In this document: positions 1-64,000 of the stretch, in pieces | Position numbering within the stretch: the stretch's first letter is position 1 | Layout of the letters: each line of letters begins with the position of its first letter | Origin: Leucobacter chromiisoli | Lineage (GTDB): Bacteria > Actinomycetota > Actinomycetes > Actinomycetales > Microbacteriaceae | Length of the DNA: 64,000 nt | Reading direction: 5' to 3' | NCBI RefSeq assembly: GCF_016522505.1 | Contig: NZ_JAEHOH010000001.1 | Span: 1 to 64,000 of the forward strand | Notes under the pieces: model-generated | What the model saw: the letters and a program-made list of their open reading frames with translations, nothing else | Told to the model about the DNA's origin: nothing | The model's database searches: none | Program-made: the position numbers and the translations under genes

Positions 1-73
1 GCACCGCGGCGGCCTTCTCCTCGACCGAGTACCGACGCGTCGTCGGCTTCCCATTCGCCAGTTCCTTCGGCAT
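1..73 (-). CDS. IS3-family transposase OrfA, N-terminal fragment (cut by window)
   Basis: The minus strand encodes about 24 residues beginning MPKELANGKPTTRRYSVEEK, typical of the helix-turn-helix OrfA subunit of IS3-family transposases (DNA-binding half; OrfAB is made by programmed frameshift in this family). The ATG at 73-71 is followed by an uninterrupted frame to the window edge. The terminal repeat of the element lies at 101-127, about 30 bases upstream, as expected. The rest of the gene is outside the window. Confidence 0.7.
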   Translation of the reverse strand, partial: MPKELANGKPTTRRYSVEEKAAAV

Positions 74-127
74 AACTCCATCCTCGTTTCCAAGGTCGGG
101 AGCCTCCAACAAACCCAGGGCGCTTCA
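1..127 (-). mobile_element. IS3-family insertion sequence, left-truncated by window, outer end included
   Basis: The element enters from the left window edge and ends at about base 127. Read on the minus strand, the boundary sequence begins TGAAGCGCCCTGGGTTTG, the kind of terminal inverted repeat seen in actinobacterial IS3-family elements, followed inward by the start of an OrfA transposase. The opposite terminal repeat and OrfB lie outside the window, so completeness and target duplication cannot be judged. Its position next to phage-like genes and a tRNA remnant suggests that it sits inside an integrated element. Confidence 0.75.
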
Positions 128-152
128 AACCGTTTCCAATTAGTTACCAGCA

Positions 153-188
153 GCCCCCTGTGGTGTCCTTCGGGATGCTGCAGGGGGC
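153..188 (-). terminator. Hairpin downstream of the SRAP gene
   Basis: GCCCCCTG (153-160) and CAGGGGGC (181-188) are perfect 8-base inverted arms around a 20-base loop. The hairpin starts 12 bases past the stop codon of the minus-strand SRAP gene and lies just outside the IS end. There is no long U tract on the minus strand, so this may be a stability hairpin rather than a classical intrinsic terminator. Confidence 0.5.
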
Positions 189-199
189 CTTTCGTCGTT

Positions 200-859
200 T
201 CAGAACAGTGTGGAGTCGACAGACACCAAGGGAGCTCCTGTGGTCAGTGCTCGTGAGATCTCGTCGCTCGCGTGCTGCACCTCAGCGACCAGCGTCTCGT
301 CGCCGGCGCGTTCAGGATCGAGCCACGTGTCGTGCTGGTCTCGCGGGAGTACGAGCGGCATCCGCGGCCAGTACTCGGCGGCTTCACTGTCCTCTGGTGC
401 ATCGCGGGTGACCATCGAGTAGGTGACGAGCTCGGTCCCGTCCTCCTGGGTCACGGTCGACGTGACGGCCGCGATCCCGAAGACCTCGCCGCCTGGCAGT
501 TGGAAGCGCCCCTTCTTCTCGACGTACCAGGTCGCAGGTAGGAGCGCGCGGTGCTGGAATTGGCGCTTCCAGCTCCGCAGAAGCTTGTCGTCACGCGAGT
601 TGAACGCACTAAATTTCGCGGGCCCGGATCCGTCGAGCCATAGCCACCACCAGGCCAGCTCGAGCGAGCGCTCGCCGCCGGCGTCGGCGCGGATGATCGG
701 GTTGAGGTTGAGCGCGCGCCTCCCGGTGATCTTCGCCGAGCCCGACCGGCTCCTCATCCACTCCTCGAGCAGCGTCTTGCTGGCCTGCTCGGAGAGCGGA
801 GGCAGGTCGTTGGGCAGTGTCGTCCCGCCGCCGCTGCCGAGTCCGTACGATGCGCACAT
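200..859 (-). CDS. Divergent SRAP-domain protein (YedK/HMCES-like)
   Basis: A 219-residue protein of the SOS-response-associated peptidase fold, whose members crosslink to abasic sites in single-stranded DNA through the N-terminal cysteine. Seen here: MC at the start (Cys2 after Met removal), a FNSRDDK segment (Asn87) matching the conserved INARVET region, WYVEKKG matching the FEWKK region, and PRMPLVL matching RRPLVL. The family glutamate appears shifted by one residue (Val113-Glu114), and the catalytic histidine before the R-x-P motif is tryptophan (Trp164), so activity may differ from YedK. The ATG is six bases after a TATCCT box, implying a leaderless mRNA. It lies in the integrated element. 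Family assignment is good; activity is uncertain. Confidence 0.8.
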   Translation of the reverse strand: MCASYGLGSGGGTTLPNDLPPLSEQASKTLLEEWMRSRSGSAKITGRRALNLNPIIRADAGGERSLELAWWWLWLDGSGPAKFSAFNSRDDKLLRSWKRQFQHRALLPATWYVEKKGRFQLPGGEVFGIAAVTSTVTQEDGTELVTYSMVTRDAPEDSEAAEYWPRMPLVLPRDQHDTWLDPERAGDETLVAEVQHASDEISRALTTGAPLVSVDSTLF

Positions 860-865
860 GGCCTC

Positions 866-871
866 AGGATA
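866..871 (-). promoter_or_regulatory. -10 box, leaderless promoter of the SRAP gene
   Basis: TATCCT on the minus strand, separated from the ATG at 859 by exactly six bases (GAGGCC). This places the transcription start at the start codon. No clear -35 element is visible. Confidence 0.5.
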
Positions 872-897
872 GGCCGCTCATCATCATGCCGGTAGAC

Positions 898-1113
898 CTA
901 CAGCTCGGTTTCATACCAGCGCGGGCCCCGGCGCGGCGAGGTCGTGGCTTTCAGGAAGAGTCTCACAAGCGACCGCTTCTTCTCGAGGTACGCGTGCCGC
1001 TCGATCTTCCCCGCCGCGTATTGCGCGTCGAGTTCCGCGATCACGGTCTCGGCGTGAGAGGCGTCGTACCGGGACGCGCCACCACTGATGCCGCCTTGCT
1101 CACGGATCGCCAT
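898..1113 (-). CDS. Small hypothetical protein of the integrated element
   Basis: A 71-residue charged protein rich in Ala, Glu and Arg, with a predicted helical centre (about residues 17-50: SHAETVIAELDAQYAAGKIE). I do not recognise a family. It starts with ATG behind a GAGG ribosome-binding stretch and lies 16 bases downstream of the next minus-strand gene, so the small genes of this region probably form one transcript. Compact size and location between an IS and an att-like tRNA remnant fit a phage or integrative-element accessory gene. Confidence 0.55.
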   Translation of the reverse strand: MAIREQGGISGGASRYDASHAETVIAELDAQYAAGKIERHAYLEKKRSLVRLFLKATTSPRRGPRWYETEL

Positions 1114-1129
1114 GCTGCCTCACCCCAGA

Positions 1130-1363
1130 TCAGACGGGCCAGGACGACCACGCGAGGATCACCGCACCGTCCGGGATCTCACACTTCGCTTTCGCGGCAT
1201 CCCACGTATCAGCCTCCCCGGAAAGGGTGACCTGCTCACACTGGGAAATATCACGCCGATGCTGATTCTCCATGGACGCGACGGCATTGAGTGCGACACG
1301 AGCGTAGGCAATCATCGCCCCAGAATAGCGTGACCCATCAGGCATTGCATGCGACGCCATCAC
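1130..1363 (-). CDS. Small hypothetical protein of the integrated element
   Basis: A 77-residue protein of unknown function with two cysteines (about residues 42 and 61) and no membrane segment. The GTG at 1363 overlaps the TGA of the upstream gene (GTGA), while an ATG directly follows at 1360; either start gives nearly the same protein. The tight coupling to the neighbours supports it being real. I recognise no domain. A phage-type accessory role is inference from context only. Confidence 0.5.
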   Translation of the reverse strand: MMASHAMPDGSRYSGAMIAYARVALNAVASMENQHRRDISQCEQVTLSGEADTWDAAKAKCEIPDGAVILAWSSWPV

Positions 1364-1722
1364 AGACGCGGGTCTCGATCCCCGCTACCCGTCGCCGAGT
1401 AGCGTTGCAGCTCCGCCATCATGAGCTCGCGCCTGCGACGCTTCTTCTCCTGCCGCTCCTCCCACGCCGCCCTCCGCTCAGGGTCACCGTCCGGCCGTGG
1501 CGGCGACTCAGCGTCCGCGACGGGCACCTGCGCATCCGCCTCGGCCAGGGACTTATAGATGCCCACCATGCGGCGATGTGCGGGCACCGGCCACCACGTC
1601 ATCAGCAGAAAGCGAGCTTCGCCTGCGGTGTCGGTGACGCGGTGCACGATGGCCTTCGGGTGTTGCTCCACGGCGCGCATGATGATCCACGTGTCGGTAT
1701 CGATCTGGATGGGCGGTCGCAT
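1360..1722 (-). CDS. Hypothetical protein of the integrated element
   Basis: A 120-residue protein beginning MRPPIQIDTDTWIIMRAVEQ, followed by a central segment with a TWWPVP motif and a strongly charged C-terminal helix rich in Arg, Glu and Lys (about residues 75-105). I do not recognise the family. An in-frame start at 1776 exists, but ATG 1722 is preferred because TACCCT lies exactly six bases upstream, the leaderless pattern used repeatedly in this window. It is the first gene of the small leftward transcript ending with the 71-residue gene. Confidence 0.6.
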   Translation of the reverse strand: MRPPIQIDTDTWIIMRAVEQHPKAIVHRVTDTAGEARFLLMTWWPVPAHRRMVGIYKSLAEADAQVPVADAESPPRPDGDPERRAAWEERQEKKRRRRELMMAELQRYSATGSGDRDPRL

Positions 1723-1728
1723 GCCGTG

Positions 1729-1734
1729 AGGGTA
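1729..1734 (-). promoter_or_regulatory. -10 box, leaderless promoter of the small-gene transcript
   Basis: TACCCT on the minus strand with a six-base gap (CACGGC) to the ATG at 1722. It decides the start of that gene. No obvious -35 hexamer is present. Confidence 0.5.
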
Positions 1735-1812
1735 CGCAGCCCCACTGACACCTACTCGTCGCGGCCTTAGCCGCACTTCCCCTTCCCGAGTAGCCCTAAC
1801 AAGCCTTCCAGC

Positions 1813-1837
1813 AGATGGTGCAAAGTTTGCACCATCT
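1813..1837. promoter_or_regulatory. Perfect 12-bp palindrome, possible operator or recombinase arm site
   Basis: AGATGGTGCAAA, one central G, then TTTGCACCATCT. The core GCAAAGTTTGC is the reverse complement of the core of the next palindrome. It lies upstream of the leftward small-gene transcript, so it could bind a phage-type repressor; recombinase accessory binding is an alternative. Confidence 0.45.
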
Positions 1838-1858
1838 CAGGAGGCAAAAATTCCTATT

Positions 1859-1887
1859 GAAACCCCGGCAAACTTTGCCGGGGTTTC
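1859..1887. terminator. 14-bp palindrome, terminator-like hairpin
   Basis: GAAACCCCGGCAAA, one central C, then TTTGCCGGGGTTTC: a perfect 14-bp inverted repeat. As RNA it would form a very stable hairpin ending in GGGUUUC, terminator-like on either strand. Its core GCAAACTTTGC relates it to the palindrome at 1813-1837, so a protein-binding role cannot be excluded. Confidence 0.45.
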
Positions 1888-2025
1888 ATGGGGCAAACGA
1901 TGGGGCACCGACTAGGTAATTGCTTGTATCCCGGCGGGGTCGTCGCTCGCTTGGGGCTCGGGAATCGTTGAAATCTTGCGCCTGAGCGTGGTTGCTTGAT
2001 GCTCCACGCTCCCCGGCCCTCGCGA

Positions 2026-2046
2026 GTTCGAATCCCTCACCCGCCA
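2026..2046 (+). other. tRNA 3'-end remnant, putative attR
   Basis: TTCGAAT (2027-2033) is a canonical T-loop, followed by CCCTC and ACCCGCC-A, the 3' T-stem and 3' acceptor strand of a tRNA. The five bases before the loop (GCGAG) do not pair with CCCTC, and no 5' tRNA half with GGCGGGT is found at the right distance. This is what remains when an element integrates into a tRNA 3' end: the chromosome-side copy keeps the 3' end and terminator. The crossover probably lies in or next to GTTCGAATCC. The isoacceptor cannot be determined. Confidence 0.6.
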
Positions 2047-2052
2047 CCGAAG

Positions 2053-2085
2053 AAGCCCGGTCAGAAGCGATTTCTGGCCGGGCTT
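2053..2085 (+). terminator. Intrinsic terminator of the former tRNA gene
   Basis: AAGCCCGGTCAGAA and TTTCTGGCCGGGCTT form a long, nearly perfect stem around a GCGA loop, ending in a short T run. It follows the tRNA 3' end by seven bases, the usual arrangement for a tRNA terminator. Confidence 0.75.
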
Positions 2086-2158
2086 TGCTCGTTCCCCTCG
2101 GACGCTGCGAGGTGCCGTCTTCCGGCGCTGCGCGCAGCCGCCAGCGGACGCCTGTTTC

Positions 2159-2220
2159 GCGAGCGGATGGCTGATTCGCGGGGAGATGGGCGCCCTCTCG
2201 CGAAGAACGCATCCGCTCGC
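2159..2220. repeat. Interrupted inverted repeat, possible structured RNA
   Basis: GCGAGCGGATG (2159-2169) pairs with CATCCGCTCGC (2210-2220), and inside it TTCGCG (2175-2180) pairs with CGCGAA (2199-2204). The 62-base unit would fold into one bulged hairpin. It lies in non-coding DNA between the tRNA terminator and a leftward gene, with no recognised family. Confidence 0.45.
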
Positions 2221-2346
2221 CAGTGGATGGGGTGCACGCTCGCGTCCGGAGACGCGGCGCGGGAGGCGACGCCCGAGCGCCTGCCCCGAAACACAGCGCG
2301 GGGTCGCTGCCCGGCCGTGCCGGACCGCGACCCCGCGGCTCTCGCT

Positions 2347-2604
2347 CTACTTCTCCTCGTGCTTCAGCCCGAGGCCGACGAGGAGCAGGGTGGGCGCCCA
2401 CTCCCCGATGAAGAGGCCCCAGCGTCCGGAGCCCTCCTCGTCCTTCCCGCGGGAGAAGACCCACGAGAGGAAGGAGACGCCGATCGCGACGATCGCCGCG
2501 ATGTACGCATGCTGGCTGCGCACCCCCTTCTCGTGGAGCACCTTCATGGGATCCCACTGGGGTGCCCGCTTCTTCGCGTTCTTCAGATTCGCCTTCATCT
2601 CCAT
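2347..2604 (-). CDS. Small membrane protein, unknown function
   Basis: An 85-residue protein with a basic N-terminus (about 30 residues) and two hydrophobic segments, about residues 33-50 (HAYIAAIVAIGVSFLSWVF) and 62-80, separated by a charged loop. No recognised domain. The start is well supported by a GAAGGAG ribosome-binding site. It is the first recognisable chromosomal gene right of the tRNA remnant. It probably sits in the cytoplasmic membrane; its role is unknown. Confidence 0.7.
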   Translation of the reverse strand: MEMKANLKNAKKRAPQWDPMKVLHEKGVRSQHAYIAAIVAIGVSFLSWVFSRGKDEEGSGRWGLFIGEWAPTLLLVGLGLKHEEK

Positions 2605-2856
2605 CGTTACCGCTCCTTCACTATCGGTTCAGACGATTCGGTTGGGTCGATTCGGTTGGGACTTCAGTTGGGGGCCGGTTGAGACTTCGGTCGGGACCCG
2701 GGTCGGGCCGATGCGCGGCGCGGGCGACTCGTGCGACCTCGCCCGCGGGGCCGGACCTGCTCCACGTCCGCTCGGCTCCGCCGGGCATCCGCCCGATTCC
2801 GCCGGGCACCTGCTCGGCTTCCACTCAGCACCCGCTCGACGTCCGCCGGCATTCCG
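2605..2856. repeat. Low-complexity intergenic DNA with degenerate short repeats
   Basis: No gene is seen. 2634-2700 contains several imperfect copies of a CGGTTGGG-like word and 2770-2850 contains imperfect CCGCCGGGCA and GCTCGACG-like words. Nothing resembling a CRISPR or a defined binding site is visible; this looks like drifting simple-sequence DNA. Confidence 0.4.
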
Positions 2857-3165
2857 TCAGGACTCCCACATCTGCGGGCACGGGTCGGCCGCCCCGTCGG
2901 ATCCCGCTCCGTCACCGCTTCCGCCGGCGGGACGCACGGAGACGTGCGCGGGAAGCACCCCGGTGCTGTCCGAGGCCGCGAACATCGACTTGACGAGCAG
3001 GCGGGACAGGAGTTGCGAGATGTGCTCCTCAGGAGTGCTGTCGAGTTCCGCGGGTCCGTCCTCGGTCGCGATGAAATCGAAGGTGTACTCCATTGCCGCG
3101 ACCGGATCCACGACCTCGACCTCGAGATCGAGGACGACCCGCACGTATCTCGGGTAGTCGATCAT
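2857..3165 (-). CDS. Hypothetical protein
   Basis: A 102-residue acidic protein starting MIDYPRYVRVVLDLEVEVVD. Residues 1-65 look like a compact alpha/beta domain (strand-rich start, then a helix EEHISQLLSRLLVKSMFAAS), followed by a Gly/Ala/Ser-rich tail. I do not recognise the family. The ATG at 3165 is chosen over an upstream in-frame ATG because it has a GGAG site at good spacing and the upstream extension is Arg-rich, like non-coding translation. No signal peptide or membrane segment. Confidence 0.6.
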   Translation of the reverse strand: MIDYPRYVRVVLDLEVEVVDPVAAMEYTFDFIATEDGPAELDSTPEEHISQLLSRLLVKSMFAASDSTGVLPAHVSVRPAGGSGDGAGSDGAADPCPQMWES

Positions 3166-3624
3166 GTTGTCACTCCTGTCTCTTCGCGCGGCCGGAGGGG
3201 CGCTGCTCGGCCGAGCCCTCCGGTGCCGCGAAGCCACCCGGCCGGGTCGGTCCCGGCCCCGCACGGTGCCCTGCACGGGCGACGCCGCCCGCGCGACCCG
3301 GTACGGCCCCGCATCCTCTCGGGTGCTCGGCCGCCGGTCCCCGCGCGCTGGCCGACCACTTCACATTCTCGGAAGGGGCCGGGGATCCTGCCAAGACCTT
3401 GACGGGGCGGCCCGGAACGGATAGGCGCCTCGGATCCTGCGCTCCGTCGCGGCGGTCCCGGGTGCCGGCGGACCTCCGAACAGGGGAGTGCGGGACGTCG
3501 GCACGACCCCGCGCGCGGGCACGGCGATGCGGGGCGCGAGAACAGCGGATGCGGACGCGGACGCTTACGGCGTCGTGGCCTCCGTGGCGAGCGAGACGGA
3601 AAGTCGTGGAACCGTGGAAGTACC

Positions 3625-3660
3625 ACCCCGTCGGGGTATGCACAACCCCGTACTCGGGGT
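3625..3660 (+). promoter_or_regulatory. Alternating complementary arms, possible competing leader hairpins
   Basis: ACCCCG (3625-3630), CGGGGT (3632-3637), ACCCCG (3645-3650) and CGGGGT (3655-3660). Arm 2 can pair with arm 3, or arm 3 with arm 4, giving mutually exclusive hairpins in the presumed leader of the DUF7882 gene. Short stems, so functional only as a hypothesis. Confidence 0.3.
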
Positions 3661-3763
3661 CGAACGACGCGCCTACCGTGGGGGCAGCCGAAGATGCTTC
3701 AGCAGGAACCGGCCGAAGGCGAAGACTGCGATGGAGTGTTCATGCATAGGAACCAAGAAGAAA

Positions 3764-3769
3764 TAGACT
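3764..3769 (+). promoter_or_regulatory. -10 candidate for the DUF7882 gene
   Basis: TAGACT, 27 bases before the ATG at 3797. The intervening leader carries a strong AGGAAGGAG ribosome-binding site. No convincing -35 at optimal spacing. Confidence 0.35.
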
Positions 3770-3796
3770 AACCCGCAGCCAGGAAGGAGTGTTTCG

Positions 3797-4087
3797 ATGG
3801 GCTATTTGCACTACTGCCAGCAGCAGATCTATCGCTTCGACGACCGCACGCTCGCCCACTTGCGCACGGTGATCTCGAACAAGCTGCTGCAGCAGGAGAG
3901 CTTCGTGTTCACCTGGAACGACACGGGCCTGCAGCGCACCATCTGGCTGCACCCGTCCATGAGCATCGTCTTCGAGTTCGAGTCGGCGGTGACTCCCGAT
4001 CTGAACCGGGAATGGCTCCAGGCCCTCGGTTCGCTCGCCAACAGCCCGACGGGGCTCCGGCTCGTCGACGAGCCCGCACTGCAGTAA
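3797..4087 (+). CDS. DUF7882 family protein
   Basis: A 96-residue protein with the family signature: an IDDRTLAHLKxVI-like segment (here FDDRTLAHLRTVISNKLLQQ, residues 14-33), an ESFVFTW strand and RTIWLHPS near residue 50, ending NSPTGLRLVDEP. This family is widespread in Microbacteriaceae and is often propagated as 'ATP-dependent DNA ligase', but at under 100 residues it has no ligase active site (no KxDG). Biochemical function is unknown. The start is set by the AGGAAGGAG site. It is monocistronic; the next gene converges on it. Confidence 0.8.
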   Translation: MGYLHYCQQQIYRFDDRTLAHLRTVISNKLLQQESFVFTWNDTGLQRTIWLHPSMSIVFEFESAVTPDLNREWLQALGSLANSPTGLRLVDEPALQ

Positions 4088-4172
4088 GGCGGGCACCGGC
4101 GGGAAGCGGGTGCGCTCCTCGCCGAACGGTCGCCGCGGTCCGAACGGTCGCCCCGGTCCGACCGCCCCGGTC

Positions 4173-4208
4173 CGCCCCTCGAGCGCGAGGCGCCCCTCGA
4201 GCGCGAGA
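4173..4208. repeat. Tandem 18-bp repeat, two copies
   Basis: CGCCCCTCGAGCGCGAGG (4173-4190) is followed directly by a copy differing only in its last base (4191-4208). Each copy contains the palindrome CTCGAGCGCGAG. The repeat lies between convergent genes and may serve as a weak bidirectional terminator; shorter GTCCGAACGGTCGCC-like repeats precede it. Confidence 0.6.
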
Positions 4209-4257
4209 CCGGCCCAGCCTATGATGTGCCGGCAGGGCCCACGGCGCGGCGCAGGGC

Positions 4258-5520
4258 CTACGGCATACCGGCCGACTTCGCCTCCAGGAGCGCGCGCTCC
4301 CGCTCGTTGCCCGCGAGCGCTGCGGCGTCGGCGAAGGCGGTGCGGGCCTCCTCCTCCCGGCCGCTCCTGCGGAGCAGCTCTCCGCGCGTGGCGGGCAGCA
4401 GGTGGTAGCCGCGCAGTTCGCCCGAGGCGGCGAGGCGGTCGAGGACCTCCAGCGCGACCTCCGGCCCCGAGGCCATCGCGAGTGCGGCCGCGCGGTTCAA
4501 CTCCACCACGGGCGACGGCGCCACCCGGCCGAGTGCCTCGTAGAGCAGCACGATGCGCTCCCAGTCGGTCTCCTCGACGGAGGCTGCGACCGCGTGGCAC
4601 TCGGCGATCCCGGCCTGCAGGGCGTAGCCTCCCCGCCCCCGCCCGATCGCGTCGGCGGCGGCCAAGGCTGTGCGCCCGCGCTCGACGGCGCCGCGATCCC
4701 ACCTCGTGCGGTCTTGCCGGTCCAGCTGCACCGGCGTCCCCTCCGCGTCGACCCGCGCCGGGAAGCGCGCGGCGGTCAGCTCCATCAGGGCGAGCAGGCC
4801 GAGCACCTCCGGCTCCCGGGGCGTGAGCCCCGCGAGCACGCGCGCGAGGCGCACCGCCTCCCGCGCCAGCCCGGGCCGCATCCAGGCCGATCCGGAGCTC
4901 GCCGTGTGCGCCTCGTTGAAGATCAGGTAGAGCACGCCCAGCACGGTGCCGAGCCGGGCCTCGAAGTCGGGCCCCTCCGGCACCTCGAACGGAACCCTCG
5001 CCGCGGCGAGGGTCTTCTTGGCCCGGACGATCCGCTGCTGCACCGTCGAGACGGGCACGAGGAAGGCCCGCGCGATCTCCTCGCTCGTGAGGCCGCCCAC
5101 GACCCGGAGCGTCAGCGCGACCTGCGCCTCGCGCGAGAGCACGGGGTGGCAGGCGACGAAGATCAGCCGCAGCACCTCGTCGTCGAGGGCCATCGGGTCC
5201 CACGAAGCGTCTCCGCTCAGGGCCTGCTGCTGCTCGAGTTCGAGATCGCGCGCGATCGCCACCATGCGCCGGTCGTGGAGTTCGCGGCGCCGCCAGTGAT
5301 CCACGGCGCGGCGCTTCCCGACGGCGGTCAGCCAGGCTGCGGGATTGCGCGGGACGCCCTGTTCGGGCCACCGTGCCAGCGCTTCCGCGAGCGCCTCCTG
5401 CGCGAGATCCTCGGCCAGCCCGAAATCCCCGGCGAAGCGCGTCAGCGCCGCGACGATGCGCGCCGACTCGATCCGCCAGACCGCCGCGACCGTGCGCCGC
5501 GTCTCCTCCGCCCGGCTCAC
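4258..5520 (-). CDS. ECF sigma factor, group 42 (C-terminal DUF6596/TPR-like extension)
   Basis: A 420-residue sigma factor. Region 2 lies near residues 18-75 (AEDLAQEALAEALARWPEQG, then NPAAWLTAVGKRRAVDHWRR) and region 4 near 125-175 (LTSEEIARAFLVPVSTVQQR). The remaining 240 residues form the long C-terminal extension typical of this group (LYLIFNEAHTASSG), which replaces a separate anti-sigma factor. The GTG start at 5520 lies 48 bases downstream of the DGPF gene, the usual partner of ECF42 factors. A matching ECF42-type promoter precedes the pair (6046-6074), so autoregulation is likely. The physiological signal for the group is not established. Confidence 0.88.
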   Translation of the reverse strand: MSRAEETRRTVAAVWRIESARIVAALTRFAGDFGLAEDLAQEALAEALARWPEQGVPRNPAAWLTAVGKRRAVDHWRRRELHDRRMVAIARDLELEQQQALSGDASWDPMALDDEVLRLIFVACHPVLSREAQVALTLRVVGGLTSEEIARAFLVPVSTVQQRIVRAKKTLAAARVPFEVPEGPDFEARLGTVLGVLYLIFNEAHTASSGSAWMRPGLAREAVRLARVLAGLTPREPEVLGLLALMELTAARFPARVDAEGTPVQLDRQDRTRWDRGAVERGRTALAAADAIGRGRGGYALQAGIAECHAVAASVEETDWERIVLLYEALGRVAPSPVVELNRAAALAMASGPEVALEVLDRLAASGELRGYHLLPATRGELLRRSGREEEARTAFADAAALAGNERERALLEAKSAGMP

Positions 5521-5568
5521 GCCGGCTCCCCGGACCGCGAGACGATCACGGCGCCCCGACCCCGCCTG

Positions 5569-5997
5569 CTACCCCTGCGCCTGCTTCTCCTCGAGCTGCG
5601 CGCGCCACTCCTTCTCCTTCTGCACCCACTCGTTGTCCTGGGGGAAGTCCTCGTCGCCGGCGATCCGCCGCACCTCGAGCTTGGTGCCCGGGCCGAGCGG
5701 GCAGCGCTTGGCCCACTCGGCCGCCTCCTCGCGGGAGGACACCTCGAGGATCCAGAAGCCGTTGAACAGCTCCTTCGTCTCCCCGTACGGCCCGTCGGTG
5801 ACGAGGGGCGGATCGGCCGAGAAATCGACGACGAAGCCCTCCTCGGGCGGCGTGAGGCCGTCGCCCCCGGCCATGACGCCGGCCTTCATCAGCGACTCGT
5901 TGTAGCGACCCATCGCCTCGAGGATCTCCTCGAACGGCATCTCCTTCGACGCCGCGAGCGCTTCGTCGCTGTCGCGCATGATGAGCATGTACTTCAT
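5569..5997 (-). CDS. DGPF/YCII-domain protein, ECF42 partner
   Basis: A 142-residue protein with the YCII-related fold; the name-giving motif DGPYGE is present (about residues 71-76), followed by ELFNGFWILEVSSREEAAEWAKRCP, typical of the family. These proteins are encoded next to ECF42 sigma factors and are their main known targets; the reaction is not known. ATG 5997 is preferred over an ATG four codons upstream because GGAG is six bases before it and the protein then begins MKYMLIM, the usual start. It forms an operon with the sigma factor. Confidence 0.87.
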   Translation of the reverse strand: MKYMLIMRDSDEALAASKEMPFEEILEAMGRYNESLMKAGVMAGGDGLTPPEEGFVVDFSADPPLVTDGPYGETKELFNGFWILEVSSREEAAEWAKRCPLGPGTKLEVRRIAGDEDFPQDNEWVQKEKEWRAQLEEKQAQG

Positions 5998-6045
5998 GAT
6001 GTTCTCCATTCGTTCCGGGAGGATCTTCTGACCCTCTCACTGAAT

Positions 6046-6074
6046 ACGTCGAATGGGAACGGTGCGGATCGACA
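6046..6074 (-). promoter_or_regulatory. ECF42-type promoter of the DGPF-sigma operon
   Basis: On the minus strand TGTCGA (6074-6069), a 17-base spacer and CGAC (6051-6048). As I recall, the reported target motif of group-42 ECF factors is TGTCGA at -35 and a CGA-type -10, so the match implies that the sigma factor drives its own operon. The transcription start would be near 6040, 40 bases before the ATG. Confidence 0.7.
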
Positions 6075-6100
6075 CCGGCGAGAACTTTTTCCGGGATCGG

Positions 6101-6106
6101 TAGAAT
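6101..6106 (+). promoter_or_regulatory. -10 candidate for the aldo/keto reductase gene
   Basis: TAGAAT, 54 bases upstream of the ATG at 6161. It is back-to-back with the ECF42 promoter. A -35 element is not clear. Confidence 0.35.
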
Positions 6107-6160
6107 CCGTGGCACGGGCGGGCGGAGGGACCGGGGCCGCATCCGATGGGGGAGGGGCCG

Positions 6161-7006
6161 ATGGAGCACGTGGTGCTGAACACGGGAGCGGAGATGCCGG
6201 TGCTCGGCTTCGGCGTGTACCTCATACCGCCGGAGGAGACCGAACGGGCCGTGCGCGAGGCCCTCGACGCCGGGTACCGCTCCGTCGACACCGCCGAGGG
6301 CTACGGCAACGAGGCGGCCGTCGGGCGGGCCCTCGCGGCGAGCGGGATCCCGCGCGAGGAGCTCTTCGTCACGACGAAGCTGAGCCCGAAGCACACGCAC
6401 GCGGAGGGCGCCAGGAGATCCTTCGACGCGTCGCGGAGACGCCTCGGCCTCGACCGCATCGACCTCTACCTCGTCCACGCGCCCTACGGCGACTACTACG
6501 GGGCGTGGCGGACGATGCAGGATCTGCACCGCGAGGGGCCTGCCGGAGCCATCGGCGTCTCGAACTTCCCCGCCCCGCGCGTCGCCGACCTGATCGAGCA
6601 CCACGAGATCGCGCCGGCCGTCGATCAGATCGAGACGCACCCCCTCCACCAGCGCCGTGCCGATCAGGAGGCGCTGCGCACGCTCGGAGTGGTCACCGAA
6701 TCGTGGGGGCCGCTCGCCCAGGCGAAGGGCGGCCTGCTCTCGGATCCGGTGCTCACCGGGATCGGAGAGCGCCACGGGCGGTCTCCAGCGCAGGTGGTGC
6801 TGCGCTGGCTGATCCAGCGGGGGATCGTCGCGATCCCGAAGACGGTGCGCGTCGAACGGATGCGGGAGAACCTCGACGTCTTCGGCTTCGAGCTCTCGGC
6901 CGACGAGATGCGCGGTATCGCGGCTCTCGACCGCGGGGCGCCGCTGTGGGAGGGGTGGCCGGATCCGGATCGGATGCCGCCGCTGGATCAGCTCCACGGG
7001 GAGTGA
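6161..7006 (+). CDS. Aldo/keto reductase
   Basis: A 281-residue NADPH-dependent oxidoreductase of the AKR superfamily (2,5-diketogluconate reductase-like subgroup), a soluble TIM barrel. The catalytic tetrad is visible: Asp43 and Tyr48 in SVDTAEGYGNE, Lys73 in TTKLSP, His106 in LVHAP. The C-terminal cofactor region IPKTVRVERMRENLDVFGFELS is present. The ATG at 6161 has GGGGGAGG seven bases upstream and is preferred over an ATG at 6146. Divergent from the ECF42 operon; 3' end 16 bases from a convergent membrane gene. Natural substrate unknown. Confidence 0.88.
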   Translation: MEHVVLNTGAEMPVLGFGVYLIPPEETERAVREALDAGYRSVDTAEGYGNEAAVGRALAASGIPREELFVTTKLSPKHTHAEGARRSFDASRRRLGLDRIDLYLVHAPYGDYYGAWRTMQDLHREGPAGAIGVSNFPAPRVADLIEHHEIAPAVDQIETHPLHQRRADQEALRTLGVVTESWGPLAQAKGGLLSDPVLTGIGERHGRSPAQVVLRWLIQRGIVAIPKTVRVERMRENLDVFGFELSADEMRGIAALDRGAPLWEGWPDPDRMPPLDQLHGE

Positions 7007-7022
7007 GGGCGGCTCGGCGCCG

Positions 7023-7748
7023 TCAGCCCTGGCGGTAGGGCGCGAGAGCCCCCTCCAGCGTGAAGAGCCCCTGGACGACGGGCCCCGCGATGAGCACGTA
7101 GATGATCGCCAGGAAGACCGCGTAGGTGAGAGTGAACCCCAGGCACGCCCAGACGTTCGCCGCCACGCGGAAGTGGGCGAGCACCTTGCGCGCGAAAGCC
7201 ACGGGATGCTTCACGTCCCAGCTGTTCAGCCGCAGGTAGCGGCCGAGGTACATGCCGAGCCCGAGCAGGAGCATGACGGCGCCGACCGCGGCGAGCACTC
7301 CCGGCCGCACGAACACCGCGGCGTCGTCGTCCACCCAGATCCCGGCGTAGAAGGTGTGCACGATGAACACGTTGAGCACCGTGTTCGCGACGCCCGACAT
7401 GGCGAGGGAGATGACCAGGATGATGTCGTACCAGAGCGGCACCCGGTCGTCGTGCTCCGTGCGGTGCGAGAGATTCAGCTCGGTGATGAGGTAGCTCGCA
7501 TTCGGCAGCATCAGGAGCCAGACCGCAGCGGCGATCCCGAGCACCGCCAGCGAGAGCGCGTGATCGACCCTGGCCGTGAGCGCCCAGGCCGCACCGCCGA
7601 GCACGAGGATCAGGATCGGCGCGATCGAGAGGACGATGTTCCACAGCATCGGCCGGTAGAGCGCGGTGCGGTAGACGAGCGCTCGCGCGACGACCAGCAC
7701 CGCGGCGTAGGCGTTGAGCAGCGCGGCGCCGATGAAGAGGAACAGCAT
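7023..7748 (-). CDS. DUF1361 membrane protein
   Basis: A 241-residue integral membrane protein with about seven hydrophobic segments. The family hallmark is seen: [18 protein letters not shown] (near residues 78-96) followed by [10 protein letters not shown] (about 102-111), matching the LPNAPYLITDL...PLWYD pattern of DUF1361. Function unknown. The ATG sits six bases after TAGAGT, so the message is probably leaderless; an abutting GGAG is too close to act as a normal ribosome site. Divergent from the YajQ gene. Confidence 0.82.
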
Positions 7749-7754
7749 GCTCCG

Positions 7755-7760
7755 ACTCTA
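7755..7760 (-). promoter_or_regulatory. -10 box, leaderless promoter of the DUF1361 gene
   Basis: TAGAGT on the minus strand, six bases (CGGAGC) before the ATG at 7748. Confidence 0.5.
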
Positions 7761-7860
7761 CGATGCGTCGGCGGCGCGGCCGTCAGCGGTGGATCTGCCC
7801 CTCCCCGGGCCGCAGGTCCACCGCCGGAGCGTTTCGCCGAGGGCCGGGGTGGATTTCGTC

Positions 7861-7866
7861 TACCCT
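7861..7866 (+). promoter_or_regulatory. -10 box, leaderless promoter of the YajQ gene
   Basis: TACCCT, six bases (GGGTGC) before the ATG at 7873. There is no Shine-Dalgarno sequence, and this decides the start. Confidence 0.55.
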
Positions 7867-7872
7867 GGGTGC

Positions 7873-8361
7873 ATGGCTGATTCTTCGTTTGACGTGGTGA
7901 GCAAGATCGACGGCATGGAGGTCGAGAACGCGATCAACCAGGCCCGCAAGGAGGTCGAGCAGCGCTACGACTTCAAGGGCGTGGGCGCCGACGTCTCCCT
8001 CTCGGGCGAGACGATCCTGATCAAGGCCAACACCGAGGAGCGGGCGAACGCCGTGCTCGACGTGCTGCAGTCGAAGTTCATCAAGCGGGGGCTCTCGCTG
8101 AAGGCCCTCGACACCGGGGAGCCGTACGCGAGCGGCAAGGAGTACCGCATCGAGTCGAAGCTCAAGGAGGGCATCGACCAGGCCACAGCGAAGAAGCTGA
8201 ACAAGCTGATCCGCGACGAGGGGCCCAAGGGCGTGAAGAGCCAGATCCAGGGCGACGAGCTGCGCGTCTCGTCGAAGAGTCGCGACGACCTGCAGCAGAC
8301 GATCGCGCTGCTCAAGGGCGCCGACGTCGACGTGGCGCTGCAGTTCGTCAACTTCCGCTAG
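7873..8361 (+). CDS. YajQ-family nucleotide-binding protein
   Basis: A 162-residue cytosolic protein of the YajQ/UPF0234 family: two ferredoxin-like domains beginning [20 protein letters not shown] and ending VALQFVNFR, the conserved C-terminus of the family. Members have been reported to bind cyclic di-GMP in some proteobacteria; the role in actinobacteria is not established. Full family length. Start at 7873 is fixed by the leaderless promoter and by the conserved N-terminus; longer in-frame extensions are rejected. The next gene follows after 37 bases with its own promoter. Confidence 0.93.
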
Positions 8362-8386
8362 GGTCTGTGCCCCACATCCGCCCGGG

Positions 8387-8392
8387 TAGACT
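8387..8392 (+). promoter_or_regulatory. -10 box, leaderless promoter of the DUF3151-purA operon
   Basis: TAGACT, six bases (GGGCGG) before the GTG at 8399. No ribosome-binding site is present, in line with leaderless initiation at GTG. Confidence 0.55.
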
Positions 8393-8398
8393 GGGCGG

Positions 8399-8878
8399 GT
8401 GATCGGCGAGAACCTGCTCGGCCCCGAGCCCACCCGGCTCCGCGCCGAATCGAATGTGACCGAAGCGCTCGCGAACGGGGAGCCCGTGGAGGGCGTGGTG
8501 CGCGCGCACCCCGAATCGCCCCTCGCGTGGGCCGTGCTCGCCGACGAGGCGGATGCCGCCGGTCGCGAGATCGAGGCGTACGCCTTCGCCCGCGTGGGCT
8601 ATCACCGCGGGCTCGACGCCCTGCGCAAGGCGGGATGGCGGGGCGCCGGCCCGGTGCCCTGGGAGCACGAGCCGAACCGCGGCGTGCTGCGCGCGCTGTA
8701 CGCGCTGCGTCGGGCGGCGGCCGCGATCGGCGAGACCGCCGAGGTCGACCGTCTCACGGAGTTTTTGAACGGAGCGGACGCGGACGCGATCGCTGAGATA
8801 GAGAAGGGCGGGGCGCAGGGCACATCCGGCGCGCCCGCTCGCACCGAAGAGAGCGCAGAGCTCGAAGGAAGGGGCTGA
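8399..8878 (+). CDS. DUF3151 family protein
   Basis: A 159-residue soluble protein of an actinobacteria-specific family, recognised by [10 protein letters not shown] at the start, [35 protein letters not shown] and [12 protein letters not shown]. Function unknown; the gene is often found near purA in actinobacteria. The GTG start is supported by the leaderless promoter. The C-terminal 30 residues are low-complexity Ala/Gly/Glu. The stop is one base before the purA start, so both are on one transcript. Confidence 0.88.
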
Positions 8879-8879
8879 G

Positions 8880-10166
8880 ATGCCCGCTGTACTCATCACC
8901 GGCGCCCAGTGGGGCGACGAGGGCAAGGGGCGCGCGACCGATCTGCTCGGAAGCCGCGTCGACTACGTCGTCAAGTTCAACGGGGGCAACAACGCGGGCC
9001 ACACGGTCGTCATCGGCGACGAGAAGTACGCCCTGCACCTGCTGCCCTCCGGGATCCTCACGCCCGGTGTCACACCCGTCATCTCCAACGGCGTCGTCGT
9101 CGACCTCGAGGTGCTGAAGGGCGAGCTCGACGCGCTGAGCGCTCGCGGCGTCGACGTCTCGAAGTTGAAGGTCAGCGCGAACGCGCACGTCATCACCGCC
9201 TACCACCGCACCCTCGACAAGGTCACGGAGCGCTTCCTCGGCAAGCGCCAGATCGGCACCACGGGGCGCGGGATCGGCCCGGCGTACGCCGACAAGATCA
9301 ACCGGGTCGGCATCCGCATCCAGGATCTCTTCGACGAGGGGATCCTGCGGCAGAAGGTCGAGGCCGCTCTCGACTTCAAGAACCAGGTCCTCGTGAAGAT
9401 CTACAACCGCCGCGCGATCGACGCCGACGAGGTCGTGGAGGATCTGCTCTCGTACCGCGAGATGCTCGAGCCGATGGTGTGCGACACGGGCCTGCTGCTG
9501 CACGAGGCGATGCAGGCCGGCAAGAACGTGCTGTTCGAGGCCGGACAGGCGACGATGCTCGACATCGATCACGGCACCTACCCGTTCGTGACCTCCTCGA
9601 ACGCGACGGCGGGCGGCGCGAGCACCGGCTCCGGCCTGCCCCCGCATCAGATCGATCGCGTCATCTCCGTGGTCAAGGCCTACACGACGCGCGTCGGCGC
9701 CGGTCCCTTCCCGACCGAGCTCTTCGACGAGTCGGGGGAGCACCTCGCGCAGGTGGGCCACGAGTTCGGCACCACGACGGGCCGGCCCCGCCGCTGCGGC
9801 TGGTACGACGCCCCCATCGCCCGCTACGCCGCGCGCATCAACGGCGTCACCGACTTCGTGCTGACGAAGCTCGACGTGCTCTCGGGCCTCGAGAGGATCC
9901 CGGTCTGCGTCGCGTACGACGTGAACGGGGTGCGCCACGACGAGATGCCCGTCAACCAGAGCGACTTCCACCACGCGAAGCCGATCTACGAGGAGTTCCC
10001 CGGCTGGACGGAGGACATCTCGGGTGCGCGCGCCTTCGACGACCTGCCGAAGAACGCCCAGGACTACATCGTCGCCCTCGAGAAGATGAGCGGATCCCGG
10101 ATCTCCGCCGTCGGAGTGGGGCCCGAGCGCGAGCAGGTCGTGGTGCTGCACGACCTGCTCGATTAG
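8880..10166 (+). CDS. purA: Adenylosuccinate synthetase
   Basis: A 428-residue enzyme of purine synthesis that condenses IMP and aspartate using GTP to give adenylosuccinate. Signature motifs: [12 protein letters not shown] (GTP P-loop, residues 10-21, with catalytic Asp13), NNAGHTVV with His41, the [16 protein letters not shown] site, and [12 protein letters not shown] near residue 300 for aspartate binding. Normal family length. The start has GAAGGA upstream. It is the second gene of the DUF3151-purA-chorismate mutase transcript. Confidence 0.98.
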
Positions 10167-10174
10167 GGGCGGCC

Positions 10175-10480
10175 ATGGCGGCCGTGTCCCCGGAGCAGCA
10201 GCTCGCCGAGCTGCGCTCGACGATCGACAACATCGACGCGGCGCTCGTGCACATGCTCGCGGAGCGCTTCAAGGCGACCCAGCGCGTCGGCAGGCTGAAG
10301 GCCGAGCACGAGATGCCCGCGTCGGATCCGGACCGCGAGGCCCGGCAGATCGCGAGGCTCCGGCGCCTGGCCGAGGAGTCGCACCTGGATCCCGAGTTCG
10401 CCGAGAAGTGGTTCAACTTCGTGGTCGCCGAGGTGATCCACCACCACACCCGGATCGCCGAGGAGTCGCGGGAGGACTAG
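10175..10480 (+). CDS. Chorismate mutase, AroQ type
   Basis: A 101-residue all-helical chorismate mutase domain converting chorismate to prephenate for Phe/Tyr synthesis. The first helix LAELRSTIDNIDAALVHMLAERFKATQRV carries Arg14 and Arg31, followed by GRLKAEHEMPASDPDREARQ with the active-site Lys and Arg/Glu, as in the family. No secretion signal, so cytosolic. It starts eight bases after purA and is presumably co-transcribed. Its end is 10 bases from a convergent gene. Confidence 0.92.
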   Translation: MAAVSPEQQLAELRSTIDNIDAALVHMLAERFKATQRVGRLKAEHEMPASDPDREARQIARLRRLAEESHLDPEFAEKWFNFVVAEVIHHHTRIAEESRED

Positions 10481-10490
10481 GCCGGGCGCC

Positions 10491-10805
10491 TCAGTCCTCC
10501 TCGTCCTCCTCGTCGCCGGACGTCGCGGCCCGGCTCTCACCCTCCTCGGTGCTCGCGACGCTCTCCTCGTCGTCGACGATCTCCTCCTCGAGGTTCCAGA
10601 CCGGATCCCCGTTCTCGCCCTCCGCGAGCGCGACGATGAGCGCCTGCTGGTCGGGCTCGTCGTCCCCGAACATCTTGCGGGCCCGGGCGATGATCTCCTC
10701 CCGCGGGGTGTCGAGCCCCAGCTCGCTGAGCGCGTCCGTGAGCGCCCAGCGATAGCCCTCGAGGGCTTCGTGCAGCTGGTCTTCGGTGATGTGAGACTGG
10801 TCCAT
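10491..10805 (-). CDS. Hypothetical protein with acidic C-terminal tail
   Basis: A 104-residue acidic protein. Residues 1-68 form a predicted helical domain (HITEDQLHEALEGYRWALTD, then REEIIARARKMFGDDEP); residues 75-104 are almost entirely Glu, Asp and Ser. I do not recognise a family. ATG 10805 has a GAGGAGG ribosome site; an upstream in-frame extension is basic and unlikely. Divergent from the SOS-regulated radical SAM gene, 112 bases away. Confidence 0.7.
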   Translation of the reverse strand: MDQSHITEDQLHEALEGYRWALTDALSELGLDTPREEIIARARKMFGDDEPDQQALIVALAEGENGDPVWNLEEEIVDDEESVASTEEGESRAATSGDEEDEED

Positions 10806-10882
10806 GTTCCCTCCTCGGCTCCGCGCTCCGCTGCGCTCTGCGCTCAGCCTACCCAGCATCGGCGACCGGTTGAATACCCCGC

Positions 10883-10911
10883 TTGCACATTACTCGAACA
10901 TGTGTTCGAAT
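10883..10911 (+). promoter_or_regulatory. Promoter of the radical SAM gene
   Basis: TTGCAC (10883-10888), a 17-base spacer and TCGAAT (10906-10911), with the ATG six bases further on, so a leaderless message is likely. The LexA box lies across spacer and -10. Confidence 0.6.
10894..10909. promoter_or_regulatory. SOS box (LexA operator)
   Basis: TCGAACATGTGTTCGA matches the actinobacterial LexA consensus TCGAAC-N4-GTTCGA in all 12 defined positions. It overlaps the -10 element of the radical SAM gene, an ideal position for repression. Confidence 0.85.
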
Positions 10912-10917
10912 AGCGCC

Positions 10918-12081
10918 ATGCGATGGGACGGGCAGAGCGCGGTGAAGCGAGTGGAGAGCGATGGCGTGCTCCCCGGCTTGGAGCTCGCCGAGGTGGCCGC
11001 CGTGCCCGGCCACCTCCGTACGGTGAGGTCGCCCGAGTTCCGAGGCGCCGCGTTCCACGAGGTGCTGGCCAAGAGCGCGCTGAACCGGGTTCCCGCCGCC
11101 TCGTCAATGCCCTTCCAGTGGACCGTCAACCCCTATCGCGGGTGCTCGCACGCTTGCGTCTACTGCTTCGCCCGCGGGTCGCACCGCTACCTCGACTTCG
11201 ACGCCGGCCGCGACTTCGACTCGCAGATCGTCGTCAAGGTGAACGTCGCCGAGGTGCTGGGGCGCGAGCTCGCCAGGCCCTCGTGGAAGCGCGAGACCGT
11301 CGCGCTCGGCACGAACACCGACCCGTATCAGCGGGCCGAGGGCCGGTACCGGCTGATGCCCGGCATCATCGACGCGCTCAGCGGCAGCGGCACCCCGCTG
11401 ACCATCCTGACGAAGGGATCGCTGCTGCGCCGCGACCTGCCGAGGCTCGCGGAGGCGGCCGAGCGCGTGCCCGTGCACCTCGCCATGTCGATCGCGGTGG
11501 GCGATCCCGAACTGCAGCAGGCGCTCGAGCCAGGCACGCCGTCGACCAGGGCCAGGCTCGAGACGGTCGCGGCGGCTCGGGCGGCCGGCTTCGACGTCGA
11601 CGTGTTCGTGATGCCCGTGCTGCCCTACCTCACCGATTCGACGGCGGCGCTCGAGCGCCTGCTCCGGGACATCCGCGACGCGGGCGCGGCCTCGGTGACC
11701 TACGGAGCGCTGCATCTGCGCGCGCACGTGAAGCCCTGGTTCCTCGCGTGGCTGGAGCGCACCCACCCCGAGCTGCTGGGGGCGTACCGCTCGCTCTATC
11801 CCGGCAGCGCCACCACCGCCCCGCAGGCCTACCGGCTCGAGCTCGCGAGCAGGATCCGGCCGCTCATCCGGAGATACGGGCTCGAGCGGACCGGGCGCTC
11901 GACGCGGGGCGCTCGGCTCGTGGAGCCGACCGCGGACACGGGTGCTCCGACGGTCGCTCCGAGGGGTGCGCGCCGCCTCCCCTCAACCTCCGGGCCCGTG
12001 CCCTCCGCCGCGGGTCGAGCACCCTCGTCGACCGGCCCGGTTCGGCCCGCCGACCCGGCAGTGGCGCCGATGCTCTTCTGA
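10918..12081 (+). CDS. Rv2578c-type radical SAM protein
   Basis: A 387-residue protein with the radical SAM 4Fe-4S motif CSHACVYC (Cys76, Cys80, Cys83) in the context NPYRGCSHACVYCFAR, as in Rv2578c-family and SplB-related proteins. SplB-like proteins repair UV spore photoproduct; the reaction of the Rv2578c family is not established. Residues 1-330 are the enzyme; the last about 55 are Pro/Ser/Arg-rich and variable. The start lies directly after the promoter. The LexA box links it to DNA damage, supporting a repair-related role by inference. Confidence 0.88.
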   Translation: MRWDGQSAVKRVESDGVLPGLELAEVAAVPGHLRTVRSPEFRGAAFHEVLAKSALNRVPAASSMPFQWTVNPYRGCSHACVYCFARGSHRYLDFDAGRDFDSQIVVKVNVAEVLGRELARPSWKRETVALGTNTDPYQRAEGRYRLMPGIIDALSGSGTPLTILTKGSLLRRDLPRLAEAAERVPVHLAMSIAVGDPELQQALEPGTPSTRARLETVAAARAAGFDVDVFVMPVLPYLTDSTAALERLLRDIRDAGAASVTYGALHLRAHVKPWFLAWLERTHPELLGAYRSLYPGSATTAPQAYRLELASRIRPLIRRYGLERTGRSTRGARLVEPTADTGAPTVAPRGARRLPSTSGPVPSAAGRAPSSTGPVRPADPAVAPMLF

Positions 12082-12125
12082 CCCGCCCGCGCAAGCTCCG
12101 CCCGTTCATGCGTGCGGGGCCGCCG

Positions 12126-12141
12126 GGCAGGGGGGCCTGCC
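12126..12141 (+). terminator. Short GC hairpin after the radical SAM gene
   Basis: GGCAGG (12126-12131), loop GGGG, CCTGCC (12136-12141), 45 bases after the stop. No T tract, so only a weak terminator candidate. The rest of the 230-base gap up to 12315 holds a TAGTGT word (12260) as a possible -10 of the ABC operon. Confidence 0.3.
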
Positions 12142-12314
12142 GGGCAGGCGGTGTCCGGCGCAGGCGAGGCCTCCCGGGCGGGTGGTCTCCCCGTGCGCGT
12201 GGTACCGGGGCACCATCCGATTCATACCGGAGGTGGAGGCGCCGACAGGGCGCGGCTCCTAGTGTGGGGGCGAGCAGGGAACGCCACACAGGGAATCCCG
12301 CACGAGGAGGCGGC

Positions 12315-13229
12315 ATGATCGAGGCACGGGGTCTCACGAAGCGGTACGGCAGCAAGATGGCGGTCGAGGACGTGACGTTCACGGTGCCGCCCGGCCAGGT
12401 GACGGGCTTCCTCGGCCCGAACGGCGCGGGCAAGTCGACGACGATGCGCCTCGTGGTCGGGCTCGACCGGCCGACCGAGGGCAGCGTCACGGTGCTCGGC
12501 CGCAGTTACGCCGACAGCCAGGCGCCGCTGGCGACCGTCGGGGCGCTGCTCGACGCGAAGGGCGTCCACCCGGGCCGCAGCGCGCGCAGCCACCTTCGGG
12601 CGCTCGCCGCGACGCATGGGATCCCCGACAAGCGGGTCGACGCGGTGCTCGAGATGACGGGGCTCTCCTCCGTCGCGGGCAAGCGGGTCGGCGGGTTCTC
12701 GCTGGGCATGGGGCAGCGCCTCGGCATCGCGGCCGCGCTGCTCGGCGACCCCCAGGTGCTGCTGCTCGACGAACCGGTGAACGGGCTCGATCCCGACGGC
12801 GTGCTGTGGGTGCGCGAGCTCGTGCGCTACCTCGCGGGCGAGGGGCGGACCGTGCTGCTGTCGAGCCACCTCATGAGCGAGATGGCGCAGACCGCCGACC
12901 GCGTGATCGTGCTCGGCCGCGGCCGCGTCGTCGCGGATGCGCCCATCGCCGAGTTCATCTCGGAGGGCCGGTCCGAGCGCGTCACCGTGGTCTCGCCCGA
13001 TGCGGCGCGTCTCGCCTCGGTGCTCCTGGGCCCGGATCCCTCGCCCGAGCTGCAGATCGAGCCGCAGGGCGAGGAGCGGTTCACCGTCACCGGGCTCTCC
13101 GCCGCGCGGGTGGGCGAGATCGCGGCCGCGAACGGCGTCGTGCTGCACGAGCTGACGCCGCAGGCCGCGAGCCTCGAAGAGGCCTACCTCGCGCTGACGA
13201 GGGACCAGGTCGAGTACCAGGCGGTCTGA
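12315..13229 (+). CDS. ABC exporter ATP-binding protein
   Basis: A 304-residue ATPase of the DrrA/CcmA-like exporter class, on the cytoplasmic face of the membrane. Walker A GPNGAGKST (about residues 34-42), Q-loop near GALLDAKG, signature SLGMGQR rather than canonical SGGQ, Walker B VLLLDEPVNGLDPDG, and H-loop LLSSHLMSE. The C-terminal 90 residues are the usual DUF4162-like extension. Start supported by GAGGAGG. It pairs with the permease 65 bases downstream. Substrate unknown; in actinobacteria such pairs often export antibiotics, lipids or peptides. Confidence 0.9.
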   Translation: MIEARGLTKRYGSKMAVEDVTFTVPPGQVTGFLGPNGAGKSTTMRLVVGLDRPTEGSVTVLGRSYADSQAPLATVGALLDAKGVHPGRSARSHLRALAATHGIPDKRVDAVLEMTGLSSVAGKRVGGFSLGMGQRLGIAAALLGDPQVLLLDEPVNGLDPDGVLWVRELVRYLAGEGRTVLLSSHLMSEMAQTADRVIVLGRGRVVADAPIAEFISEGRSERVTVVSPDAARLASVLLGPDPSPELQIEPQGEERFTVTGLSAARVGEIAAANGVVLHELTPQAASLEEAYLALTRDQVEYQAV

Positions 13230-13294
13230 GCTCCGGTCGCGCACGGCGCCTCCGGCCTCCCGCCCCAGCATCTCACAGAACAGGATCCCGAACC

Positions 13295-14188
13295 ATGAAC
13301 ACCCAGACCGTCCCGGCGACGCAGCACGTGAACGCCGGCATCCCCACCGGACAGACCGGCCTGACCGGCTCGCCCCGCCTCTCGTTCGGCGGTGTGATCC
13401 GCTCCGAGTGGATCAAGCTGATGTCGCTGCGCAGCATCCGGGTGACGCTGATCGTCACCTTCGCCTCCATCCTCGGCGTCAGCCTGCTGATCGCGCTCGC
13501 CTCCCGCAGCAGCTTCGAGGGCGGGCCCGCCGAGGCGATGCGCATGTACCTCATCACCACGGCGACCTTCCCCTCGGCGTTCCTCTCGCTCATCTTCGGC
13601 GTGCTCGGCGTCTTCGCGATCTCGAGCGAGTACTCGAGTGGGATGATCCTCTCGACTCTCACCGCAGTGCCGAAGCGGACGCCCGTCTTCCTCGCGAAGA
13701 GTCTCGTGCTGACCGCGGTCTCGGCCGTCACCGGTCTGCTGCTCGTGTGGGGCGGGCTCGGGTTGGCGAGCATCATGATGCCGGACGCCGCGGCCGAGAT
13801 CTTCGATGCGCAGGTGGTCTCGGCCCTGTTCGGCACCGTCGTCTACCTGGTGCTGCTCGCGCTGCTCGCCTACGGGGTCGCCACGATGCTGCGGAGCACC
13901 GCCGGCGGCATCACCGTCGTCGTCGCGATCATCTTCGTGATGCCGATCGCGATGCAGCTGCTCGCCATCACCGGCTGGGAGTGGGTGCCCACCGCCGCCG
14001 GCTACCTGCCCTCGAACCTCGGCACGACCCTGAGCAGCGGCATCGTGCCCGAGGGGACGCCGGCGGGCATGGGCATGGGCGCGCCCGAGGCGCCGGGCTA
14101 CTGGGTGTCGGCGCTCGCGATGGCGGTCTGGGCGGCCGTCGCGGTGATCCCCGCCGCCGTGCTCTTCAAGAGCCGCGACGCGAAGTAG
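13295..14188 (+). CDS. ABC exporter permease
   Basis: A 297-residue membrane protein of the ABC-2 type. After a 45-residue soluble N-terminus, FGGVIRSEWIKLMSLRSIRVT leads into the first of six transmembrane segments (about residues 48-70, 90-115, 135-160, 185-205, 215-235, 270-292). The EWIKL stretch is characteristic of ABC-2 permeases. Partner of the preceding ATPase. Its 3' end overlaps the convergent glycosylase-named gene by 23 bases. Confidence 0.87.
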   Translation: MNTQTVPATQHVNAGIPTGQTGLTGSPRLSFGGVIRSEWIKLMSLRSIRVTLIVTFASILGVSLLIALASRSSFEGGPAEAMRMYLITTATFPSAFLSLIFGVLGVFAISSEYSSGMILSTLTAVPKRTPVFLAKSLVLTAVSAVTGLLLVWGGLGLASIMMPDAAAEIFDAQVVSALFGTVVYLVLLALLAYGVATMLRSTAGGITVVVAIIFVMPIAMQLLAITGWEWVPTAAGYLPSNLGTTLSSGIVPEGTPAGMGMGAPEAPGYWVSALAMAVWAAVAVIPAAVLFKSRDAK

Positions 14189-15242
14189 GCGCCGGCCGGG
14201 CGCGGGCGGCGAGGCCTGGCGGGGCAGTCGTCATCCGAGCCGCGCGCGCCCGGCTCATGACCGCCTCCCCAGCCGCCCGGGCCGCTCGATCCGCTCGGGC
14301 CGCGGCGATCGCGCCGAGCACGCGCTCCCGAAGGGCGTTGCCGCGCTCCGCGAAGCCCCGCTGGCGCCGCGCGTACTCCCGCTTCCCCTCGGGGGTCTCG
14401 ATCGGGATCGCGGCGAGCGGCGTTCCATCCGCACCGATGAACCCGCCGACGTCGTAGGGGGACGCCTGCATGTCGACCTCGCGGATGTCTCGGGCGAGTT
14501 CGAAGGCGTCGAGCAGCAGCTCGCCCGGCACGACGGGCCCGAGCTTGCCGCACCACTTGTAGACGTCCATCCCGGCGTGCAGGCAGCCGGGCTGCTCGAG
14601 GTCGGCCTGGGTGGCGCGCGTGGGCCGCAGCTCGTTGAGGGGCGCGGCCTCGGGGGTGAAGAAGCGATAGGCGTCGAAGTGGCTGCACACGACGGCGTGG
14701 GTCTCCACGACGCGGTCGGTCGCCTCGTGCCCGATCCTGAGCGACAGCCCCCGATGCCGCAGCCGATCCGGGGTCATGCGGTACACCATCGCCCACTCGT
14801 GCAACCCGAAGCAGCCGAACTGCGGAGTGCTCGAAAGGGTCGCGGAGAGCAGCCGTTCGACGTAGTCGACGGTGCCGCCCCGGCGGGCGAAGTAGGCGTC
14901 CGTGTCGACCGTCGCGCCGCGACCGGCGGGGGCTTCCGCGGCCGGGGCTCCGGCGGCTGTTCCCGCGATGGGCGCTGCCGCGGCGGCGGTTCCGGTCGCG
15001 GGAGCTGCGGTGTAGTGCTTCCACTCGGCGCGCTCGCCGCCGCCCTCGAGCACGATGCCGGCCCCGGGGTGCCACCGCCGCAGCTCGGAGGGCTTGATCG
15101 AGTAGTAGGTGAAGAGGAAATCCTCGATCGGGTGCTTCTCGCCGCGCTGCTTGCGCGCCCGGTGCCCGGCCGTGAGGCGATCGGCCCGCGCGCGGTGCTC
15201 GGCATCGCGCGCCCGCCACTCCGACTCGCTCAACGTCCGCAC
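14166..15242 (-). CDS. Actinobacterial protein named '3-methyladenine DNA glycosylase'
   Basis: A 358-residue soluble protein of a conserved actinobacterial family. Recognisable blocks are HPIEDFLFTYYSIKPSELRR (residues about 40-60), PQFGCFGLHEWAMVYR, CSHFDAYRFFTP, LEQPGCLHAGMDVYKW and FELARDIREVDMQASPYD. The common name is inherited; I see no helix-hairpin-helix glycosylase motif, so the reaction is uncertain. A 35-residue Ala/Pro-rich insert follows position 75. GTG 15242 is chosen because TACACT is exactly six bases upstream (leaderless). Confidence 0.75.
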   Translation of the reverse strand: MRTLSESEWRARDAEHRARADRLTAGHRARKQRGEKHPIEDFLFTYYSIKPSELRRWHPGAGIVLEGGGERAEWKHYTAAPATGTAAAAAPIAGTAAGAPAAEAPAGRGATVDTDAYFARRGGTVDYVERLLSATLSSTPQFGCFGLHEWAMVYRMTPDRLRHRGLSLRIGHEATDRVVETHAVVCSHFDAYRFFTPEAAPLNELRPTRATQADLEQPGCLHAGMDVYKWCGKLGPVVPGELLLDAFELARDIREVDMQASPYDVGGFIGADGTPLAAIPIETPEGKREYARRQRGFAERGNALRERVLGAIAAARADRAARAAGEAVMSRARAARMTTAPPGLAARARPAPTSRRGS

Positions 15243-15248
15243 CCTGCG

Positions 15249-15254
15249 AGTGTA
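15249..15254 (-). promoter_or_regulatory. -10 box, leaderless promoter of the glycosylase-named gene
   Basis: TACACT on the minus strand, six bases (CGCAGG) before GTG 15242. Confidence 0.5.
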
Positions 15255-15303
15255 GTCGGCGGCTCCGGGTCGAACCCCTCTCGAGTGGAGCGCCTCCGCC
15301 GAC

Positions 15304-15358
15304 AGATCTGCCCCCAGATGAACCGAATGGGCGATTTCGATTCCTCTGGGGGCAGAAG
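15304..15358. repeat. Dispersed palindromic repeat, copy A
   Basis: TCTGCCCCCAGA (15307-15318) and TCTGGGGGCAGA (15345-15356) are perfect 12-bp inverted arms. The sequence GATTTCGATTCCTCTGGGGG (15333-15352) is a diverged form of the element also found at 20938-21003 and 34704-34738. It lies downstream of the TctCBA operon and may act as its terminator. Confidence 0.65.
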
Positions 15359-15451
15359 TACCGCTGGAGGGCGGGCCTGGGAGCCGGGTCCGGGGGAGCC
15401 GGGTCCGGGGAGCCGAGCCCGGGGAGCCCGGGCCGCCCCAGGGCAGGGCGC

Positions 15452-16966
15452 TCAGGCGTCGACGAGCTCGCGCCGCTTGCGGGCGACGATCCTGCTGCGC
15501 ACGGCGAACCCGAGCACGAGCAGCAGCAGGGCGTACAGCGTCAGCGTGATCGGCCCCTGGACCAGCACGCTGAAGTCGCCGTTCGCGCTCATCGCCGCGT
15601 CGCGCAGGCTCGTCTCGGCGAGCGGCCCGAGCACCATGCCGATGATCAGCGGCGCGAGCGGGAAGTCGACCGCCCGCATGAGGAACCCGACGACGCCGAC
15701 GCCGAGCAGCATCAGCAGGTCGAAGGTGGATCCCGAGGTCGCGTAGATGCCGAGGGCGCAGAACAGCGTGATGCCCGCGTAGAGGTAGGGCCTCGGGATC
15801 AGCAGCAGCTTCGCCCACAGCATCGCGAACGGCAGGTTGAGGATCAGCAGCACGATCATCGCGATGAAGAAGCTCGCCAGCAGCGCCCACACGAGGTCGG
15901 GCGCCCGCTCGAAGAGCAGGGGGCCGGGCTGCAGCCCGTACTGCCGGAACGCCGCCAGCATGATCGCCGCCGTCGCCGAGATGGGCAGGCCCAGGGCGAG
16001 CAGGGCGCCCATCGCCATGCCGGTGGTCGAGTTGCCCGCCGCCTCCGGGGCGGCGAGGCCCCGGATCGCGCCCTTGCCGAACATCGGGTGCCGGCGTCGC
16101 GCATCCAGCCGCTTCTCGAGGCCGTAGGCCAGGAAGGTGGGGATCTCCGAGCCGCCGGCCGGCACGACGCCGAAGGGCAGGCCGATCGCCGTGCCGCGAG
16201 CCCAGGCCGGCGCGGCCTCCTTCAGCTCTCTGCGGGACAGCCAGGGCCGTCCACTGGGCCGGATGATCGCCCCGCCCGTGATGTGCCGCTCGAGGCAGGC
16301 GACGTAGATGACCTCGCCGAGCGCGAGCACCGCCACGGTGACCGTGACGAGCGAGATGCCGTCGAACAGGTTCGGGGAGTCGAAGGTGAAGCGCGGCGCG
16401 CCGGACACGCCGTCGACGCCGATGACCGCGATCCCGAGCCCGATGAACAGCGCGGCGAGGCCCTTGACCGCGTTGTCGGTCACCACCGACGAGGTGGCGG
16501 CGAACGCGAACACGGCGAGCGCGAAGAACTCCGCCGGCCCGAACCGCGTCGAGAAGTCGGCGAGCGCCGGCGCGAGGAACACGACGACGATCGAGGCGAC
16601 GAAGCCGCCGACGAACGCGCCGATCGCCGCGGTGGCGAGGGCCTGGGCGGCTCGTCCGCTGAGCGCCATCTTGTGGCCCTCGAACGTCGACGCGATCGCC
16701 GAGGCCTGGCCCGGCGTGTTCATCAGGATGCCCATCGTCGAGTCGCCGAAGAGCCCGCCGAAGTAGACCCCCGAGAACATGATGAACGCGGCCGTCGGCT
16801 CGAGCGAGAAGGTGATCGGCAGCAGCAGGGCGACGGCCATCGAGGAGCCGAGCCCGGGCATGACGCCGACGGCGGTGCCGAGCAGGCAACCGACGAGCAC
16901 CCACAGCAGGTTCTGCCAGGTGAGCGCTCCCGCGAAGCCCTCGGCGAGGAGTTGCAGCGTATCCAT
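15452..16966 (-). CDS. tctA: Tripartite tricarboxylate transporter, large permease TctA
   Basis: A 504-residue, about 12-helix permease of the TctA/DUF112 family, which moves di- and tricarboxylates driven by ion gradients, fed by a periplasmic-type receptor. Family hallmarks: GVMPGLGSSMAVALLLPITF near residues 34-53, GGLFGDSTMGILMNTPGQ near 70-87, and GIPFG-like PFGVVPAGGSEIPTFLAYG. Normal length. One base separates it from tctB, so tctC-tctB-tctA is one leftward operon. Confidence 0.93.
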   Translation of the reverse strand: MDTLQLLAEGFAGALTWQNLLWVLVGCLLGTAVGVMPGLGSSMAVALLLPITFSLEPTAAFIMFSGVYFGGLFGDSTMGILMNTPGQASAIASTFEGHKMALSGRAAQALATAAIGAFVGGFVASIVVVFLAPALADFSTRFGPAEFFALAVFAFAATSSVVTDNAVKGLAALFIGLGIAVIGVDGVSGAPRFTFDSPNLFDGISLVTVTVAVLALGEVIYVACLERHITGGAIIRPSGRPWLSRRELKEAAPAWARGTAIGLPFGVVPAGGSEIPTFLAYGLEKRLDARRRHPMFGKGAIRGLAAPEAAGNSTTGMAMGALLALGLPISATAAIMLAAFRQYGLQPGPLLFERAPDLVWALLASFFIAMIVLLILNLPFAMLWAKLLLIPRPYLYAGITLFCALGIYATSGSTFDLLMLLGVGVVGFLMRAVDFPLAPLIIGMVLGPLAETSLRDAAMSANGDFSVLVQGPITLTLYALLLLVLGFAVRSRIVARKRRELVDA

Positions 16967-16967
16967 G

Positions 16968-17591
16968 TCAGAACCCCCAGCCCAGGACGCCGGAGGGCAG
17001 CGAGAGCCCGAGCATCATGTCGAACGCGATGTAGGAGAGCGAGGCGACGGTGAGGCCGACGACCAGGCTGAAGAACGGCCGCGTCGAGCCGAAGCCGCGG
17101 GCGACGCACCAGAAGAGGAGGGCCGAGCCCACGATCCAGCCGAGGAACTGCAGCGTCAGCGAGAAGACGAGGAAGGAGCCGACGATCCAGGCGAGGGACC
17201 TCCAGTCGACGCCGACGCTCCTGCCGGTGCGGGATCCGGAGCCGTCGGCCCCGGCCGCCTCGTCCTCCTCGAGGATCAGCTCGAGCTCCTCGGTGAGGAC
17301 GCGGCGCGCCTCGGCCGCCGCGCGGTGCTCGCGGATCGTCGAGACGATCAGCAGCACGGCGAACAGGTAGAGGCCCGCCGTGATGAGCCCCGGGAAGAAC
17401 TGCGGCCCGGGGAACGCGGTGCCCTCGGGCACGCGCATGGTGACGATCCCGATCAGCAGGTAGGTCGCGAAGGCGATCAGCACGACGGGCATGATCAGGT
17501 TCTTCAGCAGGGCGGCCGTGCTGCCCGTGCCGATCTCGAGCTCCTCGCCGACCACCGCGGAGGCCGCGGTGGGGTTGTTCGATGGCATCAT
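16968..17591 (-). CDS. tctB: Tripartite tricarboxylate transporter, small permease TctB
   Basis: A 207-residue membrane protein with four hydrophobic segments (about residues 32-52, 70-90, 137-160, 170-195), the arrangement of TctB small subunits. The loop between helices 2 and 3 is long and acidic. Two consecutive ATGs (17591, 17588) overlap the tctC stop; either may be used. TctB is needed with TctA for transport in characterised systems. Confidence 0.87.
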   Translation of the reverse strand: MMPSNNPTAASAVVGEELEIGTGSTAALLKNLIMPVVLIAFATYLLIGIVTMRVPEGTAFPGPQFFPGLITAGLYLFAVLLIVSTIREHRAAAEARRVLTEELELILEEDEAAGADGSGSRTGRSVGVDWRSLAWIVGSFLVFSLTLQFLGWIVGSALLFWCVARGFGSTRPFFSLVVGLTVASLSYIAFDMMLGLSLPSGVLGWGF

Positions 17592-18619
17592 TGCCCCATC
17601 TCCTCGTACAGCACTTCGATGCGCGCGTGCTCGTCGTCGAGGAACTGCGTCAGTTCGTCGCCGACGATGACCCGCTCGGACCAGTGGTAGCGCTCGATCG
17701 CGTCTCGCCACTCGGGCGTCTCGATGGTCTCGGCGATGAGATCCTCGAGATCCTCGGTCTCCTCCGCGGAGATGCCCGAGGGTGCGGCGAGCATGCGCCA
17801 GTTCGTGAGCGTGATGTCGTATCCCTGCTCGCGCGCCGTGGGGATGTCGATCCCCTCGACGGGCTCCTCGGCGACGAGCGCGAGGGCTCGCAGGCGCCCC
17901 GACTCGATCTGGTCGATGTTGTCGGAGTAGCCGCCGGTCGCGGCGCCCGCCGTGCCGTTGAGCAGGGCCTGGATCGCCTCGCCGCCGCCGTCGGACGAGA
18001 TGTAGGTCGTGTCGACGGGATCGATCCCTGCGGCGAGCGCGAGGTCGGTGACGACGAGCTGGTCGAAGGAGCCGCCGCCGGTCCAGGGGATCGACTTCGG
18101 ATCCTCCTCCCACGCGGTCACGAGCTCCTCGAGCGTCTGGTACGGCGAGTCGGCGGGGACGACGATCACGTCGTACTCCTCGAAGAGCACCGCGAGCGGC
18201 GTGACGTCGTCGAGGGTGGCTGCCGAGCCGTACTGGATGGTCGCGGCGAGCAGGCCGGTGCCGCCGACCAGGAGGTTGCCCGCCCGGCCCTCGAGCATCG
18301 ACACGTTGCCGAGGGCGATCGTGCCGCCGGCTCCCGGCATGTTCACGACCTGCACGTTGTTGATGAGGCCGTTCGCCTTCTGCGCCTGCTGCATCTCGCG
18401 CGCCACCGTGTCCCAGCCGCCGCCCGCGGCCGCCGGCGCGATGATCGTCATGGACGACCGGAGATCCTGCCCGGCGGCGGCCGAGCTGATCGATCCGTAG
18501 CCGGCGACGCCGATCGAGGCCGCGGCGATCGCTCCGCCGATGATGCGCAGCGCGGTGCGCCTGGTGGGAGAGGCCGGATCGGGCGGGCCCTCCGCCGACT
18601 CCACTGGTGTTTCCGTCAT
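17588..18619 (-). CDS. tctC: Tripartite tricarboxylate transporter receptor TctC (Bug family)
   Basis: A 343-residue extracytoplasmic solute receptor. The N-terminus carries a twin-arginine-like TRRTALRIIGG followed by a hydrophobic stretch, so export by Tat is possible. The mature part shows Bug-family features: IIAPAAAGGGWDTVAREM, VVNMPGAGGTIALGNV and GYSDNIDQIESGRLRALAL. Start supported by GAAGGAG. First gene of the operon and divergent from a CitA/CitB-type two-component system, the expected regulator. Ligand probably a tri- or dicarboxylate; not provable here. Confidence 0.92.
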   Translation of the reverse strand: MTETPVESAEGPPDPASPTRRTALRIIGGAIAAASIGVAGYGSISSAAAGQDLRSSMTIIAPAAAGGGWDTVAREMQQAQKANGLINNVQVVNMPGAGGTIALGNVSMLEGRAGNLLVGGTGLLAATIQYGSAATLDDVTPLAVLFEEYDVIVVPADSPYQTLEELVTAWEEDPKSIPWTGGGSFDQLVVTDLALAAGIDPVDTTYISSDGGGEAIQALLNGTAGAATGGYSDNIDQIESGRLRALALVAEEPVEGIDIPTAREQGYDITLTNWRMLAAPSGISAEETEDLEDLIAETIETPEWRDAIERYHWSERVIVGDELTQFLDDEHARIEVLYEEMGQ

Positions 18620-18772
18620 GTTCGCTCCTTCATGCGGACGCCGTTGTTGCCGCATAACGGTTACTAGGATGGCAGCAGCCCCGCCGGCACCGCCCGGCCG
18701 GGGGAATTGTGATCTTTGATGCTCACGGGGCGGCCGAGCTCTTCGGGGCGGCGGCCGGGCGGGAGGTGGTCG

Positions 18773-20089
18773 ATGAGGACCGTGCGGTCGTCGCGCGCTG
18801 CGCGGCTCGGGATCCTGCTGCTGCCCTGCCTCATCGTGCTCGCCTGCGTCGGGATCACGGCGAGCATCGCGATCTCGGTGCAGGAGCGCAGCATCCGCCA
18901 GTCCACCGCGGATCGGGTGCGCGACGTCGCGACGAGTCTCGCCGAGCTGGCGCAGGTGCGGGAGGCGCTCGAGGGGGCCGTCGGCTCCGGGGACGCCGCC
19001 CATCCCGAGGGAGCCGCCGGTGCCGAGGACGCCGCCGGTGCGAGGGACGCCGCCGATCCCGCGGGTGCGGCCGATGCCGCGGCCTCCCTGCAGCCCCTCG
19101 CCGACGTCGTCGAGCGCGCGGCGGGCGTCGACTACCTCGTCATCACCGACGACGCGGGCATCCGCATCACGCACCCCACCCCCTCCGAGCGGGGCAAGCC
19201 CGTCTCGACCGACGTCTCGGCGGTGCTCGCCGGCGAGGAGTTCCTCGGCACCGAGACCGGCACGCTCGGGCCGATGCTGCGCGCGAAGGCGCCGGTGCGC
19301 GGCGCCGACGGCGAAGTGATCGGCTCGCTCTCGGTCGGCATCCTGGAGACCCGCATCGCCGCGGAGTTCGACGAGGCGCTGCGCACCCTGCTGCCGTGGG
19401 CGATCGGAGCGCTCGTCGTCGGCACCCTCGCCAGCTCGGCGATCGCCGCGGCGCTGGAGCGGCGCTTCCGCCGGCTCGACGCGACCGCGCGCGAGCTCGA
19501 GCTGGCGCAGCGCACCGCGACCGCGCTCCGCGAGCAGACCCACGAGTTCAACACGCGGCTCCACGTCATCCACGGGCTCGTCTCCCACGGGGACACCGCC
19601 GAGGCGCTCTCCTACATCGACGGCGTCGCGCCCGTGCTCACTGCCGGCGGCGACGAGGAGCTGCGGGATCAGCCGCTGCTGCGGGCCACCGTCGAGGCGC
19701 TCCGGGCCGAGCTCGGCGCCCTGGGGGCCCGCCTCGAGACGCGGATCGACGTGGCGCGGGAGGTGGACGAGGAGGAGCTGCTCGTGCTCGCGAACCTCTG
19801 CCGGAACGCCGGCGAGGCGGGTGCGGCGCTGGTGCGGTGCGAGCTGATCGAGCGGGGCGACCGGCTGCGCGGCACGGTGGAGGACGACGGCCCGGGCATC
19901 GACCCGCGCGAGGCCGAGCGCGTCTTCACCCGCGGCTACTCGTCGAAACCCGATCCGTCGGGCAGCGGCCGGGGCCTGGGCCTCGACCTCGTGCGCCGCA
20001 CGGTGGCCGTGCGGGGCGGAACCGTCGAGCTCGGCAGGTCGGAGCTGGGAGGGGCGCGCTTCGCCTTCGAGATGGAGGTCGCGCGATGA
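18773..20089 (+). CDS. CitA/DcuS-type sensor histidine kinase
   Basis: A 438-residue membrane kinase for carboxylate sensing. Two membrane segments (about residues 12-34 and 205-226) flank an extracellular PAS-like domain. H-box THEFNTRLHVIHG (His257), N-box ANLCRNAGEAG, DDGPGIDP and GRGLGLDL are all present. An Ala/Asp/Gly-rich insert (residues 69-105) sits in the sensor domain near its start, unusual for the family. ATG 18773 is chosen for its GGGAGG site. Translationally coupled to the response regulator and divergent from tctCBA. Confidence 0.9.
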   Translation: MRTVRSSRAARLGILLLPCLIVLACVGITASIAISVQERSIRQSTADRVRDVATSLAELAQVREALEGAVGSGDAAHPEGAAGAEDAAGARDAADPAGAADAAASLQPLADVVERAAGVDYLVITDDAGIRITHPTPSERGKPVSTDVSAVLAGEEFLGTETGTLGPMLRAKAPVRGADGEVIGSLSVGILETRIAAEFDEALRTLLPWAIGALVVGTLASSAIAAALERRFRRLDATARELELAQRTATALREQTHEFNTRLHVIHGLVSHGDTAEALSYIDGVAPVLTAGGDEELRDQPLLRATVEALRAELGALGARLETRIDVAREVDEEELLVLANLCRNAGEAGAALVRCELIERGDRLRGTVEDDGPGIDPREAERVFTRGYSSKPDPSGSGRGLGLDLVRRTVAVRGGTVELGRSELGGARFAFEMEVAR

Positions 20090-20880
20090 GCGGAGACGCG
20101 ATCCGGGTGCTCGTGGTCGACGACGATCCGGGGGCGCGGGCGCTGCACGGCCGCTTCGTCTCGGGTACGCCGGGGTTCTCGCTCGTCGGCACCGTCGCCG
20201 GCGGGGAGGCGGCGGTCGAGCGGGGCCTGCGCGGGGGAGTGGACCTGATCCTGCTCGACATGAGGCTGCCCGACATCAGCGGGGTCGAGGTGCTGCACCA
20301 GCTGCGCACCCTCGGCTCCCGGTCGCCCGACGTGCTGGTGATCAGCTCCTCCCGGGATCAGGTCACGGTGCGGCAGGCGCTCGCGGCGCACGTGGTCGGC
20401 TACCTCGTCAAGCCGTTCACGCAGGAGGCGCTGCGCGAGCGGCTGGGGGTCTACCGGGCCGAACGGCGGCTGCGGGATCGGAACGAGCGCGACCGTCCGC
20501 TCGCGCAGGGCGAGATCGACCGGCTGCTCTCCACGGGCAGGATCCGGATCCCGGATCGCGCCTCCGCGAGACCGGCGGCGCGGCCCGCTGCGCCTCGGGA
20601 GTCCTCGGAGCGCATGGAGATCCCGGATCTCGCGGCCCCGGCCTCGCGCCTGCCGAAGGGGCTCGCGGAGGTCACCCTGCTGCGCATCCTGGGGGCCCTC
20701 GATCCCGTCGTGCCGGTCTCGGCGAGCGAGCTGGCCCAGCGCTGCGAGATCTCGCGGGCGACGGCGCGCCGCTACCTCGACCACCTGCTCGCCGAGGGCG
20801 CCATCGACCTCGCCCACCGCTACGGGAAGCGAGGGCGGCCGGAGGTGCTGTACCGTCTCGCGCCGTCCCCGGCGGGCTGA
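20086..20880 (+). CDS. CitB/DpiA-type response regulator
   Basis: A 264-residue regulator. The receiver domain has the acidic pocket VVDDDPGAR, phospho-acceptor Asp58 in LILLDMRLPD and the conserved Lys in GYLVKPFT. A linker rich in Ala, Arg and Pro leads to a C-terminal winged-helix DNA-binding domain (SASELAQRCEISRATARRYL) as in CitB/DcuR regulators. ATGA overlap with the kinase gene. Likely activates tctCBA. Confidence 0.9.
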   Translation: MSGDAIRVLVVDDDPGARALHGRFVSGTPGFSLVGTVAGGEAAVERGLRGGVDLILLDMRLPDISGVEVLHQLRTLGSRSPDVLVISSSRDQVTVRQALAAHVVGYLVKPFTQEALRERLGVYRAERRLRDRNERDRPLAQGEIDRLLSTGRIRIPDRASARPAARPAAPRESSERMEIPDLAAPASRLPKGLAEVTLLRILGALDPVVPVSASELAQRCEISRATARRYLDHLLAEGAIDLAHRYGKRGRPEVLYRLAPSPAG

Positions 20881-20937
20881 GTCGCGCCCGGGCCGCACCT
20901 CCCCAGGGGCTGCGCCGCGCACCGCACCTCCCCAGGG

Positions 20938-21003
20938 GAAGATCTGCCTCCAGCGGAACGTGGAACGCGGTTTCGGTTCCTCCGGCGGCAGATCTTCCGC
21001 TGG
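20938..21003. repeat. Dispersed palindromic repeat, copy B (between convergent genes)
   Basis: GAAGATCTGCC (20938-20948) pairs with GGCAGATCTTC (20987-20997), and CCAGCGGAA (20950-20958) with TTCCGCTGG (20995-21003). The 26 bases at 20969-20994, beginning GGTTTCGGTTCCTCCGGC, match the copy at 34704-34729 with one difference. Placed between the ends of the CitB-type gene and the SorC regulator, it fits a bidirectional terminator. Confidence 0.7.
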
Positions 21004-21051
21004 CGGACCCGAGTCCGCCCGAGCCCGCCCGCCCCCGCCCCGGCCCCGCGC

Positions 21052-21981
21052 TCAGCGCTCGAGCAGCCGGTGCGCGGTGTCGTCGTCGGTGATCAGGACC
21101 GTCGCGATCCCGGCGCGCAGCACCGCGCGCAGCGCGTCGAGCTTCTCGCGCCCGCCCGCCACGAGCACCACCTCGGGGATCGCGCGGAGCGTGTCGAGGG
21201 AGATCGCGATGGAGCGATCCTCGAGTCCGGGGACGACGCGCCCTCGCTCGTCGAAGAGCACGGTCGAGACCTCGGCGCGCACCCCGGCGGTCACGAGCGC
21301 CTCGCGCTCCTCCGCGGCGAGCGCCTCGGCGAGCTGCGAGGCCACCGGATCCCAGCTGCCCACGGCCATGATCGCCTTCGTCACGCCCCGCATGCGGTCG
21401 AAGGCCTCGGCCGTCGCCGGCTGCCGGCGGAAGGCCTCCGCGGCCGCGGGATCGGAGGCGACGAGCGGCGCGTGGATGGGGAAGGCCCGGCCGCCCGAGC
21501 GGGAGGTGACCCGGCGCAGCAGGTCGCCCGCCGTCTCGTCGAGCGGCCCGGCGAGCCCCGTGAGCTGCACCGCGTCGCACGGGGGCAGCGGCGGCAGGTG
21601 GTCGGCGATCGCGCTCAGCGTCCGCCCGCTCGCGAACCCGAGCACGTCGGCGGGGCTCACGGCCTCGCTGAGGTAGTCGGACGCCAGCCGCCCGAGGGCT
21701 TCGCGCACCCCGGCCGCCGTGCGATCCTGCGGGATCGCGCAGCGCGCCTCGCGCAGGCCGTATCGGGCGGCGATCTCCTCGAGGCCCTCGACGGTGACGC
21801 CCTCGGGCGAGCGGACGATGATGCGGACGATGCCGAGATCCCGTGCCTCGCCGAGCATGCGGGCGACCTTGAAGCGCGAGACGCCGAGGTGCTCGGCGAT
21901 CTGGACGAGGGGCACGTCGTTGACGTAGAACTCGCGGGCGATGTACGCCATCTCGACCAGTCTGCTGGGGCCCGGTTGCAT
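21052..21981 (-). CDS. SorC-family sugar-binding transcriptional regulator
   Basis: A 309-residue regulator: N-terminal HTH (VQIAEHLGVSRFKVARMLGEARDLGIV, residues about 26-52) joined to the sugar-phosphate-binding domain of SorC/DeoR-type regulators (VLGFASGRTLSAIADHLPP; RAIPEVVLVAGGREKLDALRAVLRAG near the end). ATG 21981 has GAGGAGGT upstream. Divergent from the polyol operon beginning at 22091, which it very probably controls in response to a phosphorylated sugar intermediate. Confidence 0.9.
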   Translation of the reverse strand: MQPGPSRLVEMAYIAREFYVNDVPLVQIAEHLGVSRFKVARMLGEARDLGIVRIIVRSPEGVTVEGLEEIAARYGLREARCAIPQDRTAAGVREALGRLASDYLSEAVSPADVLGFASGRTLSAIADHLPPLPPCDAVQLTGLAGPLDETAGDLLRRVTSRSGGRAFPIHAPLVASDPAAAEAFRRQPATAEAFDRMRGVTKAIMAVGSWDPVASQLAEALAAEEREALVTAGVRAEVSTVLFDERGRVVPGLEDRSIAISLDTLRAIPEVVLVAGGREKLDALRAVLRAGIATVLITDDDTAHRLLER

Positions 21982-22052
21982 CGCACCTCCTCGTTCGGCA
22001 ACACCACACATGTTCTCACGGGGAAGGAGAGCGGAACGCGCGGGCGAGTGAG

Positions 22053-22058
22053 TAGACT
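22053..22058 (+). promoter_or_regulatory. -10 candidate of the polyol operon
   Basis: TAGACT, with a transcription start expected near 22065 and a short leader containing GAGAGGTGG (22072-22080), the ribosome site for ATG 22091. Confidence 0.45.
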
Positions 22059-22090
22059 GAGCGTTACAGATGAGAGGTGGTCGCGATCAT

Positions 22091-22807
22091 ATGAGCGCAC
22101 GTCGTGAGGAAATCGTCGAGAACGCGCGGGAGTGCATCCGCCGCGAGGCGCGGGCCCTGGCCCATCTGGCCGAGACGATCGACGACGACTTCGCCGACGT
22201 GGTCGCCGAGGTGAGCGCCTGCAGCGGCAAGGTCGTGACGACCGGCGCCGGCACCTCCGGCATCATGGCCGAGCGCCTCGCGCACCTGCTCGCCGTCGCC
22301 GGCACGCCGGCCTTCTACCTGCCCAGCCAGGACGCGCTGCACGGCGGCATGGGCGCGGTCACGCCGGGCGACTACGTGATCGCGTTCTCGAAGGGCGGCA
22401 GGTCGGCCGAGCTGACCCAGCTCGTCTCGCGCCTCGTCGAGCGCGGCGTCGCCGTGACCGCCGTGACGGAGAGCCCCGACTCGCCCTTCGCCGAGGCCGC
22501 GACGCGCACCGTCGTCGTCACGACCGATCCCGCCGAAGCCGACCTCGGCGGCCTGATCGCGACGGGCAGCACCCTCGTCGCGGGCGCGTGGGGCGACGCG
22601 CTCACCGGCACCCTCATGGCGCTCTCGGGCTTCAGCTGGGAGGAGGTCGTGCGGATCCACCCTGCCGGCATCGTCGGCGAGCAGAGCGATCTTCCGGAGG
22701 CGATGTCGCTCGACGGCGGTGCTCCCGGCGCGCCCGGCGCGCCCGAGTCGGCAGGCGGTGCTCCCGGCGCGCCCGGGTCCGCGGCCGGCGCGGGGGCGGA
22801 GCGGTGA
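22091..22807 (+). CDS. SIS-domain sugar-phosphate isomerase (KdsD/GutQ-like, no CBS domains)
   Basis: A 238-residue cytosolic protein with one SIS domain. Motifs resemble arabinose-5-phosphate isomerases: GKVVTTGAGTSGIMAERLA, the PSQDALHGGMG segment (KdsD has EALHGD), and VIAFSKGGRSAEL, ending IHPAGIVG. The CBS pair of KdsD is replaced by a Gly/Ala/Pro-rich tail of about 30 residues encoded by a 23-bp direct repeat. An upstream ATG at 22070 is possible, but 22091 has the better ribosome site. Likely interconverts a ketose- and aldose-phosphate in polyol use. Confidence 0.8.
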   Translation: MSARREEIVENARECIRREARALAHLAETIDDDFADVVAEVSACSGKVVTTGAGTSGIMAERLAHLLAVAGTPAFYLPSQDALHGGMGAVTPGDYVIAFSKGGRSAELTQLVSRLVERGVAVTAVTESPDSPFAEAATRTVVVTTDPAEADLGGLIATGSTLVAGAWGDALTGTLMALSGFSWEEVVRIHPAGIVGEQSDLPEAMSLDGGAPGAPGAPESAGGAPGAPGSAAGAGAER

Positions 22808-24288
22808 CGCTCGCGCTCGTGGCCGGCGTCGACACCTCGACCCAGTCCTGCAAGGTCGAGCTGTACACGCTCGAGGGCGAGCGCGTCGCCGGCGCCTCGG
22901 CCGCGCACCCGCCGGTCGCCCCTCCCCGCAGCGAGCAGGATCCCCGGGCCTGGTGGAGCGCGTTCGTCGAGGCCTTCCGCGGCGCCCTCGACGAGGCGCG
23001 CGTGCGGGCGGGCGACCGCGGCGAGCTCGAGGTGCGGGCGATCGCCGTGGGCGGTCAGTGCCACGGCCTCGTCGCGCTCGACGGGCGCGGAGAGGTCATC
23101 CGCGACGCCAAGCTCTGGAACGACACCACCTCGACGCCCGAGCTGGAGGCGCTGCTCGACGAGATCGGCGCCGACCGCATGCTCGAGCGCGTCGGCACCC
23201 TGCCGACGGCCGCCTTCACGCTCAGCAAGGTGGCGTGGCTGCGGGCGCACGAGCCCGAGAACTTCGCCGCCATGCGCCACATGCTGCTGCCGCACGACTA
23301 CCTCGGCTACCGGCTGACCGGGCGCATGGCCACGGATCGCTCCGAGGCCTCGGGCACCGCCTACTTCGACGCCGTGAACAACCGGTACCTGCTCGAGCAC
23401 CTGGAGATCATCGACGGCGGCAAGGACTGGGCCGCGATGCTGCCCGAGGTGCTGCCGCCCGAGGGCGTCACGGGGGTGGTCACGCCGCAGGCCGCGGCCG
23501 AGCTCGGGATCCTGCCCGGCGCCACCGTCACGGCGGGCGGCGGCGACCAGCACGTCTCCGCGCTCGGTCTCGGCATCTCGGAGGGGGAGCTGGTGTTCTC
23601 GCTCGGCACCTCGGGGGTCGTCTTCACCACGACCGATCAGCCGGTGCGGGATCGCTCGGGGGCGGTGGACTGCGTCGCGAACCTCACCGGCGGCTTCCTC
23701 CCGCTCTCCTCGACCCTGAACGCGGCGAAGACGACCGACACCTTCGCCCGGCTCATGGGGGTCGACCACGACGGGCTCTCGGCGCTCGCGCTCGCCGCCG
23801 GCGACGACGGGCCCGTGCTCGCCGCCTACCTCGACGGGGAGCGCACGCCGAACCGGCCGGACGCCACGGGGCTGCTGGCGGATCTCACCACCTCCACCTC
23901 GCGCGAGGAGATCGCGCGGGCGGCCTACGAGGGCGTCGTCTTCGGCCTCGTCTTCGGCATGCGCCAGATGGAGCGGGTCGGCGTGCCGGTCGGCGGAGCC
24001 GTGACCGTCATCGGGGGCGGATCCAGGTCGCCCGCCTACACCCAGCTCATCGCCGACGCCGTCGGCCGACCGGTGCAGACGGTGGACGTGCCCGAGGCGG
24101 TGACCCGCGGCGCCGCGGTGCAGGCCGCCGCCGTGCTGACGGGCACCACCGTCGCCGAGAAGGCCGCGGCCTGGCGACCCCCGGGCCGGGTCGTCGCCGA
24201 GCCCCGCCCCGGCGCGCACGCCGCCCGCTACGAGCGCTACCTCGAGGTCGCCTCGTGCACCGAGCTGGATCGGAGCCGCAGCCGATGA
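22804..24288 (+). CDS. FGGY-family carbohydrate kinase (xylulokinase-like)
   Basis: A 494-residue sugar kinase. The N-terminal domain begins VAGVDTSTQSCKVELYTLEG (phosphate-binding DTST loop); AIAVGGQCHGLVALD and LWNDTTS follow as in xylulokinases; the C-terminal domain has LGTSGVVFTTTDQP, and VTVIGGGSRSPAYTQLIADA as the FGGY signature. The GTG start overlaps the preceding stop (GTGA). It would phosphorylate the ketose formed by the polyol dehydrogenases of the operon. Exact sugar not determinable. Confidence 0.88.
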   Translation: MTLALVAGVDTSTQSCKVELYTLEGERVAGASAAHPPVAPPRSEQDPRAWWSAFVEAFRGALDEARVRAGDRGELEVRAIAVGGQCHGLVALDGRGEVIRDAKLWNDTTSTPELEALLDEIGADRMLERVGTLPTAAFTLSKVAWLRAHEPENFAAMRHMLLPHDYLGYRLTGRMATDRSEASGTAYFDAVNNRYLLEHLEIIDGGKDWAAMLPEVLPPEGVTGVVTPQAAAELGILPGATVTAGGGDQHVSALGLGISEGELVFSLGTSGVVFTTTDQPVRDRSGAVDCVANLTGGFLPLSSTLNAAKTTDTFARLMGVDHDGLSALALAAGDDGPVLAAYLDGERTPNRPDATGLLADLTTSTSREEIARAAYEGVVFGLVFGMRQMERVGVPVGGAVTVIGGGSRSPAYTQLIADAVGRPVQTVDVPEAVTRGAAVQAAAVLTGTTVAEKAAAWRPPGRVVAEPRPGAHAARYERYLEVASCTELDRSRSR

Positions 24289-24998
24289 GCGCGACCGCCG
24301 CGATCGACGACGTCTACCCGGTCGCCGGCTGGCACGCCGAGCTGCCCCCGGGCACCGTCTTCGGCAGCGTCTACGCCGTCGAGGAGGCCGACCGGCTCGC
24401 CGCAGCCGCCGCGCTGACGGCCGCGGGGATCCCGATCCACGCCGACCTCATCATCGCTCGCGCCACCCTTCCCGGCGACGAAGCGCCGCGAGCCGAGCAT
24501 CGCGGCGTCGCCCCCGGGCTGCTCGGCGAGATCCGCGCCCTGTACCCGTCGGCGCGCATCGACGTCCACGTGATCGTCGACGCCGACGCCCCGTCAGGCG
24601 ACGCCTCGCGCCTCGTGCGGGAGGCCGTCGCGCTCGCCGCCGCGGCCGGGGCCGAGCGCGTCACCCTGCCCGTCGAGCACCGCTGCGCGGGCGACGCCGC
24701 GGTCCGGGAGTTCCGAGAATCGGGCGGCGAGGTGTGGACACAGCTTGTTCCCGGCGGCGAGACGGGCAAAATTGAAGTCGGGGAGTCCGAGGGGGTGCTC
24801 GTGATGCTGATCGAACCCGGTACGCGCGACGCCGCGGATCCCTCGCTGCTCGATCAGATGGCGCAGTTCCCGCCCCGCACCCCGTTCGGGGTCGACGGCG
24901 GGGTGAGCCGCGAGATCGCCGAGACCGCTCTCGCGCGGGGGGCCAGGCACGTGGTGGCCGGGAGATCGCTGCTGGGACGAGACCTGCAAGGACGCTGA
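24285..24998 (+). CDS. Ribulose-phosphate-3-epimerase-like TIM-barrel protein
   Basis: A 237-residue protein, ATGA-coupled to the kinase. The C-terminal FGVDGGVSREIAETALARGARHVVAGRSLLG is the phosphate-binding end of the RPE/HPS superfamily, and IPIHADLIIARA resembles the first substrate-binding strand. The N-terminal half is divergent and the usual metal ligands are not all obvious, so catalysis may be altered. A role as sugar-phosphate epimerase or isomerase downstream of the kinase is inferred from fold and context. Confidence 0.6.
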   Translation: MSATAAIDDVYPVAGWHAELPPGTVFGSVYAVEEADRLAAAAALTAAGIPIHADLIIARATLPGDEAPRAEHRGVAPGLLGEIRALYPSARIDVHVIVDADAPSGDASRLVREAVALAAAAGAERVTLPVEHRCAGDAAVREFRESGGEVWTQLVPGGETGKIEVGESEGVLVMLIEPGTRDAADPSLLDQMAQFPPRTPFGVDGGVSREIAETALARGARHVVAGRSLLGRDLQGR

Positions 24999-25019
24999 AC
25001 ACTCAAGAAGGAGATGACC

Positions 25020-26063
25020 ATGAACGCGACGTCGAACGAGATTCCGGGGACGATGCGCACGAGCGTGCTGCTCGGCGAGCGATCGCTCACCATCGAGGAC
25101 CGTCCGGTTCCCACGCCCGCGGCCGACGAGGTGCTCGTGCGCGTCGCCGCGGTCGGCGTGTGCGGATCCGACGTGCACTACTTCCGCCACGGCCGCATCG
25201 GCGACTTCGTCGTCGACGGCCCGCTCGTGCTCGGCCACGAGCTCGGCGGCACCATCGTCGCCGTGGGCGAGGACGTCTCCCCCGAGCGCATCGGCAACCG
25301 CGTCGCCATCGAGCCGCAGCGCCCCTGCGGCAAGTGCCACGAGTGCCGCACCGGCAAGTACAACCTCTGCCCCGACATGGAGTTCTACGCCACCCCGCCG
25401 ATCGACGGCGCGTTCTGCGAGTACGTGACGATCCAGTCGATCTTCGCGCACGACGTGCCCGACGAGGTGAGCGACGAGGCCGCCGCGCTGCTCGAGCCCC
25501 TCTCCGTGGCCATCACCTCGGTGCGCAAGGCCGGCATCGTGCCCGGCTCGAACGTGCTCATCGCGGGCGCGGGCCCCATCGGGATCATCACCGCGCAGAC
25601 CGCGAGGGCCTTCGGCGCCGCCGAGGTCATCGTCTCCGACCTCGTCGCCGAGCGCCGCGAGCGCGCGCTGAAGTACGGCGCCACCCGCGTGCTCGACCCC
25701 CGCAGCGAGGATCCGAAGGATCTCGACGTGCCGATCGACGCGTTCATCGACGCGAGCGGCGCCGCCCCGGCCGTGCAGAGCGGGATCCGCGCGGTCCGTC
25801 CGGCGGGCTCGGCCGTGCTGGTCGGCCTCGGCAACCCCGAGATGACGCTGCCCGTCGAGGACATCCAGAACCGCGAGATCACCGTCACCGGCATCTTCCG
25901 CTACACGAACACCTGGCCCGTCGCCATCCAGCTCGTGGCCCGCGGTCAGGTCGACCTCGACTCGCTCGTCACCGGCAAGTTCGGCCTCGACGAGGTCGAG
26001 CAGGCGCTCGAGAGCGACACCGACCCCGACAGCCTGAAGTCGGTCGTCTACCCCGGCCGCTGA
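25020..26063 (+). CDS. Zinc-dependent polyol dehydrogenase (sorbitol/xylitol DH-like)
   Basis: A 347-residue medium-chain dehydrogenase. Catalytic zinc ligands Cys48 (GVCGSD), His73-Glu74 (GHE); structural zinc Cys103, Cys106, Cys109, Cys117. The segment DVHYFRHGRIGDFVVDGPLVLGHE is close to the sorbitol/xylitol dehydrogenase pattern. Rossmann motif GAGPIG near residue 180. ATG 25020 is preferred over 25014, since AAGGAG (25008-25013) abuts the latter. Probably oxidises a polyol to a ketose with NAD. Lies 21 bases after the epimerase-like gene. Confidence 0.87.
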   Translation: MNATSNEIPGTMRTSVLLGERSLTIEDRPVPTPAADEVLVRVAAVGVCGSDVHYFRHGRIGDFVVDGPLVLGHELGGTIVAVGEDVSPERIGNRVAIEPQRPCGKCHECRTGKYNLCPDMEFYATPPIDGAFCEYVTIQSIFAHDVPDEVSDEAAALLEPLSVAITSVRKAGIVPGSNVLIAGAGPIGIITAQTARAFGAAEVIVSDLVAERRERALKYGATRVLDPRSEDPKDLDVPIDAFIDASGAAPAVQSGIRAVRPAGSAVLVGLGNPEMTLPVEDIQNREITVTGIFRYTNTWPVAIQLVARGQVDLDSLVTGKFGLDEVEQALESDTDPDSLKSVVYPGR

Positions 26064-26187
26064 CCAGCCTCCGCGCTCGACGGCCTCCGCACCCGGCGGC
26101 CCCGAGCCGGAGATCCCTGAGCCGGAGCTCCCCGAGCCGTGCGGCGAGGGGCCGCGAACCATCCGAGAACACCGAAGGAAGAAGTAC

Positions 26188-26946
26188 ATGAACAAGTTCA
26201 GCCTCGAGGGCAAGACCGCCCTCGTCACCGGCGGCAACCAGGGCCTCGGCAAGGCCTTCGCATTCGGCCTCGCCGAGGCGGGCGCCAAAGTCGCGATCGC
26301 CGGCCGCAGCGCCGAGCGCAACGCGCAGGTCGTCGCCGAGGCGGCCGAGGCGGGCTACGAGTTCGTCGCGATCGCCGTCGACATCACCGACGACGCCCAG
26401 GTGGCGCGCATGGTCGAGGAGGCCGTCGCGGGCCTCGGCCGCATCGACATCCTCGTGAACAACGCGGGCACCTGCTACCACGGCGACAGCTGGGACGTCA
26501 CCGACGAGCAGTGGGACGCCGTGTGGGATCTCAACGTGAACGCGCTGTGGAAGTGCAGCCGCGCGGTCGGCGAGCACATGCGCGAGATCGGCGGCGGCTC
26601 GCAGGTCAACATCGGCTCGATGTCGGGCATCATCGTGAACCGTCCGCAGATGCAGCCGGCCTACAACGCCTCGAAGGCCGCCGTGCACCACCTCACCAAG
26701 TCGCTCGCCGTCGAGTGGGCGCCGCTGGGCATCCGCGTCAACGCCGTCGCCCCGGGCTACTGCAAGACCGAGATGGCTCCGGTGGACCGTCCCGAGTTCC
26801 AGCGCTACTGGATCGAGGACGCGCCGCAGCAGCGCTTCGCCCTGCCCGAGGAGATCGCGCCGAGCGTCGTCTTCCTCGCGAGCGATGCGGCGTCGTTCAT
26901 CACCGGCTCGGTGCTCGTCGCCGACGGCGGATACACGGCGGTCTGA
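26188..26946 (+). CDS. Short-chain dehydrogenase/reductase
   Basis: A 252-residue classical SDR. Cofactor motif TGGNQGLG (residues 14-21), NNAG (91-94), catalytic Ser144, Tyr159 and Lys163 (YNASK), and a C-terminal SFITGSVLVADGGYTAV. It resembles sugar-alcohol dehydrogenases such as gluconate or arabitol reductases, so a role in polyol oxidation is likely. GAAGGAAGAAGT precedes the start. A 124-base gap separates it from the previous gene; the next gene starts two bases after its stop. Confidence 0.87.
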   Translation: MNKFSLEGKTALVTGGNQGLGKAFAFGLAEAGAKVAIAGRSAERNAQVVAEAAEAGYEFVAIAVDITDDAQVARMVEEAVAGLGRIDILVNNAGTCYHGDSWDVTDEQWDAVWDLNVNALWKCSRAVGEHMREIGGGSQVNIGSMSGIIVNRPQMQPAYNASKAAVHHLTKSLAVEWAPLGIRVNAVAPGYCKTEMAPVDRPEFQRYWIEDAPQQRFALPEEIAPSVVFLASDAASFITGSVLVADGGYTAV

Positions 26947-26948
26947 TC

Positions 26949-28004
26949 GTGACGGCAACGCAGAGCATCCGCCGGGTCGTCGTCAACACGGCCGAGGACA
27001 TCCGCGTCGAGCAGATCGAGACTCCGACGCCGGCGGCGGGCGAGGTGCTCGTCCGCTCCACCGTGGTCGGGATCTGCGGATCCGACATCCACGCCGCCCA
27101 CGGCCGCCACCCCTTCATGTCGCTGCCGTTCTGGCCGGGTCACGAGGTCATCGGCGTGGTCGAGGAGGCCGGAGCCGACGCTCCGCAGGAGCTCGTCGGC
27201 AAGCGCGTCGTCATCGAGCCGAACCTCGCGTGCGGCGAGTGCACGCCGTGCATGCAGGGCCGCTACAACATCTGCGCCACGCTCGACGTGTTCGGGTGCC
27301 AGACGCCGGGCGGCATGGCCGACCGCTTCACGATCGCGGCCGACCGCGTGGTGCCGCTGCCCGACGATCTCAGCGACGAGGAGGCGGCCCTCATCGAGCC
27401 GCTCGCCACGCCCGTCCACGCGGTGCGGCGCGCCGCCGCGCTGAACGGCGGCAGCCTCGAGGGCAAGAGGGTCGCCGTGTTCGGCGCCGGCCCGATTGGG
27501 CTGTTCGTCACGATCGCGGCGCTGCACGCCGGCGCCGAGACCGTCGTGGTCGCCGACCTGCTCGAGTCGAAGCGCGCACGCGCCGAGCGCCTCGGCGCCT
27601 CGGGCAGCTTCGACTCGAGCGCCGAGGACGCCGCGGCGCAGGCCGAGGCGGCCGCCGGCGGCAAGGTCGACGTGGTGTTCGACTGCGTCTCGCGAGAGTC
27701 GACGGTGCGGCTCGCGATCCAGATCCTCGAGAAGGGCGGATCGCTCATGACCGTCGGCGTGCCCGACGGGCCGACCGTGGTCGACCTGCAGCTGATCCAG
27801 GATCACGAGATCGCGCTGCTCGGCAACCTCATGTACGTCCGCGAGGACGTCGATCTGGCGATCGAGCTGCTGCGCACCCGCCGACTGCCCATGGACGAGC
27901 TCGTCACGTCGGTCTTCGACATCGAGAACGCGCAGCAGGCGTTCGACGCGTCGAACGATCCCGAGCAGGTGAAGGTGCTCATCACGGTGGGCGATCGGGC
28001 GTAG
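26949..28004 (+). CDS. Zinc-dependent alcohol dehydrogenase (second polyol DH)
   Basis: A 351-residue medium-chain dehydrogenase. Catalytic zinc site Cys43 (GICGSD), His65-Glu66; structural zinc Cys95, Cys98, Cys101, Cys109. Cofactor site VFGAGPIG. It differs from the enzyme at 25020 mainly in the substrate region (AAHGRHPFMSLPFWPGHE), so it probably acts on another alcohol of the same pathway. GTG start two bases after the SDR stop. Last gene of the operon. Confidence 0.85.
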   Translation: MTATQSIRRVVVNTAEDIRVEQIETPTPAAGEVLVRSTVVGICGSDIHAAHGRHPFMSLPFWPGHEVIGVVEEAGADAPQELVGKRVVIEPNLACGECTPCMQGRYNICATLDVFGCQTPGGMADRFTIAADRVVPLPDDLSDEEAALIEPLATPVHAVRRAAALNGGSLEGKRVAVFGAGPIGLFVTIAALHAGAETVVVADLLESKRARAERLGASGSFDSSAEDAAAQAEAAAGGKVDVVFDCVSRESTVRLAIQILEKGGSLMTVGVPDGPTVVDLQLIQDHEIALLGNLMYVREDVDLAIELLRTRRLPMDELVTSVFDIENAQQAFDASNDPEQVKVLITVGDRA

Positions 28005-28021
28005 CCCGCTGCTCCACCCGC

Positions 28022-28127
28022 GAGGGGGGGGGGGGGTGGCTACCCCACCCCCCCCCCGGGGGGACGCGCCCCCGAGGCCGCGGGCCTTGGGGGGGTCGCC
28101 CGGGGCCCCCCCGGGGTGGGGGGTTGG
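28022..28127. repeat. G-run and C-run cluster, possible hairpin/G-quadruplex terminator
   Basis: Contains a 13-G run (28024-28036), a 10-C run (28048-28057) and further G4-G7 and C7 runs. GGGGGGGTGG and CCACCCCCCC (28045-28054) form an inverted repeat with a short loop. It lies between convergent operons, a place for a strong bidirectional terminator. Exact run lengths could be affected by sequencing error. Confidence 0.6.
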
Positions 28128-28225
28128 GTATCGCCCCCGACCCGCCCTTCGTGTGTCCGAGGACCGGTGCGGCTCGTGCCGCATCGGCCCTCGCGCGCGC
28201 GGTTGGTGGCCCCAGCGGTCCGAGC

Positions 28226-29056
28226 CTAGAAGGCGAGCGGGTTGCCCGACTCCTCGACCGCCTCGCGCACCTCGTCGCTCGTGAAGGCGCGCTTGAGCGC
28301 CTCGGTCTCCGGCGAGTCCTCGTCCTCCTCGCGCGTCACGAGCGAGACGGCGAAGCGCTCATCGCCCTCGGTCGCGATCGCATCGTCCTGCGGGGTGAGG
28401 CCGATCTGGCGGGCGAACGCCGGCAGGTTGAAGACCGCGTCGGCCTCCTCGTAGGCCGAGTTCAATGACAGCAGCTCGACCTGGGTGAACGCGAGGTCGC
28501 GCGGGTTGTCGGTGATGTCGTCGAGGGTCGCCCCGTACTGCTCGGCCGAGTCGTCGAGCTCGATGACGCCCTCGTCCGAGAGCAGGCGCAGCGCGCGCCC
28601 GGCGTTCGAGACGTCCTGCGGGATGACGACGCTGCCGCCGTCGGGCAGCTCGTCGAGGCTGTCGACGGTCTTCGAGTAGAAGCCCACCACGGTCTTGTAC
28701 ACGGGCTGCACGCGCACGAGCGAGGCGTCGTTCTTCTCGTTGAACTCCTCCATGAAGGGGAGGTGCTGCACGAAGTTCGCGTCGAGCTCGCCCGCCTGCA
28801 GCATCTGGTTCGGCTGCACGTAGTCGGCGACCTCGACGAGCTCGATCTCGTAGCCGTCCTCGATGGCCTCGCCCGCGGCGAGCACGATGTCGGTCATCGG
28901 CTCGGTGTGCGCCGCGACCTTCAGGGTGACGGTCTCGGTCTCCCCGCCGGAGGCGCCGCCCGAGGCGCCTCCGGAGCAGGCGGTGAGCGCGAGGGCGCAG
29001 GCGGCTGCGGCGGCGAGGGCGGCGGAGGCGGTCGTGCGGGCGGTGCGGAGTGTCAT
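28226..29056 (-). CDS. metQ: MetQ/NlpA-family methionine-binding lipoprotein
   Basis: A 276-residue lipoprotein: signal peptide of about 27 residues with lipobox ALTACSGG, a Gly/Ala/Ser linker, then the NlpA fold (VAAHTEPMTDIVLAAG; DYVQPNQMLQAGELDANFVQHLPFMEEFNEKN; KTVVGFYSKTVDSL). These residues match D/L-methionine receptors. It delivers methionine to MetI-MetN. Last gene of the leftward metNIQ operon, 74 bases after metI. Confidence 0.9.
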   Translation of the reverse strand: MTLRTARTTASAALAAAAACALALTACSGGASGGASGGETETVTLKVAAHTEPMTDIVLAAGEAIEDGYEIELVEVADYVQPNQMLQAGELDANFVQHLPFMEEFNEKNDASLVRVQPVYKTVVGFYSKTVDSLDELPDGGSVVIPQDVSNAGRALRLLSDEGVIELDDSAEQYGATLDDITDNPRDLAFTQVELLSLNSAYEEADAVFNLPAFARQIGLTPQDDAIATEGDERFAVSLVTREEDEDSPETEALKRAFTSDEVREAVEESGNPLAF

Positions 29057-29130
29057 GCGGGATCCTTCCTGGTGGGTCCGGGTCGTGCCGGCCGGGATGA
29101 GTCGCGGGCGGGTGGCCGCGATCCGACTCG

Positions 29131-29865
29131 CTAGCGCTTGTCGAGCGCCACGGAGGCGCGTTGGCCGATGGTCTGGATGAGCTGCACGCACACGACGATG
29201 AGCACGATCGTGAGCAGCATCAGCCCGAAGTTGTAGCTCTGGTAGCCGTAGCGCAGCGCGAAATCGCCGATGCCCCCGCCGCCCACGACGCCCAGCACGG
29301 TCGAGTACGAGACGAGGCTGATCGTCGCCGAGGTCAGGGCGTAGACGAGCCCCGAGCGGGCCTCGACGAAGAGGAAGCGGAACACGATCTGCGGCACGCC
29401 GGCCCCCATCGACTGCGCGGCCTGCACGATCCCGCTCGGGATCTCGAGCAGGATCTGCTCGGCGAGGCGGGCGTAGATGGCGACCGCCACGAAGCACAGC
29501 GGGAACGTCGCGGCGACCGTGCCGTAGCTCGTCTGGAACACGAGCCTCGTCAGGGGGATGATGAACACGACGAAGAGCAGGAACGGGAACGACCTGACGA
29601 CGGTCACGTAGAGGTTCGCGAGCGACCAGACGGCGCGGTTCTCGATCACCCCGCCCGCGCGGGTGAGGTAGATGAGCGTGCCCAGCGGCAGGCCGAGCAG
29701 GATCGCGCAGAGCAGCGACACGAGCACCATGTAGCCGGTCTCGGCCATCGCCTGCGCGATCTTGTCGCCGTACTCGGCGAAGAGCTCGGAGAGGAGGTTC
29801 ACGACGGCCGGGGATCCGGCGGGGCCCGGCAGGGAACCCGGGCCGAGCAGATGCGGCGCGCTCAC
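29131..29865 (-). CDS. metI: Methionine ABC transporter permease
   Basis: A 244-residue membrane protein with five to six transmembrane helices and the family EAA-like loop (QAAQSMGAGVPQIVFRFLFVEARSGLVYALTSATISLVSYS), as in MetI. GTG 29865 overlaps the metN stop codon (GTGA), so the two are translationally coupled. It forms the channel of the methionine importer together with the MetN ATPase. Confidence 0.92.
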   Translation of the reverse strand: MSAPHLLGPGSLPGPAGSPAVVNLLSELFAEYGDKIAQAMAETGYMVLVSLLCAILLGLPLGTLIYLTRAGGVIENRAVWSLANLYVTVVRSFPFLLFVVFIIPLTRLVFQTSYGTVAATFPLCFVAVAIYARLAEQILLEIPSGIVQAAQSMGAGVPQIVFRFLFVEARSGLVYALTSATISLVSYSTVLGVVGGGGIGDFALRYGYQSYNFGLMLLTIVLIVVCVQLIQTIGQRASVALDKR

Positions 29866-30650
29866 GAGAGCAGCACCGATCGCGCGTGCTCGAGGTAGCT
29901 CTCGGGCTTCTCCCGTCGCTCACCGCGCACCGTGAGGGTCTCGCGCAGGCGGCCGCCCTCGAACACCGCGGCGCGCCGGCAGATCGCCTTCACCACGTCG
30001 AGCTCGTGGGTGACGATGACGATCGTGGTGCCGAAGCGGTCGCGGGTGTGCACGAGCAGGTTCAGGATGTCGTGAGTGGTCTGGGTGTCGAGCGCCGAGG
30101 TCGGCTCGTCGCACAGCAGCACGCCCGGCCGCGTGACGAGGGATCTGGCGATCGCCACGCGCTGCTTCTCGCCGCCCGACAGCTGGGCCGGGTAGTTGCC
30201 GGCCCGGTGCGAGAGCGACACGAAGTCGAGCAGTTGATCCACGAACTCGCGATCGCGGGTGCGCTGCAGCTTCAGCGGCAGCTCGATGTTCTGCCGCACG
30301 GTGCGGTTGCCGAGCAGGTTGAAGCCCTGGAAGACGACGCCGATGCGACGGCGCATGGCCGCGAGCCGGGCCTTCGACAGCGTCGAGAGATCGGTGCCCT
30401 CGACCGAGACCCTGCCCGCGCTGGGCGACTCGAGGCCGTTGCAGAGACGCAGCAGGGTCGACTTGCCCGCGCCGCTCTCGCCGAGGATCCCGAAGATCTC
30501 GCCCGCCTCGACGGCGAGGCTGACGTCGTCGAGGGCGACCACCGCCGACCCCGCGGGGCCGCCGTAGTGCTTCGTGACGCCGGCGAACTCCACGGCGGGT
30601 GCGCTCGCGGGCGAGGCGGCCGCTGCGTCGGGAGCTGCGAGGGCGGGCAT
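29862..30650 (-). CDS. metN: Methionine ABC transporter ATP-binding protein
   Basis: A 262-residue ATPase: Walker [10 protein letters not shown] (about residues 56-64), Q-loop [13 protein letters not shown], signature [15 protein letters not shown], Walker [14 protein letters not shown]-loop IVTHELDVV. This is the MetN pattern, but the protein lacks the C-terminal NIL/ACT regulatory domain of E. coli MetN, so transinhibition by methionine is not expected. The ATG has only a weak GAGAGA site. The leader carries a tandem 17-bp repeat. Confidence 0.9.
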
Positions 30651-30682
30651 GGGAAGTCTCTCTCGGATGGCGTGGGGCCGGT

Positions 30683-30716
30683 GCGGCGCCGCGGGCGTTG
30701 CGGCGCCGCGGGCGTT
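30683..30716. repeat. Tandem 17-bp repeat in the metN leader
   Basis: GCGGCGCCGCGGGCGTT occurs twice without a gap (30683-30699, 30700-30716). Each copy contains the palindrome CGGCGCCG, so the transcript leader would carry two identical hairpins. Confidence 0.65.
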
Positions 30717-30736
30717 GCGTTTTTGGACCGAGTTCA

Positions 30737-30742
30737 ACTATA
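30737..30742 (-). promoter_or_regulatory. -10 candidate of the metNIQ operon
   Basis: TATAGT on the minus strand, about 87 bases before ATG 30650. No clear -35; a SAM or T-box riboswitch was not recognised in the leader. Confidence 0.4.
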
Positions 30743-30804
30743 CCGCTCGAGTGTGCTCCGTGCTGGATGCGCGGCCGCACTGGGCCTCCGCAGGCGCACG
30801 GGGC

Positions 30805-30851
30805 CTCCGCGGTTGCATCGGAACCACCGTGGTTTCGATGCAACCGCGGAG
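30805..30851. terminator. Very stable 47-base hairpin after the rhamnose operon
   Basis: CTCCGCGGTTGCATCG (30805-30820) and CGATGCAACCGCGGAG (30836-30851) are perfect 16-bp arms; inside, AACCAC and GTGGTT pair again, so almost the whole element folds. It lies 40 bases past the rhaB stop on the minus strand and before the metN promoter, fitting a terminator without U tail. Confidence 0.7.
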
Positions 30852-30890
30852 TTTCGCTGCGGATGTCTGGGCGGAGCGGGGAGCGGGGTG

Positions 30891-32450
30891 TCAGCGCGGG
30901 TCGTAGCGCCGCACGGTCTCGTGGCGCGCGACGAGATGCCGCAGCGCCCAGCGGTCGGCGTCGACGGCGCCGAGGGCCCGCGCCTGCACGAGCACGTTGC
31001 CGATCGCGGTCGCCTCCACCGGCCCCGCGATCACGGGGAGCCCCGCGCGGTCGGCCGTCAGCCGGCAGAGCAGCTCGTTGAGCGAGCCGCCGCCGACCAG
31101 GTGGATCGCCTCGATCCGGGTGCCGCCGAGCTCGGCCGCCCGGTGAGCCGCCTGCGCGAACGCGGCGGCGAGACTCTCGACGATCGCGCGGGCGATGCCG
31201 GCCCGCGTCCGGGGGCCCCGGAGGCCGTGCTCCTCGTACCACGCGGCGATCCTCGTCGGCATGTCGCCCGGCGGCAGGAACCGGGGGTCGTCGGCGTCGA
31301 AGATCGGCGCGCGCTCCGAGGCCTCCGCGGCGGCCGCCAGCAGTTCGGGCAGCGAGATCGACGCGCCGTCCTCGGCCTCCCAGCCGCGCACGGTCTCCGA
31401 CAGCAGCCACAGCCCCATGACGTTGCGCAGCAGGCGGGTGGTGCCGTCGACGCCGGCCTCGTTCGTGAAGTTCGCCTCGCGGGCGGCCTCGGTGACCACG
31501 GGGTGCTCGAGTTCGACCCCCACGAGCGCCCAGGTGCCGCACGAGATGTAGGCGGCGGGCCCCTCCATCGGGGTCGCGAGCACGGCAGAGGCGGTGTCGT
31601 GGGATCCCACCGCGATGACGTCGACGGGGCGGCGATCCGAGCGGAGCGCGGCCGCGCCGCTGGCGGCACCGCCGCCGTCGGGCCGCTGGGCGTCGACGGC
31701 GCCCCACTCCGCCAGCAGCTCGGGTCGCAGGGAGCCGATGCGCCGCCCCGCGTCGATCAGCTCGGGCAGCAGGCGGGTCGGGATCCCGATCCGGTCGGCG
31801 AGATCCCGATCCCACTGCTGGGTGCGCACGTCGAGGAGGCCCGTGGTCGAGGCGTTGGTGCGCTCGGCCCGGAGCTCGCCGCTCAGCATCCACGAGAAGA
31901 GATCCGGGATCAGCAGGGCCGTCTCGGCGGCATCGAGCACGCCGTCGCCGAGCTCGGCGGCGAACTGGTAGAGCGTGTTGAAGGGCAGGAACTGCAAGCC
32001 GTTGCGGCCGTAGAGCTCGGCGAAGGGGGCGACGGCGTGCACCGCCTCGACCCCGCGGGCGGTGCGCTCGTCGCGGTAGTGGAACGGCAGCCCCAGCACC
32101 CGATCGCCCCGCAGCAGTCCGTAGTCGACTGCCCAGGAGTCGACGCCGATGCCGGCGAGATCCGGTTCGATCCGCAGGGCGGCGGCGAGGCCCTCGGCGG
32201 TGCCGCGCCACAGCGCGCCGAGATCGGTGTGCAGCCCGCTCGGCAGCCGCAGCGGTCGGTTCGGGAACCTCGCGAGCTGCTCGATGCGCAGCTCGTCGGG
32301 ACCGACCCGGCCGAGCACGACCCGACCGCTCGTCGCGCCCAGGTCGACCGCGGCGACGGCGACGGATCCCGACGCGCGGCGCGCTCCCGAGCCGCCGGCC
32401 GGTTCGGGAGCGACGCCCGAACCGCCTCCGAGGGGGCCGCCGGCGCTCAT
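30891..32450 (-). CDS. rhaB: Rhamnulokinase
   Basis: A 519-residue FGGY kinase that phosphorylates L-rhamnulose. AAVDLGATSGRVVLGRV (after a 30-residue Gly/Ala-rich N-terminal extension), GVDSWAVDYGLL, FPFHYRDERT-like LPFHYRDERT, FLPFNTLYQF and CGTWALVGVE are typical RhaB segments; IHLVGGGSLNELLCRLTADR is the nucleotide-site end. ATG overlaps the stop of the aldolase/dehydrogenase gene (ATGA). The first 30 residues may be non-conserved; a later GTG start cannot be excluded. Confidence 0.9.
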   Translation of the reverse strand: MSAGGPLGGGSGVAPEPAGGSGARRASGSVAVAAVDLGATSGRVVLGRVGPDELRIEQLARFPNRPLRLPSGLHTDLGALWRGTAEGLAAALRIEPDLAGIGVDSWAVDYGLLRGDRVLGLPFHYRDERTARGVEAVHAVAPFAELYGRNGLQFLPFNTLYQFAAELGDGVLDAAETALLIPDLFSWMLSGELRAERTNASTTGLLDVRTQQWDRDLADRIGIPTRLLPELIDAGRRIGSLRPELLAEWGAVDAQRPDGGGAASGAAALRSDRRPVDVIAVGSHDTASAVLATPMEGPAAYISCGTWALVGVELEHPVVTEAAREANFTNEAGVDGTTRLLRNVMGLWLLSETVRGWEAEDGASISLPELLAAAAEASERAPIFDADDPRFLPPGDMPTRIAAWYEEHGLRGPRTRAGIARAIVESLAAAFAQAAHRAAELGGTRIEAIHLVGGGSLNELLCRLTADRAGLPVIAGPVEATAIGNVLVQARALGAVDADRWALRHLVARHETVRRYDPR

Positions 32451-34540
32451 CGCAGGAAGGCCGCCGCGACGCCCGCGTCGACCGGCACGTGCAGGCCGGT
32501 CGTGTGGCTGAGCTCGGGGCCGGTCAGCACGAACACCGCGTTCGCGACGTTCTCGGGCAGCACCTCGCGCTTCAGGATCGTGCGCTGGGCGTAGAACTTG
32601 CCGAGATCCTGCTCCTCGATGCCGTAGGTCTTGGCGCGGTTGGCGCCCCAGCCCGAGGCGAAGATGCCGGATCCCCGCACGACGCCGTCGGGGTTCACGC
32701 CGTTGACGCGGATCCCGTGCTCGCCGAGTTCGACGGCGAGCAGCCGCACCTGGTGCGCCTGGTCGGCCTTGGTCGCCGAGTAGGCGATGTTGTTCGGGCC
32801 CGCGAACACGCTGTTCTTCGAGGAGATGTAGACGATGTCGCCGCCCAGGCCCTGCTCGATCATGACGCGCGCGGTGGCCTGGGAGACGAGGAAGGATCCC
32901 TTCGCCATCACGTCGTGCTGCAGATCCCAGTCGGCCTCGGTGGTCTCGAGCAGCGGTTTCGACAGCGAGAGGCCGGCGTTGTTGACGATGAGGTCGAGGC
33001 CGCCGAAGGCGAGCACCGCCTCGTCGACGGCGCGGCGCACGGCCTCCGCGTCGGTGACGTTCGCCTGCACGCCGATCGCGACGTCGGAGCTGCCGAGCTC
33101 GGCCGCGGCGGCCCGCGCCTTCTCGAGGTCGAGGTCGGCGATGACCACGCACGCGCCCTCGGCCGCCAGGCGGGTCGCGATGGCCTTGCCGATGCCCGAG
33201 GCGGCGCCGGTGACGAGCGCGACGCGCGTGGCGTGGGTCTTGGGCTTCGGCATGCGCTGCAGCTTCGCCTCCTCGAGCGCCCAGTACTCGATGCGGAACT
33301 TCTCCTCGTCGGAGATCGGGGCGTAGCTCGAGAGCGCCTCGGCGCCGCGCATCACGTTGATCGCGTTGATGTAGAACTCGCCGGCGACGCGGGCGGTCTG
33401 CTTGTCCTTGCCGAAGCTGAACATGCCGACGCCGGGCACGAGCACGATCGCCGGATCGGCTCCGCGCATGGCGGGGCTCGCCTCGTCGGCGTGGGCGTCG
33501 TAGTACGCCGCGTAGTCGGCGCGATAGGCCTCGTGCAGTTCGCGCAGTCGGGCGATGCAGTCCTCGACGGGGGCGTCGGCCGGCAGATCGAGCACGAGCG
33601 GCTTCACCTTGGTGCGCAGGAAGTGGTCGGGGCAGCTGGTGCCGAGGGCGGCGAGGGGCTGCAGCTTCTCGTGGGCGCAGAACTCGAGCACGGCCGCGTC
33701 GTCGGTGAAGTGGCCGACCTGCGGGCGATCCTGCGAGGCGATGCCGCGGATCGTCGGCGCGAGCGCCGCGGCCTTGGCGCGCCGCTCGGCCTCGGGCAGC
33801 GCCTCGAAACCGGCGACGGCCGCGCCGAAGGGGTCGGCCTTGCCGTGCTGCTCGATGTACTTCGCGGCGGTGTCGATGATCCAGAGCGAGTTCTGCTCGG
33901 ACTCCTCGGAGGTCTCGCCCCACGCGGTGATGCCGTGGCCGCCGAGGATGCAGCCGACGGCCTGCGGGTTGTCGCGCTTGATGTCGCGGATGTCGAGGCC
34001 GAGCTGGAAGCCGGGTCGGCGCCAGGGCACCCAGACCACCTGGTCGCCGAAGATCTTCCGGGTGAGATCCTCGCCGTCGGCGGCGGTCGCGATCGCGATG
34101 CCGGAGTCGGGGTGCAGGTGGTCGACGTGGTCGGCCTCGACGAGCCCGTGCATGGCGGTGTCGATCGAGGGGGCCGCGCCGCCGGTGCCGTGCAGGGTGT
34201 AGCTCATGGCCTCGACCATCTCGTCCTCGCGCTCGACGCCCGGGTAGACGTCGACCAGGGCGCGCAGGCGATCGAGGCGGAGCGCCGCGAGGCCCTGCTC
34301 GGTGAGGGTGCCGAGGTCGCCGCCCGACCCTTTGACCCAGAGCAGCTCGACCTCGTCGCCGGTGACGGGATCGGCCGCGGTGCCCTTCGCCGAGGTGTTG
34401 CCGCCCGCGTAGTTGGTGTTGCGGGGGTCGGAGCCGAGGCGGTTCGAGCGGGCGATGAGCGCCGCGGCTGCGGGGTGGGTGCCGGGGGTGCCGGGGTCGG
34501 CGGTGGTGCTCGAGTCGGGGGCGCTGGGTGCGTTCGTCAT
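32447..34540 (-). CDS. Bifunctional rhamnulose-1-phosphate aldolase / lactaldehyde-type dehydrogenase
   Basis: A 697-residue fusion. The N-terminal class II aldolase/adducin domain (about 30-430) contains GGNTSAKGT, WVKGSGGDLGTL, the metal-site HLHPDS and GGHGITAWGET; the C-terminal SDR domain (about 430-697) contains LVTGAASGIGKA, NNAGLSL and YSATKADQAH. This architecture is the RhaEW type, splitting rhamnulose-1-phosphate to DHAP and L-lactaldehyde and oxidising the lactaldehyde. Start with AGAAGG upstream. No rhamnose isomerase, mutarotase or transporter gene is adjacent. Confidence 0.92.
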   Translation of the reverse strand: MTNAPSAPDSSTTADPGTPGTHPAAAALIARSNRLGSDPRNTNYAGGNTSAKGTAADPVTGDEVELLWVKGSGGDLGTLTEQGLAALRLDRLRALVDVYPGVEREDEMVEAMSYTLHGTGGAAPSIDTAMHGLVEADHVDHLHPDSGIAIATAADGEDLTRKIFGDQVVWVPWRRPGFQLGLDIRDIKRDNPQAVGCILGGHGITAWGETSEESEQNSLWIIDTAAKYIEQHGKADPFGAAVAGFEALPEAERRAKAAALAPTIRGIASQDRPQVGHFTDDAAVLEFCAHEKLQPLAALGTSCPDHFLRTKVKPLVLDLPADAPVEDCIARLRELHEAYRADYAAYYDAHADEASPAMRGADPAIVLVPGVGMFSFGKDKQTARVAGEFYINAINVMRGAEALSSYAPISDEEKFRIEYWALEEAKLQRMPKPKTHATRVALVTGAASGIGKAIATRLAAEGACVVIADLDLEKARAAAAELGSSDVAIGVQANVTDAEAVRRAVDEAVLAFGGLDLIVNNAGLSLSKPLLETTEADWDLQHDVMAKGSFLVSQATARVMIEQGLGGDIVYISSKNSVFAGPNNIAYSATKADQAHQVRLLAVELGEHGIRVNGVNPDGVVRGSGIFASGWGANRAKTYGIEEQDLGKFYAQRTILKREVLPENVANAVFVLTGPELSHTTGLHVPVDAGVAAAFLR

Positions 34541-34581
34541 GGGGGCCTTCTGGTAGAGGGGCGTGATCCGGGAACACGGCC

Positions 34582-34610
34582 ACCATAACCCGGTGAGTTT
34601 CGTTCGTCAA
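34582..34610 (-). promoter_or_regulatory. Promoter of the rhamnose operon
   Basis: On the minus strand TTGACG (34610-34605), 17 bases, TATGGT (34587-34582): close to a consensus sigma70 promoter. Transcription would begin near 34575, 35 bases before the ATG. Confidence 0.75.
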
Positions 34611-34627
34611 TGAAATACTTTTGTTCG
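34598..34627. promoter_or_regulatory. Candidate operator for the DeoR-type regulator
   Basis: TTTCGTTCG (34598-34606) and TTTTGTTCG (34619-34627) are direct repeats 21 bases apart, on the same face of the helix, overlapping the -35 element. TTTC and GAAA half-sites also form inverted pairs here. Binding by the DeoR-family gene at 34803 is inferred. Confidence 0.5.
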
Positions 34628-34703
34628 AAAGCTTCGCGGCGGTGGATGCTGCCCGGGGCCCGCCCTACTGGGGGGTATGGGCCTTGGTAGAAACCGCGCC
34701 CGG

Positions 34704-34738
34704 GGTTTCGGTTCCTCCGACGGCAGATCCACCGTCGG
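34704..34738. repeat. Dispersed palindromic repeat, copy C
   Basis: GGTTTCGGTTCCTCCGACGG begins a 26-base stretch (34704-34729) identical to copy B except for one base. CCGACGG (34717-34723) and CCGTCGG (34732-34738) form its hairpin; the distal left arm seen in copies A and B is degenerate here. Lies upstream of the DeoR regulator. Confidence 0.65.
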
Positions 34739-34802
34739 GGAGCCGGAGGCGAATAGGCTGAGCGGCGATGGGGTGACGATGGGATCCAGGAACGGAGCGC
34801 TG

Positions 34803-35588
34803 ATGGCCGAGGGGGCGAACGGGAACCGGGGGGAGGAGATCCTCTCGGCGATCGAGGAGCACGGGGAGCTCTCGGTCGCCGCGCTCGCCGACCGCTTCGG
34901 GGTCTCCGAGGTGACGATCCGCAAGGATCTCGACCGGCTCGCCCGCCGCTCGCTCATCGAGCGCGTGCGCGGCGGCGCCCGCGTGCAGGCGGGCGCGGGG
35001 GAGGGCGCGTTCTCGGAGCGGCTCGGCCGCCACGCGACCGCGAAGCGCGCGATCGCGCGCCGGGCGTCCGAGCTCATCGGGCCGGGCGAGGTGGTGGCCC
35101 TCGACTCGTCGTCGACGAGCTACTTCCTGGCGCTCGAGCTGCTCGATCGTCCCGACCTCACCGTCGTCACGAGCTCGCTGCGGACGGCGCTGCTGCTCGC
35201 CGAGCAGTCGGAGCTCTCGATCTTCATGCTGGGGGGCGCCGTGCGCCGCACCTCGGGTGCGACGGTCGGCGCTCCCGACGATCTGCTGCGGGGGCTCGGC
35301 CGCATCGCGACGGCCTTCTTCGGCGCGACCACCATGTCGCCCGAGCGGGGGCTGCTCGAGCGGTCGGTCGCGGAGGCCGGGACGAAGCGTGCGATGGCCG
35401 CGGTGTCGGCGCAGGTCGTGGTGCTCTGCGACTCCTCCAAGCAGCAGGGCTTCGGCATGACGAGCGTCGTGCCGGCGCGCCGCATCGCCCGCATCGTGAC
35501 CGACTCGGGATTCGATCCTGACCTCGCGGCATCCTGGGAGGCCGCCGGCGTCGCGGTCGACCGCGTGGAGCTGACGCGCCGCGGCTGA
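34803..35588 (+). CDS. DeoR/GlpR-family transcriptional regulator
   Basis: A 261-residue regulator: N-terminal HTH (EEILSAIEEHGELSVAALADRFGVSEVTIRKDLDRLARRSLIERVRGGA, residues 11-60) and C-terminal sugar-phosphate-sensing domain (ALDSSSTSYFLALELL; LGGAVRRTSGATVGA; CDSSKQQGFG). ATG 34803 has GGAG six bases upstream; GTG 34773 or ATG 34779 are alternative starts. Divergent from the rhamnose operon across about 260 bases with a candidate operator, so it probably controls rhamnose use. Confidence 0.88.
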   Translation: MAEGANGNRGEEILSAIEEHGELSVAALADRFGVSEVTIRKDLDRLARRSLIERVRGGARVQAGAGEGAFSERLGRHATAKRAIARRASELIGPGEVVALDSSSTSYFLALELLDRPDLTVVTSSLRTALLLAEQSELSIFMLGGAVRRTSGATVGAPDDLLRGLGRIATAFFGATTMSPERGLLERSVAEAGTKRAMAAVSAQVVVLCDSSKQQGFGMTSVVPARRIARIVTDSGFDPDLAASWEAAGVAVDRVELTRRG

Positions 35589-35647
35589 GGCCCGCTGCGA
35601 CTGAGAGGCCCACCGTGGCTGAGAGGCGCGAGGGCCGCCGCGCGCCG

Positions 35648-35983
35648 TCACTCCCCGGTGAGGACCACCCTGTTGCCGTCGGGGTCGGCGAGCTGCAGGA
35701 TGCGCCGCCGGCCGCCGCCGGGCCGCGGGCCCTCGTGTCGGATGCCGGCACGGGCGGCCCGCTCCGCGGCCGCATCGAGATCGGCGACGTCGAGTACGAC
35801 GGTGGAGCCCCCGGCCCGGTCGGGCTCCGACCACACCTGCAGCCCGAAGGCGCGGTCGAGGTGCCACTCGATCAGGCCCGGCATGGGACGCGCGTCGGGT
35901 CCGCGCTCGAACAGGCGCGCGTACCACTGCTCGGCGCGGTCGAGGTCGGTGACGGTGCAGTTCGCGAGCATCCGATGGATCAT
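35648..35983 (-). CDS. VOC-superfamily (glyoxalase/bleomycin resistance-like) protein
   Basis: A 111-residue single-domain VOC protein: MIHRMLANCTVTDLDRAEQWYARLFERGPDARP is the typical first strand-helix, RILQLADPDGNRVVLTGE the typical end with the metal-binding region. Function unspecified; such proteins bind small molecules or isomerise them. ATG 35983 is chosen for its GGAGGAG site over a longer in-frame start. Leftward, convergent with the DeoR gene, 83 bases downstream of the TetR gene start direction. Confidence 0.82.
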   Translation of the reverse strand: MIHRMLANCTVTDLDRAEQWYARLFERGPDARPMPGLIEWHLDRAFGLQVWSEPDRAGGSTVVLDVADLDAAAERAARAGIRHEGPRPGGGRRRILQLADPDGNRVVLTGE

Positions 35984-36066
35984 GGTCGGCTCCTCCGCTG
36001 GTCGCCGCCGGGGATCGACGGACACCACGAGCCAATCACGGACGGCGGCGGAGGGGAAGCGGCCGC

Positions 36067-36723
36067 CTACGCCTCCTCCGTGATCGCGAAGATCAGCTCC
36101 GCGATCCGGTCGCCCAGCTCGTCGATGCCCTCCGGCGCGTCCCTGCCCGAGAGCGCCGAGATGCGCAGCGCTCGCTCGAACACACCGCCCAGGATCGGGA
36201 CGGCCCGCTCGACGGGGATCGTGAAGCGGCGCCCGGCGGCCCCCACGACCCCCTCGACCATCGAGGCGAGGCCGTTCTTCGACCGGGTGAGGAAGTCGGC
36301 GAAGCCGGGGGCGAGCGAGGGATCCCGCATCGCGAGCAGGAGGAACTCGGTCTCGAGTACGAACCAGACGGTCTCGGGATCGGTGGGCGCGAAGAACTCG
36401 GCGACGTACTCTGCGACCTCAGCCCGCTCGAGGCACCCCTCTCGATCCCGCAGCAGCGGGGTGAGCTCGGTCACGCGCTGTTCCAGCTCATCGGTGCGCT
36501 GCTCGTACTCGCGGGCGAGTGCCGCGAGGAACAGTTCCTCCTTGCTCGAGAAGTTCGAGTAGAAGGCACCGCGCGTGAAGCCCGCGCGGGTGCACACGGC
36601 CTCGACGGACGCGCCCTGGAGCCCCTCCTCGACGAAGACCTCGGCCGCCGCATCGAGCAGGCGGGCGCGGGTCTCCTGTCGGCGCGGGCTCGGCCGAGCC
36701 TCGGGGGGACGGGTGTCGGTCAT
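36067..36723 (-). CDS. TetR-family transcriptional regulator
   Basis: A 218-residue repressor. The HTH lies near residues 35-55 (GASVEAVCTRAGFTRGAFYSNFSSKEELF), followed by a helical ligand-binding domain. The start at 36723 has CATGAT six bases upstream, a possible leaderless -10. It is divergent from the MMPL-YhgE operon, and two near-identical palindromes lie in the 158-base gap, so it most likely represses that operon and itself. Inducer unknown. Confidence 0.9.
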   Translation of the reverse strand: MTDTRPPEARPSPRRQETRARLLDAAAEVFVEEGLQGASVEAVCTRAGFTRGAFYSNFSSKEELFLAALAREYEQRTDELEQRVTELTPLLRDREGCLERAEVAEYVAEFFAPTDPETVWFVLETEFLLLAMRDPSLAPGFADFLTRSKNGLASMVEGVVGAAGRRFTIPVERAVPILGGVFERALRISALSGRDAPEGIDELGDRIAELIFAITEEA

Positions 36724-36762
36724 CCCCTCATCATGCCACGTTCAGGCTGTTCGAAGCCGCTC

Positions 36763-36782
36763 TCGATACATTGGTGTATCGA
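36763..36782. promoter_or_regulatory. TetR operator, copy 1
   Basis: TCGATACATTGGTGTATCGA: perfect 8-bp arms around TTGG. Centre 22 bases from copy 2, two helical turns. Confidence 0.75.
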
Positions 36783-36784
36783 AG

Positions 36785-36804
36785 TCGATACGTTCGTGTA
36801 TCGA
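36785..36804. promoter_or_regulatory. TetR operator, copy 2
   Basis: TCGATACGTTCGTGTATCGA: same arms as copy 1 with one changed base. Lies 78 bases before the MMPL start. Confidence 0.75.
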
Positions 36805-36881
36805 GGTGGGATCGCAGTCCCCGCGTTCGCGGCCCCGCCCACGGACTCCACCTGCGCACGCCGTCCGATCGAAGGGATCGA

Positions 36882-39761
36882 ATGTCCACGCTGCTCTATG
36901 CCCTCGGCCGCTGGGCCACGAGGGCCCGCACGCTCGTGCTCATGATCTGGGTCGCGATCCTCGCGCTGCTCGGCGCCGGCGCGCTGCTCTGGGGGCAGGG
37001 GGCGAACGCCCCGATCACGATCCCGGGCACCGAGTCGCAGGCGGCGATCGACAGCCTGGGGCGCACCTTCCCCGAGGTGAGCGGCACGAGCGCCACGATC
37101 ATCGTGGTGGCTCCCGAGGGCGAGCGCGTCGACGGCGGCCCCTACGAGGGGCTCGTCGACGACGCGGCGGAGGAGCTCGAAGAGCTCGAGGCCGTCACCG
37201 CGGTGCAGACGCCCTTCAGCGAGCTCGCGAGCGGCGGCCTCTCCGACGACGGCCGCGCGGCCCTCCTCACGATCCAGCTCGAGGGCACGATGGACAGCGT
37301 GCCCGATTCCACCCTCGAGGGCATCGAGCGCGTCACGGACGAGCTGCAGGAGCGGCTGCCGAGCGGCGGGGAGGCCTCCTACGGCGGCGAGGCCTTCTCG
37401 GCCGAGGTGCCGGGCATCAGCCCGACCGAGGCCGTCGGCGTGGTCGTGGCCTTCATCGTGCTCGTCCTCACGCTGGGCTCGCTCATCGCCGCGGGCATGC
37501 CGCTGCTCATCGCCGTCATCGGCGTGGGCGTGTCGATCGCGGGCCTCTTCTTCGTCACGGCCTTCGTCGAGCTCACCTCGACGACGCCCATGCTCGCGCT
37601 CATGCTGGGGCTTGCGGTGGGCATCGACTACACCCTCTTCATCGTGAGCCGGCACCAGGAGCAGCTCCGCTCCGGTCTCGAGGTGCGCGAGTCGATCGCC
37701 CGGGCGACCGCCACGAGCGGATCGGCCGTGGTCTTCGCCGGTCTCACGGTGATCATCGCGCTGCTCGGTCTCTCGGTCGCCGGCATCCCCTTCCTCACCG
37801 CCCTCGGCGTCGCCGCCGCGGCCGCGGTGGGCATCGCCGTGCTCATCGCCGTGACGCTCACGCCCGCGGTGCTCGCCATGGCGGGCAGCAGGATCCTGCC
37901 CGCGAGGCAGCGGCGCGCGCTCGGGATCGCACCGGCCCCCGCATCGGCGGCGATCGCCGAGCCCGGAGACGGAACGGCCGTGTCGGCCGACTCGACGATC
38001 GTCGCCCCCTCGCGCGCGGAGCGGTTCTTCGGCCGGTGGGTCGGCCTCGCCACCGCGAAGCCGCTCGTCACGATCGTGTCGGTGCTCGTGCTGCTCGGCG
38101 TCGCCGCCGTGCCCGCGCTGCAGCTGCGGCTCGCCCTGCCGAACGCCACCTCTCTCGCCGTCGACGACCCGGCCCGCGTCACCTACGAGCTGACGGGAGA
38201 GCACTTCGGGGAGGGGGCGAACGGCCCGCTCCTGCTGACGGGCTCGATCATCACGAGCGAGGATCCGCTCGGCCTCATGGAGGATCTCGCCGACGAGGTC
38301 CGGGCGGTGCCCGGTGTCGCCGATGTGCCGCTCGCCACTCCCAACGCGGGCGCAGACACCGGCATCATCCAGGTGCAGCCCGAGGAGGGGCCGCACGCCG
38401 AGAGCACGGCGGAGCTCGTGCACGAGCTCCGGGACCGGCACGACGAGTGGGAGCGCGAGTACGGCGTCAGCCTCGCGGTGACGGGCTTCACGGCGGTCGG
38501 CATCGACGTCTCCGAGATGCTCATGCACGCCCTGCTGCCCTTCGGCGTGCTCGTCGTCGGGCTCTCGCTGATCCTGCTCGCGATGGTGTTCCGCTCGGTG
38601 TGGGTGCCCGTCAAGGCGACGCTCGGATTCCTGCTCTCGGTCGGCGCGGCGTTCGGAGCGGTCGTCGCCGTGTTCCAGTGGGGCTGGCTCGCCGATGCGC
38701 TGCACGTGAACTCGACGGGCCCGATCCTGAGCTTCATGCCGATCATCCTGATGGGCGTGCTGTTCGGCCTCGCCATGGACTACGAGGTGTTCCTCGTCTC
38801 GCGCATCCGCGAGGAGGTCGTGCACGGCGCCGACGCGCAGACCGCGATCCGTCGCGGCTTCGTCGGCTCGGCGAAGGTCGTGACCGCAGCGGCCGTCATC
38901 ATGTTCGCCGTCTTCGCCGCGTTCGTGCCCGAGGGCGACCCGAGCATCAAGGTCATCGCGCTGGGTCTCGCCGTCGGGGTGTTCGTGGACGCGTTCATCG
39001 TGCGCATGACGCTCGTGCCGGCGGTGCTCGCCCTGCTCGGGGACCGGGCGTGGCGGATGCCGCGGTGGCTCGACCGGATACTGCCCGCCTTCGACGTCGA
39101 GGGCGAGGGGCTCGCCCGCGAGCTGGCGCGCGCCTCCTGGCCCGAGGACCGGCCAGACGCGAGGATCGCGAGCGAGGGGCTCGTGCTCGCAGCCGCCGGT
39201 TCGCCCGGCGTGGGCGGCTCGCCCGGCACGGGCGGTCCTGACGGTCCGAGCGGCACGGAGATCCCGGACCTGCGCGTGGGGCCGGGTGAGGCCCTGCTGC
39301 TCGACCCGACCGACCCGGCGGCGCTGCCGCTCGCCGAGGCGCTGAGCGGACGCGGCGGCCTCCTCGCCGGGACCGCGAAGATCGTCGGCCTCCTGCTGCC
39401 CGAGCGCGCGGGCTCGCTGCGCGCCCGGTCGGCGTGGGCCGTCCCGATGACGCTGCGCGAGGCGCTGCGGGATCGTCCGTCGCTCCTCGTGCTCGACCTC
39501 CGCAGCGCGGGAGCCGCTCCCGAGTCGGCAGGCCTCGACTCGCAGCGCTCGGCGCTGGAGGCGCGGGCGGTGGAGGCGGCCCGGGGCGCGGCTCCAGCGG
39601 TGACGCTGGTCGTGATCGGCGCGCGCGAGCACGCCGAGCGGGTGCTGCCCGGCGGGCTCGTGCTGCGGAGCGCGGCTCCTCCCGAGCGCGCCGATCGGGG
39701 CGGCTGGCGCCCCGCGACCGAGACTCCGACCGAGACCGACGCGATGGGAGCGAACCGATGA
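36882..39761 (+). CDS. MMPL-family (RND-type) membrane transporter with C-terminal extension
   Basis: A 959-residue transporter with two MMPL repeats: each has a large extracytoplasmic loop (about 45-195 and 410-550) and a bundle of helices (about 200-370 and 555-725). Motifs GLAVGIDYTLFIVSRHQEQL and GLAMDYEVFLVSRIREE carry the intramembrane Asp-Tyr proton relay. Residues about 740-959 are a soluble extension; 795-935 resembles a degenerate ABC ATPase lacking Walker A. Start with GAAGGG. Coupled to the YhgE gene and controlled by TetR. Substrate unknown; lipids or drugs are usual. Confidence 0.9.
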   Translation: MSTLLYALGRWATRARTLVLMIWVAILALLGAGALLWGQGANAPITIPGTESQAAIDSLGRTFPEVSGTSATIIVVAPEGERVDGGPYEGLVDDAAEELEELEAVTAVQTPFSELASGGLSDDGRAALLTIQLEGTMDSVPDSTLEGIERVTDELQERLPSGGEASYGGEAFSAEVPGISPTEAVGVVVAFIVLVLTLGSLIAAGMPLLIAVIGVGVSIAGLFFVTAFVELTSTTPMLALMLGLAVGIDYTLFIVSRHQEQLRSGLEVRESIARATATSGSAVVFAGLTVIIALLGLSVAGIPFLTALGVAAAAAVGIAVLIAVTLTPAVLAMAGSRILPARQRRALGIAPAPASAAIAEPGDGTAVSADSTIVAPSRAERFFGRWVGLATAKPLVTIVSVLVLLGVAAVPALQLRLALPNATSLAVDDPARVTYELTGEHFGEGANGPLLLTGSIITSEDPLGLMEDLADEVRAVPGVADVPLATPNAGADTGIIQVQPEEGPHAESTAELVHELRDRHDEWEREYGVSLAVTGFTAVGIDVSEMLMHALLPFGVLVVGLSLILLAMVFRSVWVPVKATLGFLLSVGAAFGAVVAVFQWGWLADALHVNSTGPILSFMPIILMGVLFGLAMDYEVFLVSRIREEVVHGADAQTAIRRGFVGSAKVVTAAAVIMFAVFAAFVPEGDPSIKVIALGLAVGVFVDAFIVRMTLVPAVLALLGDRAWRMPRWLDRILPAFDVEGEGLARELARASWPEDRPDARIASEGLVLAAAGSPGVGGSPGTGGPDGPSGTEIPDLRVGPGEALLLDPTDPAALPLAEALSGRGGLLAGTAKIVGLLLPERAGSLRARSAWAVPMTLREALRDRPSLLVLDLRSAGAAPESAGLDSQRSALEARAVEAARGAAPAVTLVVIGAREHAERVLPGGLVLRSAAPPERADRGGWRPATETPTETDAMGANR

Positions 39762-41773
39762 GCGCGACGACGAGCCGCCTGCGCGGCCGCCGGCCGGTGA
39801 CCTGGCGCACCGTGATCGGTCTCGTACTGGTGCCGCTGACGGTGGCGGGCGTGCTGCTGTGGGGGCTGTGGAATCCGCAGGAGCGCCTCGAGGGCGTCAC
39901 CGCGGCCGTCGTCAACCTCGACGAGCCGGCCGAGATCGACGGCCAGACCGTGCCGCTCGGGCGGGTGCTCGCGGGCGAGCTGATCGGGGGCGACGCCGAT
40001 CAGAACTTCACCTGGGTGCTCACCGACGAGGACGACGCCTCCGAGGGGCTCGAAGACGGGCGCTACGCCACGGTCGTCACGATCCCCGAGAACTTCTCGA
40101 GCGCCGCGACCTCGCTGCAGGAGGGACCCGACGCCGCTGAGACGGCGACGATCGACATCGACACCTCCGACCGGGGGCGCCTGCTCGACTCGGCGCTCTC
40201 GAACATCGTCACCCAGACCGCCACCGGGGTGCTCAACCAGCAGCTCGGCGCGCAGTTCGTCGGCAACGTGTTCGTCGGCATGACCGAGCTGCACGGCGGC
40301 GTCGGCGATGCGGCCGACGGCGCCGCGGAGCTCGCGGACGGCGGATCCCAGCTCGCCGACGGCGCCGGAGAGCTCGCCGACGGCGCCGGCCAGCTGGCCG
40401 AGGGCACCGCGCAGCTCTCGGCGGGCGCCGCCGAGCTGTCGAGCGGCACGGGGCAGCTCGCGAGCGGCGTGGGCGAGTACGTCGGCGGCGCCGCGCAGCT
40501 CGCGCAGTCCTACCGACCGCTCGCGGAGGGGACGACCGCCGCGGTGTCGCAGCTGCAGGCGATCGTCGGTGCGCTCGCGCAGCTGGAGGGCGCGACGGCG
40601 GGGCCGCAGGCTCAGCTCGCCGAGGGGCTGACGGCGGCGGGCGCCGGCGCTCAGGGGCTCGGCGAGGACGCGGGCGCGCTCTACGCCGAGTGCCTCGCCT
40701 CGGGCGCCACGCAGGAGTTCTGCGACGGCATGCTCGGCACGCTGTCGAACCGGGCCGCCCAGATCGGCGGGGGCGTGCAGACCGCGTCCGACGGCGCCAC
40801 CGGCCTCGGGAACGCGATGTCGGGCCTCGAGGGATCGCTCGGCGGGGGCTCGGGATCGGGCGGCGACCCGGCCACCCAGCTCGACCAGCTGATCGCCGGC
40901 ACCGAGCAGTTCCGCGCGGGCCTCGAGACGTTCGCCGCGCAGGGATCGCAGCTCGCCTCGGGGGCGTCGCAGCTGTCGACGGGCGCCTCCCAGCTCGCAG
41001 CGGGCACGGGCGAGCTCGCCGCCCAGACTCCGCAGCTCGCCGACGGCGCCGCGCAGCTGGCCGATGGCACCCGGCAGTCCGCCGACGGCGCCGATCAGCT
41101 GGCGCAGGGGCTGCGCACCGCCGCGGACGAGATCCCGAACTACTCCGAGGCCGAGCGCGAGCGCGTCTCCGACACCGCCGTGCGGCCCGTCGAGGCGACC
41201 GGGGCGAGCGACGAGCTGTTCAACGCGTCGGGCGTGCCCCTGTTCGCGGGCATCGCGCTCTGGGCCGGTGCGCTCGCGGCGTTCCTCGTGCTCGCGCCGC
41301 TGTGGCGGCGCACGCGGGACGCGGCGCGCGGTGTGCTCGCCATCACCCTGCGCAGCTCCCTGCCCGCTCTCGGACTCGGAGCGGCCCAGGGCGCCATCGC
41401 GGGGGTCGTGCTGCCCGTCGCCCTCGGCTACGACGCGGCGCAGGGGCTCGGGTTCTTCGGCCTCGCGCTGATGGCGGGGATCGCCTTCGCGCTCGTCGCG
41501 CAGGGACTCTCCGCGCTGCTCGGCGGCCTCGGCAGGTTCGTCGCCTTCGCGCTGCTCATCGTGTCCTTCGCGGTCGGCATCGTCGCGACCGTGCCCGGGC
41601 CGCTGCAGGCGATCAGCGACGCCAGCCCGATCGGCGCAGCCTTCGCCGGCTTCCAGGCCGTCGCGACCGGTGCCGGGGGCGGGGGAGGGAGTGCCCTGCT
41701 GCTGGCGCTCTGGGGCCTCGGCGGGGTCGTGCTCACGGGCCTGGCGGTGATGCGGGCGCGGCGGGTGCGGTGA
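39758..41773 (+). CDS. YhgE/Pip-domain ABC-2-like membrane protein
   Basis: A 671-residue protein: one N-terminal helix (about 18-38), a long extracytoplasmic region, and about five C-terminal helices (about 490-665). The extracytoplasmic part has runs of a heptad-like repeat (LADGAGELADGAGQLAEGTA, residues about 180-240 and 395-450), typical of YhgE/Pip proteins and likely coiled-coil. ATGA overlap with the MMPL gene suggests a joint complex. Homologues serve in phage infection or type VII secretion; here export is more likely. The 3' end overlaps the convergent SDR by 41 bases. Confidence 0.85.
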   Translation: MSATTSRLRGRRPVTWRTVIGLVLVPLTVAGVLLWGLWNPQERLEGVTAAVVNLDEPAEIDGQTVPLGRVLAGELIGGDADQNFTWVLTDEDDASEGLEDGRYATVVTIPENFSSAATSLQEGPDAAETATIDIDTSDRGRLLDSALSNIVTQTATGVLNQQLGAQFVGNVFVGMTELHGGVGDAADGAAELADGGSQLADGAGELADGAGQLAEGTAQLSAGAAELSSGTGQLASGVGEYVGGAAQLAQSYRPLAEGTTAAVSQLQAIVGALAQLEGATAGPQAQLAEGLTAAGAGAQGLGEDAGALYAECLASGATQEFCDGMLGTLSNRAAQIGGGVQTASDGATGLGNAMSGLEGSLGGGSGSGGDPATQLDQLIAGTEQFRAGLETFAAQGSQLASGASQLSTGASQLAAGTGELAAQTPQLADGAAQLADGTRQSADGADQLAQGLRTAADEIPNYSEAERERVSDTAVRPVEATGASDELFNASGVPLFAGIALWAGALAAFLVLAPLWRRTRDAARGVLAITLRSSLPALGLGAAQGAIAGVVLPVALGYDAAQGLGFFGLALMAGIAFALVAQGLSALLGGLGRFVAFALLIVSFAVGIVATVPGPLQAISDASPIGAAFAGFQAVATGAGGGGGSALLLALWGLGGVVLTGLAVMRARRVR

Positions 41774-42494
41774 CGAAGGAGATGGACGCGCCGCCGTCGA
41801 TCTTGAGGTCGAGGCCGTTCACGTGCGAGGAGCGGTCGCTCGCCAGGAAGACGATGGCCTCCGCGACCTCCTCGGCGTGCGTGAAGCGCCCGGTGGGCAC
41901 GAAGTCGAGCCTCCGTCTGCGGCCCTCCTCGTCGACGAGCTCGGTGAAGAGCGGGGTCTCCACGGGGCCGGGCGACACCGTGTTCGCCCGCAGCCCCTGC
42001 TTCGCGAACTCGACCGCGATGTCCGCGGTGAGGGCGAGCACGCCGCCCTTCGTCGCCGAGTAGGCGATGCCCGGCACGGCCGAGCCGAGCGACCCGAGCA
42101 TCGAGGCCGTGTTCACGAGGGAACCGCCCCCTCCCCGCAGCATGAGCGGGATCCCGTGCTTGTTGACGAGGAACATCGACGTCAGGTTCGCGCGCACCGT
42201 CATCTCCCACGCGGAGAGGTCGGTGCTGATCACGCTGCCGTCCTCGGCCGGGGCGATCCCCGCGTTGCTGCACAGCACGTCGAGGCGCCCGAACTCGGCA
42301 TCCACGCGCGCGAATGCGGCGGCGACCGCCTCCTCGTCGCTCAGCTCCGCGACGATGAAGCGGTCGCACGCGTGCGGGGCGTCGCGACGGTCCATCCCGA
42401 CGACGACGGCCCCCTCGCGGCGCAGGGCTTCGGCGGTGGCCCGGCCGATGAGGCCCGCGGCCCCGGTGACGACGGCGATCTTGTTCTCCAGCAC
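41733..42494 (-). CDS. Short-chain dehydrogenase (possible cis-diol or alcohol dehydrogenase of the catabolic cluster)
   Basis: A 253-residue SDR: cofactor site VTGAAGLIGRA (9-19), NAGIAPAEDG, catalytic Tyr-Lys in YSATKGG, C-terminal SSHVNGLDLKIDGGASISFV. GTG 42494 has GGGAG upstream. It diverges from the ABC importer, sharing a 241-base control region with the TGTGC-N4-GCACA operator, so it probably belongs to the catabolic regulon. A role in oxidising the product of the Rieske oxygenase is inference. Confidence 0.83.
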   Translation of the reverse strand: MLENKIAVVTGAAGLIGRATAEALRREGAVVVGMDRRDAPHACDRFIVAELSDEEAVAAAFARVDAEFGRLDVLCSNAGIAPAEDGSVISTDLSAWEMTVRANLTSMFLVNKHGIPLMLRGGGGSLVNTASMLGSLGSAVPGIAYSATKGGVLALTADIAVEFAKQGLRANTVSPGPVETPLFTELVDEEGRRRRLDFVPTGRFTHAEEVAEAIVFLASDRSSHVNGLDLKIDGGASISFVTAPAAPASPPGP

Positions 42495-42599
42495 GGCGGC
42501 TCCCTTCGCCCGGGATCCTGGCGTCCCGAGATGCTCCGACCGTAACCGCCGCCGGATGGTGCGCGAACTGTTCGCCGCGACTACTGCCGAGCGCGACTC

Positions 42600-42616
42600 T
42601 TGTGCCGTCGCACATA
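42600..42616. promoter_or_regulatory. Catabolic-cluster operator, copy 1
   Basis: TTGTGCCGTCGCACATA, inverted repeat TGTGC-CGTC-GCACA, between the SDR and the ABC importer genes. The 17-mer recurs at 54857-54873 with three changes, all in the centre; a one-mismatch palindrome is at 48344-48357. Confidence 0.7.
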
Positions 42617-42735
42617 GATGGGGTGTCGGCGTACGCAACAGGCTTGTGAGAGCTCGCGATACCAACGGAGGTGCTGCGAGTCCCGCAATTCTGACACACG
42701 CAACACGTGCCTGCTAGTCGCGATGGAGGACAGGA

Positions 42736-44328
42736 ATGGCAACGAAACAACTACGAAGGGCAGGGGCGGTCGCGCTCGCGCTCGGAACGGCGACCGCGCT
42801 CGCCGCCTGCTCCGGCCAGGTCTCCGTGGGCGAGGGCGGCGACGCCGACGCGACCCTCATCTACGACCTCGGCCTCGAGATGACGACGCTCGACCCCGCG
42901 AGCACCTTCGACGTGTCGGCGTCGACCGTCAACTCGCAGATCTACGAGCAGCTCGTCGACTACGACCCCGAGAGCGGGGAGATCGTCGGAGAGCTCGCGG
43001 ACTCCTGGGAGATGAACGACGACGCCACCGAGTACCGCTTCACCCTGCGCGACGACGTCACCTTCGAGAGCGGCGGCACGCTCGGCTCGAAGGACGTCGT
43101 CTTCGCCCTGGACCGCCTGAAGAACCTCCAGGGCCCGCCCGCCTACCTGATGGACGGGCTGACCGTCACCGCCGACGGCGACGAGGTCGTCGTGATCTCC
43201 AGCGAGGTGCCGAAGCCCGAGCTCCCCGCGATGCTCGCGAACGAGAACTTCTCGGTCTACGACTCGGAGGCGGTGCAGGAGCACGGCGCGGTCTCCGACG
43301 AGACGGCGGCGACCGCGGACGAGGCCGGCGACATCTTCTTCAGCGAGTCCTTCGGCTCGGGGCCCTACTCGCTCGCCGGGTACGAGCCCAACGCGCAGGT
43401 CGAGCTCGCCGCGAGCGAGAACTGGCGCGGCGACGCGCCCGACTTCTCGAAGGTGCTGGTCCGCAACTCCCGCAGCATCCAGCAGCAGATCCTGAACATC
43501 CAGAACGGCGGATCGGATCTGACGAACTCGCTGTCGTCGCCGCAGGTCTCCGAGCTGGACGAGAGCAAGGTGAACGTGGTCAGCCAGCCCCTGCCGCAGG
43601 TGATCTACCTGGCGCTGACGAACTCGGGCGGGCCGACGGTCAACGACGACTTCCGCAAGGCGGTCGCCCTCGGCCTCGACTACGACGGCCTCCTCGAGAT
43701 GGCGGGCGACGGCGCGCGTCAGGCCACCGGTGTGATCCCGACGGTGCTCGAGGGCTCGATCCCCGAGGGCGAGGGCCTCACGCGCGACGTCGAAGCGGCG
43801 AAGGCCGCGCTCGCCGCCAGCGGCGTGGGCGACCAGACGCTCTCCATCTCCTTCGGCAGCGACTACGCGGTCGGCGGGCAGGACATGGGGCTCTTCGCCC
43901 AGAAGATCCAGTCCGACCTAGAGGAGATCGGCATGAACGTCGAACTGGACGGCGCCCCCACCCAGGTCTCGCGCACCGCGAACCAGGAGGGCAAGGTGCA
44001 GGCCGCGCTCTGGCCCTTCCCGCCGGACTACGCCGACGCCAGCCAGTTCCTCATCCACAGCCCGGGCGGTCTGCTCGCGGAGCGCGCGCACTGGAGCGCG
44101 GACCAGGCGCCCGACATCGCGGCGCTCGCCGACACGGCGCAGCGGGTGGTCGACCGCGACGAGCGCGCCGAGGCGTACGAGACCTGGGCGCGGGCGATCC
44201 GCGACACGAACCGCTTCATCGCGGTCGTCGAGGTGCCGCAGAACCTCGTGTCCTCGAAGCGGGTGGGCAACCTGAACATGGACGTGACCGGTCAGACCTC
44301 GCTGGACACGCTGACGCTCGAGCAGTAG
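42736..44328 (+). CDS. ABC importer substrate-binding lipoprotein (SBP_bac_5 family)
   Basis: A 530-residue receptor of the oligopeptide/nickel/opine class. Signal peptide with lipobox ALAAC (Cys25), then DLGLEMTTLDPASTFDVSAS and the conserved LADSWEMNDDATEYRFTLRDDVTFESG segment near residue 90. Start with GGAGGACAGG. First gene of a five-gene importer operon. Ligand could be a peptide, opine or amide-linked organic acid; not decided by sequence. Confidence 0.92.
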   Translation: MATKQLRRAGAVALALGTATALAACSGQVSVGEGGDADATLIYDLGLEMTTLDPASTFDVSASTVNSQIYEQLVDYDPESGEIVGELADSWEMNDDATEYRFTLRDDVTFESGGTLGSKDVVFALDRLKNLQGPPAYLMDGLTVTADGDEVVVISSEVPKPELPAMLANENFSVYDSEAVQEHGAVSDETAATADEAGDIFFSESFGSGPYSLAGYEPNAQVELAASENWRGDAPDFSKVLVRNSRSIQQQILNIQNGGSDLTNSLSSPQVSELDESKVNVVSQPLPQVIYLALTNSGGPTVNDDFRKAVALGLDYDGLLEMAGDGARQATGVIPTVLEGSIPEGEGLTRDVEAAKAALAASGVGDQTLSISFGSDYAVGGQDMGLFAQKIQSDLEEIGMNVELDGAPTQVSRTANQEGKVQAALWPFPPDYADASQFLIHSPGGLLAERAHWSADQAPDIAALADTAQRVVDRDERAEAYETWARAIRDTNRFIAVVEVPQNLVSSKRVGNLNMDVTGQTSLDTLTLEQ

Positions 44329-44340
44329 GCGGGAACCATC

Positions 44341-45423
44341 GTGACAGTGTCAGTCGGCACCGCGGCCGGGGCGGCCGGAGCCAGAGTGCTCCGGTTGTCC
44401 CGGCACCCCGTCCTCTCCTACACCCTGCGCCGTCTCGGCCTGACCCTGTTCCTCGCGTTCGGGGTGACGGTCGTCACGTTCGTGCTCACCACGCTCGTGC
44501 CGATCGACCCGGCCGTCGCCGCCCTCGGCGAGCGGGCGGCGGCGGATCCCGACATCGTCGCCGCCTACCGGGAGAAGTACGGCCTCGACAAGCCGCTCAT
44601 CGTGCAGTACTGGGTGTACGTCACGGGGCTGATCCAGGGCGACTGGGGCATGTCCCAGCAGACGCAGCGGCCCGTGCTCCAGGACCTCATGAGCTACGCG
44701 CCCGCGACCCTCGAGCTCGTCTTCGCGACGATCGTGCTCGCGGTGGTCACCGGGGTGCTGGTGGGGCTGGCGGCCGCGCTCTACCGCAACAGGTTCCCCG
44801 ACCACTTCGCCAGGGTCCTCGCCCTGCTCGGGGTGAGCACGCCGATCTTCTGGTTCGGCATCGTGATGACGATGATCTTCTTCGCCCAGCTCGGCTGGCT
44901 CCCGAGCGGCGGCCGGGTCGACCCGGGCCTCCCGAAGATCCAGGGCGGCACGGGCTTCATGCTCGTCGACGCCGTGCTCGCGGGGCAGCCCGCGATCTTC
45001 TGGTCGGCGGTGCGGCACCTGATCCTCCCCTCGATCGTGCTGGGCCTCAGCACGCTGGGGCTCATCATCAGGATCACCCGCGCCTCCGTGCTCGAGGTGC
45101 TCGGCAACGACTACGTGCGGGCGGGGCGCGCCAAGGGGCTCGGCCGCGGCACCGTCGTGAGCCGTTACGTGCTGCGCGCGGCGTCGGGGTCGATCCTGAC
45201 GGTCACCGGCGTCGCCTTCGGCGGCCTGCTCGCGGGCACCGTGCTCATCGAGACGGTCTTCAACTGGCCGGGTCTGGGGCTCTACGCCTACCGCTCGGCC
45301 ACGACGGCGGACCTGAACGCGATCATGGGCGTCACGCTGTTCGTCTCGACCGCCTACATCCTCGTCAACCTGATCGTCGACCTGTGCTACATGGTCCTGG
45401 ATCCGAGAGTGAGGCTCACATGA
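44341..45423 (+). CDS. ABC importer permease, DppB/OppB type
   Basis: A 360-residue permease with six helices. Starts with a 30-residue cytoplasmic segment and LRRLGLTLFLAFGVTVVTFVLTTLVPIDP, the hallmark of DppB proteins; YGLDKPLIVQYWVYVTGLIQGDWGMS follows, and the EAA loop is RAGRAKGLGRGTVVSRYVLR. GTG start 12 bases after the receptor gene. Forms the channel with the following permease. Confidence 0.93.
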   Translation: MTVSVGTAAGAAGARVLRLSRHPVLSYTLRRLGLTLFLAFGVTVVTFVLTTLVPIDPAVAALGERAAADPDIVAAYREKYGLDKPLIVQYWVYVTGLIQGDWGMSQQTQRPVLQDLMSYAPATLELVFATIVLAVVTGVLVGLAAALYRNRFPDHFARVLALLGVSTPIFWFGIVMTMIFFAQLGWLPSGGRVDPGLPKIQGGTGFMLVDAVLAGQPAIFWSAVRHLILPSIVLGLSTLGLIIRITRASVLEVLGNDYVRAGRAKGLGRGTVVSRYVLRAASGSILTVTGVAFGGLLAGTVLIETVFNWPGLGLYAYRSATTADLNAIMGVTLFVSTAYILVNLIVDLCYMVLDPRVRLT

Positions 45424-46364
45424 GCACCCAGCCGGAGGTCTCCGTCCCGCAGACCACCACCTCGATCCCCGCGGCCGTCGAACGCCGGCGCATGAAGGCC
45501 GCGGCCACCGGGGGCGCCGTGAAGCGCGTGGTGCGGATGCCGCTCTTCGCGATCAGCCTCGGCATCGTGCTGGTGTGGGTGATCGTCATCGTCTTCGCGG
45601 ACCAGATCGCGCCCTACGGCGCCGCGGCCCAGATCGCCGCACCGCTCGCTCCCCCGTCTCCCGAGCACCTGTTCGGCACCGACGAGCTCGGGCGCGACGT
45701 GTTCAGCCGCGTGGTCCACGGCGCCAGGATCTCGCTGGTCTTCGCCGTGATCCTCGTGATCGCCGCCATGCTCATCGGCACGCTCATCGGCCTCGTGTCG
45801 GGGTTCTTCGGCGGGTGGATCGACGAGGCGCTGATGCGGCTCGTGGATCTCTTCTTCGCCTTCCCCGTCGTGATCCTCGCGATGGCGGTCGCCGCCGCGC
45901 TCGGTGCGAGCGTGCAGAACGCCGTGCTCGCCGGCATCGTCGTGAGCTGGCCCATCTACGCGAGAACCGTGCGCGGGCTCGTGGTCGGCTACCGCGACGC
46001 GGAGTTCGTGATCTCGAGCCGGCTGGCCGGCATCGGGTCGGGCCGCTCGATCGCGGTCGACCTGCTGCCGAGCATCGCGGGGCCGACGCTGGTGCTGGCG
46101 ACGCAGGACATCGGCACGGCGATCCTGCTGCTCGCGAGCCTCTCGTTCCTCGGCGTGGGCGCCCAGCCGCCGATGCCGGAGTGGGGAGCGATGATCTCGG
46201 CGGGAGTGACCCACTTCAACGCCTGGTGGATCGCGGTGTTCCCGGGTCTCGCCATCGTCACGGTCGCGCTCGCCTTCAACCTGCTGGGCGACGGTCTGCG
46301 CGACATGCTCGACCCGAAGATGAAGCGCTCGGTGCCGCGGCCCTCACAGAGGAGGAAGAAATGA
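45420..46364 (+). CDS. ABC importer permease, DppC/OppC type
   Basis: A 314-residue permease, ATGA-coupled to the previous gene. After a 40-residue cytoplasmic N-terminus there are six helices; HLFGTDELGRDVFSRVVHGARISL is the DppC signature and GDGLRDMLDPKMKRS the typical end. Second channel subunit of the importer. Confidence 0.93.
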   Translation: MSTQPEVSVPQTTTSIPAAVERRRMKAAATGGAVKRVVRMPLFAISLGIVLVWVIVIVFADQIAPYGAAAQIAAPLAPPSPEHLFGTDELGRDVFSRVVHGARISLVFAVILVIAAMLIGTLIGLVSGFFGGWIDEALMRLVDLFFAFPVVILAMAVAAALGASVQNAVLAGIVVSWPIYARTVRGLVVGYRDAEFVISSRLAGIGSGRSIAVDLLPSIAGPTLVLATQDIGTAILLLASLSFLGVGAQPPMPEWGAMISAGVTHFNAWWIAVFPGLAIVTVALAFNLLGDGLRDMLDPKMKRSVPRPSQRRKK

Positions 46365-47329
46365 GCCTGCTCGCAGTCGAAGACCTCAGCATCTCGCTGC
46401 CGATCGGCGGGCGGATGGTGCCGATCGTCGAGGGGATCGACCTCTCGCTCGAGCGGGGCGAGGTGCTCGGCATCGCCGGCGAGAGCGGCAGCGGGAAGAC
46501 GCTGTCGGCGATGGCCGTCATGGGTCTGCTGCCGAAGGAGGCCGAGGTCGCCGGCTCGATCCGCTTCGAGGGCCGCGAGCTGACGACGCTCGGAGAGCGC
46601 GAGTTCGGGCGGATCCGCGGCAACGACATCGCGATGGTGTTCCAGGATCCGCTGAGCAGCCTGCACCCGATGCTGACCGTCGAGGGGCAGCTCACCGATC
46701 ACCTGCGGAAGCACCGCGGCCTGAACCGCCGGGCCGCCCGCGCCCGCGCGACCGAGCTGCTGGAGCTCGTGCGCCTGCCGAATCCGGCGAAGACGCTCCG
46801 CGCCTACCCGCATCAGCTCTCGGGCGGTATGCGGCAGCGCGTCGCCATCGCCACGGCGCTCGCCTGCGAGCCGTCGCTGCTCATCGCGGACGAGCCGACG
46901 ACGGCGCTCGACGTCACGGTGCAGGCGGGCATCATCGAGCTGCTGCTGCGCCTCACGGGGGAGATGGACATCGGGGTGATGATCGTCACCCACGACCTCG
47001 GCGTGCTGTCGAGCATCGCCGACCGGCTCGCCGTGTTCTACGCCGGGCAGATCGTCGAGACCGCCGCAGCGTCCACCGTGTTCCGCGAGCCCACGCACCC
47101 CTACACCGAGGCGCTGCTCGCGGCCGTGCCCCACCGGGACGACGACGGCGACGTCGTGCTGCAGCCGATGCGCGGCGCTCCGCCCGGGGCGGGGGAGTGG
47201 GCCGAGGGCTGCCGCTTCAACCCGCGCTGCGGCTACGTCGAGCCGGTGTGCCGGGTGCGCGCGCCGCAGCTCCTGGAGTTCGTCCCGGGCCATAGTGCGG
47301 CCTGCCACGTGAAGGGAATCGCATCATGA
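46361..47329 (+). CDS. ABC importer ATPase, DppD/OppD type
   Basis: A 322-residue ATPase: Walker A GESGSGKT (near 41-48), signature LSGGMRQRVAIATAL, Walker B LLIADEPTTALD, H-loop MIVTHDLGV, and the C-terminal oligopeptide-transporter domain with cysteine motif CRFNPRCGYVEPVCRVRAP, which binds a 4Fe-4S cluster in some homologues. ATGA-coupled to the permease with GGAGG upstream. Confidence 0.93.
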   Translation: MSLLAVEDLSISLPIGGRMVPIVEGIDLSLERGEVLGIAGESGSGKTLSAMAVMGLLPKEAEVAGSIRFEGRELTTLGEREFGRIRGNDIAMVFQDPLSSLHPMLTVEGQLTDHLRKHRGLNRRAARARATELLELVRLPNPAKTLRAYPHQLSGGMRQRVAIATALACEPSLLIADEPTTALDVTVQAGIIELLLRLTGEMDIGVMIVTHDLGVLSSIADRLAVFYAGQIVETAAASTVFREPTHPYTEALLAAVPHRDDDGDVVLQPMRGAPPGAGEWAEGCRFNPRCGYVEPVCRVRAPQLLEFVPGHSAACHVKGIAS

Positions 47330-48330
47330 GCGCAGCGCTGCTCAGCGTGAACGACGTCTCGATCGAGTACAAGCGGGGCGACCGCATGGTGATCAAGGCG
47401 GTGAACGGCGTCAGCTTCGAGCTCGGCCGGGGGGAGATCCTCGGCGTGGTCGGCGAGAGCGGATGCGGCAAGTCCACGCTGGCGAAGGGGATCATGGGCC
47501 TCGTCCCGCTGGCGGCCGGATCGATCGAGTTCGACGGCGAGCCGGTGCGGCCGCTCGGCCGCCGCAGGCGCGACGAGGCGCAGCTGCCCGTGCAGATGAT
47601 CTTCCAGGATTCGGCGGCGGCGCTGAATCCCCGGCGCACCATCGGGGCCCAGATCTCCGAGGTGGTCTCGCTGCGGGTGAAGCAGCGGGGCGAGCAGGGC
47701 GTCAACTCGGTGAACGAGGTCGCCGACGTGCTGCGCAAGGTGGGTCTTCCGCCGTCGGCCGCGATGAAGTACAGCCACGAGTTCTCGGGAGGTCAGCGGC
47801 AGCGCATCGCCCTCGCGCGGGCGCTCGCCTCGAAGCCGAAGGTGATCGTCGCTGACGAGCCGATCTCGGCGCTCGACGCCTCGGCCCAGGCGTATGCCGC
47901 GCGGCTGCTGGTGGAGGTCTGCCGGGAGGAGGGCATCGCCCTCGTGTTCATCTCGCACGACCTCGCCGTGGTGCGGGCGATAGCCGACCGCGTCGTGGTG
48001 ATGTACCTGGGCCGGGTCGCCGAGACGGGGCCCACGCGCGACGTGTGGCGGGATCCGAAGCATCCCTACGCCCAGGCGCTCATCGGCGCGATCCCCGTGC
48101 CCGACGGCTCCGGGCGGCGCCCGCAGACGCTGGTGGGGGAGGTGCCTGATCCCGCGAACGCGCCCACGGGCTGCGTCTTCCACCCCCGCTGCCCCCATCG
48201 CTTCGAGGGCTGCGACACCGAGGTGCCGGAGCTCGTGCGCTTCGACGGCGCGCGCGCCGCCGCCTGCCGCCTGCTCGACCCCGAGGCGGTCGGAGCCCGG
48301 ACCGCGGTCGACTATGCGCGGGCACAGTGA
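47326..48330 (+). CDS. ABC importer ATPase, DppF/OppF type
   Basis: A 334-residue ATPase: Walker A GESGCGKST, Q-loop MIFQDSAAALNPRRTI, signature FSGGQRQRIALARAL, Walker B VIVADEPISALDAS, H-loop FISHDLAV, and C-terminal CVFHPRCPHRFEGCD cysteine motif. ATGA-coupled to the other ATPase. Last gene of the importer operon. Confidence 0.93.
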   Translation: MSAALLSVNDVSIEYKRGDRMVIKAVNGVSFELGRGEILGVVGESGCGKSTLAKGIMGLVPLAAGSIEFDGEPVRPLGRRRRDEAQLPVQMIFQDSAAALNPRRTIGAQISEVVSLRVKQRGEQGVNSVNEVADVLRKVGLPPSAAMKYSHEFSGGQRQRIALARALASKPKVIVADEPISALDASAQAYAARLLVEVCREEGIALVFISHDLAVVRAIADRVVVMYLGRVAETGPTRDVWRDPKHPYAQALIGAIPVPDGSGRRPQTLVGEVPDPANAPTGCVFHPRCPHRFEGCDTEVPELVRFDGARAAACRLLDPEAVGARTAVDYARAQ

Positions 48331-48342
48331 GGGTCGCACTTG

Positions 48343-48358
48343 CTGTGCGGCGGAACAT
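48343..48358. promoter_or_regulatory. Catabolic-cluster operator, copy 2 (one mismatch)
   Basis: CTGTGCGGCGGAACAT: TGTGC, four bases, GAACA instead of GCACA. It lies 82 bases before the Rieske oxygenase ATG, in the only long gap between importer and oxygenase genes. A further short inverted repeat TACC-GTTT-GGTA is at 48381-48392. Confidence 0.5.
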
Positions 48359-48439
48359 GTAGGACGGACCGGCCGATCAATACCGTTTGGTAATGAGCCG
48401 CTGTGAGCGCACTTCGCGCAGACTATCGAGGAGGATGCA

Positions 48440-49870
48440 ATGGCGAAGCCCATCGACGAGCTGATCGTCCAGGACAAGGGGTTGGTGAGCCGCGAGATCT
48501 TCGTGGACGAGGAGATCTTCAAGCAGGAGCTCTCCCGCGTGTTCGCGCGGGCCTGGCTCTTCGTCGCGCACGAGGACCAGATCGCGAAGAACGGCGACTA
48601 CGTGGTGTCGAAGATGGGCACCGACACCGTCATCGTCACCCGCGACATGGAGGGCGAGGTGCACGTGCTGCTCAACACGTGCACGCACCGCGGCATGCGC
48701 CTGTGCCGCAACGACATGGGCAACGCCCGCACCTTCTCGTGCCCCTACCACGGGTGGTCGTACTCGATGGACGGGCGCATCGTCGAGACCCCCGGGGATC
48801 TCGCGGGCGTGCCGGGCCACGCCACCTACTACCACGGCGAGCTCGACAAGAAGGACTGGGGGCTCGTCCGCGCGCCCCGCGTGAAGGTCTACAAGCGCAC
48901 GGTGTGGGCCTCCTGGGATCCCGACGCCCCCGAGTTCGACGACTACCTCGGCGACATGAAGCAGTACCTCGACTACGCCCTCGACGGTCGCGACGGCTCG
49001 CCGGGCAACAACGAGATGATCGGCGGGATCCTGAAGTGGCGGGTGCCGTCGAACTGGAAGTTCGCCCCCGAGAACTTCATCGGCGACAACTACCACGACA
49101 TCTCCCACCGCTCGGTCGACCTCGTCGGCATCAACCCCTCCGGCGGCACCGGCCGCCGCGACGACGAGCCCGAGGACGCGACGACGATCGGCTTCCCGAA
49201 GCTCGGGCACGGCGTGATCGGCGAGATGCCCTACCAGAAGGAGCCGGAGTCCGCCGGCTGGGCGGCGAACCCCGAGGTCTCGGAGTGGTACCGGAAGTGC
49301 CACGACGCCCGCGTCGAGCGCTTCGGCGACGAGCACCGGGTGAGCATGACGGTCGGCACCATCTTCCCGAACATGTCGTTCCACGGCCGGCAGCCGCGCA
49401 CGATCGCGGTGTTCCACCCCATCTCGCCGACCGAGATGGAGATGTGGCGGATCTTCCTGGTCGACCGCGACGCCCCCGACGCGGTGAAGGACATGGCGCG
49501 GCACTACCACCTGAGCTACTCCGGGCCCGGCGGGCTGACCGAGTCCGACGACATGGAGAACTGGTCGTACGCCACCGACTCCAGCCGGGGCGAGATCTCG
49601 CGCAGCATCTACTTCAACTACGAGATGGGCCTCGGCCACGCGCGAGTGGTGCCCCACCTCGAGGGCGCCGTGGAGAACGGCGAGTTCACCGAGGAGAACG
49701 CGCGCATCTTCTACCGCCGCTGGGCCGAGTTCATGAAGGCCGGATCCTGGGACGAGCTCTTCCCCGGCAAGGGCCCGGGGCCGGGCGGCTCCCGCGGTGC
49801 GGCCGAGAGCGCACCGGCCGACGCCGAGGCCGCCTCCGTAGACGCCGCAGCGACCGCCGAGACGAAGTGA
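48440..49870 (+). CDS. Rieske non-heme iron oxygenase, alpha (catalytic) subunit
   Basis: A 476-residue ring-hydroxylating-type oxygenase subunit. Rieske 2Fe-2S motif Cys81-x-His83 ... Cys101-x2-His104 with the usual 17-residue spacing. Mononuclear iron site in ENFIGDNYHDISH (Asp216, His219, His223) and TESDDMENW (Asp370/371). The H-x3-H spacing is one shorter than naphthalene dioxygenase (H-x4-H). The last 30 residues are a variable Ala-rich tail. GAGGAGG precedes the start. Works with the beta subunit, ferredoxin and a reductase. Substrate unknown. Confidence 0.93.
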   Translation: MAKPIDELIVQDKGLVSREIFVDEEIFKQELSRVFARAWLFVAHEDQIAKNGDYVVSKMGTDTVIVTRDMEGEVHVLLNTCTHRGMRLCRNDMGNARTFSCPYHGWSYSMDGRIVETPGDLAGVPGHATYYHGELDKKDWGLVRAPRVKVYKRTVWASWDPDAPEFDDYLGDMKQYLDYALDGRDGSPGNNEMIGGILKWRVPSNWKFAPENFIGDNYHDISHRSVDLVGINPSGGTGRRDDEPEDATTIGFPKLGHGVIGEMPYQKEPESAGWAANPEVSEWYRKCHDARVERFGDEHRVSMTVGTIFPNMSFHGRQPRTIAVFHPISPTEMEMWRIFLVDRDAPDAVKDMARHYHLSYSGPGGLTESDDMENWSYATDSSRGEISRSIYFNYEMGLGHARVVPHLEGAVENGEFTEENARIFYRRWAEFMKAGSWDELFPGKGPGPGGSRGAAESAPADAEAASVDAAATAETK

Positions 49871-49878
49871 GGGGAACC

Positions 49879-50406
49879 GTGTCCAAGAGAGAAGAGATCG
49901 AGCTGCTGCACGACGTCACGCAGTTCTTCTACCGCGAGGCCGACCTCCTCGACTACCGCGAGTACGCGGAGTGGCTGAAGCTGCTGCACCCCGAGGTGCG
50001 CTACTTCATCCCGCTCGTGCGCAACGTCCCCCGGATGCGCGACAACGAGTTCACTCGCGAGCAGCAGGACAACGCCTGGATGGACGAGGGCTACACGACG
50101 CTCGAGAAGCGCGTGAAGCAGATCCTCACCAACATCCACTGGGCCGAGGAGCCGCCCTCGCGGGTGTCGCACCTCATCACCAACACCGTGCTGCTCTCGG
50201 TCGAAGGCGATCCGGGATCCCGCGAGGTGACGACCCGATCCCGCGTCTTCGTCTACCAGAACCGCATCGACGACGAGGTCAACCACTTCGTCGGCAAGCG
50301 GATCGACACCCTCGCCGAGACGGAGGGCGGCTGGCTGCTCAAGCACCGGACCGTCCACCTCGACCAGAGCGTGCTGCTCGCCAAGGCGCTCACGGTGTTC
50401 ATCTGA
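49879..50406 (+). CDS. Rieske oxygenase, beta (small) subunit
   Basis: A 175-residue protein of the SnoaL/NTF2-like fold of ring-hydroxylating oxygenase beta subunits: FFYREADLLDYREYAEWLKLLHPEVRYFIPL at residues 17-47, then RVSHLITNTVL and SRVFVYQNRIDDEVNHFVGKRIDTL, ending WLLKHRTVHLDQSVL. Structural subunit of an alpha3beta3 hexamer. GTG start eight bases after the alpha stop. Confidence 0.93.
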   Translation: MSKREEIELLHDVTQFFYREADLLDYREYAEWLKLLHPEVRYFIPLVRNVPRMRDNEFTREQQDNAWMDEGYTTLEKRVKQILTNIHWAEEPPSRVSHLITNTVLLSVEGDPGSREVTTRSRVFVYQNRIDDEVNHFVGKRIDTLAETEGGWLLKHRTVHLDQSVLLAKALTVFI

Positions 50407-50735
50407 TGGTGCGGGCGATCTTCCACTCGGCCGACGGCGGCTCGACGGACGAGATCGACGTGCCCGACGGCTGGACGCTCATGGAGGGCGCCAGGCAGGA
50501 GGGCATCCAGGGGATCGTCGCCGACTGCGGCGGCGGCGCGATCTGCGGCACCTGCCACGTCAGGGTGCGCCCCGAGTGGGCGGACCGGCTGCCCGAACCG
50601 GAGCCCAGCGAGGCCGCGCTGCTCACGATCGTCCCCGAGCCGTGCGAGACGAGCCGTCTCGCCTGCCAGATCCCGATGGAGCCGGAGCTCGAGGGCATCG
50701 AGGTCGACATCCCGAGCACCCAGCTCGACATCTGA
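50406..50735 (+). CDS. 2Fe-2S ferredoxin, adrenodoxin/putidaredoxin type
   Basis: A 109-residue electron carrier with ligands Cys41, Cys47, Cys50 and Cys87 in the C-x5-C-x2-C...C pattern (ADCGGGAICGTCHV ... LACQI). It passes electrons from the FAD reductase (56418-57626) to the Rieske oxygenase. Overlaps the beta-subunit stop by one base (TGATG), so the three are one translational unit. Confidence 0.93.
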   Translation: MVRAIFHSADGGSTDEIDVPDGWTLMEGARQEGIQGIVADCGGGAICGTCHVRVRPEWADRLPEPEPSEAALLTIVPEPCETSRLACQIPMEPELEGIEVDIPSTQLDI

Positions 50736-50792
50736 GGCCCCCTCCCACCGCCCGGCCCCGGCCGGCACAACGTTCGAAAGGCATCACACCCT

Positions 50793-51749
50793 ATGGAGAC
50801 CGTCTTCCTATCCTCCGACATCCCGGCCGACCTGCGGGCCAGGCTCGAGAGCGCCTACCGGGTCGTCGACGTCCCCGACGACGTCACGAGCGGCTTCGAG
50901 GCCTACGGCGACCCCGTGGGCTGGCTCGTCGCCGGCAACCCCGTCGACGCCGCGGTGATCGCGCAGCTGCCGAACCTGAGGGTCATCTCGAACTACGGCG
51001 TCGGCTACGACAGCGTCGACGTGCCCGCCGCGACCTCGGCGCAGATCATCGTGTCGAACACCCCCGGGGTGCTCGACGACGCCGTCGCCGAGCTCACGCT
51101 CGGCCTCATGCTCGCCCTCGGCCGCGGCATCGTCACCTACGACCGCTACGTGCGCGACGGCTCCTGGGAGCGCGAGTGGCCGCCCCTCACCCACGACGTG
51201 CACCGCACGACCCTCGGCGTCGTGGGCATGGGGCGGATCGGCCGGCGCCTCGCCGAGCTCGTCGCGCCCCTCGGCGTCGAGGTGCTCTACCACAACCGCT
51301 CGCGCAACGCCGAGATCGACGAGTCGGGCGTCGCGACGTGGGCCGAGTGGGAGGACATGCTGCAGCGCTCGGACTTCGTGAGCCTGCACACGCCGCTCAC
51401 GGAGCGCACCCGCGGCTTCTTCGTGAAGGAGGACTTCGAGCTCATGAAGCCGAGCGCCTACCTCATCAACATGGCGCGCGGCGCGGTGGTGAACACCGAC
51501 GACATGGTCGAGGCGCTGAAGAACGGCACGATCGCGGGGGCCGCGCTCGACGTCTTCGAGGAGGAGCCACTGCCCGCCTCGCACGAGCTCGTGCAGCTCG
51601 ACAACGTGATCCTGCAGCCCCACAACGGCAGCGCCACGGAGGAGACGAGGCGCGCGATGATCGACCTCGCCGTCGAGAATCTCGAAGCCGGTCTCCAGGG
51701 AGAACGGCCGAAGACCCCCGTAAACTGGGAGGACATCTACAGCGCGTAG
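50793..51749 (+). CDS. D-2-hydroxyacid dehydrogenase
   Basis: A 318-residue NAD(P)-dependent dehydrogenase: GVVGMGRIG cofactor motif (about 145-153), catalytic Arg in NMARGAVVN, Glu in ALDVFEEEP and His in QPHNGSAT, the family triad. Interconverts a 2-oxo acid and a D-2-hydroxy acid; glyoxylate/hydroxypyruvate-reductase-like. 57 bases after the ferredoxin and followed by a strong terminator, so it closes the oxygenase operon. Its place in the pathway is uncertain. Confidence 0.9.
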   Translation: METVFLSSDIPADLRARLESAYRVVDVPDDVTSGFEAYGDPVGWLVAGNPVDAAVIAQLPNLRVISNYGVGYDSVDVPAATSAQIIVSNTPGVLDDAVAELTLGLMLALGRGIVTYDRYVRDGSWEREWPPLTHDVHRTTLGVVGMGRIGRRLAELVAPLGVEVLYHNRSRNAEIDESGVATWAEWEDMLQRSDFVSLHTPLTERTRGFFVKEDFELMKPSAYLINMARGAVVNTDDMVEALKNGTIAGAALDVFEEEPLPASHELVQLDNVILQPHNGSATEETRRAMIDLAVENLEAGLQGERPKTPVNWEDIYSA

Positions 51750-51754
51750 CTGTC

Positions 51755-51787
51755 GAAGAGCCGGGTGCCGCACGCACCCGGCTCTTC
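51755..51787 (+). terminator. Intrinsic terminator of the oxygenase operon
   Basis: GAAGAGCCGGGTG (51755-51767) and CACCCGGCTCTTC (51775-51787) are perfect 13-bp arms around a 7-base loop, six bases after the dehydrogenase stop. Confidence 0.85.
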
Positions 51788-51833
51788 TGGTGACGGCGCG
51801 CATCCGGGGGCGGCTGGCAATGGGGCGAGACAC

Positions 51834-53348
51834 ATGAAGCAGAGCAGATTCGGGTCGTACGCGACGCTCAGGGCCCTGCTGTCGGAGCGCTCGCTGAACC
51901 TCGAGCCGGTGCACGTGCCCGAGTACCTGCTCGACCGGAGCATCCGCTGGGTGACGGTGACCGAGATGGTCGATCCGGCGCCCTACCTCCTCGGCGACGA
52001 GCTGATCCTCACCCTCGGCAGCGCATGGGAGGATCCCGAGTCCCCGGACATCGAGCGCTTCATCCAGCGCATCTCCTCCGTCGGGGTGACGGCGGTGGGC
52101 ATCGCAGTCGGGCTGTCGCACGAGACCGTGCCGCAGCGCATGATCGACGCCGCGAGCCAGTACGGCCTGCCGCTCATCGCGGTCCCGTTCACCACCACGC
52201 TGCGCTCCATCGGCGAGTACATCGTCGACTACACCCTGGGCGACAAGTTCGCCGCCGTGCAGAGCACGCTTCAGGCGCACACGGACCTCACCGAGGCGCT
52301 GACCTCGCGGCTCGGCATGGAGGGGCTGCTCAGCCGGCTGCGGCGGCTGCTCGAGGTGCCGGTCGCGGTGGTCGACTACTGGGGCACCCTCGTGGCGAGC
52401 CAGCCGGCCTCGACGCCGTGGCCGATGGACGAGATCATCGCCCGGCGCACGTCGATCTCCTCGGGCGACACGATCGATGGCGTCACCGTCTACCCGGTGC
52501 TCATCTCCGACCAGCGCGTCGCCTTCGTGTGCACGCAGGGCGTGGGCGCCGCCCCCGAGATTATGCGCTTCGCGCTCGGGCTGGTCGCGCTCGAGCTCTC
52601 GCGCCGCCAGGCCGAGCAGCACGGCCGGCGCGAGCTCCTCGGCCAGGTCATCAGCGACTACATCCAGGGCGACCTCGCCGACTACGAGGCGCAGCGGCGG
52701 CTGTCGCGCGCGGGCGTGAGCTTCGACGGACCCAATCGAGTGGTGCTCGCCCATGTGCAGTGCGCCCCGCGGCTGCTCGAGGACATCCCGTGGAACGTCG
52801 AGACGCTCGTGCCGTCCGGCGCGGGGGAGTACGCCGTCGCCCTCGTCGACGACGTCGTCGCCGTCATGTGCTCCGAGGAGGTGCCGGTCGACGACCTCGC
52901 GCAGGCGCTGCACCGGCACCTGGACCGGCTGGGCGAGACCCGCATCGGGATCGGCAGCCCGTACCCCGGCGTCGCCGGGCTGCGCCTCTCCTGGCTCGAG
53001 GCCCAGGGCTCGATGCGATCCGGCATCGCGTCGTCCTCGCGGGGCTCCATGCACCTCCCTCGGCTCATGCTCGCGAGTCTCAAGGTGCCGCTCAAGAGCG
53101 TGGGCGAGCAGATCCTGAAGGTGCTGCTCGACTACGACCGGGAGAACGACGCGCAGCTCGTGCAGACCCTGCAGGTCTACCTCGACTGCGACTGCCAGAG
53201 CGCCGACGCCGCGCAGCGCCTGTTCGTGCACCGCAACACCCTCCGGTACCGGCTGCGGCTCATCGAGAAGCTCACCGGCTGCGACCTGAACTCGTTCGAG
53301 GATCTCGTGAACTTCTACCTCGCGGTGCGGGCCATGGAGATGGGGTAG
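51834..53348 (+). CDS. PucR-family transcriptional regulator
   Basis: A 504-residue regulator: N-terminal PucR domain (about 10-135: LEPVHVPEYLLDRSIRWVTVTEM, GDELILTLG), a middle GGDEF-like/CdaR region, and a C-terminal helix-turn-helix (QVYLDCDCQSADAAQRLFVHRNTLRYRLRLIEKLTG, about 445-480). PucR proteins sense purine or aromatic/amine catabolites. It stands alone after the terminator and is the only regulator gene within the cluster, hence the best candidate to bind the three TGTGC-N4-GCACA sites. No strong ribosome site is seen. Confidence 0.9.
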   Translation: MKQSRFGSYATLRALLSERSLNLEPVHVPEYLLDRSIRWVTVTEMVDPAPYLLGDELILTLGSAWEDPESPDIERFIQRISSVGVTAVGIAVGLSHETVPQRMIDAASQYGLPLIAVPFTTTLRSIGEYIVDYTLGDKFAAVQSTLQAHTDLTEALTSRLGMEGLLSRLRRLLEVPVAVVDYWGTLVASQPASTPWPMDEIIARRTSISSGDTIDGVTVYPVLISDQRVAFVCTQGVGAAPEIMRFALGLVALELSRRQAEQHGRRELLGQVISDYIQGDLADYEAQRRLSRAGVSFDGPNRVVLAHVQCAPRLLEDIPWNVETLVPSGAGEYAVALVDDVVAVMCSEEVPVDDLAQALHRHLDRLGETRIGIGSPYPGVAGLRLSWLEAQGSMRSGIASSSRGSMHLPRLMLASLKVPLKSVGEQILKVLLDYDRENDAQLVQTLQVYLDCDCQSADAAQRLFVHRNTLRYRLRLIEKLTGCDLNSFEDLVNFYLAVRAMEMG

Positions 53349-53411
53349 CCGCCGGGCCGGACGGCTCCGGATCGAGGAGCCGCCGATCGCCGGCGCCTGC
53401 CGGGTGCCGGC

Positions 53412-54719
53412 TCAGGCGTTCAAGCGGGCGCGGATCGCGGGGGCGGTGAGGATCCTGAGCGCGACGACGATTGCGCCCAGCCCGGCGACGATCATCCAGA
53501 GCGCCTTGGGGTCGTCGAGCACCGCGAACGCGAAGCCGCCGATGAGCGACGCCACCGCCATCCCCGCCGGAAACCCCATCCCGTGCACCGAGAGGTAGAC
53601 GCCGCGGTGGCTCGGGTGCGCGATGCCGGCCGAGACGCTCGCCGACAGGGGCATGTTGATGAGCTCGCTCGACGTCCACACCACGAGGACGAGCACGTAC
53701 CCCCACAGTGACGAGGCGAACATGTTCAGCCCCATGCCCACCGCGATGAGCGCTGCGGCGACGATGAGCAGCGGCGGGATCCCGAAGCGCGCCAGCATCC
53801 GGTCGAAGGGGATCTGCATCGAGACCACGAGCACCCCGTTGATCGCCATCAGCAGCCCGTAGCCGGTCGTGCCGAGGCCGTCGGCGAGCATGAGCAGCGG
53901 CAGCGTCACGAACACCTGGAGGTACACGCCCATGTAGAGGATGTTGGTGAGCGCGAAGGCGAGGAACACCCGGTCCCGCGCCACCACGGCGAACCCCGAC
54001 GGCGGCCGGAGCCGGGCCCTCGAAGCGCCGGGACGGGCGGCCGCGCCGAGCGCCCGCCCGGCCCGGTCCGCATTCCGGTCGACCGCGCCGGCCCGGTCAT
54101 CCGCGCCGGCCCGCTCATCGGCACCGGCCCGGTCCGCGGCGTCGGCCCGGTCGACCGCGTCGCCACCGCCGCCGATGAGCCAGGCGAGGAAGGTGCCCGT
54201 GTAGAGCAGCGCCATCCCGGTCGAGAACATCGCGGTGAACGAGAAGGAGGAGAGCCAGCCGCCGATGAGGGGGCCGAGCGCGAGCCCCGAGTTCAGCGCC
54301 ATGTACATGAACCCGTAGGCCCGCCGCTGGTGCTCGCGCCTGGCCAGGTTCGCGATGAGCGAGTTCGATGCGGGCATGATGACCTGCCCGAAGGCCCCCA
54401 TCGCGAGCACGATCGGGGCCACGAGCCAATCGGGCGGGATCAGCGCGAGCGAGCCCGCGGCCGTGCCCGTGAGGGCGAGCGCGATCGTGATGACCGTGCG
54501 CGATCCCAGCCGGTCGATGAGCGGGCCGCAGAGCAGCGCGGTGATCGCCCCGCCGATCCCGTAGAGGGCCATGACGAGACTGGCGCGGCTGGCGGAGAAC
54601 CCGGCCCCGTCCGTCATGAAGATGGTGAGGAACGACTCGACGAAGAACCCGATGCGCGAGACGAGCGTGGCGAGGAAGAGCAGCCAGAACGCGCGCGGGA
54701 GGCTGAGGGGTTCCGTCAC
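53412..54719 (-). CDS. MFS transporter
   Basis: A 435-residue major-facilitator protein with about 11-12 helices in two halves. Loop 2-3 motif GPLIDRLGSRTV (65-76) is the conserved MFS signature. The central cytoplasmic loop (residues about 186-235) is filled by repeats of a DRAGAD-like unit, unusual in amount. GTG 54719 has GGAG upstream. Divergent from the aldehyde dehydrogenase operon with an operator between them, so it may export or import a pathway compound. Confidence 0.85.
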   Translation of the reverse strand: MTEPLSLPRAFWLLFLATLVSRIGFFVESFLTIFMTDGAGFSASRASLVMALYGIGGAITALLCGPLIDRLGSRTVITIALALTGTAAGSLALIPPDWLVAPIVLAMGAFGQVIMPASNSLIANLARREHQRRAYGFMYMALNSGLALGPLIGGWLSSFSFTAMFSTGMALLYTGTFLAWLIGGGGDAVDRADAADRAGADERAGADDRAGAVDRNADRAGRALGAAARPGASRARLRPPSGFAVVARDRVFLAFALTNILYMGVYLQVFVTLPLLMLADGLGTTGYGLLMAINGVLVVSMQIPFDRMLARFGIPPLLIVAAALIAVGMGLNMFASSLWGYVLVLVVWTSSELINMPLSASVSAGIAHPSHRGVYLSVHGMGFPAGMAVASLIGGFAFAVLDDPKALWMIVAGLGAIVVALRILTAPAIRARLNA

Positions 54720-54856
54720 GGTGCTCCGACTCTGCTGGGGCGCCCGGGCATGGGGCGCCGGCGGCTCACGGGGCGGCGGGCACGCGACCCCGAGAATATC
54801 GTCGCGCGAACGCGGGCCCCCGGGAACGTGCCGCGGCCCAAAGCGACCCCGCATGG

Positions 54857-54873
54857 TTGTGCTGCTGCACATA
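54857..54873. promoter_or_regulatory. Catabolic-cluster operator, copy 3
   Basis: TTGTGCTGCTGCACATA, inverted repeat TGTGC-TGCT-GCACA, in the 241-base gap between the MFS and aldehyde dehydrogenase genes. TACGAT at 54896-54901 is a possible -10 for the rightward genes. Confidence 0.7.
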
Positions 54874-54960
54874 TCAGCGGCCGCGCGGGCGAACTTACGA
54901 TGAGGGAGTTCGAGGGCGCTGCCCCGTGGCGACGCCCAGGCACTGACAAGGAGATGCCGC

Positions 54961-56418
54961 ATGCAAGACACCCTCGCGCAGTTGGAGTCGCTCCCCGGCC
55001 GGGCCGAAGCCTACGTGGACGGCACGTGGCGGCCGAGCGAGAGCGGGCGGACCCAGGCCGTGCTGGACCCCGCCACCGGGGGCGAGGTCGGTGCCGTGCC
55101 GGCCATGACGGCGCCCGACGTCGACCGGGCCGTCGACGCCGCGCACCGGGCCTTCGGCTCCTGGCGGAAGACCACCGCGAAGGAGCGGTCCGTGCTGCTG
55201 CGCCGCTGGCACGACCTCATCGGCGAGCACCTCGAGCCCCTCGCCCGCATCCTCACGGCCGAGCAGGGCAAGCCGCTCCAGGAGGCGCGGAACGAGATCC
55301 GTCAGTCGCAGGCCTACATCGAGTTCTTCTCGGAGGAGACCAGGCGGCTGTACGGCGAGACGATCCCGGCCAACACCGGCGACCGGCGGCTCCTCGTGCA
55401 GCGCGAGCCCCTCGGGGTCGTCGGCGTCATCGCCCCCTGGAACTTCCCCGCGGCGATGATCGCCCGCAAGGCCGGCGCCGCGCTCGCCGCGGGCTGCACC
55501 GTGGTCGCGAAGCCGGCGGCGGAGACGCCGCTGAGCGCGCTCGCGCTCGCGGTGCTGGCCGAGGCGGCGGGCATTCCCGCCGGGGTGTTCAACGTCGTGA
55601 CCGGGCGCGGCGGCGAGATCGGCGGCGCCTTCACCGCGCACCCCCTGGTGCGCAAGATCTCCTTCACCGGATCGACCCCGACGGGCAAGCATCTCGCGCG
55701 GGAGTCGGCGGACACCCTCAAGCACCTCTCGCTCGAGCTCGGGGGCAGCGCGCCCTTCATCGTGTTCGACGACGCCGACGTCGAGCTCGCGGTGCGGGGC
55801 GTGCTCGCCAGCAAGTTCCGCAACGCCGGCCAGACGTGCGTCGCGACCAACCGGGTCTTCGTGCAGCGGGGAATCGCCGAGGAGTTCTCCCGGCGGTTCG
55901 CCGAGGAGACCGAGAAGCTGACGGTCGGCCCCGGCGTCGAGGACGGCATTCAGATCGGACCGCTCATCAACGAGGGTGCGGCCGAGGACGTGGGCCGCAT
56001 GCTCGAGACCGCCCGGTCGCAGGGCGCCAGGGTGCTCGCCGGAGGCGAGCGCCTCACGGGGGCCTTCGTGCAGCCGACGGTGATCGCCGACGTGTCGGAC
56101 GACATGGACATCGTGCGCTCCGAGATATTCGGGCCCATCGCCCCCATCTCGGTGTTCGACGACACCGAGGAGGCGATCGCCCGGGCCAACGACACCGTCT
56201 ACGGCCTCGCCGCCTACTTCTACACCAACGACTACCGCAGGATCGTCCGAGTGAGCGAGGGGCTCGAGTTCGGCATGGTGGGCGTGAACGAGTCGCTGAC
56301 GACCACGGAGGTGGCCCCCTTCGGCGGCGTGAAGGACTCCGGCTACGGCCGGGAGGGGTCGCACTTCGGTCTCGAGGAGTACACCCAGTTGAAGTACATC
56401 TGCGTGGGAGGGCTCTGA
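54961..56418 (+). CDS. Aldehyde dehydrogenase (succinate-semialdehyde DH-like)
   Basis: A 485-residue NAD(P)-dependent ALDH. Cofactor region IAPWNFPAAMIARKAGAALAAGC, catalytic Glu in LELGGSAPFIVFDDAD, nucleophilic Cys in FRNAGQTCVATNR. Closest in pattern to succinate-semialdehyde/glutarate-semialdehyde dehydrogenases (GabD). GACAAGGAG precedes the start. First gene of the five-gene decarboxylase operon; TGATG overlap with the reductase. Confidence 0.92.
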   Translation: MQDTLAQLESLPGRAEAYVDGTWRPSESGRTQAVLDPATGGEVGAVPAMTAPDVDRAVDAAHRAFGSWRKTTAKERSVLLRRWHDLIGEHLEPLARILTAEQGKPLQEARNEIRQSQAYIEFFSEETRRLYGETIPANTGDRRLLVQREPLGVVGVIAPWNFPAAMIARKAGAALAAGCTVVAKPAAETPLSALALAVLAEAAGIPAGVFNVVTGRGGEIGGAFTAHPLVRKISFTGSTPTGKHLARESADTLKHLSLELGGSAPFIVFDDADVELAVRGVLASKFRNAGQTCVATNRVFVQRGIAEEFSRRFAEETEKLTVGPGVEDGIQIGPLINEGAAEDVGRMLETARSQGARVLAGGERLTGAFVQPTVIADVSDDMDIVRSEIFGPIAPISVFDDTEEAIARANDTVYGLAAYFYTNDYRRIVRVSEGLEFGMVGVNESLTTTEVAPFGGVKDSGYGREGSHFGLEEYTQLKYICVGGL

Positions 56419-57626
56419 TGGGGACGCTGACGGACGCCCGGCCCGGCCGGGGAGCCGCCGCCGACTTCTCCGATGTCGTCGTCGTCGGCGGCGGGCAGGC
56501 GGCGGCGGAGCTCGTCAAGTCGCTGCGGCGGGAGGGCTTCGACGGCAGCGTCAGGCTGTTCTGCAACGAGCCCTACCTCCCGTACGACCGGCCGCCGCTG
56601 TCCAAGGGCGTCATGAAGTCGCGCGTCGAGATCGAGCGGTTGGCGTTCCTCGGGGCCGCCGGCTACGAGAAGATCGACGTCGCGGTCGAGACCGGCAGGG
56701 CCGTCGTCGCGATCGACCCCGACCGGCGTCTCGTCGTCACCGACGACGGCCGCGAGATCGGATACGGCTCCTGCGTGCTCGCGACGGGGGCGCGGGCCGT
56801 CCCCGCGCCGTGGTCGGAGACGACCCGGGTGCACTCCGTCCGCACCTACGAGGACGCCCTGCGGCTGCACGACGCGATCAGCTCGGGGGCCCGGCGGTTC
56901 CTCGTCGTCGGGGGCGGCTACCTCGGCCTCGAGACCGCGAGCTCGCTCACGGCCGAGGGGCTGGACGTCGCCCTCGTCGAGGCCAGCCCGACGCTGCTCA
57001 CCGGCCGGGCCTCGGCCTTCACGTCGCGGTGGCTCCAGGAGCAGCACGAGGCGAGGGGGCTGCGCATCCACCTCGGGTCGCTCGTCGCCGAGCTCGAGGA
57101 GACGGGCGACGAGGTGCGCGTGCGGCTCGCCGACGGAACCGAGATCGTGGCGGACCAGGTGGTGTTCGCGGTCGGCGCGCTCGCCAACCTCGACCTCGCG
57201 GAGGCCATCGGCGCCGAGCACGGGCGCGGCGTGCTCGTGAACAGCCAGTGCGAGACCTCGGTGCCCGGCGTCTACGCGATCGGCGACGTCGCCAGCTTCC
57301 GCACCCCGAGCGGCGCGGAGGCGCGCGTCGAGTCCGTCTTCAACGCGACCTCCCAGGCGAAGACGCTCGCGCGCGTGCTCACGGGCAAGGAGATCAAGGA
57401 GACCGGCGCCCCGACCTTCTGGTCGGACCAGGTCGGCGTGTCGATCCGGCTCGCCGGCTGGGTGCCTCCCACGCTCGAGACCACCGACGTCGTCACGACC
57501 GAGGAGGACGGCTGGTTCGTCGAGCGCTACCTCGGGGGCAAGCTCGTCGCCGTCGAGAGCATGAACCGCATCGTCGACTACCTGAGAGCCGTCCCGTCCA
57601 TCGTCGACCTGAGGAGGAAGCTGTAG
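56418..57626 (+). CDS. FAD-dependent ferredoxin reductase
   Basis: A 402-residue reductase of the putidaredoxin-reductase/BphA4 class: FAD motif VVVVGGGQAAAELVKSLR (about 20-37), PYDRPPLSKGV, NAD motif VVGGGYLGLETASSL, and the second FAD motif VYAIGDVASF, with VESVFNATSQAKTLARVL. It should feed electrons from NAD(P)H to the ferredoxin at 50406, supplying the oxygenase, though the gene lies 6 kb away in another operon. Confidence 0.92.
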   Translation: MGTLTDARPGRGAAADFSDVVVVGGGQAAAELVKSLRREGFDGSVRLFCNEPYLPYDRPPLSKGVMKSRVEIERLAFLGAAGYEKIDVAVETGRAVVAIDPDRRLVVTDDGREIGYGSCVLATGARAVPAPWSETTRVHSVRTYEDALRLHDAISSGARRFLVVGGGYLGLETASSLTAEGLDVALVEASPTLLTGRASAFTSRWLQEQHEARGLRIHLGSLVAELEETGDEVRVRLADGTEIVADQVVFAVGALANLDLAEAIGAEHGRGVLVNSQCETSVPGVYAIGDVASFRTPSGAEARVESVFNATSQAKTLARVLTGKEIKETGAPTFWSDQVGVSIRLAGWVPPTLETTDVVTTEEDGWFVERYLGGKLVAVESMNRIVDYLRAVPSIVDLRRKL

Positions 57627-57628
57627 CC

Positions 57629-59386
57629 ATGGGGATCCGGAACGGCCTGACCGACTACGGCGATCCCGAGTTCGCGGCGTACCTGCGCGGGGCGTTCGCC
57701 TCCAGCATGGGCTTCAGCGAGGAGGCGCTCGAACGCCCCATCGTGGGCATCACCTGGACGGCGAGCGACTTCAACAACTGCCACCGCCTGGCCCCCGAGC
57801 TCATCGAGGCCGTCAAGCGCGGCGTGCTCATGGAGGGCGGGCTGCCGATGGTGTTCCCCACCATCTCCCTGGGCGAGGGCTTCCTCAACCCCACCTCCAT
57901 GTACTTCCGCAACATGCTCGCGATGGAGACGGAGGAGATGGTCAAGGGCCAGCCGATGGACGCGGTGGTGATGGTCGGCGGCTGCGACAAGACCATCCCC
58001 GGCCAGGCGATGGCCGCCCTCTCCGCCGACGTGCCCGCGGTGATGCTGCCCGTCGGGCCGATGATGACCGGCAGCTTCGAGGGCGAGCGGCTCGGCGCCT
58101 GCACCGACTGCCGCCGCTACTGGGGGCAGTACCGGGCGGGCGGGCTCAGCCGCGAGCGGCTCTCGCTCGTGAAGCAGCGGCTCGCGTCGACCGCGGGCAC
58201 CTGCCCCGTCATGGGCACGGCGAGCACCATGGCGAGCATCGTCGAGACGCTCGGGCTCGCCCTGCCCGGCTCCGCCACGATCCCCGCGGTCGCCTCGGAC
58301 CGACTCCGGATCGCCGAGGAGAGCGGGCGCCGCGCCGCGCAGCTCGCCCGCGACGGCGGCCCCTCCCCGCGCACCTTCGTGACGGAGGCGTCGGTGCGGA
58401 ACGCGCTCCGCATGCTGCTCGCGATCAGCGGATCGACGAACGCGCTGATCCACCTCACCGCGATCGCGAGGCGCGCCGGTGTCGCGATCGATCTCCAGCG
58501 GTTCAACGAGCTGAGCGAGGAGACCCCCGTCGTCGTCTCGCTGAAGCCCACCGGCGACGGGTACATGGAGGACTTCCACCGCGCCGGGGGCGTGCGCGCC
58601 GTGCTGCGCGAGCTCGAGGACCGCTTCGACCTCGACACGCCGAACATCGCCGGCGGCCGGCTGCGCGACCACATCGACTTCTCCGAGGAGTGGCGCGATC
58701 ACCGCGTGGTGCGCCCCGTCGACGACCCCGTGAGCCCCGTCGGCGGCCTCGTCGCCCTCTTCGGATCCCTCGCCCCGACGGGCGCGATCCTCAAGCGCGC
58801 CGCGGCCACGCCCGAGCTCTTCGAGCGCACGGGTCGCGCGATCGTCTTCACCTCGCCGGAGGATCTCGCCGAGCGCATCGACGACCCCGACCTCGACGTG
58901 ACCGCCGACGACTTCCTGGTGATGCAGAACGGCGGTCCGATCGCCTCGGGCATGCCCGAGGCCGGGTACCTGCCGATCCCGAAGAAGCTGCTCGCCCAGG
59001 GCGTCACCGACATGGTGCGCCTCTCCGACGCGAGGATGAGCGGGACGGCGTACGGCACGGTCGTGCTGCACATCTCGCCGGAGTCCGCCGTGGGCGGGCC
59101 GCTGTCGAAGGTGCGCACGGGCGACCTGATCCGGCTCTCGGTGCGGGATCGCCGGCTCGACCTGCTCGTCGACGAGGAGGAGCTCGCCCGGCGCGAGCCC
59201 GAGGTGCGGCTGCTCGCGCGCAAGAGCGCGTTCGCGAGGATGTACCGCGCCGAGGTCATGCAGGCTCCGGACGGCTGCGACTTCCGCTCGGCGGTCGACG
59301 ACGGCGCCGAGGCGTGCGCCGACGGAGCGGGGGCCGGGGGCGTCGCCGAGGTCACCGGCGTCGCCGCAGCGGGAGCGGGCGCGTGA
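57629..59386 (+). CDS. IlvD/Edd-family dehydratase (sugar-acid dehydratase-like)
   Basis: A 585-residue Fe-S dehydratase. Cluster cysteines Cys51 (FNNCHR), Cys119 (VGGCDKTIPGQAMAA) and Cys192 (AGTCPVMGTASTMAS) are present, matching the arabonate/xylonate dehydratase branch more than biosynthetic IlvD (which keeps other flanks). It removes water from a 2,3-dihydroxy acid to a 2-oxo acid. The C-terminal 30 residues are low-complexity. Being in an aromatic-acid-like operon is unusual. GAGGAGG upstream. Confidence 0.9.
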   Translation: MGIRNGLTDYGDPEFAAYLRGAFASSMGFSEEALERPIVGITWTASDFNNCHRLAPELIEAVKRGVLMEGGLPMVFPTISLGEGFLNPTSMYFRNMLAMETEEMVKGQPMDAVVMVGGCDKTIPGQAMAALSADVPAVMLPVGPMMTGSFEGERLGACTDCRRYWGQYRAGGLSRERLSLVKQRLASTAGTCPVMGTASTMASIVETLGLALPGSATIPAVASDRLRIAEESGRRAAQLARDGGPSPRTFVTEASVRNALRMLLAISGSTNALIHLTAIARRAGVAIDLQRFNELSEETPVVVSLKPTGDGYMEDFHRAGGVRAVLRELEDRFDLDTPNIAGGRLRDHIDFSEEWRDHRVVRPVDDPVSPVGGLVALFGSLAPTGAILKRAAATPELFERTGRAIVFTSPEDLAERIDDPDLDVTADDFLVMQNGGPIASGMPEAGYLPIPKKLLAQGVTDMVRLSDARMSGTAYGTVVLHISPESAVGGPLSKVRTGDLIRLSVRDRRLDLLVDEEELARREPEVRLLARKSAFARMYRAEVMQAPDGCDFRSAVDDGAEACADGAGAGGVAEVTGVAAAGAGA

Positions 59387-60012
59387 GGCGCCTGATCGTC
59401 GCCATCACGGGGGCCTCGGGGGCGCTGCTCGGGGTCGAGGCGCTCCGGCGCGCCGCCGCGGAGCCCGACATCGAGACCCACGCGATCGTCACGGGCGCCG
59501 GCCTGCAGACGCTGCACGAGGAGACCGACCTCGGGCTCGCCGACGTGCGGTCCCTCGCCGATCACGTGCACAAGAACAACGACCTCGCGGCGCCGCCGGC
59601 GAGCGGATCGTTCCGCAGCGACGCGATGATCGTGGCGCCCTGCAGCGTCACGACCCTCTCGTCGATCGCGAACAGCTACGACGCGAACCTCGTGGTGCGG
59701 GCCGCCGACGTCATGCTCAAGGAGCGCCGCCCGCTCGTGCTGCTCTTCCGCGAGACGCCGTTCCACCTCGGGCACATCCGGCTCATGGAGCAGGCGACGA
59801 TGAGCGGAGCCATCGTCATGCCGCCGATGCCGGCGTTCTACCTCCGCCCGCAGACCGTCGACGACATCGTCGTCCAGACGGTGGGCCGGGCCTTCGACCT
59901 CGCGGGGATGCCCCTCGACGACACGCAGCGCTGGAACGGACCACCCGGAAGGAGAACGCGCGATGGCGAACGAGCATGGAACGGCGGCGAAGGGGATCCG
60001 GGAGGAGATTGA
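59383..60012 (+). CDS. UbiX-family flavin prenyltransferase
   Basis: A 209-residue enzyme making prenylated FMN from FMN and dimethylallyl phosphate. Hallmarks: IVAITGASGALLGVEALR (FMN loop), APCSVTTLSSIANSYDANLVVRAADVMLKERRPLVLLFRETPFHLGHIRLM, and GAIVMPPMPAFYLRPQTVDDIV. GTG start overlaps the previous stop (GTGA). The reading frame runs 50 bases into the UbiD gene, giving a charged, poorly conserved C-terminus. It activates the adjacent UbiD decarboxylase. Confidence 0.93.
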   Translation: MRRLIVAITGASGALLGVEALRRAAAEPDIETHAIVTGAGLQTLHEETDLGLADVRSLADHVHKNNDLAAPPASGSFRSDAMIVAPCSVTTLSSIANSYDANLVVRAADVMLKERRPLVLLFRETPFHLGHIRLMEQATMSGAIVMPPMPAFYLRPQTVDDIVVQTVGRAFDLAGMPLDDTQRWNGPPGRRTRDGERAWNGGEGDPGGD

Positions 60013-61324
60013 GCGCCTGGAGGCGGCGGGCCGACTGATCCGCGTCGCCCACGAGGTCTCGCCGCGTTTCGAGGCGTGCGCCTACGCGGCCGAGGCGGAT
60101 CACGGCAGCGCGATCCTGTTCGAGCGCGTGGCCGGGTCCGAGCATCCCGTCGTGATGAACACCACCGGCAGCCGCGAGGTGATCGCGACGAGCCTCGGCG
60201 TGCGCCCGGAGGATCTCGCGGAACGGTATCTCGAGGCGCTCGCCCGGCCCGTGGCGCCCCGGCCGTGGGACGCCGCCGCGGGCGTGCCGCCCGTGCAGGA
60301 GGTGGTCGTCGAAGGCGACGACATCGATCTGCCGGCTCAGCTGCCCGTGCTCACCCACCACGAGCACGACGGCGGCCCCTACATCACCTCAGGCGTCGTG
60401 ATCGGCGAGCACGAGGGCGTGCGCAACCTCTCGTATCACCGCATGCAGGTGCGCGGGCCGCGCGAGACGGGCATCGTCGTCGTGCAGCGGCACCTCCACC
60501 GCATGCTCGACGCGGCGGACGCCGCGGACCGGCCCCTGCCCGTCGTCGTGGCGCTCGGCCTCGACGCCGCCGCCTACCTCGCCGCAGCGACCTCCGGGAG
60601 CGCCGCGCCCTACGGCTTCGACGAGCTCGGCATCGTGGGTGCGCTGCGGGGCGAGCCCGTGCGGCTCGCCCCCGGCCGCACCGTGCCCCTCGGGGTGCCC
60701 GCGTGCGCCGAGATCGTCATCGAGGGGCACATCCTGCCGAACACCCGCGCGGACGAGGGGCCCTTCGCCGAGTTCGACGGCAACTACGAGCGGGGCAGGG
60801 AGCGCGTGTTCCGCGCGACGGCGCTCACCATGCGCCGCGGCGCGGTCTACCACGGCCTCGCGTCGGGCTCGGTGTCGCAGCTCAACATCATGGGGCTGCC
60901 GAACGAGGCCGTGCTGCTGCGCTCGACCCGAGCCGTCGTGCCCGCGGTCGAGAGGGTGCACGTGACGCTCGGCGGGCTGCGCAAGTTCCACGCGGTCGTG
61001 TCGCTGCGCAAGCAGATCGCGGGCGACCCGGGCGACGCCATCGTCGCCGCCTTCGCCGGTCATCGCGACCTCAAGCAGGTCGTGGTGGTGGACCACGACG
61101 TCGACGTCTACGACCTCGCGGCCGTCGAGCGGGCGGTCGCCATCTGGTTCCAGCCGGATCGGGATCTGCACCTCATGGGGCGGGGCCGCGGCAACCCGGT
61201 GGACCGCAGCCTCGACGCCGACGGCACGACCTCGCGCATGGGACTCGACGCGACCCGGCCGCTCGGCAGCGAGCGCACCGTACCCGCCGTGATCCCCGGC
61301 CGCGAGCGCGTGCGGCTGCCCTGA
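59963..61324 (+). CDS. UbiD-family (de)carboxylase
   Basis: A 453-residue prenyl-FMN-dependent decarboxylase. Family regions seen: GSAILFERVAGSEHPVVMN, ITSGVVIGEHEGVRNLSYHRMQV, EIVIEGHILPNTRADEGPFAEFDGNYE (containing catalytic Glu) and GLPNEAVLLRS. UbiD enzymes decarboxylate unsaturated or hydroxyaromatic acids. GGAAGGAG precedes ATG 59963, inside the ubiX-like gene. Last gene of the operon. Whether the substrate is aromatic is not known. Confidence 0.93.
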   Translation: MANEHGTAAKGIREEIERLEAAGRLIRVAHEVSPRFEACAYAAEADHGSAILFERVAGSEHPVVMNTTGSREVIATSLGVRPEDLAERYLEALARPVAPRPWDAAAGVPPVQEVVVEGDDIDLPAQLPVLTHHEHDGGPYITSGVVIGEHEGVRNLSYHRMQVRGPRETGIVVVQRHLHRMLDAADAADRPLPVVVALGLDAAAYLAAATSGSAAPYGFDELGIVGALRGEPVRLAPGRTVPLGVPACAEIVIEGHILPNTRADEGPFAEFDGNYERGRERVFRATALTMRRGAVYHGLASGSVSQLNIMGLPNEAVLLRSTRAVVPAVERVHVTLGGLRKFHAVVSLRKQIAGDPGDAIVAAFAGHRDLKQVVVVDHDVDVYDLAAVERAVAIWFQPDRDLHLMGRGRGNPVDRSLDADGTTSRMGLDATRPLGSERTVPAVIPGRERVRLP

Positions 61325-61365
61325 GGGCGGGAGCGGCCGGGGCGGGTATCCGCCGGGCCCTGGCC

Positions 61366-62775
61366 TCAGGGCAGCTCGATGTCGCGCGTCACCTCGTCGT
61401 CGTGCAGCGAGGTCCACACCGACTTCAGCCGCGTGTACAGCTCGACGGCGGCGCGCCCGCCCTCGCGGCCGTAGCCCGAGCGGCCGATCCCGCCGAACGG
61501 CATGCGGTCCGAGATCACCCCGTAGGTGTTCACCCACACCGTGCCCGCGCGCAGCCGGTCGGCCACGCGATGGGCGCGGGCGACGTCGGTCGACCAGACG
61601 CCGGCCGCGAGCCCGTACTCCGTGTCGTTCGCCATCGCGATCGCCTCGGCCTCGGTCTCGAACGAGGCGAGCACGGCCACGGGGCCGAACACCTCCTCGC
61701 GCACGATCTCCATGTCGGGCCTCACGTCGGCGAGCAGGGTCGGGGCGACGTAGTAGCCGTCGCCCAGATCGGCCGAGTCGGGCAGCTCCGCCTGCGCGAG
61801 CAGGGATGCCCCGCCGGCCACCGCGTCGCGGATCATGCGTTCGGTCTTCTCCTGCTGCGTCCTCGTGGTCTGGGGGCCGACCTCCGTGGACGGGGCGAGC
61901 GGGTCGCCCACCCGGATCGCGCGGGTGCGCTCGGCGAGCCTCCGGTGCAGGTCCTCCTCCGCGCCGCGCTCGACGAGGATGCGGCTGCCGGCGATGCAGG
62001 CCTGCCCCGCGTTCGCGAAGATGCCGCTCGCGAGGCCCTCGACGAGTCGGTTCGCCGGGGCGTCGGCGAACACGAGCTGGGCCGACTTGCCGCCGAGCTC
62101 GAGCGCCGTCGGCACGAGGTTGCCGGCCGCCGCGGCGGCGATCGCCTTGCCGGTGCCGTCGTGCCCGGTGAACACGATGAGCGAGACCCGCGGGTCGCCC
62201 GTGAGCGCCTCGCCGGTCGCGCGGCCGCCGGGCAGCACGCGCACGACTCCCTCGGGCAGCCCCGACTCGAGCATCAGCCGCTCGAGCAGGAGCGCGCTGA
62301 GCGGGGTCTCGGGCGCGGGCTTCAGCAGGCACGCGTTGCCGAACGCGAGCGCCGGGGCGATCTTCTTCGTGGCGAAGATGATGGGCGCGTTCCAGGGGAC
62401 GACCGCGGCGACGACGCCGTGCGGCTCCCGCTTCGAGTAGGCGAAGTAGTCCCCCTCGACCGGCACGACGTCGCCCGCGACCTTGTCGGCGAGCTCGCCG
62501 AAGTAGAAGAACGACTGCGCGGCGCGGCGCACCATGGCGAGGCTCGAGGGGAGCGGGGCGCCGAGGTTGCGGGCCTCGAGCTCGGCGAGCTCGTCCTCGT
62601 GCTGCAGCATGGCCTCCCCGACGCGGCGCAGCGCGCGGCCGCGCTCCATGGGGGAGCGGGCCGACCACACGTCGAAGCCGCGCCGGGCCGCCGAGACGGC
62701 GTCCGCGACCTCCTCCGGGGTGGTGTCGGCGACCTGAGAGATCACGCTGCCGTCGACGGGGGAGAAGATGTCCAT
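61366..62775 (-). CDS. Aldehyde dehydrogenase (second of the cluster)
   Basis: A 469-residue ALDH. VVPWNAPIIFATKKIAPALAFGNACLLKPAPETP is the cofactor region, catalytic Glu in LELGGKSAQLVFADAP, nucleophilic Cys in FANAGQACIAGSR, and NTYGVISDRMPFGGIGRSGYGREGG the C-terminal signature. Betaine-aldehyde or aromatic-aldehyde DH-like. ATG 62775 has AGGAG upstream; a longer frame to 62817 is rejected. It is convergent with the UbiD operon and divergent from the quinone-reductase-like gene. Confidence 0.9.
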   Translation of the reverse strand: MDIFSPVDGSVISQVADTTPEEVADAVSAARRGFDVWSARSPMERGRALRRVGEAMLQHEDELAELEARNLGAPLPSSLAMVRRAAQSFFYFGELADKVAGDVVPVEGDYFAYSKREPHGVVAAVVPWNAPIIFATKKIAPALAFGNACLLKPAPETPLSALLLERLMLESGLPEGVVRVLPGGRATGEALTGDPRVSLIVFTGHDGTGKAIAAAAAGNLVPTALELGGKSAQLVFADAPANRLVEGLASGIFANAGQACIAGSRILVERGAEEDLHRRLAERTRAIRVGDPLAPSTEVGPQTTRTQQEKTERMIRDAVAGGASLLAQAELPDSADLGDGYYVAPTLLADVRPDMEIVREEVFGPVAVLASFETEAEAIAMANDTEYGLAAGVWSTDVARAHRVADRLRAGTVWVNTYGVISDRMPFGGIGRSGYGREGGRAAVELYTRLKSVWTSLHDDEVTRDIELP

Positions 62776-63107
62776 TCGTGCGCTCCTGAGGTTCGGGATC
62801 GGGTCGGGGCCCGGCATCGGGCCGTTCGAGATCTGGTCGGGGCCGGGTCGAGTGGGATCGGGGTCGGGTCAGGCCGGGTCGAGTCGTGCCGCCCGGGTGC
62901 GACCCGCGGGTCGTCCGGCCCCGGCGGCGTCGAGCGGTTCCGCTCATCCTCGCAAGGGGGAGGGCGCCGGGGCACCGTGCCGGTCGCCAAGCGAGGCGGG
63001 GAGGTGTTGTGCGCGCGGCCAGATGCTCCCGCCCGCGCTCCATCCCGGAGCAGGCTCTCCGCCTCGTCCGAGGATGACGCGTCCGCCGAAGACGCGTAGG
63101 GTCGAAG
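62776..63107. other. 332-base divergent intergenic region
   Basis: No gene is supported. 62790-62885 is made of degenerate GGGTCGGG-like words. A TTGTGC word at 63007-63012 resembles a half-site of the cluster operator, but no second half is present. The promoter of the rightward gene occupies 63073-63101. Confidence 0.5.
63073..63101 (+). promoter_or_regulatory. Promoter of the quinone-reductase-like gene, leaderless
   Basis: ATGACG (63073-63078), 17 bases, TAGGGT (63096-63101), then six bases (CGAAGC) to ATG 63108. Confidence 0.6.
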
Positions 63108-64000
63108 CATGACTGTGCGTGCGATCACCGTGGAACGGGCCGGCGGGCCGGAGCTGCTGCAGGAGACGGAGATCCCGGATCCGGTGCCGGGCCCCGGGGA
63201 GCTGCTCGTCGAGACCGCCTTCGTGGGCGTGAACTTCATCGAGACCTACCAGCGCTCGGGCGTCTACCCGGTCGACTACCCCTTCATCCCCGGTAGCGAG
63301 GCCTCCGGCACCGTCGTCGCGGTGGGCGAGGGGGTGTCGGGCTTCGAGCCGGGCGATCGCGTCACCACCTGCGAGGGGAAGGCCGCCTACGCCGAGCGCT
63401 TCGTCGTGCCCGCCGTCGCCGCGGCCCGCGTCCCCGACGGCCTGGGCCTCGACGTCGCCGCGGCCCTGCCGCTGCAGGGGATCACCGCCCACTACCTCTC
63501 GACCTCGGCCTCGCACCCGCAGCCGGGCGACACCGTGATCGTCCACGCCGGCGCCGGCGGTGTTGGCCTGCTGCTCACCCAGCTGCTCGCGGCGCGGGGG
63601 ATCCGGGTCTTCACCACCGTCTCGACCCCCGAGAAGCGGGAGCTGAGCCTCGGCGCCGGCGCCGAGCAGGTGCTCCGGTACGAGAGCTTCGCCGACAAGG
63701 CGCGCGAGCTCACCGACGGGGCGGGGGTCGCCGTCGTCTACGACGGGGTCGGCAAGCGCACCTTCGACGACTCCCTGCGCGCCCTGCGCGTGCGCGGCGA
63801 GATGGTGCTCTTCGGCGGGGCGAGCGGGCAGGTGCCCCCGTTCGACCTGCAGCGTCTGAACTCGGGCGGGTCCCTCTCGATCACGCGCCCGTCGATCGGC
63901 CACTTCCTGCTGACGCCGGAGGAGCGCGCGTGGCGCTACGGCGAGCTCTTCGACGCGGTCACCGGGGGCGGGCTCGACGTCCGCGTCGGCGAGCGCTTCC
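63108..64000 (+). CDS. Quinone oxidoreductase-like MDR protein, C-terminally cut by window
   Basis: About 297 residues are visible. Zeta-crystallin/QOR-type medium-chain reductase without zinc ligands: GELLVETAFVGVNFIETYQRSGVYPVDYPFIPGSEASGTV, the cofactor motif HAGAGGVGLLLTQLLAARG, and DGVGKRTFDDSLRALRVRGEMVLFGGASG. Uses NADPH to reduce quinones or enones. The start is fixed by a leaderless promoter. Expected to extend about 25-30 residues past the window. It may act on an unsaturated pathway intermediate, but a general detoxification role is equally possible. Confidence 0.88.

Follow-up and report, generated by a model that had tools for sequence, protein, structure and literature searches.

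The locus at positions 10883–12081 of the 64,000-nucleotide stretch of Leucobacter chromiisoli DNA analysed here (the window) carries a radical SAM gene with a LexA box over its putative promoter. This raises the question of what such an enzyme would act on after DNA damage, and where it would do so. Genes described as 'SplB-like' and encoding radical SAM proteins recur in SOS regulons, and a clamp-binding tail would tell where the enzyme works. It is considered probable that the gene encodes a radical SAM enzyme of DNA repair that is under LexA control and tethered to the clamp. The features concerned are the following.

10883..10888, + strand: −35-like hexamer TTGCAC, from the sequence; of the sites of the taxonomic family whose box has GTTCGA, 60/67 show TTG at this place
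10894..10909, no strand assigned: LexA (SOS) box TCGAACATGTGTTCGA, a palindrome matching the consensus exactly; the genome has one other exact site, and orthologues keep the box, mostly at −24
10906..10911, + strand: putative −10-like hexamer TCGAAT, from the sequence and its fixed spacing in orthologues
10918..12081, + strand: Rv2578c-family radical SAM protein of 387 amino acids (NF038135, PF04055; spore photoproduct lyase is the nearest fold to its AlphaFold2 model)
11143..11166, + strand: CxxxCxxC motif for [4Fe-4S]/SAM, with C76, C80 and C83; cysteine in 221/221 aligned proteins at all three columns
11908..12063, + strand: tail, residues 331–382, poorly conserved and probably disordered (pLDDT <50 for 331–387), beyond the NF038135 match
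12064..12078, + strand: C-terminal APMLF, a weak form of the conserved terminal motif with Gln missing, proposed to bind the sliding clamp

The open reading frame runs from the ATG at 10918 to the stop codon at 12081, and a genome search found the gene in single copy. Its product had been described beforehand as an Rv2578c-type radical SAM enzyme, and this was confirmed by a match of 483.2 bits to NF038135 (rSAM_Rv2578c; cut-off 430) covering model positions 1–316 of 317. This full-length core match ends at residue 322, leaving the tail and the terminal motif outside the model. The CxxxCxxC motif together with a PF04055 match of 63.8 bits (cut-off 29.5) places the protein in the radical SAM superfamily. 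Against the proteobacterial sister family, PA0069 (NF033668), it scored 218.6 bits over the core, below the cut-off of 360. Members of that family, found above cut-off in 8/8 proteobacterial genomes checked, differ from the window gene in their N-terminus and in the type of LexA box, having their own clade's SOS box and a C-terminal QLSLF. These proteobacterial genes would appear to be those named splB in papers on the SOS response.

For comparison, 149 genomes of the taxonomic family of the window (Microbacteriaceae) were searched, of which 105 gave a match and 102 a match above the cut-off; 91 loci were read, with the ten lowest-scoring and one split match (G072) left out. A search of the phylum covered 246 genomes, with 114 matches, 25 of them above the cut-off. 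The 59 other actinobacterial loci counted below, many of which score below the NF038135 cut-off, include three plasmid records and exclude two repeats (L122 and L128), the groups f18 and f26 and the distant groups; 19 distant paralogues were hand-picked from the low-scoring matches. For the proteobacteria, a Paracoccus-led query gave at least 587 loci near it, and the best 80 were taken. Of these, 79 were counted, one labelled Marinimicrobia (L244) having been dropped, and assignment to alpha or to beta/gamma followed the record titles. The alignment of 221 proteins excludes long intein-bearing forms; the window protein is in it two times, once under the handle L019. The motif counts leave out eight tails that were cut off at the end of the sequence read.

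The conserved terminal motif

Past the core, the proteins vary in length and sequence, yet they share similar ends. The typical endings are QPTLF or PTLF in the Microbacteriaceae, TQLTLL or EQLSLL (also QLTLL) in other actinobacteria, GDQLSLF in alphaproteobacteria and GAQLSLL or GGQMALF in Pseudomonas. In the alignment, L386 (94%) is the sole column at or above 90% after residue 284. Among the 84 Microbacteriaceae tails, leucine stands at −2 in 84/84, phenylalanine at −1 in 83/84 and glutamine at −5 in 49/84. Under a strict pattern, Q[LM]x[LMF][FLI], and a looser form of it, the hits were 1/84 and 49/84 in this family, 30/58 and 44/58 in other actinobacteria, 61/63 and 63/63 in alphaproteobacteria and 15/16 and 16/16 in beta/gammaproteobacteria, the last two sets being drawn from the best 80 of at least 587 proteobacterial loci. 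The tails of f18 are QxxLF-like (strict 0/8, loose 8/8), and f26 gave 0/2 and 2/2. Shuffled tails yielded 0.02–0.15 strict and 0.32–1.05 loose hits per set in the four main sets, and 0.00–0.15 and 0.05–1.05 over all sets. In 190 control ORFs from the window and the Microbacteriaceae loci, chosen by length and codon-position G+C and not from annotated genes, there were no strict hits, one loose hit and two LF endings, one of them NucS. The loose pattern failed in 35/84 Microbacteriaceae and 14/58 other actinobacterial tails; several of these 14 hold QLRLGV, QLTIV or internal QMSLDLG-like forms.

The window protein itself ends in APMLF, with neither the glutamine nor the leucine at −4, so that it has no QL(S/D)LF-type motif and retains the terminal LF alone. 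In its genus, the relatives L108 and L109 end in APTLF and QMTLF. The QL(S/D)LF-type motif is present in the wider protein family, PTLF being the usual form in the Microbacteriaceae.

A review gives QL(S/D)LF as the bacterial clamp motif at the C-terminus (PMC9690074), and the actinobacterial NucS is reported to end in [E/K][L/Y][T/R]LF, its C-terminus being needed for interaction with DnaN in Corynebacterium glutamicum (PMC8228993). EndoMS/NucS, a clamp-bound actinobacterial mismatch endonuclease, has the C-terminal LF in common with the window protein and differs in having an unrelated nuclease fold that is not radical SAM. As a positive control, NucS was found in 57/60 genomes, with an LF end in 30/30 loci read and NTLF in the source genome, which indicates that an LF end without glutamine can be a clamp motif in this taxonomic family. 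The terminal motif of the radical SAM proteins is thus predicted, from its sequence, to bind the beta sliding clamp. Its resemblance to the tails by which repair proteins hold the clamp suggests the place of action of the enzyme.

An unlikely though not negligible alternative is that the motif is a C-terminal degron or another docking peptide, by which the protein would be removed or placed once the SOS response is over. Proteolysis following induction occurs with some SOS proteins, and the motif is found mostly at the extreme C-terminus. Against this, several members carry extra residues past the motif (QLDLFAGIV, QLALFA, QLSLFQ and KQLSFLLTKKID), which fits a clamp motif better than a degron read from the end. 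The sequence is also identical to the clamp consensus in print, and an LF end is found on NucS of this taxonomic family too. A clamp-binding role is preferred for the motif. If it is true, deletion of two residues would give a handle on repair, mutation rate and survival; should the tail prove to be just a degron, or the substrate something other than DNA, the gene would be an ordinary new member of a known set of SOS genes.

In the distant paralogues, 4/16 closed tails are QEKLF-like and the box, at up to two mismatches, was found in 0/19; such ends on genes with no box indicate that the tail does not strictly go together with SOS control. It should also be noted that a divergent ORF of the SRAP family (PF02586, 53.7 bits) on the minus strand of the window (200–877) ends in VDSTLF and is the sole LF ending other than NucS among the 190 control ORFs. 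Its product is possibly another clamp-bound repair protein. Other SRAP proteins in the Microbacteriaceae were located with a crude motif score, 1/30 loci being unrecognised, and an LF end was seen in 0/29 of their closed tails.

Fold, cysteines and substrate of the enzyme

The AlphaFold2 model of the window protein has a pTM of 0.73, with 161/387 residues at pLDDT ≥90 and pLDDT <50 in residues 1–21, 29–42, 85–91, 94–102 and 331–387. A sequence search of solved structures with the single protein gave no match, and an A2 profile gave weak matches only (SkfB on top with E 0.0025; spore photoproduct lyase with E 0.86), so that a fold search was needed. Spore photoproduct lyase then came first in both structure comparisons, bearing out the distant likeness proposed in the preliminary description. 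With Foldseek the match was moderate (E 8.7e-10, TM 0.50 by query length), and with VIA-align 2 it reached Z 19.0 with an rmsd of 4.0 Å over 259 residues, the next family having Z 15.4. The lyase structures (PDB 4fhc, 4fhf and 4k9r) also share the CxxxCxxC motif, at an identity of 14–15%. The window protein differs from that enzyme in having no cysteine beyond the cluster ligands, and its gene in being LexA-controlled, as proposed below.

It contains exactly three cysteines, the ligands C76, C80 and C83, and has valine at 227. Three cysteines only were found in 47/221 aligned proteins. The alignment has no general fourth cysteine column besides 227, where cysteine stands in 64/80 Microbacteriaceae, 29/46 other actinobacterial and 1/85 proteobacterial proteins. 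In Bacillus subtilis spore photoproduct lyase, C141 is reported as the hydrogen donor (PMC5368176). Having the cluster cysteines only, the window protein lacks this thiol donor, which is a caution against naming it after that enzyme.

It is accordingly improbable that the product is a true spore photoproduct lyase, repairing the 5-thyminyl-5,6-dihydrothymine lesion by a radical relay through one cysteine and two tyrosines. The nearest solved fold is indeed that of the lyase, genes of the group are called splB in print, and the cysteine at column 227 in most actinobacterial relatives is a possible hydrogen donor in them. These points are set against V227 and the cluster-only cysteines of the window protein, shared by the 47 proteins above, and against the near absence of a column-227 cysteine in proteobacteria. 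NCBIfam includes a spore photoproduct lyase model, and it was not among the four families that the window protein matched at E ≤0.01. A Streptomyces member is, in addition, reported to superimpose on B. subtilis SplB with an RMSD above 4 Å (PMC12924846). The window protein, as modelled, thus shares the fold and is not classed as a spore photoproduct lyase, an argument that is weaker for relatives with a cysteine at column 227.

There is also little likelihood that the product is a radical SAM enzyme made in the SOS response to modify RNA or protein, with no part in DNA repair. The radical SAM fold serves many substrates, and PFL-activase, NifB and lipoyl synthase appear in the fold lists. They rank below spore photoproduct lyase, however (Z 19.0, next family 15.4), and both the clamp-like tail and the cognate LexA boxes in actinobacteria and in alpha-, beta- and gammaproteobacteria (see below) speak for DNA as the probable substrate.

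A further feature of the family is an intein within the Fe-S motif, inserted directly ahead of the third cysteine of the cluster, in 10/91 Microbacteriaceae loci (L060, L061, L067, L073, L077, L078, L080, L084, L087 and L099). In these, the SOS-made enzyme would have to splice before it could hold its cluster. NCBI has a separate model for the intein-bearing forms (NF038136).

The LexA box and the putative promoter

The full match to TCGAAC-N4-GTTCGA that had been noted at this locus is exact at 10894–10909. It is the sole exact site in the window, and shuffling the window 100 times produced none. The 3.35-Mb genome has one further exact box (C16:22758), the identical 16-mer just before imuA' (NF058630, 162.9 bits, cut-off 65). 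Downstream of imuA' lie an ImuB-like ORF (IMS domain, 26.0 bits against a cut-off of 23.2) and then an error-prone polymerase ORF of the DnaE2 type (NF004225, 1417 bits). Seventeen other loci were read around exact or one-mismatch sites. One such site precedes the start of RuvA (RuvA_N, 47.6 bits) and another a start read by eye as that of UvrA, for which Pfam gave only a sub-threshold ABC_tran on a 70-residue piece; several further sites with one mismatch fall within unrelated ORFs or close to them.

Conservation of the box upstream of orthologues had been named beforehand as a check, and it was found in the Microbacteriaceae, where 39, 72 and 84 of 90 upstream regions (the own locus included; L023, cut at the contig start, excluded) had the box at zero, up to one and up to two mismatches, against 0, 0 and 1 of 90 interiors of the same genes. 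The corresponding numbers for the other actinobacterial orthologues were 6, 30 and 48 of 59, against 0, 1 and 2 interiors. Examples are the boxes of Nonomuraea (TCGAACTGCTGTTCTA, at −24) and Streptomyces sp. BHT-5-2 (GCGAACATGTGTTCTA, at −59). In two Microbacteriaceae loci (L034 and L041), the gene is preceded by a tandem pair of LexA-like boxes spaced about 23 bp from each other.

Among the best 80 of at least 587 proteobacterial loci, the alphaproteobacterial box GTTC-N7-GTTC was exact in 60/63 alpha loci and CTGT-N8-ACAG in 13/16 beta/gamma loci, with none in gene interiors of either set; 3/63 and 3/16 of these loci were without the exact box of their clade. Exact matches to the box of another clade were limited to the actinobacterial box in 1/63 alpha loci and the alpha box in 1/90 and 1/59 actinobacterial loci. 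The exact clade box precedes four of five plasmid-borne proteobacterial copies (Sinorhizobium, Paracoccus, Azospirillum and Aeromonas); the fifth, that of Legionella (L181), has none, with at best two mismatches to the gamma box. In Legionella adelaidensis (L181) this plasmid-borne PA0069-family gene is divergent from polX. Tsukamurella (L183) showed no box (four mismatches at best). In the eight genomes of f18 (L166–L173), whose proteins are PA0069-like, there was no recognisable LexA box, and a dyad search of the eight upstream regions gave nothing convincing; a different LexA motif may be in use in them. One locus labelled Mycobacterium sp. KBS0706 (L264) encodes a PA0069-type protein behind an alphaproteobacterial LexA box, for which reason it was counted with the alpha loci; the label may be wrong.

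The finding of each clade's own box on the gene indicates that LexA control was kept while the LexA box changed. Together with the conservation in the Microbacteriaceae and the identical box before imuA', it strongly supports the SOS control that had been proposed for this gene, and LexA would be expected to bind the box and DNA damage to induce the gene in the source organism. A chance match was rejected on the exact-match and conservation controls. That the box is due to chance or is the site of another palindrome-binding regulator is most improbable since, frequent as loose matches are in this G+C-rich genome (511 places with up to two mismatches, 156 for the reversed pattern), exact sites number only two, with the second before imuA', and the box is kept in 84/90 upstream regions and varies with the LexA type of the clade.

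The −35-like TTGCAC and the −10-like TCGAAT are separated by 17 bp (counted by eye). The latter ends 6 nt from the ATG, which would place the start of transcription at the ATG and make the transcript leaderless, and the box overlaps 4/6 of its bases. A strict sigma-70 scan, which requires A at position 2 of the −10, found no promoter here, so that the promoter call rests on conservation. In 87 Microbacteriaceae sites (L023, L092, L102 and L104 excluded; L102 has an exact box at −56), the box starts at −24 from the ATG in 79, at −25 in seven and at −23 in one. This fixed spacing supports the arrangement put forward in the preliminary description, in which the box covers the −10 of a leaderless promoter, the promoter itself being putative.

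A trade-off between the box half-site and the −35 was seen in the Microbacteriaceae loci with the box at −24, GTTCGA occurring with TTG and GTTCTA without it. TTG stands at the −35 place in 60/67 GTTCGA sites and 1/20 GTTCTA sites (60/7 against 1/19; Fisher 1.7e-12, indicative only as related genomes are not independent). A GTTCTA half-site would give a better −10 (TCTAAT), and such coupling is expected if the half-site doubles as the −10.

Proposed mechanism and published precedents

It is proposed that LexA bound to the box would shut the leaderless promoter, and that DNA damage would free it and allow the Rv2578c-type enzyme to be made. With its fold like that of spore photoproduct lyase, the enzyme may draw on SAM and a [4Fe-4S] cluster to carry out radical reactions on damaged DNA, among which direct reversal of a lesion is the most likely. 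The flexible C-terminal tail with its predicted clamp-binding motif would tether the enzyme to the beta clamp, and the tether would direct its action to sites of replication or repair. A wider reading is offered tentatively, as a possibility somewhat short of an even chance, in which an SOS-induced radical SAM enzyme riding on the clamp is common to at least two phyla examined (more according to publications on the SOS response) and reverses a DNA lesion where replication takes place, that of the window doing so without the thiol hydrogen donor. LexA control would then have persisted through changes of the box between clades, and the clamp motif through changes of the linker in front of it.

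The SOS control of such genes is already known; novelty would lie in the terminal motif, whose function is a prediction. PA0069 and Rv2578c are reportedly present in published SOS lists of Pseudomonas aeruginosa and Mycobacterium tuberculosis. In the one open-access library searched, which lacks most subscription papers, neither an SOS treatment of PA0069 nor a link of this radical SAM family to the clamp was found.

The closest precedent is vnz_31145 of Streptomyces venezuelae, a 'radical SAM protein' gene reported to be 19.97-fold up with mitomycin C and to have a LexA ChIP peak (PMC9380542). It is alike in being a LexA-regulated radical SAM gene; its box, TCGACCGTTCGCTC, reported at −61, is weaker and further from the start than that of the window. 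That paper names no family for it, and membership of the Rv2578c family seems likely. A radical SAM protein has also been placed in the core SOS regulon of Gram-positive bacteria, Leifsonia xyli and M. tuberculosis being among the species of the set (PMC7739468), and a 'DNA repair photolyase' of M. tuberculosis described as RecA-dependent (PMC8151990) may be Rv2578c. Control of splB by LexA is reported for alpha- and betaproteobacteria and is said not to have been seen in gammaproteobacteria (PMC3323433); in contrast, the Pseudomonas and Aeromonas loci analysed here carry the box. In Bacteroidetes, splB (COG1533) is likewise reported under LexA (PMC8565304).

Genomic neighbours have been reported as well. 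Genes for SplB-like proteins adjoin ImuB-C genes (PMC3765255), and in archaea they adjoin nreB, whose relative NreA binds PCNA (PMC4929162).

Homologues were also found on mobile elements, on 67 plasmid and eight phage records, none at or above 60% identity. The Samy prophage is reported to integrate within an Rv2578c-family gene in Streptomyces relatives (PMC12924846), which would make an apparently SOS-controlled gene a phage attachment site.
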